A stretch of DNA of 33,009 nucleotides from assembly GCA_014379205.1 (NCBI GenBank), contig JACMME010000015.1, positions 1 to 33,009 of the forward strand, given 5' to 3'. The DNA comes from Gemmatimonadaceae bacterium (lineage in GTDB: Bacteria; Gemmatimonadota; Gemmatimonadetes; Gemmatimonadales; Gemmatimonadaceae). The notes beneath the pieces are model-generated. The model was not told where the DNA came from. It did not search any database and worked only from the letters and a program-made list of their open reading frames with translations. The translations under genes and the position numbers were made by a program. Below are positions 1-33,009 of the stretch, piece by piece. Within the stretch, counting starts at the first letter, position 1. The number at the start of each line of letters is the position of its first letter.

Positions 1-676
1 CGTGACGATCGACAAGGAAAACACCACGATCGTCGTCGGTGCCGGTGACTGCGTCGAGATCATGGGCCGCTTCGAGAATATCCGTGCGCAGATCGAGACC
101 ACGACGAGAGATTACGACAAGGAGAAGCTGCAGGAGCGTCTGGCGAAGCTCGCAGGCGGTGTGGCCGTCATCAACGTTGGCGCCGCGACCGAAGCCGAAA
201 TGAAGGAAAAGAAGGCCCGCGTCGAGGATGCGCTTCACGCCACTCGCGCAGCGGTTGAGGAAGGCATCGTTCCTGGTGGCGGTGTCGCCTTCATTCGTGC
301 TCAGCGTGCTCTCAAGGACCTCAAGTTCGAGGATCGTGACGAGCATATCGGTATCGAGATCGTGCGTCGCGCGATCGAAGAGCCGATGCGCATGATCGTG
401 CAGAATGCGGGCGGAGAAGGCTCGATCGTAGTCGAGAAAATCCGCACCGGCAAGGAAGACAACTTCGGTTACAATGCGTTGACCGACAGCTATGAAGACC
501 TTGTTCAGGCCGGTGTAATTGACCCGACCAAGGTGACCCGCACGGCGCTGCAGAACGCGGCGTCGATTGCAGGCCTGCTTCTCACGACGGAAGCAATCGT
601 GGTGGAGAAGAAGGAAGACAAGCCGAGCATGCCATCGGGCGGTCCTGGCGGCGGCGGCATGGGCGGGATGTACTAG
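1..676 (+). CDS. groL: Chaperonin GroEL (Hsp60), C-terminal part
   Basis: This is the 3' end of a chaperonin gene that begins upstream of the window; about 224 C-terminal residues are present. GroEL forms the double-ring ATP-dependent folding chamber in the cytosol with GroES. The visible part covers the end of the apical domain, the second intermediate segment and the second equatorial segment. It contains the family stretches [16 protein letters not shown], the [20 protein letters not shown] region, PGGGVAF and [14 protein letters not shown]. It ends in the typical flexible Gly/Met-rich tail (GGMGGMY). The reading frame is intact to the TAG at 674-676. A strong hairpin terminator follows 20 nt later, so this is the last gene of its operon. 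Confidence 0.98.
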
Positions 677-696
677 GCTGGCGTTAAGCCGGTAAC

Positions 697-727
697 AAAG
701 CGGGGACCCAAATGGGTCCCCGCTTTT
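697..727. terminator. Bidirectional rho-independent terminator between groEL and the desaturase
   Basis: A perfect 12-bp stem (699-710 AGCGGGGACCCA pairs with 713-724) has a 2-nt loop. It is flanked by AA on the left and TTT on the right, so U-runs follow the stem on both strands. It lies between two convergent genes, groEL (+) and the acyl-ACP desaturase (-, ending at 772), and can serve both. Confidence 0.9.
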
Positions 728-771
728 CACATGTGCGGCATCGTCGCAATGCCGCTGTTTGTCTCCTCCGT

Positions 772-1740
772 TTACTCCATCGCGAATTCCTTGGCGAAAG
801 CTACCGCGAAGGAGAATGTCTTGGCGCGGCTACGCGCTTCCATTGCACCGGCAACGCGCTCGAGACGGTCGGGTACGCCGAGAATTTTCTCCTGAGCGCG
901 TTTTCCCCTCTCGTTGAGACCGTCAACCGCATCGATTGCCCAGTAGCGAATTTGCTCCTGCACAATCTTCAGATAATCACGCGGGCCGTAAATTCCGGCT
1001 CGGCGAACGACGTCCGCCATGGTGCGGAAGTTCGGCATGTTGACCCCGGGCATGTCGATTGAAGGCATCACCTCCGCCGCCGATTCCAGAGCGCGGTTGG
1101 GATCTCGCTTGAGAACCTCCTCGAAGATGGACCGATAGAACGCGTAATGACGGGCCTCTTCCTTGGCGACATTCGATAGCACGGTTCCAATCGTCGGCTC
1201 GTACTCGCTCGCAAGCTTGCCTGTGTTGGCATGGCTTACCTGTGTCGCTCGCTCCTGCAGCGTGGTATAGACGAATACCCTGTACGGGTCCTTGTCCCAT
1301 GCCGGCTCGAATCCCGCTCTGAGATATTCGAACTGCATTCTCTCGAGCTCGGGATTGTTGAGGATCTGACTGTCGCGAGTGTAGTCATGCAGCACCGCTC
1401 CATGCCGATCTTCTTCCGCGGTCCACATGTTGGTCCAGCGGGACCAGAAGCTGTCACTGCCAAGATAGACCGCGAGTATGCGGTGGAAGTGCGGCAGTCC
1501 TTCTTCGGTCAGCAGGTTGAGCGCCAGGGCAATGCGTGCCGGAAGGTTGATTCCGCGCGCCCTCTCGCGGAGATCGCGAATGTGGCGGTCGGGGTCGGTA
1601 TCGGGTGCCGCGGCGAGCAGCTCGCTCGGAAACCAGAGAATGCGCTTCGCTTCGTGCGTTTCCATCAGTGAGTGCACGACCGGCTCCAGGTCGGCAAGTA
1701 CCTCCACCTTGGCGAGCGTCTCGGCTTCGACTGTATTCAT
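772..1740 (-). CDS. Acyl-[acyl-carrier-protein] desaturase family protein
   Basis: A 322-residue soluble di-iron protein of the acyl-ACP desaturase family (FA_desaturase_2; plant stearoyl-ACP desaturase and mycobacterial DesA types). The family introduces a cis double bond into ACP-bound acyl chains using O2 and ferredoxin. The expected carboxylate/histidine ligand pattern is visible: Glu near 79-80 (LTEEGLPHFH), EEDRH at 109-113, Glu163 in LQERAT, and EEARH at 194-198. These correspond to the two ExxH motifs plus the extra Glu ligands. The length is normal for bacterial members. The ATG at 1740 is the first start, and the family N-terminus follows directly. It stands alone, convergent with groEL and separated by 190 nt from the upstream operon. 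It would supply unsaturated fatty acids for membrane lipids; the exact chain specificity cannot be read from the sequence. Confidence 0.9.
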   Translation of the reverse strand: MNTVEAETLAKVEVLADLEPVVHSLMETHEAKRILWFPSELLAAAPDTDPDRHIRDLRERARGINLPARIALALNLLTEEGLPHFHRILAVYLGSDSFWSRWTNMWTAEEDRHGAVLHDYTRDSQILNNPELERMQFEYLRAGFEPAWDKDPYRVFVYTTLQERATQVSHANTGKLASEYEPTIGTVLSNVAKEEARHYAFYRSIFEEVLKRDPNRALESAAEVMPSIDMPGVNMPNFRTMADVVRRAGIYGPRDYLKIVQEQIRYWAIDAVDGLNERGKRAQEKILGVPDRLERVAGAMEARSRAKTFSFAVAFAKEFAME

Positions 1741-1930
1741 TCTCGATAGAGTTCGGGTGCCACGTCACGCACGGGAAGTTGCCGGCGTTCCCGCGCGGCT
1801 GCTTTCCTCTGAAGCCTAGATGGGCGTCTCATGCATCGCAAATGGAGGACCACCGATATGCCGGATTGCCATTCGTAATCTGGTGAGAAGATACTCGATT
1901 TCGAGAACGCGGAAAGTTGACCGGCACATT
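1741..1930. other. Intergenic gap between two minus-strand units
   Basis: No gene is supported in these 190 bases. It must carry the desaturase promoter and the end of the 5741-1931 operon. A short palindrome (CTCGA-TT-TCGAG, 1894-1905) is present, but I see no convincing terminator with a U-run and no clear -35/-10 pair. Confidence 0.5.
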
Positions 1931-2743
1931 TCACACACCGAGTAGTAGTTGCTCACTTGCGGTTTTCCCGCTCGCCTGGAACGGCCCTGTGACGGCGTCC
2001 TGCGCACACACCCTCACTTTACTACCCGAAACCCTTGATCCCGCGAGGTGGTCGCGCACCGTTGCCAGAGCTACCCCTGGAAGGTTGCACTCCTTGCTAA
2101 TGTGCGCCAGAGCCAGGTGTGACAGGCCGCGATGCGCACAATCGCGGGCCAGCTCACCAGCCTCGCGATTGCTCAGATGCCCGCGACTGCCGGAGATTCG
2201 CTGGCGCACTGAGGGCGGATACGGACCGTACTGCAGCATCTCTTCATCGTGGTTAGCCTCCAGCACCAGGATATCGACACGCGCGAGAGCCCGTCGCAAA
2301 GCGTGAGTGACGCAGCCGACGTCATAGGCTATCGCCGACCGTACGCCTGATCCGCTCGCCGTTGCTACGATAGCCACCGGATCTGCGGCATCGTGGGAAA
2401 TGTGGACCGCCTCAATGCTGAAGTCGCCGACGGCAAAGGAAGAGTTCGAATCAAACGTGTGCACAGGGATAGCTGAAAGCTCCGCGCACTCTCGCACCGT
2501 CCCTCGGGTAGCGAGCAGGGACCACCCCCACTTTTTCGCACTCGTGCACGCGCCTCGCGCATGATCGAGGTGCTCGTGCGTGAGAATTACCGCGTCAATC
2601 GACTGAACGGCAACTCCGATCGTCGCTAGTCGCGAGGCGAGAACGGTATGCGGGAATCCGGCATCGATCAGTACACGTGAGTTGCCCGACTCGAGCAGGA
2701 TAGCGTTCCCGCTGCTCCCGCTGCCAAGCACCCACACTTTCAT
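1931..2743 (-). CDS. MBL-fold metallohydrolase, YycJ/WalJ-like
   Basis: A 270-residue metallo-beta-lactamase-fold protein, last in the five-gene minus-strand operon. The N-terminus KVWVLGSGSSGNAILLE followed by the metal motif THEHLDH (His56, His58, Asp60, His61) is typical of the YycJ/WalJ group. Members of this group are putative nucleases or phosphodiesterases binding two metal ions. A later SHDAADPVA segment supplies the next His/Asp ligands, and LALAHIS near the C-terminus supplies another His. The start was set at the ATG at 2743 rather than an earlier one because GGAG lies 6 nt upstream. This ATG also overlaps the stop of the preceding gene as ATGA. WalJ is known from Firmicutes beside WalRK. 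No WalRK pair is present here, although a response regulator is encoded in the same operon. The substrate is unknown. Confidence 0.85.
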   Translation of the reverse strand: MKVWVLGSGSSGNAILLESGNSRVLIDAGFPHTVLASRLATIGVAVQSIDAVILTHEHLDHARGACTSAKKWGWSLLATRGTVRECAELSAIPVHTFDSNSSFAVGDFSIEAVHISHDAADPVAIVATASGSGVRSAIAYDVGCVTHALRRALARVDILVLEANHDEEMLQYGPYPPSVRQRISGSRGHLSNREAGELARDCAHRGLSHLALAHISKECNLPGVALATVRDHLAGSRVSGSKVRVCAQDAVTGPFQASGKTASEQLLLGV

Positions 2744-3945
2744 AGAGTGCTCCGTCTGCTCTTGGCGCACGCCGCCACGAGCTGCCTGCGTCCTCGTCCA
2801 CCGAGTCCAACGTGTCGTCGCGTCATCGCACGCTCCGCCGTCAGCAGGAATTTCTCGATGTCATATGCGCCAAGCTCTTCCCCCTCTCCCCAGGAAAAAG
2901 GAGGGACGTATTTTGGGGGTATGGCCCCACCGTAAATGTTGCTTCCGGCGCCGACTACGCTACCAGTGGTCAGACGCAAGCCGATTCCTGTCTTGACATG
3001 ATCGCCGAAGAAAGAACCCAGCCGGACGGCGCCAGAGTCTCGCATGCCCAAGGGCGTCCAGAGACCAACACTTCCGTAGGTGTTCTTCATGTTGCTGGTT
3101 GTCGTTCCCGCGCCCAGGTTCACCCAGCGACCGAGATATGAATGGCCAACAAAGCCATCATGCGCCTTGTTGCTATGACCGAGCATCACCGAATCGCTTA
3201 TCTCTCCGCGAACTATGCTCATCTCACCGATCGAACTCCCCGCCACTCGATCGCCGAGTACTTTGACGTTCTTTCCGATCGCAACCGGGCCACCCAGGCG
3301 GGTGAACGCTCGCACACTCGCGCCCGAGCGCACAAGAATGGGTCCGTCGGTGGCGTCCGCAATCACCATGGGTTCAATGGTAGCGCCGCGTTCGAAAAAA
3401 ACGCGATTGTGTCCCAGAACCGTGGTGTGCGCTGGTGTTACACAATCGAGTGTCGGACCAAGCCGCCCAATGTCGTCCTGCAGCTGCGCCGCAAGGTCGG
3501 TGATGAAGCTCCACACCTCCGTAAGCCACCTTCCCTCGATCTCCACCCGGCGATTTCCAGTGGTTTCGAGCGACTCGAGGGGTGTCTCGCCACTCGCAAG
3601 TGCCTCGACTGCCAGTGCCGCGCGAAGCCGTACCGCTGCCACAAGACCCCGGCACATCCACACATCCGCCTCCTGGCTCGTCAACTCGAGCGGCACGACG
3701 CATCGCGAATTGGCCAGGATGGAGCCGGCCGGAATAGTGGCGTTCGCGGGCGGCGGGGCGTCGAGTTCCTCGAAATCCCCGAGGTGAGATGCGACCACCG
3801 AGCCCGTTGCAGGACAGCGAAGGGCCGACTCCCAACGAATGCGAATGATCTCGACACCGGAGCGCAGCTCGCTGATTGGTCGTGTTAGGGCGAAAGGCTC
3901 GAACCCCCGGGCAACGAAGTCGTCGTACAAGTACAGACCGCTCAC
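2740..3945 (-). CDS. GlmU-family sugar nucleotidyltransferase / acyltransferase with left-handed beta-helix
   Basis: A 401-residue protein resembling the alternative GlmU family (TIGR03991 type) known from Bacteroidetes and relatives, putatively UDP-GlcNAc diphosphorylase/glucosamine-1-phosphate acetyltransferase. The N-terminus LYLYDDF...FALTRPISELRSG, then IRIRWE, matches that family's start. It lacks the classical GxGxRxxP nucleotide loop of true GlmU. The C-terminal half holds the hexapeptide-repeat helix, with GHSNKAHDGFVGHSYLG then NLGAGTTTSNMKNTYG as the acyltransferase active-site region. The start is GTG at 3945, overlapping the stop of the mannose-1-phosphate guanylyltransferase gene as GTGA. 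The frame remains open further upstream, but that stretch runs antisense to nothing recognisable and inside the manC coding region, so I exclude it. It probably acts in nucleotide-sugar or cell-envelope precursor synthesis. The exact substrate is not certain. Confidence 0.85.
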   Translation of the reverse strand: MSGLYLYDDFVARGFEPFALTRPISELRSGVEIIRIRWESALRCPATGSVVASHLGDFEELDAPPPANATIPAGSILANSRCVVPLELTSQEADVWMCRGLVAAVRLRAALAVEALASGETPLESLETTGNRRVEIEGRWLTEVWSFITDLAAQLQDDIGRLGPTLDCVTPAHTTVLGHNRVFFERGATIEPMVIADATDGPILVRSGASVRAFTRLGGPVAIGKNVKVLGDRVAGSSIGEMSIVRGEISDSVMLGHSNKAHDGFVGHSYLGRWVNLGAGTTTSNMKNTYGSVGLWTPLGMRDSGAVRLGSFFGDHVKTGIGLRLTTGSVVGAGSNIYGGAIPPKYVPPFSWGEGEELGAYDIEKFLLTAERAMTRRHVGLGGRGRRQLVAACAKSRRSTL

Positions 3946-4970
3946 GGCTGGTCCCGAACGTTGGTGGGAAGGGAATCGAGAAGCGTTTTGAGGTCGGCAG
4001 CGCGCTCCACAGTTGTGACGAGGGTCAACCCCTCGCGCGAAACAACCACGAGATCGGATACACCGTAGAGAACCACGCGATTGCCTTCCGCATGAACGAC
4101 ATTGCCATTCGACTCGACCGAGTGAACGTCGCCTGCCAGCGCGTTGCCGAGCGCGTCGCGTGGGCGCACGCGACGAAGCGCCGCCCATGTGCCTACATCA
4201 TCCCACTGGAAATCGCCAGGGATGACGAGGACTCTGCCGCTCCGTTCGAGCAATCCCTCGTCAACCGACGTGGGTTTCACCGAGTCGAAAAAACTCTCAA
4301 TGTTTCCGTTTCCGGCAAGGGCGTGGGCAACCTCGGGAGTGTGCGTCCGCAGTTCCCCAAGGAAGTCGCTCACGCGCCACACAAAGATGCCGGAGTTCCA
4401 GAGATACCCGTCGCGCAGCATCTGGCCGGCTGTGGGTACGTCAGGTTTCTCGGTGAAACGCGCCACGCGGTATGCGCCATTGACAGCATCGGCGAGTTGT
4501 ATATAGCCGAAGCCAGGGTCAGGGCGCGTCGGAACCACACCAACTGTGACGAGTGCGTTCTCGTGCTCGGCGGTGTCCGCCGCGAGCGACAACACGCGGC
4601 GAAAGCCATCCTCGTCACCTATCGCCCAATCTGCGTGAACGCATAGCATCACAGCGTTGCCGCTGTCCCTCCGCTGGATTTCGAGTGCCGCCCAAGCGAG
4701 CGCTGGTGCTGTTCCAGCGGCGCGCGGCTCCGCAATAATATTGCCGGCCGGTACGCCGGGAAGCAGCTCGGCAACGCTGCCGGCAATCGCCGCGTTGGCA
4801 AGAATCAGGATTTTGTCAGCTGAGACCAGCGGAGTGAGCCGCCGTACGGTGTCGGACAGCAGAGGGGTATCCGTGACGAGCGCGAGCAGCTGTTTGGGAC
4901 GACGTGGTGTGCTCAGCGGCCAGAATCGCGAGCCCACACCGCCTGCGAGGATTACCGCCCAACGGCTCAC
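3942..4970 (-). CDS. manC: Mannose-1-phosphate guanylyltransferase (GDP-mannose pyrophosphorylase)
   Basis: A 342-residue single-domain enzyme that makes GDP-mannose from GTP and mannose-1-phosphate in the cytosol, for polysaccharide or glycolipid synthesis. The pyrophosphorylase signature is clear at residues 10-27: GGVGSRFWPLSTPRRPKQ. It is followed by IIAEPRAAGTAPA, the nucleotide-binding CVHADWAI region, FTEKPD and WNSGIFVWR, then FQWDDVGTW near residue 250. The protein ends after the sugar-binding domain and lacks the phosphomannose isomerase domain found in bifunctional ManC/AlgA proteins. The ATG at 4970 overlaps the response-regulator stop (ATGA), and its own stop overlaps the next start (GTGA), which indicates translational coupling. 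The gene symbol reflects the enzyme family; a dedicated pathway in this organism is not shown in the window. Confidence 0.92.
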   Translation of the reverse strand: MSRWAVILAGGVGSRFWPLSTPRRPKQLLALVTDTPLLSDTVRRLTPLVSADKILILANAAIAGSVAELLPGVPAGNIIAEPRAAGTAPALAWAALEIQRRDSGNAVMLCVHADWAIGDEDGFRRVLSLAADTAEHENALVTVGVVPTRPDPGFGYIQLADAVNGAYRVARFTEKPDVPTAGQMLRDGYLWNSGIFVWRVSDFLGELRTHTPEVAHALAGNGNIESFFDSVKPTSVDEGLLERSGRVLVIPGDFQWDDVGTWAALRRVRPRDALGNALAGDVHSVESNGNVVHAEGNRVVLYGVSDLVVVSREGLTLVTTVERAADLKTLLDSLPTNVRDQP

Positions 4971-5380
4971 GCTTCGCGGACCTCGGCATTCTCGGAACCG
5001 GCGCCCGCGAGCTCCGCAGCGCGCGCATATAGCTTTCTGGGACTGAATGGCTTGGTAAGGAATTCGCTCGCGCCTATTTCAAGGGCTCTGCGCTGGTACT
5101 GCTGCTCGCCGGCGGCTGTGAGCACAATGCACGGCAGCGATTTCCAACGGTCGTCCGATCTGAGGCGCAGCAGAACGTCCAGGCCGCTCAACCGCGGCAT
5201 CATGAGATCCAGCACGATAAGCGCGAAATCATTGCCCTGTTCGAGGACATCCATCGCTTCCTGCCCATCGTAAGCCAATGTGACGTCGAAAGGGCCTTGC
5301 TCGAGCTTCATCTTGATTATTTTGCCAATGTGCGGCTCGTCATCCGCGACCAACACTCGCAACCGCTCCCTCACAGCCAT
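4967..5380 (-). CDS. Single-domain response regulator (CheY-like receiver)
   Basis: A 137-residue stand-alone receiver domain with no output domain. The acidic pair Asp13/Asp14 (VADDEPHIG), phosphoacceptor Asp58 (IVLDLMMPRLSG), switch Thr88 (VLTAAG) and Lys110 (FLTKPFSP) are all present, so it should be phosphorylated by a histidine kinase. The start was chosen at 5380 because GAGG lies 7 nt upstream; an earlier in-frame start at 5404 would run into the preceding gene and lacks this site. It follows the roadblock gene by 7 nt, and its stop overlaps the manC start (ATGA). The partner kinase is not adjacent. The orphan kinase at 7800-8945 is a candidate only by proximity. With no DNA-binding domain it must act through protein contacts. 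Confidence 0.92.
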   Translation of the reverse strand: MAVRERLRVLVADDEPHIGKIIKMKLEQGPFDVTLAYDGQEAMDVLEQGNDFALIVLDLMMPRLSGLDVLLRLRSDDRWKSLPCIVLTAAGEQQYQRRALEIGASEFLTKPFSPRKLYARAAELAGAGSENAEVREA

Positions 5381-5387
5381 TGTTTCC

Positions 5388-5741
5388 TCACATGATGGCG
5401 GCAATGCGCCGCCGATTGCGCCGGAGCTCGAAGAGCAGCTTACCGATGTCTGCCTCCTCGCTTGCGACTACGACGAGGATGGCATCCGTCGTCAGCGAAC
5501 AGACTATAATGACACGACCCTCGTACTCGAGCACGCATGTGGCGAGCGCTCCTCCACCAGCGTGTTCCCCGAGCTCGTCGCCGGCGGTCAAAACAGCCGG
5601 GACCACAGCAGCCAATCCATCCGTGTCGATCCCCGCGGTTGCCTGGCCGTCGATCAGAAGACCGTCGCGTCCAAGTACGACCGCAGCTGTAACGCCTTCG
5701 CGCTGCCGGACGGTGCTGACAAGATCGCGGATGGTGGCCAT
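5388..5741 (-). CDS. Roadblock/LC7-domain protein
   Basis: A 117-residue protein made of one roadblock/LC7 domain. The pattern is an N-terminal amphipathic helix (ATIRDLVSTVRQREGV), the TAAVVLGRDGLLIDG strand pair, a central helix, the strand CVLEYEGRVIIVCSL, then TDAILVVVA and a C-terminal helix. Bacterial members usually bind or activate small Ras-like GTPases of the MglA type and are common in signalling operons. No GTPase is encoded in this window. I chose the ATG at 5741, where the domain begins. A longer frame reaches 5882, but its extra residues are not domain-like, and a good promoter (5848-5875) falls inside it. First gene of the operon, 7 nt before the response regulator. Confidence 0.82.
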   Translation of the reverse strand: MATIRDLVSTVRQREGVTAAVVLGRDGLLIDGQATAGIDTDGLAAVVPAVLTAGDELGEHAGGGALATCVLEYEGRVIIVCSLTTDAILVVVASEEADIGKLLFELRRNRRRIAAIM

Positions 5742-5847
5742 GGATGCCGGATCATGATTTGCGGACGACCGCCGGCGCCTGCAAAGCGATTTCGGATTGC
5801 CGCTGCCGGATGAGCCCCTTATAACGAGCGGTAGAGGATCACGTCCG

Positions 5848-5875
5848 ATCATAACGGTGTACCTATCGAAGTCAA
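5848..5875 (-). promoter_or_regulatory. Sigma70-type promoter for the roadblock-MBL operon
   Basis: On the minus strand, TTGACT (5875-5870) is followed after 16 nt by TATGAT (5853-5848), each five of six to consensus. Transcription would begin near 5841, leaving a leader of about 100 nt before the roadblock start at 5741. This placement argues against the longer frame that starts at 5882. It is divergent from the lipoprotein promoter at 5890-5918. Confidence 0.7.
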
Positions 5876-5889
5876 GCGACATGGATTGC

Positions 5890-5918
5890 TTGAAGTCGTG
5901 CGATTGGCGGGGTATCCT
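5890..5918 (+). promoter_or_regulatory. Candidate promoter for the lipoprotein-serS unit
   Basis: TTGAAG (5890-5895), a 17-nt spacer and TATCCT (5913-5918) form a four-of-six plus four-of-six match to the sigma70 consensus. Transcription from it would begin about 20 nt before the likely GTG starts at 5943/5946. It sits back to back with the minus-strand promoter at 5848-5875. Confidence 0.5.
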
Positions 5919-5942
5919 TCGCCGCCAAGCTCATATCCCCAA

Positions 5943-6509
5943 GTGGTGCTCCATTTGCGCATACTGAAAATAAATGCGATCGTGTTGTGCGTTTCGCTCG
6001 GCTTTACAGCGTGCGGCGATCCAACGAGATTCACGGCGAACTTCTCCACTGTTGCCGACACCATTACCGTCTTTGCGCTCACCGGGACGCCGCTCAGCGT
6101 GCCAACCGCGCTCAACACCTTTCATCACGAAGCAGTGCGGGCCGAGGCCACGTCGGGGTACGATGTGGTATTCGATATCGATGCATCGGGCCGCGTGGTC
6201 CTGTATCCGCCCTCGGCGGTAGGGGGGTTCGGCAGCGCCGGACTTCGCACCGTCACCGACGCTTTCGATGATCTCGAGACGGCACCCAATCGCGGATTTG
6301 ATAGTATTGACCCGTTGACTGTTAGTGCAGGCGAGGTCGTTGTCATCCGTGCGGAGCCGCCAGAGTGTGCAAATAGCATCCGTCCGGAGATATACACGAA
6401 GCTCGTGGTAGATAGCATCGATCTGGTGAATCGCACCATCACATTCCGCGTGCGCGTGAACCCAAACTGCGGGTTTCGCGATCTCACGGAGGGCGTTCCC
6501 GATAACTAA
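5943..6509 (+). CDS. Putative outer-envelope lipoprotein of unknown function
   Basis: About 188 residues with a short signal peptide (LHLRILKINAIVLCVSLGFTAC). The lipobox is LGFTAC-G, so the Cys would be lipidated and the protein anchored in the envelope. The mature part is rich in beta-strand-like segments (TITVFALTG, YDVVFDIDASGRVVLYPP, KLVVDSIDLVNRTITFRVRV) and has two Cys residues (PPECANS, NPNCGF) that could form a disulfide. I do not recognise a named family. The start is uncertain: GTG at 5943 or 5946 or TTG at 5955 give a sensible signal peptide, with no clear Shine-Dalgarno for any. A TTG at 5886 overlaps the promoter and is unlikely. It precedes serS by 11 nt and may be cotranscribed with it. 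Confidence 0.7.
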   Translation: MVLHLRILKINAIVLCVSLGFTACGDPTRFTANFSTVADTITVFALTGTPLSVPTALNTFHHEAVRAEATSGYDVVFDIDASGRVVLYPPSAVGGFGSAGLRTVTDAFDDLETAPNRGFDSIDPLTVSAGEVVVIRAEPPECANSIRPEIYTKLVVDSIDLVNRTITFRVRVNPNCGFRDLTEGVPDN

Positions 6510-6520
6510 CCAGGCCTCCT

Positions 6521-7795
6521 GTGCACGATGCCAAATGGCTGCGCGATAATCTCGATGCCTTGCGAGACGCCATGCGTCGCCGAGGCAAGCTGGAAGCTCT
6601 GGGTGGGGATCTTGATCGAATAGGAGAACTGCTCAGTCAACGCGCCCTCCTGGTGCACACCGCCGACGAGAAAAAGGCAAAGCGCAACTCCTCGAGCCAA
6701 GAAGTTGCACGGCGCAAAAAGGAGGGCGAGAGCGCCGATGATTTGATAGCGGCTACGCGTGCCCTTGGCGTGGAGATCACTGCCCTCGAGGGAACTCTGG
6801 CCGAGTCCGAGTCCGAGCTGGGCGCGCTGTTGCTCGAGATCCCGAACATCACTCTTCCGGAAGTTCCTGAAGGGGGGGAAGAGAGTGGCATTGTGGTGCG
6901 CACCTGGGGCACGCCGCGAGATCAGGAGGGCGTGCGGCCACACTGGGAGGTGGGCGAACGTCTGGGCCTCCTCGACCTGCCTCGCGGTGCGAAGGTCGCG
7001 GGATCGGGATTCATTGTTTTTCGCGGAATGGGAGCCCGTCTCGTGAGAGCGCTCATGTCCTGGATGATCGATCTGCACACGCGCGAGCATGGCTACGAGG
7101 AAGTATGGGTTCCATTTGTCGCGAATCGCGCCGCGATGATCGGCACCTCGCAGCTGCCAAAGTTCGAGGAGGACATGTACGCGCTCCGCGATGACGACCT
7201 GTTTCTCATTCCGACCGCGGAAGTCACTGTCACGAACCTGCGCCGCGAGGAGATACTGGATGCCGCGGATCTGCCTGCCGCGTATGTGGCGTACACACCG
7301 TGCTTTCGCCGTGAAGCTGGCGCGGCCGGCAAGGATACGCGCGGTCTTTTGCGGGTGCATCAGTTCGACAAGGTTGAAATGGTGCGGTTCACAACGCCTG
7401 AGGATTCCCCGGAGCAACTCGACATCCTCACGAGCCACGCGGAGGAGGTACTGCGGCGTCTCGGCTTGCCATTCCGGGTTGTCCTGCTGGCGGGCGGGGA
7501 CACAGGATTCGGCAGCGCCAAAACATACGATCTGGAGGTCTGGGCGCCTGGTGCGGGCAAATGGCTCGAGGTGTCTTCCTGCAGCACCTTCACGGATTTC
7601 CAGGCGCGGCGTGCCAACATCCGGTACCGGCCGGGGCCGGGTGAGAAGCCACGTTTCGTGCACACACTCAACGGCTCCGGGCTCGCATTTCCAAGAACTA
7701 TCGCTGCGATTCTCGAGCACTATCAGCGCTCGGATGGAACCGTTGAGGTTCCCGAGGTTCTGCGCCCGTATATAGGCGCCGGCACGCTGGAGTAG
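6521..7795 (+). CDS. serS: Seryl-tRNA synthetase
   Basis: A 424-residue class II aminoacyl-tRNA synthetase that charges tRNA-Ser (and tRNA-Sec) with serine. The N-terminal long antiparallel coiled-coil arm that grips the tRNA variable arm spans roughly residues 25-105. The catalytic core follows, with the serine/ATP region FLIPTAEVTVTN, motif 2 (CFRREAGAAGKDTRG) and motif 3 (NGSGLAFPRTIAAILEHYQ). The length is normal for bacterial SerRS. The start is GTG at 6521 with AGG 6 nt upstream; the domain begins right after it. The histidine kinase gene starts 5 nt after the stop. Serylation of tRNA-Sec by this enzyme is also the first step of the selenocysteine pathway that selD at the window end implies. 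Confidence 0.97.
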   Translation: MHDAKWLRDNLDALRDAMRRRGKLEALGGDLDRIGELLSQRALLVHTADEKKAKRNSSSQEVARRKKEGESADDLIAATRALGVEITALEGTLAESESELGALLLEIPNITLPEVPEGGEESGIVVRTWGTPRDQEGVRPHWEVGERLGLLDLPRGAKVAGSGFIVFRGMGARLVRALMSWMIDLHTREHGYEEVWVPFVANRAAMIGTSQLPKFEEDMYALRDDDLFLIPTAEVTVTNLRREEILDAADLPAAYVAYTPCFRREAGAAGKDTRGLLRVHQFDKVEMVRFTTPEDSPEQLDILTSHAEEVLRRLGLPFRVVLLAGGDTGFGSAKTYDLEVWAPGAGKWLEVSSCSTFTDFQARRANIRYRPGPGEKPRFVHTLNGSGLAFPRTIAAILEHYQRSDGTVEVPEVLRPYIGAGTLE

Positions 7796-7799
7796 CGTT

Positions 7800-8945
7800 A
7801 TGCGCCGCAGCGCGCCGACGGTGCTTCTGGCGGTTCTTCTCGGCCTTCTGGTTGGCTCCTACGTCGTCTATACGCGCACCGTAGTACGGGTCCTTCGTCA
7901 GGATGAAGCCAGGTTGGGGCAGATGTACGGGCGTGTTTTTCGGGCTCTTTCGGATACGAGCAGCGACGCTGGAAACGCGGCGCTGCTCGATCTCTCCCGC
8001 CACATTGCGCGGCTCGGCGTTCCAGTAATCATCACGGATGCGAATGGCCGACCGGCCGCGGCGGAAAATTTGCCGTTTGACGCGCCTCTCACCGACCCGA
8101 GGGTTTCCGCCTATGCTCGGGAGCTCGATCTTGAGAACGCTCCAGTGGCGGAACCTGGCGTTGGCCAGATTCACTACGGTGATAGCCGGCTCGTTCAGGG
8201 TTTGCGTTTCGTTCCGGTCATTCAGTCCGTGCTTCTCGTTCTCGTGCTTGGCGCGGGCGTTTACGTGCTTCGCATGCGTGGGCGGACGGACCGCGAGCGT
8301 GTCTGGACTGGCATGGCACGCGAGTCTGCGCACCAGCTCGGTACACCCTTATCGAGCCTCACCGGCTGGGTGCAACTCCTCGCCGATCGCATCGATGATC
8401 CGTCCGCCGCGGCCGCGATAAAGCACATGGAAGGCGATCTGCTTCGACTCGAGCGCGTCGCGAATCGTTTTGAGCGAATTGGGCGACCGCCTCGTCGCGA
8501 TACCGTCGATCTTTGTGAGCTGGCCCTGGGGGTTACCAGATATTTTCAGGCTCGCGTGCCAACACTTGCGAACCGCGTCACCGTCGCTTCGGCTTGTGAG
8601 AAGGATCCTCTGGTGGTGCAGGGTGACCCGGTGCTGCTCGAGTGGGCACTGGAGGCGCTCGCGAAGAATGCCATTGACGCGCTCGCCGGACGTGGTGGGC
8701 GACTGGACATTTCTGCTGAGCGTGTGGATCCGGGGCGTGTGCGAATTCGCGTCAGCGATGATGGACCAGGTGTGCCACGGGAGCTCCGCCGTCGCGTGTT
8801 CGAAGCGGGATTCTCCACGAAGGAATCGGGTTGGGGCATCGGTCTCTCGCTTGCGCGACGAATCATCGAAGAAAATCATCGCGGACGCCTCGTGCTCGTT
8901 CCCACCGATCGAGGGGCTACCTTCGACGTTATACTTCAGGGATGA
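7800..8945 (+). CDS. Membrane sensor histidine kinase
   Basis: A 381-residue two-transmembrane sensor kinase. TM1 lies at about residues 7-25 and TM2 at about 138-158, enclosing an extracytoplasmic sensor of some 110 residues with no family I recognise. The phosphoacceptor box is ESAHQLGTPLSSL with His178, the HQLGTP variant rather than the common HELRTP. There is no obvious HAMP domain between TM2 and the H-box. The ATPase part has the N-box Asn290 (KNAIDAL), the G1 box SDDGPGVP at 319-326 and GWGIGLSLARRII. A short dimerisation region ends in LERVANRFERIG, as in this kinase subgroup. No response regulator is adjacent. Its TGA overlaps the pcrA ATG (ATGA), and it begins 5 nt after serS, so it is embedded in a housekeeping operon. 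Confidence 0.93.
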   Translation: MRRSAPTVLLAVLLGLLVGSYVVYTRTVVRVLRQDEARLGQMYGRVFRALSDTSSDAGNAALLDLSRHIARLGVPVIITDANGRPAAAENLPFDAPLTDPRVSAYARELDLENAPVAEPGVGQIHYGDSRLVQGLRFVPVIQSVLLVLVLGAGVYVLRMRGRTDRERVWTGMARESAHQLGTPLSSLTGWVQLLADRIDDPSAAAAIKHMEGDLLRLERVANRFERIGRPPRRDTVDLCELALGVTRYFQARVPTLANRVTVASACEKDPLVVQGDPVLLEWALEALAKNAIDALAGRGGRLDISAERVDPGRVRIRVSDDGPGVPRELRRRVFEAGFSTKESGWGIGLSLARRIIEENHRGRLVLVPTDRGATFDVILQG

Positions 8946-11260
8946 CAACATCGGTCACCGAGAACGTGCTGCTGGACAGGCTCAATTCCGCCCAGCGCGA
9001 AGCAGTGCTGCACGGTGAGGGACCTCTTCTCGTTCTCGCTGGTGCCGGATCCGGGAAGACCCGAGTGCTCACCAGCCGTATTGCCTGGCTTGTCGAGCAA
9101 CACGGAGTCGCTCCCGCGCATATTCTCTCGGTCACATTTACGAACAAGGCTGCCAGTGAGATGCGCGAGCGCGTTGCCGCGCTTCTTGGCGAGCGCCCGG
9201 CATCGATGTGGTCGGGCACTTTTCACTCCATCGGGGCGCGCATGCTTCGCCGCGAAGCGCGTCTGGTGGGCCGCACTTCCAACTTCACGATATATGACGA
9301 AGACGATTCCCTTGGCGCGATCAAGCGAATCATGGACAGGCTTCGGATATCGGCGAAGGAGTGGTCGCCCAAGACCATCCGCGGCGCGATCTCGGAAGCG
9401 AAGAATGCGCTTGTCCGGGCGTCCGAGTACGAAGCATTGGCGCGAGATCCAGTATCGCGTGCCGCGGCCGCGGTCTACAGGGAGCTGGAGGGCACACTTC
9501 GGGAATCCAACGCGGTTGACTTCGATGATTTGCTTGTGCTTCCCGTACGAGTGCTGCAGGAGAACCCGGATCGGCTTGGGTCGTACCGCAATCAGTTCCG
9601 GCACATTCTGGTAGACGAGTACCAGGACACCAATCGAGCGCAGTACGAATTCGTCAGGCTGCTTGGCGGAGCGCATGGGAATGTCTGTGTTGTGGGGGAT
9701 GACGATCAGTCGATCTACGGATGGCGAGGGGCCGATATTCGGAACATCCTCGATTTCGAGAAGGACTTTCCCAAAGCAGTAGTCGTGCGCCTCGAAGAGA
9801 ACTATCGGTCGGCTCCGCAGATTCTTGACGTGGCGAACGCGGTCATAGGCGCAAACCAGGGGCGCAGGGGCAAGACGCTACGAGCTACGCAGGCGCCCGG
9901 TGAGCGTGCTACTCTTGTGGCGTGCCTGGACGAGCGTGACGAGGCTCGCTTCGTGGCGGATGAGCTGCTTTTGCGCCGGCGAGCCGATCGTGATCTCGGT
10001 TTGCGAGACATCGCCGTTCTTTACCGCACGAACGCCCAGAGCCGCGCTCTCGAGGACGCGATGCGGCGTCACGACATTCCGTATCGCTTGATCGGAGCAG
10101 TTCGCTTCTACGACAGGCGCGAGATCCGCGACCTCACCAGCTACCTGAAGCTCATAGCCAATCCGTCCGACGACGAAGCGTTCCTCCGCGCTGTCGGTGT
10201 CCCTCGCCGTGGTCTGGGAGATACGACGCTTGAAGCGCTGTCGGCGCGTGCAAGGGAAGCCGGCGTATCCCTGCTTGTCGCAGCCGAGCGGATCGACCTG
10301 CAGCAAGGGTTACGTGGCGCGGCGCACCAGCCGCTCGCCGATTTTGCGCGGCTAATCCGCCGGTATCGAGAGCAGGCCGCGGAGGCTAGCGTCGACGCGT
10401 TGCTCCGAGACCTCATAGAGGAGATCCGGTTTGCGGACTACCTCCGCGGCGAAGGGACTGATGCGAATGATCGCATGGATAACGTGAAGGAACTGATTGC
10501 TGGCGCGGCCGAAACGGTTTCTGACGAGGGCGGAGAAGTGGGACTGACGCCCCTCGATCATTTTTTGCAGAGGGCATCGCTCCTCGCTGGTGCGGACGCC
10601 CTGGATCCGAATGCCGATGCTGTCGTGATGATGACCATGCATAACGCCAAGGGTCTGGAATTTCCGGTCGTTTTCGTGACAGGGTTGGAGGACGGACTTT
10701 TTCCGCTAGCCAAGGCGCACGATGATCCCGCACTTCTCGAAGAGGAACGACGGCTGTTCTACGTGGGAATAACGCGTGCCGAGAGGAAACTTTACCTGAC
10801 TCATGCCGAACAGCGCCGCCGAAATGGTGAAATGCTCCGCTCGAAGGCTTCCAAGTTTCTAAAGGATATTCCGCGCAACCTGCTCGATGAGCGGCCCACG
10901 ATTGCGCTGCGGAGCTCTGGACGCGCGTCGTTCATGGCTGGCAGGCAGGATGGCGGATTCAATCGCCAGCGCGGTGAAGGGGTCGAGCGTGAGTTCATCA
11001 CCTATCGCCCCTCGCTGGAGCGTCCGGGGGTGCCGGTGCGTCTGGGATCCTCGTTCGACGATGCGGCCGAAGTATCACAGGATGCGCCGGAAATCGCCGT
11101 CGGATGCCGCGTCAAACACGCGAAGTTCGGGACGGGTATCATCGCGGAACTCCACGGAGTGGGACGCGACACGAAAGTGCGGATTGACTTCGACGATGTG
11201 GAAATCGGTCGAAAGACATTGGTAGTGGCTCAGGCGAAGCTCGAGAGAGGGTATGAGTGA
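8942..11260 (+). CDS. pcrA: UvrD/PcrA-type ATP-dependent DNA helicase
   Basis: A 772-residue superfamily 1A 3'-5' helicase involved in DNA repair and in clearing proteins from DNA. The motifs in order are Q-motif LNSAQREAV, Walker A AGAGSGKT (33-40), motif Ia SVTFTNKAA, Walker B VDEYQDTN near 224, motif III GDDDQSIYGWRGAD, motif IV LEENYRS, motif V MTMHNAKGLEFPVVF near 563, and motif VI RRLFYVGITRAERKLYL. The C-terminal segment VGCRVKHAKFGTGIIAEL...KVRIDFDD is the Tudor-like domain of PcrA/UvrD that contacts RNA polymerase. The ATG at 8942 was chosen because it overlaps the kinase stop and precedes the helicase fold; the longer open frame from 8831 lies inside the kinase gene. The stop overlaps the gatC start by one base. 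Confidence 0.95.
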   Translation: MTTSVTENVLLDRLNSAQREAVLHGEGPLLVLAGAGSGKTRVLTSRIAWLVEQHGVAPAHILSVTFTNKAASEMRERVAALLGERPASMWSGTFHSIGARMLRREARLVGRTSNFTIYDEDDSLGAIKRIMDRLRISAKEWSPKTIRGAISEAKNALVRASEYEALARDPVSRAAAAVYRELEGTLRESNAVDFDDLLVLPVRVLQENPDRLGSYRNQFRHILVDEYQDTNRAQYEFVRLLGGAHGNVCVVGDDDQSIYGWRGADIRNILDFEKDFPKAVVVRLEENYRSAPQILDVANAVIGANQGRRGKTLRATQAPGERATLVACLDERDEARFVADELLLRRRADRDLGLRDIAVLYRTNAQSRALEDAMRRHDIPYRLIGAVRFYDRREIRDLTSYLKLIANPSDDEAFLRAVGVPRRGLGDTTLEALSARAREAGVSLLVAAERIDLQQGLRGAAHQPLADFARLIRRYREQAAEASVDALLRDLIEEIRFADYLRGEGTDANDRMDNVKELIAGAAETVSDEGGEVGLTPLDHFLQRASLLAGADALDPNADAVVMMTMHNAKGLEFPVVFVTGLEDGLFPLAKAHDDPALLEEERRLFYVGITRAERKLYLTHAEQRRRNGEMLRSKASKFLKDIPRNLLDERPTIALRSSGRASFMAGRQDGGFNRQRGEGVEREFITYRPSLERPGVPVRLGSSFDDAAEVSQDAPEIAVGCRVKHAKFGTGIIAELHGVGRDTKVRIDFDDVEIGRKTLVVAQAKLERGYE

Positions 11261-11574
11261 TGGCAATTTCACGTAACGATGTGCTTCATATCGCCGGTCT
11301 CGCGCGCCTGGAGCTGACGGAAGACCGGATTCCCTCTCTGGTTGATCAGCTGAACGGGATTCTCGGACATATGGAGGTGATATCTCAGACCAAGGTCGAC
11401 GGCGTCTGCGGATCGGAGGGCGTCGGTGACGCTGGCCTGCCGCTCCGCAAGGACGTCGGCCCTCCATATCCGCTTGCACTTCCGCCCGAGAGTTTTGCGC
11501 CTTCGATGCGAGAGGGCTTTTTTATCGTGCCGCGTCTGGCAACGCACCAGGACGCCATGGGAGATCAGGAGTGA
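11260..11574 (+). CDS. gatC: Asp/Glu-tRNA(Asn/Gln) amidotransferase subunit C
   Basis: A 104-residue small subunit of the GatCAB transamidase, which wraps around and stabilises GatA and GatB. The family pattern is present: ISRNDVLHIAGLARLELTE, then the helix around IPSLVDQLNGILGHMEVI, a flexible middle, PLRKDVGPPYPL, and the C-terminal EGFFIVPRL. The ATG at 11260 overlaps the pcrA stop by one base (TGATG) and has AGAGAGGG about 10 nt upstream; a GTG three bases earlier is less likely. Its stop overlaps the gatA GTG (GTGA). Confidence 0.95.
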   Translation: MAISRNDVLHIAGLARLELTEDRIPSLVDQLNGILGHMEVISQTKVDGVCGSEGVGDAGLPLRKDVGPPYPLALPPESFAPSMREGFFIVPRLATHQDAMGDQE

Positions 11575-13001
11575 CGTCTCCGGCGATCGGACCGAGGCCC
11601 GACAGCATAACCGCGGTCGCGCGTTCCTTCAGCCGGATGCGCGAGCTTCGTGCGCAGGATCGTGACGGACTGAACCTCGTGCTTTCCCACGACCAGGAGC
11701 GCGCCGCCGCGCAGGCGCGCGAGGTCCAGCGCGAAATGGATTCCGGGGTCGAGTTGGGGCCGCTCGCGGGAGTTCCGTTCATGGCCAAGGACAATATCGC
11801 CACGCTGCATCTCCCGACAACTTGCGGGTCGCGCCTGCTCGAAGGCTACGTGTCGCCTTACGAAGCAACCGTCATCACTCGTCTACAGCGCGGCGGCGCA
11901 ATCCTCGCGGGAAAGACCAACTGCGACGAATTCGCCATGGGCTCCTCCACCGAGCACAGCGCCTACGGACCTGCGCGAAACCCGCTGGATCCTTCGCGCG
12001 TGCCGGGCGGCTCGTCCGGAGGCTCGGCGGGTGTTGTCGCGGGAGGCATCGTCCGCGTAGCGCTTGGCTCGGAGACCGGCGGATCGGTAAGACAGCCAGC
12101 CTCGTTTTGCGGAATCGTGGGAGTCAAGCCGACGTATGGGCGAGTGAGCCGTTACGGTCTCGTCGCATTCGCTTCGTCGCTGGACCAGATAGGAGTTTTC
12201 GGAGCGAGTGTGCACGATGCCGCCACCGTTCTGGAAGTGATCGCCGGACGGGACACACTAGACTCAACAAGCACCGAGCGTCCCGTGCCGAGCTACCGTG
12301 AAGCTGCGGCCAAGACGATGAAGGGTGTCGTCATTGGCCGACCCAGGGAATATTTTGCGTCGTCGCTGGATCCCCGCATCGCCGCCCTTTGTGACGGCGC
12401 TCTTGCTCAACTGCGCGAGTTGGGTGCGGTGGTCAAGGATGTATCGCTACCCAATACTGATCTTGCGATACCCGTCTACTATATCATCGCGCCTGCGGAA
12501 GCCTCCTCCAATCTCGCCCGCTATGATGGCGTACGGTACGGCAGACGCGTGACTGGAGATGGCTTGAGCGGCATGTATGAGCGCACGCGCTCGCGCGGGT
12601 TTGGAGCCGAAGTCACGCGGCGAATTCTCCTTGGAACCTATGTGCTTTCTGCTGGCTACCGCGACGCGTATTACAAGAGGGCGCAGCAGGTGCGAACACT
12701 GATAGCCGAGGACTTCCACACTGTGTTCACTGCGGGCGTTGATGTCCTGTTCACTCCCACGGCACCAAGCACCGCGTTCGAACTGGGCGCCAAGACCGAT
12801 GATCCCTATGCGATGTATCTCAGCGATATCTTCACAGTGACGGCCAATCTCGCCGGAGTGCCGGCGATGTCCGTTCCGATCGGTCGAGTGGACGGCCTTC
12901 CAGTCGGTGGTCAGTTCATCGCACCACATTTTGGCGAGCAGGCAATGTTCGGAGCCGCTTTTGCGCTGGAGCGCGCCCTGGGCGCCAGGGCACACCAATG
13001 A
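11571..13001 (+). CDS. gatA: Asp/Glu-tRNA(Asn/Gln) amidotransferase subunit A
   Basis: A 476-residue amidase-signature enzyme that frees ammonia from glutamine for the transamidation of Glu-tRNA-Gln and/or Asp-tRNA-Asn. The Ser-cisSer-Lys triad is visible: Lys in VPFMAKDNI, Ser in the Gly-rich GGSSGGSAGVVAGG loop, and the nucleophilic Ser in GSETGGSVRQPASFCG. The substrate region SRYGLVAFASSLDQIG is intact. The length is normal. The start is GTG at 11571, overlapping the gatC stop. The TGA overlaps the gatB ATG, so the three subunits are translationally coupled in the order C-A-B. Whether the complex serves Gln, Asn or both depends on which synthetases the genome has, which this window does not show. 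Confidence 0.97.
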   Translation: MTSPAIGPRPDSITAVARSFSRMRELRAQDRDGLNLVLSHDQERAAAQAREVQREMDSGVELGPLAGVPFMAKDNIATLHLPTTCGSRLLEGYVSPYEATVITRLQRGGAILAGKTNCDEFAMGSSTEHSAYGPARNPLDPSRVPGGSSGGSAGVVAGGIVRVALGSETGGSVRQPASFCGIVGVKPTYGRVSRYGLVAFASSLDQIGVFGASVHDAATVLEVIAGRDTLDSTSTERPVPSYREAAAKTMKGVVIGRPREYFASSLDPRIAALCDGALAQLRELGAVVKDVSLPNTDLAIPVYYIIAPAEASSNLARYDGVRYGRRVTGDGLSGMYERTRSRGFGAEVTRRILLGTYVLSAGYRDAYYKRAQQVRTLIAEDFHTVFTAGVDVLFTPTAPSTAFELGAKTDDPYAMYLSDIFTVTANLAGVPAMSVPIGRVDGLPVGGQFIAPHFGEQAMFGAAFALERALGARAHQ

Positions 13002-14470
13002 CGGCCGCGGCGGTGCTGCCAGCGTCCATTCGTGACCGCTATGAGATGGTTGTCGGGCTGGAAGTACACGTACAGCTCAAGACTAGAACAAAGGCCTTTT
13101 GCAATTGTTCCGCTCAGTTCGGTGGCACGCCCAACACCAACACGTGCCCTGTTTGTCTGGGGCTCCCGGGCGCACTTCCTGTCCTGAACGCTCAGGCTGT
13201 AGAGCTAGCGGTGCGCGCCGCGCACTCATTCTGCTGCAAGGTTAACGAAGTTTCGATTTTCGCCCGCAAGAACTACTTCTATCCCGATTTGCCCAAGGGC
13301 TATCAAATCACGCAGTACGACCGGCCACTTGCCGAGCATGGCCGCCTAGTCATTGGAGAGCGACCTGACAGCTCGCCTGTGACGATCCGCATCACGCGAG
13401 TGCACCTGGAGGAAGATGCGGGCAAGTCGCTGCACGACCGGTACCCGGGTTCCACCGCTATCGATCTCAATCGCGCTGGGGTGCCGCTCATCGAGATTGT
13501 GAGCGAGCCGGATCTGCGCTCCTCCAGGGATGCGGGCGCGTATCTCCGGGTTCTGAAACAGACACTCGAGTTTTTGAGCGTGAGCGATGTGAACATGGAG
13601 GAGGGGAGCCTGCGCGTCGACGCCAATATCAGCGCGCGACTCAAGGGGGAGACAAGGCTCGGTGTCAAATCAGAAGTAAAGAACATGAATTCCTTCTCCG
13701 GGGTGGAACGCGCGCTCGAGGCGGAGTTCGTTCGCCAGTGCGGCCTGCTGGACGCGGGTGAGCCCGTCCTGCAGCAGACGATGTTGTGGGACGCTACTCG
13801 CGAAGAGGTGAGACCAGCGCGCTCGAAGGAGGCCAGCCACGATTACCGCTACTTTCCGGAGCCCGATCTCCCCCCGCTGATCCTCTCACAGGATTGGCTT
13901 TGCGAAATCAAGGCTGAACTGCCCGAGCTTCCCAAGGACAAGCGCGCAAGGTTCGTCAAGGAATACGGACTCGGTGCAACCGATCTGGATGTGCTCACCT
14001 CATCGCTTCCTCTGGCGGATTACTTTGAAGCCGTAGCGCGCGAATACGGCGACGCCAAGACAGCCGCCAACTGGGTCATGGGCGAAGTCCTCGGCTCACT
14101 GCGGACGACGAACACGAGTATTGCCAGATTTCGCGTACGGCCACCCGATCTGACTGGGTTGTTGAAGCTGGTGCGCGACGGCAAGATCAGTCATTCAGCG
14201 GCGAAGCGCGTCTTCGCGAGCATGCTACAGACCGGCGACCGTCCGGAACAGATAGCGGAGCGTGAAGGTCTGATCCAGGTCAGCGACTCCGACTCCCTTG
14301 GCGCCTGGGTCGATGCGGCGATTGCGGAAAACCCAAAGGAGTGGGAACGGTATCGCGGCGGCGAGAAAAAACTTCAGGGCGTTTTTGTCGGGATGATCAT
14401 GAAGAAGTCTTCCGGCCGCGCTGACCCCAAGCGTATCAATCAGATCTTGTCGGAGCGCGCTGGCGGGTAA
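12998..14470 (+). CDS. gatB: Asp/Glu-tRNA(Asn/Gln) amidotransferase subunit B
   Basis: A 490-residue subunit that phosphorylates the tRNA-bound Glu or Asp and performs the amidation. The N-terminus has the family signature EMVVGLEVHVQLKT, then the zinc-site cysteines in AFCNCSAQFGG and NTCPVCLGLPG. The catalytic cradle follows with FYPDLPKGYQITQYD, HLEEDAGKS, DLNRAGVPLIEIVSEPD and SEVKNMNSF. The C-terminal YqeY-like tail domain that binds tRNA covers the last 150 residues or so (KISHSAAKRVFASML). It overlaps gatA by 4 nt. Its last 31 bases overlap tail-to-tail with the phospholipase C-like gene on the other strand. Confidence 0.97.
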   Translation: MTAAAVLPASIRDRYEMVVGLEVHVQLKTRTKAFCNCSAQFGGTPNTNTCPVCLGLPGALPVLNAQAVELAVRAAHSFCCKVNEVSIFARKNYFYPDLPKGYQITQYDRPLAEHGRLVIGERPDSSPVTIRITRVHLEEDAGKSLHDRYPGSTAIDLNRAGVPLIEIVSEPDLRSSRDAGAYLRVLKQTLEFLSVSDVNMEEGSLRVDANISARLKGETRLGVKSEVKNMNSFSGVERALEAEFVRQCGLLDAGEPVLQQTMLWDATREEVRPARSKEASHDYRYFPEPDLPPLILSQDWLCEIKAELPELPKDKRARFVKEYGLGATDLDVLTSSLPLADYFEAVAREYGDAKTAANWVMGEVLGSLRTTNTSIARFRVRPPDLTGLLKLVRDGKISHSAAKRVFASMLQTGDRPEQIAEREGLIQVSDSDSLGAWVDAAIAENPKEWERYRGGEKKLQGVFVGMIMKKSSGRADPKRINQILSERAGG

Positions 14471-15363
14471 AGCGGCTCGGGCAGATCTGCAGAGTAATGC
14501 AGTTCCGTCTCGGGCATTCCGAAGTGACGGCCAGCCTGCTCCGCAAGGCGGTATTCCATGCCGCTCTTCCGGGCGTCTCGGCGCACCTGCTTCGCCAGCT
14601 TTAGCGCGCTATCTCCCGCCGGATCGAGTGCGTACGCTTCCGAATCACCTGCGCGTTCCAGCAGATCCATGATATAGTCGAAGGACCGTGCGAGATACTT
14701 GCCCACTTCGGGATCGCTCAGGTCCCACCGACTATTCTCAGCGGCAAGTTGAAATATGCGCTGCCACGATTCCGTGTCCGTGACGAAAACCATTCCACGG
14801 AAGATCCGGCGATTGGTGCGTGTGCTGAAAATCGTGGGACTGAGTATCCGATCCAGATGGCCATCGGCCAGGCTGTGATCCAGCAAAATCACGTCGCGAG
14901 CTCGCCGCCCATACCGCTCTCCCAGGTGCGTCTCGAAGCGGGTTTCCCAGTAGCTATGGCCAAGTCCTGACGTCTTCGAGGCGATAACGAGGTAGCGCGG
15001 GACGAAAAAGTTGTGTGCTACCACATCGGCCGCCAGATGCGCGAGATAGCCGAGGCCAAAGGCGCGCATCCGGTCATCGCGCGCCTGATCATGGATCTCC
15101 ATCCCCACATTCCACGAATGACAGTGGCGGCCGGCTGGGGCGTACTTCTTCGCAATGCTGGTATCGGCGGCGATGGATCCATACAGGAAATCATACGGGA
15201 ATGCCGCAAGAAGAGCCGCAATTGCGGGAGGCAGGCTGGCGAGTGACCGAAGTACGGCTTCGCCAAGGAATATGTGTGTGCCTGGCGCCCAGGCGTACGC
15301 CACCGACGGCAGCAGCGCGATGGCGAGAAACGCCACCGCGCACCAGCCTGCTATGCGGCGCAA
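14440..15363 (-). CDS. Secreted zinc-dependent phospholipase C-like protein
   Basis: A 307-residue exported protein of the zinc-dependent phospholipase C / S1-P1-like fold. The signal peptide (two Arg, hydrophobic core at about 5-20) ends in AYA before Trp25, so cleavage would expose an N-terminal Trp. In Bacillus PLC the N-terminal Trp amino group is a zinc ligand. Other likely ligands are His30 (WAPGTH), Asp58 or Asp67, His80/His82, His91, His109, Asp113 and His117 (YLAHLAADVVAHNF). The start is TTG at 15363, with no obvious Shine-Dalgarno. It lies 33 nt after the upstream small membrane-protein gene and overlaps the end of gatB by 31 nt. Substrate (phospholipid or otherwise) is not established. 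Confidence 0.75.
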   Translation of the reverse strand: MRRIAGWCAVAFLAIALLPSVAYAWAPGTHIFLGEAVLRSLASLPPAIAALLAAFPYDFLYGSIAADTSIAKKYAPAGRHCHSWNVGMEIHDQARDDRMRAFGLGYLAHLAADVVAHNFFVPRYLVIASKTSGLGHSYWETRFETHLGERYGRRARDVILLDHSLADGHLDRILSPTIFSTRTNRRIFRGMVFVTDTESWQRIFQLAAENSRWDLSDPEVGKYLARSFDYIMDLLERAGDSEAYALDPAGDSALKLAKQVRRDARKSGMEYRLAEQAGRHFGMPETELHYSADLPEPLYPPARSDKI

Positions 15364-15396
15364 TCGCGACGCCGAAGTTGGTCTATGGGTGTTCGC

Positions 15397-15867
15397 CTAG
15401 ACGCCCAGGCGCTTCCTCTGGCGCCGGATGGCCTTGCGAAGATCCGCCAGTTCGTGCGCAACTGTGTCGTTGATCGCCTCGCGGGCGGAAGACAAATAGT
15501 CCCCGACCTCTTCAGCTATCTCCTCGCGAGGGATGCGATTCCACATCTCACCGCCTTGCTCGCCAAGCCAGCCTGCTCCGCGAGCGGCCTGTCCTCCCGC
15601 CCAGAGCGCTCCGCGTGCGCCGTGCCGGCCCGCGAAACTGGCACCCCGGCCGGCGGCGCTCACAACGGTGCGGATCGGCCGGCCGCGAGGTCCACGCCGC
15701 AGCAGATAGGTCGCGGCAGTACCTATGGCGACACCCATAATCATCGCGGTGAGAAGGTCGAACTGATCGCGCTCGATATCGGAGCGCGGTGTCTCACTCC
15801 CGCGTGCGCGGCCGGATGCGCGGCCGCGGCTCGCGGTAGGCTTGGGTCGGGTAGTCGTCGTCTCCAT
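15397..15867 (-). CDS. Small basic membrane protein, YtxH-like
   Basis: A 156-residue protein with a Lys/Arg/Thr-rich N-terminus (residues 1-35), one hydrophobic segment at about 40-56 (LLTAMIMGVAIGTAATYLL), a Gly/Arg/Ala-rich stretch with repeated Ala-Gly-Arg-Gly patterns, and a C-terminal amphipathic helix (EEVGDYLSSAREAINDTVAHELADLRKAIRR, split here only by description). The layout resembles YtxH-type general-stress proteins, but I cannot assign a function. The ATG at 15867 has GAGG about 9 nt upstream. The first 74 bases overlap the end of the upstream gene in another frame. The order downstream of a DUF948-like gene is typical of YtxH/DUF948 pairs. Confidence 0.65.
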   Translation of the reverse strand: METTTTRPKPTASRGRASGRARGSETPRSDIERDQFDLLTAMIMGVAIGTAATYLLRRGPRGRPIRTVVSAAGRGASFAGRHGARGALWAGGQAARGAGWLGEQGGEMWNRIPREEIAEEVGDYLSSAREAINDTVAHELADLRKAIRRQRKRLGV

Positions 15868-16429
15868 CGTAGAATTCCTCGTAGTCTGGGTCTGTAAATG
15901 GCGGCGCGCCGGCTGCGAGCGCTTCGCTCTGGAATGTTTCGGCTCCTACTCGAACGCCTCGAACGGTCGCGGCAGCCGCGACGAACGCTCCTTCGGCCTC
16001 ACGCTGTACCACCTGCAGCAGAGCATTGAACTCGTTCAGCCGCTGCTCCGAAAGCGCGAGCGCGTGATTCAGCCGCTGGTTCGCTTCGGCAATCGTCCGG
16101 TTCACCTGCTGCACGTCAACCCGGATAGATGTCGTGATATAATCAACATTGTCGCTGATGGTGCTCACGTGCCGGACGATGGGATTGATGTCGCCGTACA
16201 CCCGTTCCAGAAGCTTGTTAATCTTCTCATAGCTCTTTCTGAAATTCCACGCCGCCGGCACGAGAAAGACAGTCAGCACCAGCAGCGCTACCGACATGAG
16301 ACCGCTCGCTATGCTGGTCACGGTCTGAAACGCAGTCTGCTCCGAGACCTCTTTGGTGAAAATTGTATCCGAGACGGCCGGAACCTGCTGAAGCAGCAAG
16401 AACAAGTGCGCCTTTAACAGAGCGGGCAT
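15794..16429 (-). CDS. DUF948-like membrane-anchored coiled-coil protein
   Basis: About 211 residues with a hydrophobic segment (roughly SVALLVLTVFLVPAAW, residues 45-60). It is followed by a long helical region with the DUF948-like pattern KSYEKINKLLERVYGDINPIVR...ISDNVDYITTSIR and then DVQQVNRTIAEANQRLNHA. The C-terminal tail is acidic then Arg/Pro-rich (EEFYDGDDDYPTQ, RPRIRPRTRE). Function is unknown; family members are membrane proteins often paired with YtxH proteins. I set the start at the ATG at 16429; the frame continues to a GTG at 16510, but that stretch looks like intergenic repeat. No Shine-Dalgarno is visible for either start. Confidence 0.65.
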   Translation of the reverse strand: MPALLKAHLFLLLQQVPAVSDTIFTKEVSEQTAFQTVTSIASGLMSVALLVLTVFLVPAAWNFRKSYEKINKLLERVYGDINPIVRHVSTISDNVDYITTSIRVDVQQVNRTIAEANQRLNHALALSEQRLNEFNALLQVVQREAEGAFVAAAATVRGVRVGAETFQSEALAAGAPPFTDPDYEEFYDGDDDYPTQAYREPRPRIRPRTRE

Positions 16430-16517
16430 ATCATTGAGCCAGAGTGAGGGGTAACAAAGCAGCGCAGCCACACCAACCCCGCAAACTACGAATTGCAAAC
16501 CGGGGGCCACTCAACAA

Positions 16518-16865
16518 CTATACTTCGCTTTCAAGCTCCGGTGCGAGTCCCTCGACGCGGGTTACGGGTACCGTAAAGACTATGCCGGCACCCGGCGATG
16601 TCGTGATGCCGCAAACTTCCTGGATCAGGGCGATCGCTGCGTCCACCTTTTCGTCTTGCAAAACGCTGAAGAGTGTTTGATTACTGGGACGCGAACGCGC
16701 CGAAAGCGTGCGCAAGCCGGCGAAAATTGGGACGTCATGACTCAAAACCCGGCCCATTCCCTCCGTTCCGACTACGGTGGCTCCGGTAATGCCCAGCTCG
16801 ACGAAGCCGGCCAGTACGTCGTCGAGGTTCTCCTGATGGTTGATGACGGCGATGAGAAGCTGCAT
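16518..16865 (-). CDS. PII-like signalling protein
   Basis: A 115-residue protein with the ferredoxin-like fold pattern of the P-II superfamily. The start LLIAVINHQENLDDVLAGFVELGITGATVV aligns with PII-like proteins, followed by GTEGMGRVL...DVPIFAGLRTLS. The second half has the QDEKVDAAIALIQEVCG helix and GAGIVFTVPVTRVEGL. The classical T-loop uridylylation Tyr and the GlnB signature are absent, so it belongs to a PII-like group and not to GlnB/GlnK. Members of such groups bind nucleotides or other small ligands, but the ligand here is unknown. It starts at 16865 and is divergent from murA across 134 nt. No strong Shine-Dalgarno is seen. Confidence 0.75.
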   Translation of the reverse strand: MQLLIAVINHQENLDDVLAGFVELGITGATVVGTEGMGRVLSHDVPIFAGLRTLSARSRPSNQTLFSVLQDEKVDAAIALIQEVCGITTSPGAGIVFTVPVTRVEGLAPELESEV

Positions 16866-16999
16866 TGATCAGGGGCGGCGATTACAGGGAGAACTCGTCA
16901 CGGCGTGAATAATGAGTGTCAATCGGCGTTGGCGCGACTTCTGCGCCACGCGCGATAGTCTGCTCGCTCACACAACACTAATCACGAGGCCTGGCCGCC
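16866..16999. other. Divergent intergenic region, PII-like gene / murA
   Basis: 134 bases that must carry both promoters. On the minus strand a TTGACA (about 16925-16920) is a good -35 but has no convincing -10 at the right distance. A small inverted repeat GGCGC...GCGCC (16931-16947, 7-nt loop) lies in the middle and could be an operator or chance. Confidence 0.35.
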
Positions 17000-18286
17000 G
17001 TGCAATTCACTGTAGAAGGCGGGCGCGCGCTTTCCGGATCAATCCGCCCCTCCGGTAACAAGAACGCGGCATTGCCGATAATAGCCGCGTCGCTGCTGAC
17101 CGATCAGCCCGTGCAGCTCGACAACGTTCCGCGTATCCGCGACGTGGAGACCCTCGTAGACCTCGTTCGCACCCTGGGTGTTTCCGCTGACTGGACGGCG
17201 CGCAACAGCCTCACGATTCACGCGGCGGAAATTCGCGCCTCGGAGCTCGATCCTGTTCTCTGCTCGCGTATTCGCGCCTCCATTCTTCTCGCCGGGCCGC
17301 TCCTGGCTCGCTGTGGCGAAATTACCTTGCCTCCGCCCGGAGGCGACGTCATTGGGCGCCGCCGCGTTGATACTCACTTTCTCGCTCTGGAGCAGCTCGG
17401 TGCCACATTCGAGATTGCCGAGACCTTCAGCATTCGAGCCAGGCAACTCACGGGAGCGGATGTCTTTCTGGACGAGCCGAGCGTCACTGCCACTGAAAAC
17501 GCTCTGGTTGCCGCTGTCGCCGCCAAGGGAACGACGACTCTTCGAAATGCGGCAAGTGAGCCGCACGTGCAGGACCTGGCTCACTTTCTCGTGACTCTCG
17601 GCGCGCGCATTCAGGGTATCGGCACCAATACGCTTACGATCGAGGGCGAGCACCACCTGAGCGGAGGGCGCCACCGAATAGGACCCGACCATATTGAAGT
17701 CGGATCGTTCATCGGACTGGCGGCCGTAACCGACTCGGAGTTGCGTATTGAAAGTGCGGGGGTGGAGCATCTCAAGTCCACGCTCATGGGCTTCGAGCGC
17801 CTGGGGATCACCTGCCGCATAGACGGGGCGGATCTCGTTATTCCGGCGGGTCAGAGCAAGGAGATTCGCAGCGACATGGGGGGACACGTTCCCAAGCTCG
17901 AGGACCAGCCGTGGCCCGCGTTTCCCGCCGACCTGATGTCGATAGCGATCGTGACGGCCACCCAGTGCACCGGGTTGATCCTGATGCATGAAAAGATGTT
18001 CGAGTCGCGCATGTTCTTCGTCGACAAGCTCGTCGCAATGGGCGCACGCATAGTGCTTTGTGATCCTCATCGCGCGATAGTGTCGGGCCCCTCAGCCCTG
18101 CGTGGCGCGACGGTGGAGTCACCCGATATTCGTGCTGGCATGGCGATCCTGCTCGCGGCGCTCTGTGCCAAGGGAACCAGCGTGATCCACAATGTCGGAC
18201 AAATAGACCGTGGGTACGAACGGATCGACGAAAGGCTTGGGGAGCTGGGTGCCAGTATCGAACGCTCGGAAGAACGCAGGCGTTAA
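17000..18286 (+). CDS. murA: UDP-N-acetylglucosamine 1-carboxyvinyltransferase (Asp-type MurA)
   Basis: A 428-residue enolpyruvyl transferase that catalyses the first committed step of peptidoglycan synthesis in the cytosol, PEP plus UDP-GlcNAc. Evidence includes [10 protein letters not shown] at the N-terminus with the catalytic Lys21, [16 protein letters not shown], the active-site loop [15 protein letters not shown], and C-terminal [16 protein letters not shown] with [11 protein letters not shown]. In the active-site loop the residue at the E. coli Cys115 position is Asp116 (GAC at 17345-17347). This substitution also occurs in Mycobacterium and Chlamydia MurA and removes the thiol that fosfomycin alkylates. 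The start is GTG at 17000 with GAGG about 11 nt upstream. pgeF follows 2 nt after the stop. Confidence 0.96.
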
Positions 18287-18288
18287 GG

Positions 18289-18981
18289 GTGGTCCATTCC
18301 GAACCAGTCGAAGACTTTCGCGAATTCGGCATAACCGCGTTCACAACGACTCGCGCTGCGGGCAGCTTCAATACGCTGACAACCGAGCCGGTGGGCATTG
18401 TCATGGAACGCTGGCACTCCCTGCGCAGTGAACTGCTGACTCTGGCCCCGCGTTTTGCAACCGCCAGACAGGTTCACGGCGATGCCATAGCCTTGCACAC
18501 TGGTGAATGGTCAGGCTGGCTCCGGGCCACAGCTGCTGACGGGCACTTCGCCCCTTCTAGAGGTACGGCCATGGCTGTCACCGTGGCCGACTGTGTCCCG
18601 GTCTTTCTCGCCCATGCGTCAGGTGCAACTGCCCTTCTTCACGCTGGATGGCGGGGTGCGGTAGCTGAGCTTCTGGTGCGGGGGATCGAGGTTTTTCGTT
18701 CTTATGGGTTCGCTGCGGAAGATCTCTGGACGCACCTTGGCCCTGCCATCTGCGGAAAGTGCTACGAGGTCAGCCCGGATGTGTTCGGGCTGCTTACCGG
18801 GAAAAATACGGCAGTTCCGGCGCGTGTGGATCTCCGCGGCGTGCTTGCGTCGCAGGCATCCAGATCGGGTGTGCGTCGCATTTCCAGTAGTCCCCTCTGC
18901 ACACGTTGTAATAATGATCGCTTCTTTTCTCACAGAGCCGGCGACGAGGGACGGCAATTGGGAGTCATGGTCGCTGCGTGA
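18289..18981 (+). CDS. pgeF: Peptidoglycan editing factor PgeF / YfiH-family (laccase-domain) protein
   Basis: A 230-residue protein of the YfiH/multicopper polyphenol oxidase-like family, known in E. coli to keep L-Ser out of the first position of peptidoglycan stem peptides. Conserved motifs are ARQVHGD, VTVADCVPVFL, LLHAGWRGAV, LGPAICGKCYEV and the C-terminal FSHRAGDEGRQLGVM. The His/Cys/His metal site is therefore intact. Some members also have purine nucleoside phosphorylase activity. The start is GTG at 18289, 2 nt after the murA stop, so it is cotranscribed with a cell-wall gene, which fits the editing role. The stop is followed by the rimP promoter region. Confidence 0.88.
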   Translation: MVHSEPVEDFREFGITAFTTTRAAGSFNTLTTEPVGIVMERWHSLRSELLTLAPRFATARQVHGDAIALHTGEWSGWLRATAADGHFAPSRGTAMAVTVADCVPVFLAHASGATALLHAGWRGAVAELLVRGIEVFRSYGFAAEDLWTHLGPAICGKCYEVSPDVFGLLTGKNTAVPARVDLRGVLASQASRSGVRRISSSPLCTRCNNDRFFSHRAGDEGRQLGVMVAA

Positions 18982-18996
18982 GGGCGGGCTGTTGGC

Positions 18997-19025
18997 TTGA
19001 CTCTCGGTAAGTGTAAGTCTAGATT
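18997..19025 (+). promoter_or_regulatory. Sigma70-type promoter for the rimP-nusA-infB cluster
   Basis: TTGACT (18997-19002), a 17-nt spacer and TAGATT (19020-19025) match consensus at five and four of six positions. Transcription would begin near 19032, about 85 nt before rimP. A hairpin with a U-run (19064-19092) lies inside this leader. Confidence 0.65.
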
Positions 19026-19038
19026 CATCATCGGCTGT

Positions 19039-19056
19039 GCAGCGCGAAATCGCTGC
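19039..19056 (+). promoter_or_regulatory. Leader hairpin upstream of rimP
   Basis: GCAGCG (19039-19044), a 6-nt loop and CGCTGC (19051-19056) form a perfect 6-bp stem just before the leader terminator. GCTGCT at 19052-19057 is also the reverse complement of AGCAGC at 19111-19116, directly before the rimP ATG, so two alternative pairings exist. A regulatory role is inference. Confidence 0.4.
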
Positions 19057-19063
19057 TCGCTGG

Positions 19064-19092
19064 AATGTGGGGACGATGCCCCACATTTTTTT
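19064..19092 (+). terminator. Rho-independent terminator (possible attenuator) between pgeF and rimP
   Basis: A 9-bp stem AATGTGGGG (19064-19072) pairs with CCCCACATT (19079-19087) across a 6-nt loop and runs into seven T (19086-19092). It can end murA-pgeF transcription. Because it lies downstream of the rimP promoter at 18997-19025, it can also act as an attenuator of the rimP-nusA-infB operon. Confidence 0.85.
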
Positions 19093-19116
19093 GTTCTTGC
19101 CCTTTTTTTAAGCAGC

Positions 19117-19575
19117 ATGAAGGACGCTCTCGAACCGATTGTAACTGAAGAACTTGACCGACTGAGTTACGAACTGGTCGAGATGCGCCGGGGCGGCTCC
19201 AAATCGCGACCAGCCCTGGATATCCGAATCGATAGACGCGATGGCCTGGCGGTCACGGTGGAAGACTGCGCGAAGGTTTCTCGCGCGGTTGAAGCCCGGC
19301 TGGATTCCGCCTCGGCGGTTGGCGAGCGGTACGTCTTGGAGGTGTCATCGCCTGGAGTGGAGCGACCTCTTCGAAACGTCCGTGACTGGCGCCGGTTTGC
19401 TGGGCGTCGGGCCACGGTTCTGAGCGAGGCGCTGGGCGGAAGGGAGGAGGTCGAGATTCTGAGCATTGAAGGCGAGCCGGGCGGCGAGGAAGTTTTGGTT
19501 CGCACGCCACGCGGCGACGAAAAGCGGATTCCGCTAGCTGGCGTAAAAGAGGCGCGGCTGGCGTTTCACTGGTAA
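19117..19575 (+). CDS. rimP: Ribosome maturation factor RimP
   Basis: A 152-residue protein needed for 30S subunit maturation. The N-terminal alpha/beta domain shows LSYELVEMRRGGSKSRPALDIRIDR and VTVEDCAKVSRAVEARLD. The linker YVLEVSSPGVERPL is the family signature, followed by the C-terminal SH3-like barrel (FAGRRATVL to IPLAGVKEARL). The start at 19117 gives the usual length, although no strong Shine-Dalgarno precedes it; the frame upstream crosses the terminator hairpin and cannot be coding. First gene of the classical rimP-nusA-ylxQ-infB order. It ends 17 nt before nusA. Confidence 0.93.
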   Translation: MKDALEPIVTEELDRLSYELVEMRRGGSKSRPALDIRIDRRDGLAVTVEDCAKVSRAVEARLDSASAVGERYVLEVSSPGVERPLRNVRDWRRFAGRRATVLSEALGGREEVEILSIEGEPGGEEVLVRTPRGDEKRIPLAGVKEARLAFHW

Positions 19576-19592
19576 TTGGGGAGAAATGGCCG

Positions 19593-20951
19593 ATGGTCAG
19601 TTCGGGAGACATACTCACGGCGATTCGCGAGATATCCAACACGAAGCAGTTGGATCGCGCGGAGCTGCACGGCCTCCTGGAGGATGGCATCTTTGCTGCG
19701 CTCGCCAAGCGGTTTGGCCCCACGGTGCAAGCCGAGATCGATATTGACGAAGACAAGGGGGACATTCGGATTGTTCGCTTGCGAAACGTGGTGGGTGAAG
19801 TCACCGACGCAAGCCGGGAGATTACCCTCGAGGAAGCGAAGTTTTATAACGAGGAGTTTGAAGTCGGAGACGTTGTCGAGATAGAAGTCGACTTCGCGGA
19901 ATTTGGACGAATGGCTGCACAGGCGGCCAAGCAGCGGATTCTCCAGCGCGTTCGGGAGCGCGAGCGGTCCCGCATCCGGGACGAATTCGCCACCAGGGTG
20001 GGCGAGCTTTTGTCCGGCGAGGTTCAGCAGATTGAGCGTGGCAAGCTGGTCATCATGATGAACAAGTATCGTGAAGCGGAGGCCATCATGCCTTACCGCG
20101 AGCAGAACCATCGCGAGCATTTTCATCAGGGTGAGCCCATACGCGCCGTACTCAAGCGGGTGGAGGAGACACCCAAGGGTCCCCGCCTGATATTCAGCCG
20201 CGCGGATGGATTGTTCGTCAAGGCGCTTTTCAAACTTGAAGTTCCCGAGATTCAGCAAGGGATCGTTGAGATCCGGGCGGTTGCTCGGGAAGTCGGTTTC
20301 CGGTCCAAGATCGCGGTCTTCTCGCGCGACGATTCTGTCGACCCAGTGGGGGCTTGCGTAGGGCTCAAGGGATCGCGCGTGCAGGCCGTTGTGAACGAGC
20401 TGGGCGGGGAGCGCATCGACATCGTTCCATGGTCAGCTGACCCGGAGCGCTTCGCAAAGATGGCGCTCGCACCCGCTCGAGTGGCGCGGGTTTTCAGTGA
20501 TTCGGCTGCCAAGACGATCCAGGCCGTTGTCGATGAGGACCAGCTTTCCCTGGCAATCGGTAAGAATGGCCAGAACGTTCGGCTGGCCTCTGAACTGACC
20601 GCATGGAAGATCGATCTGTATTCCAGCCGGGAGTGGCTCGAGCGCGGAGGTGAGACTCCACTATTCGCGCCGCTTCCTGAAGAAACCGATTCTGCTGCTG
20701 ATGTCAGTCTCTCGGAGATAGAAGGTCTTGGTCCCGCTACGGTGGCGGTGTTGGAGGATGCCGGTTATCGCACCTTGAACGACATTATCGATCTGGAGCG
20801 CGAGGATCTTCTGCGCTTGCCGGGCATCGCACCGGAAGAAGCCGATCGAATCATGACGATGCTCGACGAGCTCACTGAGGACGGCGGAGAAGAATCCGCC
20901 GCTGCGGGTGGAAGCGGAGGAACCAAAGCTTCCGACGGGTCACCCTCGTAG
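19593..20951 (+). CDS. nusA: Transcription termination/antitermination factor NusA
   Basis: A 452-residue RNA-polymerase-binding factor acting in pausing, termination and antitermination. The domains are the N-terminal RNAP-binding domain (about 1-125), S1 (GELLSGEVQQIERGKLVIMM...), KH1 with VGACVGLKGSRVQAVVNELGG, and KH2 with LSLAIGKNGQNVRLASELTAW. A helix-hairpin-helix repeat region follows (IEGLGPATVAVLEDAGYRT, LLRLPGIAPEEADRIM) and a Gly/Ser/Ala-rich tail. The start at 19593 has GGGGAG 9 nt upstream. The stop is followed directly by the GTG of the L7Ae-like gene. Confidence 0.97.
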   Translation: MVSSGDILTAIREISNTKQLDRAELHGLLEDGIFAALAKRFGPTVQAEIDIDEDKGDIRIVRLRNVVGEVTDASREITLEEAKFYNEEFEVGDVVEIEVDFAEFGRMAAQAAKQRILQRVRERERSRIRDEFATRVGELLSGEVQQIERGKLVIMMNKYREAEAIMPYREQNHREHFHQGEPIRAVLKRVEETPKGPRLIFSRADGLFVKALFKLEVPEIQQGIVEIRAVAREVGFRSKIAVFSRDDSVDPVGACVGLKGSRVQAVVNELGGERIDIVPWSADPERFAKMALAPARVARVFSDSAAKTIQAVVDEDQLSLAIGKNGQNVRLASELTAWKIDLYSSREWLERGGETPLFAPLPEETDSAADVSLSEIEGLGPATVAVLEDAGYRTLNDIIDLEREDLLRLPGIAPEEADRIMTMLDELTEDGGEESAAAGGSGGTKASDGSPS

Positions 20952-21287
20952 GTGTTGGGCGATGATTCTGAGCAACGCATGCTCAGACTCGTTGGCCTCG
21001 GCTTGCGTGGAGGACTGGTGGTAGTCGGTGTGGACAGGGTAAGAGAGGCTGCTCGGCGTGGAAAAGTGTTGTTGGCTATCGTCGCGCCAGACGCCGCGCG
21101 GAATAGTCTTGATAAAGTGGTACCATTGCTCGATGCGCGTGGTGTTTGGCGAATTAGCGGGCCGGGCGCGGTAGCATTGGGTGGGGCGGTGGGTCGTGAG
21201 TCAACTGCGGTTGTTGGTGTGCTAGATCGAGACCTCGCCGAGGGAATTCGCGAGATCGTGGAGTCGAAGGTCGGCGGGACGCATTAG
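20952..21287 (+). CDS. ylxQ: L7Ae-like ribosomal protein family (YlxQ)
   Basis: A 111-residue protein with the L7Ae/L30e RNA-binding fold. The core LRLVGLGLRGGLVVVGVDRVREAARRGKVLLAIVAPDAA matches YlxQ proteins that sit between nusA and infB. Bacterial members bind K-turn RNA or the RNase P RNA in some species; the role here is unknown. The frame starts at GTG 20952, immediately after the nusA stop. An ATG at 20979, where the domain starts, is an alternative. The ylxR (DUF448) gene usually found between nusA and ylxQ is absent. It ends 9 nt before the infB start. Confidence 0.85.
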   Translation: MLGDDSEQRMLRLVGLGLRGGLVVVGVDRVREAARRGKVLLAIVAPDAARNSLDKVVPLLDARGVWRISGPGAVALGGAVGRESTAVVGVLDRDLAEGIREIVESKVGGTH

Positions 21288-21291
21288 GAGG
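21286..21291 (+). promoter_or_regulatory. Shine-Dalgarno deciding the TTG start of infB
   Basis: A perfect AGGAGG lies 5 nt before TTG at 21297. An ATG at 21292 touches the site directly and is out of frame, giving only ATG-GTT-TGA. Spacing therefore favours TTG as the true infB start. Confidence 0.8.
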
Positions 21292-21296
21292 ATGGT

Positions 21297-24089
21297 TTGA
21301 TAAAGCTGCGAGTGAACGACCTGGCGGGTGAGTTCGGCGTCTCCAACGACGAGCTGCTTAATCTTCTCCGTCAGATGGATGTGCCGGTTCGAAGCCATCT
21401 GAGCGAGATCTCGGACGATCAAGTCGCACGTTTGCGCGCGCGCTGGGAACGCGAGAAGCGTCTGCGTGCCGAGAAGCCGGCGGCCACGCCTGCGCGCCGC
21501 CGTCGGTCGACGGCGGCTGCGCCTGCTCCGTCTCCCAAGCCTGCCAAGCCGGCCGTTATTGAACCTGAAACACCCGCTGAGCCGGCCGCGGCTACGGGCG
21601 CCAAAATTCGGCGCAGGCGTGCCGTGGATGTCGCGGCAGCGGCAACACATGCGGCCGAGGTAGAGGCTGCAGCATTTGCGGACGCTGCCGCCAGCAGTCC
21701 AGCTCTGGCGGAGAGCCCGCCGGTTCCTGGTATCGACGCTGAGCAGCCATCGCCCGGCGCGTACTCTGCTGCCGCGGCAATGGAGACACGTGAGAAGCAG
21801 GTTCCTGCGGCAGTCACCGTTGCGGACACGCCTCCTCTAAATGAGACGGCCGAAGCGTCCGTGGCAGTGGAGCAGGCCGCACGTCCCATCCCTCGTCCGC
21901 AGACGCCGCCTTCAGGAAGCGCCGGAGCGTACACAGCTGTACCGCCCCGGCGCCCCACGCCGGTGAGTCGCGACTGGCAGTCTCCACGCGCTCCCTCCAG
22001 TGGTCAGCGTCCGACACCGGTTGCCTCAGGCGTGCCATTCACGTCACCTCGCCCCATCGCAACCGGAGTACCCGGCGGATCGAGCGGCGGCCCTGTTGGC
22101 GGAGCAGCAGGAGCCGCGGCTGGGCGTCGCGACGACAAGCGTGGCGGCAAGCGCAGAAAGAAACGCGGATCCGTGGATCAGGAAGCGGTGACGGCGAACA
22201 TCTCCAAGACCATGACTGCCATGCGTGGGGTCACTGGACGTCGTGTACCGCGGCGCGACGATGTTGAGGCACGCGAGGAAATGGAGGCCCAGCGCGCCGA
22301 GATGATTGAGCGCGAAAAAAAGACGGTTCACGTCAACGAGTTCATCACGGTCAGCGAGCTTGCGGAAACGCTCAAGATATCCGCGACCGAGATCGTCGGG
22401 TTCGCGTTCAAGAATCTGGGCTTGATGGTGACGATCAACCAGCGACTCGACTTCGACCAGATCGAATTGATTGCGGGCGAGTTCGGCTTTCGAGCGGTGC
22501 GGGAGGCGGAATACTCCATCGAGGCGAATGAGCCGGAGACCGATGCGAAGGAGGACCTGGTGTGGCGACCTCCTGTCGTCACGATCATGGGCCACGTCGA
22601 TCATGGCAAAACGTCGCTTCTCGATTACATCCGCAAGGCGAACGTGGTCGCCGGTGAGGCAGGCGGAATTACTCAGCACATCGGTGCATATCACGTCACG
22701 CTGGCGAATGGTCGGCATATAACGTTTCTGGATACGCCCGGCCACGAAGCCTTCACAGCGATGCGAGCTCGCGGCGCACAGGTGACCGACATTGTGGTTC
22801 TGGTCGTGGCCGCCGACGATCAAGTGATGCCGCAGACTGTAGAAGCCATTTCTCACGCCAAGAATGCGGGCGTACCGATGATCGTGGCGATCAACAAGAT
22901 CGATCTGCCATCGGCGAACATCGCCAAGGTAAAACAGGACATGTTGCAGCATGGCGTTGTGCTGGAGGAGTTCGGCGGAAGTACGCTTTCGACGCCAATA
23001 TCGGCCAAGAAGGGAACCAACGTGTCCGAGCTGCTCGAGCAACTCCTGCTTCAGGCCGAAATTCTGGATCTCAAGGCGAATCCGAAGCGACGCGCTTCAG
23101 GTGCCGTTATCGAGGCCCAGCTCGACCCAGGCAAGGGAGCGGTGGCTACCGTACTGGTGCAGAACGGGACGCTGCGAGTAGGCGATGACTTCATCTGCGG
23201 ACTTTTCTCGGGTCGCGTCCGCGCCCTGCTGGACGAGCGCGGCAAGCCTGTGAAGGAAGCCGGACCGGCGATTCCAGTGCAGGTGCTCGGCCTCACGGGG
23301 ACGCCGATGGCAGGGGATCAATTCCTGGTTGTGGAGGATGCCACCGAAGCGCGCGAGATCGCACAACGGCGTGAGCGGCTCGATCGCGAGGCCAAAAGCC
23401 GCCGCACGAGCAGAGGCATCGTATCGCTCGAGGATTTCATGTCGCAGACGGCGGCCGGAGAGCGTCGCACTCTGAAGCTGCTCATCAAGGCCGACCAGGG
23501 CGGACCGGCCGAGGCGCTCGCGGATTCGCTCGGGCAGCTTTCGAATCAGGAAGTGTCAGTCGACGTTATTCAGCGTGGCGTCGGAGCCGTAACGGAGAGC
23601 GACATTCTGCTCGCGAAGGCATCCGGAGCGATCATCATCGGCTTCCACGTTCGCCCAGATACCAAGGCGCGGGCCGTCGCTGAACGGGAAGGAGTGGACA
23701 TCAAGTTGTATCGCGTCATCTACGAAGCGGTGGCCGACGTGCGCGCAGCGCTGGAAGGCATGCTGCGTCCCGAGGAGCGTGAAGTGATCGCCGGGGAGGC
23801 GGAGGTGCGCGAGTTGTTCCGAGTTCCAAAAATCGGCGTGATTGCTGGTTGCTCCGTTCGAAACGGAGTTATCAACCGCCAGAATCGCGTGCGTGTCATC
23901 CGGGACGGAGTCGAAGTCTATGATGGTTCTATTGGCTCACTCCGCCGCTTCAAGGACGACGTTCGTGAAGTTCGTGATGGGTTCGAGTGTGGCATTGGAA
24001 TCGACAACTTCAATGACATCAAGGTCGGTGACATAATCGAGAGCTACCGCAAGGAAGAGGTGGCGCGAACGCTGCAGCCGAATACATAA
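21297..24089 (+). CDS. infB: Translation initiation factor IF-2
   Basis: A 930-residue GTPase that brings fMet-tRNA to the 30S subunit and promotes subunit joining. The IF2_N domain is at the start ([21 protein letters not shown]), followed by a long Ala/Pro/Arg-rich linker of about 250 residues with low complexity. A second IF2_N-like region ([19 protein letters not shown]) follows. The G domain has GHVDHGKT at 432-439, DTPGHEAF near 479 and NKIDLP near 533. The beta-barrel and C-terminal fMet-tRNA-binding domains follow to the end. The start is TTG at 21297, with AGGAGG 5 nt upstream. The linker length and composition are usual for high-GC bacteria. ylxP begins 9 nt after the stop. Confidence 0.96.
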
Positions 24090-24098
24090 GGGCGTCCG

Positions 24099-24380
24099 AT
24101 GGTAATCGGCGTCTTGTCGTGGGAATTACATATTCCCGGCGCGGGATCGCTGAAGGAGAAACGTTCGGTCGTGAAGAGTCTCAAGGACAGGCTGCACAAC
24201 GAGTTCAATGTCTCAGTCGCGGAGACCGGACATCACGACGTTTGGCAACGCGCGGAAGTTACCGCTTGCGTGGTGTCATACGAGCGACGCCACGCAGAAT
24301 CAGTGGTCTCGGCTGTAGATCGCTACGTTGCAGCCTCGCCATTCTGCCGCATCATCGATTCCGTCACTACCTATCTATAG
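24099..24380 (+). CDS. ylxP: DUF503 family protein (YlxP)
   Basis: A 93-residue small protein of the DUF503/YlxP family, found between infB and rbfA in many bacteria. The family start MVIGVLSWELHIPGAGSLKEKR is followed by VVKSLKDRLHNEFNVSVAETG. Molecular function is not known; the location suggests a role in ribosome or translation biology. The ATG at 24099 follows infB closely. The gene is followed by 157 noncoding bases holding a heptamer repeat. Confidence 0.9.
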   Translation: MVIGVLSWELHIPGAGSLKEKRSVVKSLKDRLHNEFNVSVAETGHHDVWQRAEVTACVVSYERRHAESVVSAVDRYVAASPFCRIIDSVTTYL

Positions 24381-24449
24381 TGGATTGCGGAAAGCGTTTT
24401 TCAGCCTGCGAACCTGAAGCTGGAAACGGCTCGCGGCGTTGTTATTACT

Positions 24450-24491
24450 TCCGACATCCGCAATCAGCAATCGTCGTACGCAGTACGGAGT
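24450..24491. repeat. Degenerate 7-bp tandem repeat (six units)
   Basis: Six heptamers in a row: TCCGACA, TCCGCAA, TCAGCAA, TCGTCGT, ACGCAGT, ACGGAGT. The general pattern is (T/A)CCGCA(A/T). It lies in the 157-nt gap between ylxP and rbfA, ending about 46 nt before the rbfA ATG. A 9-bp inverted repeat, GATTGCGGA (24383-24391) with TCCGCAATC (24457-24465), has its right arm inside the array. This is the only sizeable interruption of the rimP-secF cluster. Confidence 0.6.
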
Positions 24492-24537
24492 AATGCTGCT
24501 TTCGACCCAGGTTTCTCTACCAGTCGCACTGCATCCA

Positions 24538-24921
24538 ATGCCACAGAATCACAGGCGAGCCGACCGAATCGCGGAAGCCGTTCGCGAAGAGGTCGCCCGC
24601 TTTTTAAGCGAAGGCGCCAAGGATCCGCGCATCACCAGCTTCGTTACGGTGACTGCCGTGGACGTAACTCCAGACCTGCGTCAGGCGAAAATATTCGTGA
24701 GTGTCATGGGAACGGACTCCGGGCGCGCCTCCACGTTCGAGGGACTTACCAGCCTTGCCCCGCATCTCCGATCGCGTGTCGCAAAGGTGCTGCAGCTCCG
24801 CTTCGCTCCTGAGCTTGAGTTCCGGTTGGATCACACCGTTGAGCGTGCTGCGCGGATCGACACACTCCTGTCACGTATCAAGGACGGTCAGCTTCCACCG
24901 GATGAGGACCCGCTCGATTGA
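24538..24921 (+). CDS. rbfA: Ribosome-binding factor A
   Basis: A 127-residue KH-like protein needed for late 30S maturation and 16S rRNA 5'-end processing. Family features are HRRADRIAEAVREEVARFL, KDPRITSFVTVTAVDVTPDLRQAKIFVSV (described in two blocks), and the C-terminal LRLRFAPEL-type region read here as LQLRFAPELEFRLDHTVERAARIDTLL, split only for description. The start at 24538 (MPQNHRRAD) matches the usual family N-terminus but has no Shine-Dalgarno. An upstream in-frame ATG at 24493 has GGAG only 2 nt away and would add 15 non-family residues. The 3' end overlaps truB by 20 nt. Confidence 0.9.
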   Translation: MPQNHRRADRIAEAVREEVARFLSEGAKDPRITSFVTVTAVDVTPDLRQAKIFVSVMGTDSGRASTFEGLTSLAPHLRSRVAKVLQLRFAPELEFRLDHTVERAARIDTLLSRIKDGQLPPDEDPLD

Positions 24922-25765
24922 CGGGGTGCTGCTTGCCGACAAGGCGGCAGGCATGTCCTCGCACGACGTGGTCCTCCTCGTCCGTCGCGTCACCGGTGAG
25001 AAACGGGTGGGTCACGCTGGAACACTGGATCCATTCGCGACCGGGCTGCTCGTTCTCCTTCTTGGTCACGCGACACGGTTGTTACCCTACATCGACGGTG
25101 AACCGAAGGTGTATGAGGCGACCATCAGGTTTGGCATCGAAACCGACACGGATGACCTTTTGGGAGCAACGATTCGTACTTCGGCTCTTCCGTCAGATGC
25201 CGTTGTCCGAGCGGCGATTTCGGGTTTGACGGGAATGCTGGATCAGGTTCCACCCAATTACTCTGCGAAGCGCGTGGAAGGCCGTCGCGCCTACGAAGCA
25301 GCACGAGCCGGTGAGCTGCTCACCCTGGCTCCCGCACGCGTTCGGGTGGATGAGTGGCAAGTGGGCGCTTGGCGTGGCGCTGACCTCGATGTCGTGATCA
25401 CTTGTGGCGCAGGCACGTACATCCGAGCGCTGGCGCGCGATCTTGGTCGCTCCACTGAAAGCGCCGCGCATCTGGTGGCACTCCGGCGCACTCAGAGTGG
25501 CCCCTTTCGTGTGGATAACGCTTCGTCAGCCGAAGTGATCGCCAGCGGCAACGCGCCTGTGCTTGGAGCGCGCGCTGCCCTGGTTTCGAGGCCCACCCAG
25601 CAACTCGAGAATGTAGAAGTGGCCCGCATCGTACGAGGACTCGAGGTGGATGCCAGAGTCGCCGGAACCCATGCCGCGCTCGTGAACGAGAAGGGGGAGC
25701 TCGTTGCCGTCGCCGAGCGCCGGAACGATCGATGGCAGCCACGAGTCGTGCTTCGTCGTGGCTGA
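24902..25765 (+). CDS. truB: tRNA pseudouridine(55) synthase
   Basis: A 287-residue enzyme that makes pseudouridine 55 in the T-arm of tRNAs. The N-terminus DGVLLADKAAGMSSHDVV and the catalytic block VGHAGTLDPFATGLL with Asp43 are clear. Further family segments are YEATIRFGIETDTDD, QVPPNYSAKRVEGRRAYE and CGAGTYIRALARDLG. The start at ATG 24902 overlaps the end of rbfA by 20 nt; a GTG at 24923-24926 inside DGV is too late. The stop overlaps the ribF start by 8 nt. The rbfA-truB-ribF order is classical. Confidence 0.95.
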   Translation: MRTRSIDGVLLADKAAGMSSHDVVLLVRRVTGEKRVGHAGTLDPFATGLLVLLLGHATRLLPYIDGEPKVYEATIRFGIETDTDDLLGATIRTSALPSDAVVRAAISGLTGMLDQVPPNYSAKRVEGRRAYEAARAGELLTLAPARVRVDEWQVGAWRGADLDVVITCGAGTYIRALARDLGRSTESAAHLVALRRTQSGPFRVDNASSAEVIASGNAPVLGARAALVSRPTQQLENVEVARIVRGLEVDARVAGTHAALVNEKGELVAVAERRNDRWQPRVVLRRG

Positions 25766-26747
25766 CGATTTTTGGGGATGGGAAGACTCCGGCCTGCCGC
25801 CGGATTCGGCGGGAACCGTCCTTACCGTTGGCACTTTCGACGGCGTGCACCGGGGGCATCAGACCGTGCTGGGCGAGATTGCAAAGCGAGCGGCCGATAC
25901 CGGTCTCCACAGTGTGCTGCTGACTTTCGACCCGCACCCGCTCGAAGTCGTTAACCCCGCTAAGGCACCCCAGCTCCTCACTATAGGGGTTGAGAAGCTG
26001 GAAGTCGTCGCGGAAAGCGGGGTTGGCTACATGGCTATTCTCCCCTTCACCCCCGCCTTGCGCGAATACAGTGCTGCCCAGTTTGTGGACGAAGTTCTGC
26101 GCAAACGGTTCCACGTTCGAGAACTGGTGATAGGCTATGATCACCACTTTGGCCGTGGCCGCGAGGGACGTGTGGAAGTTCTTCAGGAGCTCGGCAACCA
26201 GCGCGGCTTCCGGGTAGATGTCGTTCGAGCGGTGACAGGGGAAAATGAGCAGCCGGTATCGTCATCGGCGATCAGACAGGCGATCGCCAGTGGGGACCTC
26301 GACAAGGCCGCGGCTGGTTTGGGGCGTCCCTACTCCATATCGGGGGTGGTACTCACGGGAGAAGGCAGAGGACGTCTGCTTGGGTATCCGACGATCAACC
26401 TGGGTGCGCCACATCCACGGAAGCTTCTCCCGCCAACCGGTGTATATGCGATACGAGCTCATACACCCATGGGAGCCTTCGGCGGAATGATGAATCTCGG
26501 CCCAAGACCGACCTTTGGTGATGCAGCGGTTACAATCGAGGTGCATTTGTTCGAAGCGGAGGCAAATTTTTACGGGTCGCCCGTCAAGGTCGAGTTCGTT
26601 CAACGCATCAGGAACATCATGAATTTCACGACACCCGAAGCTCTGGTCGCGCAGCTGCGTGAGGACGCTGATCAGGCTCGGCGCGCGTTGACTCTCTTCG
26701 GGGAGGTGTCTAACGTTCAGGTCTCTCCCGCACATCCTATCCACTAA
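25758..26747 (+). CDS. ribF: Bifunctional riboflavin kinase / FAD synthetase
   Basis: A 329-residue enzyme converting riboflavin to FMN and FMN to FAD. The N-terminal nucleotidyltransferase part has TVGTFDGVHRGH at about 23-34, TFDPHPLEV, VIGYDHHFGRGREG and the SSSAIRQAIASGD block. The C-terminal riboflavin kinase part starts near residue 190 with GRPYSISGVVLTGEGRGRLLG then YPTINL, and GVYAIRA, GMMNLGPRPTFG and EVHLFE. The start is GTG at 25758, overlapping the truB stop by 8 nt; earlier frames lie within truB. secD follows after 6 nt. Confidence 0.95.
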   Translation: MADDFWGWEDSGLPPDSAGTVLTVGTFDGVHRGHQTVLGEIAKRAADTGLHSVLLTFDPHPLEVVNPAKAPQLLTIGVEKLEVVAESGVGYMAILPFTPALREYSAAQFVDEVLRKRFHVRELVIGYDHHFGRGREGRVEVLQELGNQRGFRVDVVRAVTGENEQPVSSSAIRQAIASGDLDKAAAGLGRPYSISGVVLTGEGRGRLLGYPTINLGAPHPRKLLPPTGVYAIRAHTPMGAFGGMMNLGPRPTFGDAAVTIEVHLFEAEANFYGSPVKVEFVQRIRNIMNFTTPEALVAQLREDADQARRALTLFGEVSNVQVSPAHPIH

Positions 26748-26753
26748 AGATTC

Positions 26754-28427
26754 ATGTCTCTGCGCAATCGTCTGATCATTATCGGCGTCCTGATCGTGGC
26801 CTCGATCTGGGCGCTCTTTCCCCGTTCCGTAACTGAACGGGTACGCGATCCGCAAACCGGCGCGATGAAGGACACAACGCGCAGACGGGTGCCACTCAAG
26901 AAAGGACTCGATCTTCAGGGTGGGATGCACCTGGCGCTCGAGGTCGACGAGTCCAAGCAGGCGGTGGCCAACAAGACCGAGGCAATCGATCGGGCGCTCA
27001 AGGTGATTCGCACTCGCATCGATGAGTTTGGTGTTTCTGAACCAGTCGTTCAGAAAGTCGGGACAGAGCGTATCATTGTTGAGCTTCCCGGCATAGACGA
27101 CCCGAAGCGAGCGGAAGAACTCGTTAAGAAGTCCGCCTTTCTGCAGTTTCAGATCACTGATGAGACTCGTGCTCTCGACAAGGCACTGCCGCGCATCGAT
27201 GCAATTCTGCGCGAGCGCGGAATAGGTCGGGATAAAGGTCTGGGAGGAGACACCGCCGGCTCGACCGCCCTGACGCAGCTTTTCGCCGGCGCGGACACGT
27301 CCGGTAAAACCAGCGCTGACAGCAGCGCAAAATCCGATACGGCTGGTAACGACACGTCCCTTTTTGCGACTGCCACCGAAGGTCCGTTCTCTCAGCTCCT
27401 GAGACAGGGGCAGATGGCAGGTGAGTATCTCGTGGAGAAAAAGGACAAATCCACTGTAGATAGCTATCTGAGCTTTCCGGAGGTGATCGCGGCATTGCCG
27501 CCTGGGAAAGTCTTGCGGTGGGGAACAGAGGAAGACGGCGAAGCGGTGCGCGCCTACCGGACGTTGTATGTTCTGGATGCTCGCCCGATCATCACCGGTG
27601 AATCACTGATCGATGCGCAGCCCAATACGAGTCCCGCGGAAGGAAACATCGTCCAGTTCGAGCTGAACAGAGCCGGAGGAACGAAATTCCGGCGCGAGAC
27701 TGCACGTCATATCGGCGATAACATGGCGATCGTGCTTGATGACATGGTTACGGGTCAACCACCGGTTATCCAGAGCACAATTGGAGCAAAGGGGCAGATT
27801 ACGATGAAGGGGAAGCCGTTGCAGGCGGCACAGGACCTGGCGCTTGTGCTCCGTGCTGGTGCGCTTCCCGTGCCCCTGAAGGTTGTAGAAATCCGGACAA
27901 TCGGGCCGAGTTTGGGGGAAGATTCCATTCGGCAGGGAATCTCCGCCGGTCTGTTGGGTGTAGCGCTCGTGATTCTCATCATGCTCGTGTACTATCGGTT
28001 CTCCGGATTTCTGGCCGTGTGTGGCCTTATCTTTTACGGAATCACAACTTTGGGTATTCTCGCCGGTTTTGACGCGGTTCTCACGCTACCAGGGCTTGCG
28101 GGATTCGTTCTCTCCATTGGAATGGCGGTGGATGCCAACTTTCTCATCTTCGAGCGCATCCGCGAGGAGCTGGTATCGGGAAAGACAGTGCGCCGAGCGA
28201 TTGACGAAGGATTTGATCATGCCTGGAGCGCCATTGTCGACACGCACGTTACGACTGCACTAACGGCCGCCATTTTGTACCAGTTCGGTACTGGCCCGGT
28301 TCGCGGTTTTGCCGTCGCGCTGCTCGCTGGGTTGGCGGCTTCCATGGTAAGCGCAATCTTCGTCGTGAGAACGCTTTTCCTCCTCTGGCTTCACCGCTCC
28401 CGCAGCGCTCAACCATTGAGTATCTGA
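26754..28427 (+). CDS. secD: Protein translocase subunit SecD
   Basis: A 557-residue inner-membrane protein that, with SecF, uses the proton-motive force to complete Sec-dependent export. TM1 lies at about residues 5-22, followed by [19 protein letters not shown], the start of the large periplasmic P1 domain with [16 protein letters not shown] Ser/Thr/Asp/Gly-rich low-complexity insert of about 50 residues (around 165-215, 27240-27390) interrupts P1. TM2-TM6 occupy the C-terminus, with [40 protein letters not shown] and [18 protein letters not shown] [19 protein letters not shown]. The stop overlaps the secF ATG by one base (TGATG). Confidence 0.96.
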
Positions 28428-29428
28428 TGCTTCGCATTCTCCATGACACCAAGGTCGATTTTATCCGCCGCTGGCGGTTGGCGGCGGCATTGCTCCTTGT
28501 CTTCATTCTGCCGGCGATCGTGCTGATTGCACTAAACGGCTTCAGGTACAGCATCGAGTTCACCGGCGGCACGTTGATGCAGGTGACTTTCAAGGAAGCT
28601 CCGGGCGTGGCCAATGTGCGCGCGGCGCTCTCGGGCGTCGGACTGGACGGCGTCGAGATATCAACCTTTGGGAGCGCGCGCGAGCTGGTATTGCGCGCGC
28701 AGGAACAGGAGCAGGTCGCACAGCAGGCTGGCGGTGCCGAAACAGTCGCTGCACGGGTGGGTTCAGCTCTCACTCAGCGCTTCGGCAAGGACGGTTACAG
28801 CGTTGTCCGTACTGAGGCGGTTGGCCCCAAGGTAGGAGAAGAGCTGCGACGTCAGGCATTCATAGCCTTGCTCATCGCATTCGGATTGACACTGGTGTAT
28901 CTGGCGTGGCGGTTCGAGGGGCGGTTTGCTCTCGCGGCTGTGCTCGCGACGGTTCACGACGTGATCGCTACACTCGCCTTCATGAAGTACCTGAATCTTG
29001 AAATTTCGCTATTTGTCGTGGGTGCGATACTCACGGTTGTGGGCTACTCGATGAACGACAAGGTTGTAGTATTCGACCGCGTACGGGAGAATCTCAAGAC
29101 CAGCGGGCGGACATCACTATACGATCTTCTCAACCGCTCGGTGAACGAAACTCTTCCGCGCACCGTGATGACCGGATCGACCACACTCGCCTGTCTTCTC
29201 GCTCTTCTGATTTTCGGCGGTCAGGTTATTCGGCCATTCGCATGGGTGCTGATTTTCGGAATCGTGATCGGAACCTTCAGCTCCGTATACGTGGCAGCAC
29301 CGTTGCTTCTGCTTATCGAGCGTCGCTGGCCGCGTCGGGCTGGAGAAGCGAACGCGAAGGGTAAGCCACACGTACCGCGAGAGGGGGTCAAGCGGCCGGC
29401 TACAAAGGAGCCGGCTTCAGTGCGGTAA
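28427..29428 (+). CDS. secF: Protein translocase subunit SecF
   Basis: A 333-residue inner-membrane partner of SecD. TM1 at about 19-37 is followed by YSIEFTGGTLMQVTF, the short periplasmic domain, then TM2-TM6. Signature blocks are EAVGPKVGEELRRQA, AVLATVHDVIATLAFM, VGYSMNDKVVVFDRVRENL, VNETLPRTVMTGSTTL and the TM5-6 region with GQVIRPFAWVLIFGIVIGTF. The C-terminal tail is basic (RRWPRRAGEANAKGK). It overlaps secD by one base and is followed after 26 nt by a strong terminator, making it the last gene of the rimP-secF cluster. Confidence 0.96.
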   Translation: MLRILHDTKVDFIRRWRLAAALLLVFILPAIVLIALNGFRYSIEFTGGTLMQVTFKEAPGVANVRAALSGVGLDGVEISTFGSARELVLRAQEQEQVAQQAGGAETVAARVGSALTQRFGKDGYSVVRTEAVGPKVGEELRRQAFIALLIAFGLTLVYLAWRFEGRFALAAVLATVHDVIATLAFMKYLNLEISLFVVGAILTVVGYSMNDKVVVFDRVRENLKTSGRTSLYDLLNRSVNETLPRTVMTGSTTLACLLALLIFGGQVIRPFAWVLIFGIVIGTFSSVYVAAPLLLLIERRWPRRAGEANAKGKPHVPREGVKRPATKEPASVR

Positions 29429-29454
29429 CCCATGCCGCACAGCCGTCGTTCGTT

Positions 29455-29481
29455 CGGGCAGGCATATGTGCCTGCCCGTTT
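29455..29481. terminator. Terminator after secF
   Basis: A perfect 10-bp stem CGGGCAGGCA (29455-29464) pairs with TGCCTGCCCG (29469-29478) across a TATG loop and is followed by TTT. It ends the rimP-secF unit 26 nt after secF. tatD starts 12 nt further on. Confidence 0.85.
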
Positions 29482-29492
29482 CACATCGTGAA

Positions 29493-30269
29493 ATGATATT
29501 CGTTGATTCCCATGCGCACCTGGCCGACCCGGCGTTTGACAATGATCGCGCTGAAGTGGTCGCGCGAGCCCGCAGGGAAGGCGCAGCGGCGCTGGTTTGT
29601 ATCGGCGAATCGCTTCCAGCCGCGGACAGGGCGCGCTCGATTGCTCGACAATTTCCGGGCTTTGTTTACTGGACCGCTGGAGTTCACCCGCACGATGCCG
29701 CGGACTTTGATGAACTCTCGCACATTCCGGCAATCCGCGCACATGTGGAGTCGGGAGCTGTTGCCGTTGGCGAATGCGGTCTCGACTATCACTACGATCA
29801 CTCGCCCCGTGACAGGCAGCTGGCTGCGTTTGCGGCACAGATCGATCTCGCCCGAAGCACTGGCAAACCCGTTGTAGTTCACGCGCGCGAGGCCGAGGAT
29901 GACATGCGTGCAATGCTTGCCGATGCTGGACGCGCAGGCGTAACGGGTGTCATGCACTGCTTTACTGGAACGGAGCTGCTGGCTCGTACAGCGCTGGACT
30001 GCGGGTGGAGTATCTCCTTCAGTGGGATTGTGACCTTCAGGAAATGGGTGAACCTCGACCTCCTGAGAATGGTTCCCGAAGACCGTCTGCTAGCTGAGTC
30101 CGACTCCCCTTACCTGGCCCCGGTTCCGCATCGCGGAAAAAGAAATGAACCCGCATGGGTACCGCTCACCATCGCGCGCTTGGCAATGGCACGCGCAGTA
30201 GATCCGGAACTTCTCAGCGCAAAACTCACGGACAACGCACGAGCGTTCTTCGGTCTGGCGATGGCATAG
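29493..30269 (+). CDS. tatD: TatD-family metal-dependent DNase/hydrolase
   Basis: A 258-residue TIM-barrel metallohydrolase; family members have 3'-5' exonuclease or deoxyribonuclease activity, and a role in protein export is not established. Metal ligands are His7 and His9 (DSHAHLADP), Glu in AVGECGLDYHYD, His in VVHAREAEDD, His in GVMHCFTG and Asp in LLAESDSPYLAPVP. The ATG at 29493 starts at the family N-terminus MIFVDSHAHL; an upstream in-frame start at 29466 falls in the terminator. The Shine-Dalgarno is weak. It precedes fhs by 42 nt. The symbol denotes the family; the TatD/YcfH/YjjV paralogue cannot be fixed. Confidence 0.92.
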   Translation: MIFVDSHAHLADPAFDNDRAEVVARARREGAAALVCIGESLPAADRARSIARQFPGFVYWTAGVHPHDAADFDELSHIPAIRAHVESGAVAVGECGLDYHYDHSPRDRQLAAFAAQIDLARSTGKPVVVHAREAEDDMRAMLADAGRAGVTGVMHCFTGTELLARTALDCGWSISFSGIVTFRKWVNLDLLRMVPEDRLLAESDSPYLAPVPHRGKRNEPAWVPLTIARLAMARAVDPELLSAKLTDNARAFFGLAMA

Positions 30270-30311
30270 TGACGGCAAGTAGTTTTCCGCCCTCAAATCC
30301 GGGAGAGTGGA

Positions 30312-31988
30312 GTGCCTCACGTTCCGTCCGACATTGAAATCGCGCAACAAGCCAAACTGCGTTCGATAGTGGACGTGGCAGCGGAGCTTGGGCTAGGTGC
30401 AGACGAGCTCGATCTGTATGGCAAGTACAAGGCAAAAGTAGATCTGGACATTGCGGGGCGCCCCGCTCGCGGCCGCCTCGTTCTTGTAACGGGAATCAAT
30501 CCCACCGCGGCGGGGGAGGGAAAGAGTACAGTTACAGTCGGGGTGACTCAGGCGCTGCGCCGTCGTGGAGTGAACGCCGTCCTCTGCATTCGTGAGCCCA
30601 GCCTTGGGCCAGTGTTCGGCGTCAAGGGAGGTGCGGCCGGCGGTGGCTACTCCCAGGTGCTGCCGATGGAGGACATAAACCTTCATTTCACGGGCGACTT
30701 TCACGCGATATCCTCGGCGCACTCGCTTCTGTCGGCCATGCTGGACAATCATCTTCATCATGGCAACTCGCTCAGGATCGATCCCCGCCGAATATCCTGG
30801 CCTCGCACGATCGACATGAACGACCGGGCTCTCAGGGATGCGGTCATCGGGCTTGGCGGCGTCGCAAACGGGTTCAGCCGCGAGGAGCGATGGGTGATAA
30901 TTCCAGCGAGCGAGGTTATGGCCATTGTAGCGCTTGCAACCAGCCGCGATGACCTGGAAGCTCGGCTTGGGCGAATCATTGTCGCCTCCACCGCCGGCGG
31001 TGAGCGCAAGCCTGTGTATGCTTCGGATCTCAGGGCGGTCGGCGCAATGAGTCTCCTGCTCAAGGATGCATTGCGGCCAAATCTCGTTCAGACGCTGGAG
31101 GGAGGGCCGGCTTTCGTCCATGCGGGTCCGTTCGGCAACATTGCGCATGGATGCAACAGCATTCTGGCTACCCGCACCGCGCTCGCGCTCGCTGACGTTG
31201 TGGTGACAGAGGCAGGCTTCGGCTCCGACCTTGGTGCGGAAAAATTCTTCGACATCAAATGCCGTTTCGGCGGGCTGAATCCCGAGGCGGCGATTCTCGT
31301 CGCTACAGTGCGCGCGCTCAAGCTCAACGGCGGCGCGAACAAAAAGAATCTTGGGACCGAGGATCTTGGTGCGCTCGAGCGGGGCCTGACGAACCTGGAA
31401 AAACACATCGAGAATGTGCGGCAATTCGGAATTCCGGTGATCGTCGCTGTCAATCGCTTCGTCACAGACACTGATACCGAACTGGCGATGCTGAGCGATA
31501 GCGCCCGGAAGCTGGAGGCTCGTGTGGCGCTTACGGAAGTTTGGGCGCATGGAGGTCGAGGCGGAGAAGCTCTGGCCAGCGAGCTGATGACAGCGTTGGG
31601 AGAAGCCTCAGGGAAGTATGCCCCGCTCTACGACACATCCCTTTCGATTCGGGAGAAAATCGACACCATCGTTCGTAAGGTATACGGCGGGGACGGAGCG
31701 GACTTCGTGCCGAAGGCCGAGCGCGCCATTCAGTATCTGGAATCGATCGGTCTTCGGGATACTCCCGTGTGCATGGCGAAGACGCAGTATTCCCTCACAG
31801 ACGACGCGACAAAGCTGGGAAGGCCAACTGGTTTCCGCATCACGGTGAACGAGATTTATCCCGCCGCGGGTGCAGGCTTCGTTGTTGCACAAGCGGGAGA
31901 TATCATGACGATGCCGGGTCTTCCCAAAGAACCCGCTGCGGAGCGAATGTCGATAGCGAAGGACGGAACCATCGCTGGTCTGTTCTAA
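30312..31988 (+). CDS. fhs: Formate--tetrahydrofolate ligase
   Basis: A 558-residue ATP-dependent enzyme joining formate to tetrahydrofolate to give 10-formyl-THF for purine and fMet synthesis. The P-loop region NPTAAGEGKSTVTVG lies at residues 63-77. Family signatures are VFGVKGGAAGGGYSQV, FTGDFHAISSAHSLL and FVHAGPFGNIAHGCNS, then TEAGFGSDLGAEKFFDIK. The C-terminal block PGLPKEPAAERM is intact. The start is GTG at 30312 with GGGAG and GGAG-like bases just upstream. It follows tatD and is followed by 122 noncoding bases. It indicates one-carbon metabolism that can assimilate formate. Confidence 0.96.
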   Translation: MPHVPSDIEIAQQAKLRSIVDVAAELGLGADELDLYGKYKAKVDLDIAGRPARGRLVLVTGINPTAAGEGKSTVTVGVTQALRRRGVNAVLCIREPSLGPVFGVKGGAAGGGYSQVLPMEDINLHFTGDFHAISSAHSLLSAMLDNHLHHGNSLRIDPRRISWPRTIDMNDRALRDAVIGLGGVANGFSREERWVIIPASEVMAIVALATSRDDLEARLGRIIVASTAGGERKPVYASDLRAVGAMSLLLKDALRPNLVQTLEGGPAFVHAGPFGNIAHGCNSILATRTALALADVVVTEAGFGSDLGAEKFFDIKCRFGGLNPEAAILVATVRALKLNGGANKKNLGTEDLGALERGLTNLEKHIENVRQFGIPVIVAVNRFVTDTDTELAMLSDSARKLEARVALTEVWAHGGRGGEALASELMTALGEASGKYAPLYDTSLSIREKIDTIVRKVYGGDGADFVPKAERAIQYLESIGLRDTPVCMAKTQYSLTDDATKLGRPTGFRITVNEIYPAAGAGFVVAQAGDIMTMPGLPKEPAAERMSIAKDGTIAGLF

Positions 31989-32110
31989 AACGTGCTTTCA
32001 ATTTGGCATGTCAACCCATCAACGATACCGAGACAATTACACCTGCCAGAGCTGATTTTTTTGGGTGTCCACAAGTTTGAGTCGGCAAGTTAACAATGGA
32101 GATGGTACGC
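31989..32110. other. Intergenic region between fhs and ridA
   Basis: 122 bases with no gene. TTGGCA (32003-32008) is a possible -35 for ridA-selD, but no good -10 lies 16-18 nt away. A run of seven T (32056-32062) lacks a proper stem in front, so I do not call a terminator. ACACC (about 32039) and GGTGT (about 32064) form an inverted repeat around it. Confidence 0.4.
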
Positions 32111-32491
32111 ATGCAGATCATCAAGACTGGGGACGCCCCGGCAGCGATTGGCCCTTATTCACAGGGCATCGTGGCAAATGGGTTTCTATACACGGCCGGG
32201 CAGATAGGTCTGGATCCCGAGTCTGGTAAAATGGTCGACGGTGATTGCGTTGCGCAGACGGAGCGCGTTCTCAAGAATCTGGCGGCGATATTGGAGAAAG
32301 CCGGCACGAGTTGGGAGAGTGTGGTCAAGACGACAGTATACCTGCTCGACCTGAGTGATTTTTCCCAGGTCAACGAGGTATATGGACGTGTTCTCGGCTC
32401 CTCTCGTCCGGCGCGATCAACTGTGCAGGTGGCTGCATTACCTCGCGGGGCGTTGGTGGAGATCGACGCCGTAGCGGTTGTAACCGGATGA
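32111..32491 (+). CDS. ridA: RidA-family reactive enamine/imine deaminase
   Basis: A 126-residue YjgF/YER057c/UK114 protein that hydrolyses reactive 2-aminoacrylate-type enamines released by PLP enzymes. The N-terminus IIKTGDAPAAIGPYSQG, FLYTAGQIGLDPESG, QTERVLKNLAAILEKAG, VVKTTVYLLDLSDF and the C-terminal SRPARSTVQVAALPRGALVEID contain the family's Arg and Glu active-site positions. The start at 32111 has GGAG 8 nt upstream and gives the usual N-terminus; an ATG at 32096 adds five residues and overlaps that site. Its TGA overlaps the selD start as ATGA. Confidence 0.93.
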   Translation: MQIIKTGDAPAAIGPYSQGIVANGFLYTAGQIGLDPESGKMVDGDCVAQTERVLKNLAAILEKAGTSWESVVKTTVYLLDLSDFSQVNEVYGRVLGSSRPARSTVQVAALPRGALVEIDAVAVVTG

Positions 32492-33009
32492 CTTCCATTG
32501 CGGCATCGGGATCGAATACCCGCGAAGAAATTTTCCGTCTTACCGCGTTCGCGCGGTGCGCTGGTTGAGCGTCAAAAATGGGTCCGGGTGACCTTTCTCG
32601 TGTGTTGGCACCACTCCCGCATCGCGCCGATCCCAGACTTCTCGTGGGACGGGAGACCTTCGATGATGCCGGGGTTTTCGCACTGTCTGACAGTCTCGCG
32701 CTGGTTCAGACAGTCGACTTCTTCGCGCCCATCGTTGACGATCCATATGCATTCGGGCAGATCGCCGCCGCGAACGCATTGTCCGACGTGTATGCCATGG
32801 GAGGCGAGCCGCTGACAGCGCTCAACATTGCCGCCTTTCCCGAGAGCAGGCTCCCGCTCGCGATCCTCACGGAGATTTTGCGGGGCGGGCAGGACAAGGT
32901 GCACGAAGCGGGCGCGGTCATCGTAGGTGGCCATACGATTATTGACGAGGAGCTCAAGTATGGTCTCGCCGTCACGGGACGCGTCGATCCCCGGCACATC
33001 CTGACAAAC
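32488..33009 (+). CDS. selD: Selenide, water dikinase (selenophosphate synthetase), selenocysteine-containing, 3'-truncated by window end
   Basis: The 5' 174 codons of selD, which makes selenophosphate from selenide and ATP, the selenium donor for selenocysteine and selenouridine. Reading from ATG 32488, the frame has one TGA, codon 27 (32566-32568), and then stays open to the window edge. Before it the protein reads FRLTAFARCAG, and after it ASKMGPGDLSRVL. E. coli SelD has AGCGCK at this place, with catalytic Cys17 and Lys20; here these are Sec27 and Lys30, while the second Cys is Ser29. Later family blocks are LLVGRETFDDAGVF, TVDFFAPIVDDPYAFGQIAA, ALSDVYAMGGEPLTALNI and VIVGGHTI. Many SelD proteins are known selenoproteins. 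The start overlaps the ridA stop (ATGA). An ATG at 32578 would remove the catalytic site. The C-terminal half lies beyond the window. Confidence 0.93.
32581..32593 (+). promoter_or_regulatory. Candidate bacterial SECIS hairpin in selD
   Basis: GGTC (32581-32584), loop CGGGT (32585-32589) and GACC (32590-32593) form a small stem inside the coding sequence. An additional G-U pair and weaker A-T pairs may extend it. The loop begins 16 nt after the TGA and carries G residues, within the distance range expected for a bacterial SECIS read by SelB. The lower stem is weak by eye. Confidence 0.5.

Follow-up and report, generated by a model that had tools for sequence, protein, structure and literature searches.

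selD of a Gemmatimonadaceae bacterium is a predicted selenoprotein gene in a clade with both Sec and Cys forms

The selD locus at a contig end

The window, a stretch of 33,009 nucleotides, is an entire contig (G000:C233:1-33009, here C233) of a genome assembly in 339 contigs that is 91.76% complete, and it therefore ends inside a gene, selD. As read from the open reading frames, the selD frame starts at an ATG at position 32488 of the forward strand and runs to the contig end at 33009, open throughout except for a TGA codon at 32566 to 32568, as the sequence-only reading of the locus had it. The contig closes with 141 bases (32869 to 33009, forward strand) that recur without any difference at the start of contig C31, where the remainder of selD (C31:142-678) and the gene encoding tRNA-Sec follow. 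Joined in this way, selD encodes 352 residues, of which the window (32488 to 33009) holds the first 174, and the frame is intact across both contigs. With Cys entered for the residue at the TGA, the 5' half matched the SelD profile TIGR00476 at 222.6 bits (E value, 6.6e-66; cutoff, 125 bits), and the half on C31 matched model positions 116 to 306 of the same profile at 217.2 bits, again above the cutoff of 125.

Directly upstream of selD lies a RidA-family gene (32096 to 32491, forward strand; TIGR00004, 166.2 bits; cutoff, 106.25), the TGA stop codon of which (32489 to 32491) overlaps the selD start codon. The terminal stop codon of selD on C31 (within C31:676-685), located 6 nucleotides ahead of the tRNA-Sec gene, is a TGA as well, so that UGA would serve as both a Sec codon and a stop codon within selD. 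Downstream of selD and selC, in a region of C31 about 0.7 kb after murI (L128:2866-5096), we noted two EutM-like microcompartment shell genes, together with a gene resembling those for acetylating acetaldehyde dehydrogenases. Elsewhere in the window, ARAGORN called an unusual tRNA whose anticodon has just two bases (23785 to 23877); the call, probably a false positive, is situated inside a large open reading frame (21297 to 24089) that, to judge from its sequence, looks like infB.

In a phmmer alignment with E. coli SelD (3u0o), residue 27 of the selD product, encoded by the TGA, falls on the first Cys of the AGCGCK motif, Ser29 falls on the second Cys, and Lys30 falls on the Lys; in the E. 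coli protein these residues are Cys17 (the catalytic Cys), Cys19, and Lys20, respectively. The two features by which a SelD is recognized, a catalytic Cys or Sec and a conserved Lys, thus have their counterparts here in the predicted selenocysteine codon at the Cys17 position (32566 to 32568, forward strand) and in Lys30 at the Lys20 position, and the pattern that marks a Sec-containing SelD, a UGA aligned with a Cys of homologues and a frame that is kept behind it, is present too. The flanks of the codon (FRLTAFARCAG before it and ASKMGPGDLSRVL after it) match on both sides. What the sequence-only reading had said of the codon, namely, that it occupies the place of the catalytic Cys of E. coli SelD, that the catalytic Lys is retained, and that conserved protein sequence surrounds it, is borne out by these alignments. 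Its caution that standard gene calling might miss the N-terminus or start at ATG 32578 agrees with the open reading frame that opens at that ATG. Gene callers that take UGA as a stop would cut SelD at its catalytic residue, and automated annotation may consequently yield a truncated SelD and overlook the Sec trait.

Native Aquifex SelD contains Sec. With the SelD of Aquifex aeolicus (2yye and 2zod), a Sec-containing SelD/SPS2, the protein studied here shares a CAASK-type motif, the conserved Lys, and the absence of the second Cys, and its predicted Sec codon has the position, that of E. coli Cys17, known from Sec-containing SelD/SPS2; it differs from known Sec-containing SelD proteins in belonging to a Gemmatimonadota clade, in having selC directly behind its gene, and in the short SECIS-like hairpin described below. 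According to passages of two earlier papers, Sec-containing SelD has long been known (PMC4561486, PMC1794560), and one of these passages gives Sec in 19% of the SelD genes of 223 reference prokaryote genomes, always at this position (PMC4561486). That the SelD of the window is a predicted selenoprotein of this long-known type is well supported.

The codon among relatives and a candidate SECIS hairpin

SelD scored over the cutoff in 286 of 395 sampled genomes of the phylum, and the best named matches were Gemmatimonadota assemblies, with up to 82% identity, which points to that phylum, and likely to Gemmatimonadaceae, as the probable home of the organism. Across 111 loci covering the site, the window itself (L015) being one of those with TGA, the site is occupied by TGA in 68, TGC in 37, and TGT in 6, with no other codon present; two further loci do not reach the site. 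Since only these three codons occur, we excluded a chance TGA, in keeping with the earlier argument that a chance stop or a pseudogene would be unlikely at precisely this codon. Within the family, 63 genomes have a SelD among the matches listed: the match contains a single TGA in 40 of them and no TGA in the other 23, all of which carry TGC or TGT when the codon itself is read.

For a closer comparison, we used a clade set of 64 SelD loci from Gemmatimonadota that cover residues 20 to 150 and are 60% or more identical to the SelD of the window; removal of 11 loci that repeated another over the 45 nucleotides before and the 60 nucleotides after the codon left 53 distinct sequences, 28 with TGA and 25 with a Cys codon (21 TGC and 4 TGT). 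A protein tree was made from these 53 SelD sequences; 31 of its 50 inner branches are starred as well supported, the window contributes only a half-filled row, and L057 sits on a long branch. On this tree, 10 changes between Sec and Cys are required, at least 8 of which are forced by starred branches. Exchange between Sec and Cys in SelD thus looks unusually frequent in the Gemmatimonadota family of the window, as far as can be judged from these sequences, and for change on this scale (at least 8 on well-supported SelD branches), we found no description in the open-licence PMC literature. Nor did we find a paper there on the selenoproteins of Gemmatimonadota: the string "Gemmatimonad-" is absent from the main texts of PMC5029168, PMC4561486, PMC1794560, PMC12013277, PMC13188914, and PMC5330540, and the passages of PMC8318568 and PMC8938466 that name Gemmatimonadota do so only in other contexts.

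Comparison of the TGA genes with the Cys genes brought out a candidate bacterial SECIS element (bSECIS) at 32581 to 32593 of the forward strand, with a stem formed by GGUC (32581 to 32584) and GACC (32590 to 32593) around the loop CGGGU (32585 to 32589). The corresponding pattern, GGTC-N5-GACC from +13 to +25 downstream of the codon, is found in 28/28 TGA genes versus 3/25 Cys genes. At the level of single codons, the glycine codon of the hairpin is GGT in all 28 TGA genes versus 5 of the 25 Cys genes, and the aspartate codon is GAC in all 28 versus 19 of the 25. When the comparison is confined to eight phylogenetically independent pairs, taken on starred branches, hairpin and Sec coincide in a mean of 7.4 pairs and the opposite association never appears (median P = 0.016); four control synonymous sites show no link with Sec, one of them (codon 13) tending in the opposite direction. 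One Cys gene, L021, has the hairpin exactly as in the window and sits beside Sec relatives on the tree, which looks like a recent change from Sec to Cys with a left-over SECIS. With its close Sec and Cys versions, the clade offers a natural experiment on the joint loss of a Sec codon and its SECIS.

The bSECIS model, as outlined in part of PMC13188914, asks for an upper stem of 4 to 16 bp, a loop of 3 to 9 nucleotides with a G in the first two loop positions, a distance of 16 to 37 nucleotides from the UGA, and an energy of -7.5 kcal/mol or lower. The selD hairpin resembles it in lying just after the UGA with a spacing of 16 nucleotides and in having a stem of 4 to 5 bp (GGUC/GACC) and a 5-nucleotide loop (CGGGU) with a G at position 2; it differs in being weaker than the energy limit (approximately -5.1 kcal/mol for the hairpin alone) and in not being the minimum-energy fold. 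The minimum-energy folds of the 45 to 70 nucleotides after the UGA are other structures and are no better than shuffled sequences (z scores of -0.56, 0.63, and 0.83); that of the first 45 nucleotides reaches -10.8 kcal/mol, but with a structure unlike the candidate hairpin. Because the hairpin pairs are invariant across the 28 TGA genes, covariation gives the hairpin no support, and a search with Rfam at gathering thresholds gave no match in the 33,009-nucleotide window. We thus discarded energy folding by itself as a means of detecting the SECIS, its result not rising above shuffles; the element is visible only in the comparison of TGA and Cys genes.

Sec machinery and the reading of the TGA codon

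The tRNA-Sec gene (selC; anticodon UCA) is located at 685 to 781 of C31, just after selD (685 to 777 for the match of 73.5 bits; cutoff, 47). Of 19 named Gemmatimonadota loci, 17 show the same order, selD followed by the tRNA-Sec gene, and the remaining 2 end before that point. Another contig carries selB (C144:3497-5338; 343.5 bits; cutoff, 242.25). The sequence-only reading had expected SelA, SelB, and tRNA-Sec in the organism and had held that a genome with no selB or selC would speak against it; our search located both of these genes, and for the third, selA, the incomplete, 91.76%-complete assembly gave no match, either by profile (with a positive E. coli control) or with the protein of a relative as the query (a search run without a positive control). 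The simplest reading would be that the missing selA reflects an assembly gap. Of the 91 family genomes, 64 have a selA match over the cutoff and 63 a selD match; among the matches listed, SelD occurs without a full selA in the genome of the window, G170, G183, and G211 (the last with a 21-bit match only), and selA occurs without SelD in G031, G123, G175, G307, and G343.

Searching the genome of the window with PF02627, we found an AhpD-like gene (C293:15280-15810 plus the stop codon; L226:2281-2814) with a TGA at L226:2530 in a CDYU motif, a second predicted selenoprotein gene. With this gene in view, we rejected SelD as the sole selenoprotein of the genome. Like the AhpD-like CxxU selenoproteins of the TIGR01926/PF02627 type, its product combines a CxxU motif with the AhpD core domain (TIGR00778, 55.7 bits; cutoff, 27.8), and it differs from those families in scoring under the specific cutoffs of NF053654 (75.7 of 310 bits) and TIGR01926 (67.2 of 81.8 bits). 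AhpD-like selenoproteins with CxxU are listed in a portion of PMC13188914. Among nine relatives of the gene in the family (50 to 58% identity), five combine a TGA with a hairpin whose stem is CCGCCUU/AAGGCGG and whose loop is GGC or GUC; the other four have TGC and lack the stem. In the genome of the window, the hairpin, 7 bp around GGC with one G-U pair, is what folding predicts (-12.7 kcal/mol; z score, -1.94). With two genes that combine a UGA with a hairpin, plus selB and selC, Sec decoding in the source organism is very likely, as judged from its genome.

We put the probability at roughly 95% that the TGA at 32566 to 32568 is a Sec codon, so that read-through of selD would give a selenophosphate synthetase of 352 residues whose catalytic position is occupied by Sec. 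The claim that selD is itself a selenoprotein gene is thus backed by the alternation of Sec and Cys, by tRNA-Sec and selB, by the UGA-linked hairpin, and by a second redox gene with a TGA. Three other explanations were weighed against it. One is that the TGA arose by nonsense mutation, leaving selD a pseudogene, or through a mistake in sequencing or assembly that hides a true Cys codon. This might be suspected in a metagenome-type assembly of 339 contigs, the more so as relatives with TGC or TGT exist, but the occurrence of TGA at this site in numerous other genomes, both inside and outside the phylum (68/111 loci), a frame that is intact on both contigs, and a hairpin that accompanies the TGA make this extremely improbable. 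We give just as little credence to decoding of the UGA as some other amino acid by a changed code or plain read-through, with no involvement of selenium: tRNA-Sec (UCA) and selB are present, the adjoining ridA stops on a TGA that overlaps the start of selD, and relatives that do not have the TGA invariably have a Cys codon in its place. What this explanation can draw on is a frame that is open apart from the TGA and the merely predicted status of the Sec in this SelD.

The failure of both the profile and the relative's protein to find selA would fit a Sec system in decay, in which selA has been lost and selD is no longer read through the UGA. Set against this are the assembly completeness of 91.8%, the absence of single sel genes from other assemblies of the family as well (SelD-only and selA-only cases), and the finding that selB and selC are intact, as are the hairpin of selD and the second TGA gene (AhpD-like) together with its own hairpin; we consider such decay very unlikely, if a little less so than an error or a different amino acid. 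If the TGA is indeed read as Sec, the hairpin at 32581 to 32593 would recruit SelB with Sec-tRNA-Sec, derived from the selC gene directly downstream of selD, to the UGA. Together with Lys30, the Sec residue of the enzyme would contribute to the formation of selenophosphate from selenide and ATP, and SelA, the gene for which was not found in this genome, would use the selenophosphate to make Sec on tRNA-Sec. This would close a loop in which SelD is required for its own synthesis.

Retention of the Sec trait in the family

The same clade also constitutes a natural experiment on what retains selenocysteine in a genome. Selenouridine as the use of SelD in the family is unsupported, since the selenouridine synthase profile TIGR03167 scored over its cutoff in 0 of 91 family genomes, with weak matches (24.8 bits or less) in 21; among 14 controls, this profile matched 7, including E. 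coli, and exceeded its cutoff in 1. Sec-containing FdhA, taken as a molybdopterin-enzyme match with one TGA (the context DSCNRTUHAPS was read in 12 of 25 genomes), is found among the matches listed in at least 7 of 40 genomes with Sec-SelD versus at least 15 of 23 genomes with Cys-SelD (Fisher P = 0.00025, a value that ignores kinship). AhpD-like matches with a TGA show no such difference (16/40 Sec-SelD and 9/23 Cys-SelD genomes, among the matches listed). They occur in 26 genomes among the matches listed, a single TGA being taken as Sec-like, and the codon itself was read in the genome of the window and in G177, G025, G253, G395, G196, G113 (one of two), G080, and G245.

Neither a Sec-FdhA nor a TGA-containing AhpD-like gene is among the matches listed in 20 of the 40 Sec-SelD genomes and 4 of the 23 Cys-SelD genomes. 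If complete and decoding, those four Cys-SelD genomes must hold another selenoprotein, beyond the FdhA and AhpD-like families. For the twenty Sec-SelD genomes, a closed loop, with SelD serving its own synthesis, is possible when judged on the FdhA and AhpD-like families. That SelD is the last selenoprotein in some Gemmatimonadaceae, the Sec system mainly serving its own feeder enzyme, strikes us as a tentative and rather unlikely proposition. The genome of the window is not of this type, because it contains the AhpD-like TGA gene.

A blunt search for shared read-through TGA codons near sel genes was abandoned as a source of candidates, most of its output being other-frame noise; among the matches listed, it gave one lead, an AhpD-like gene with a CPFU motif in G080 and G245. 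The SelD proteins of these two genomes (L196 and L197) are of the E. coli type, with Cys (AGCGCK), unlike those of the clade of the window, and their genes lie close to selA, tRNA-Sec, and the AhpD-like gene with the TGA in its CPFU motif.
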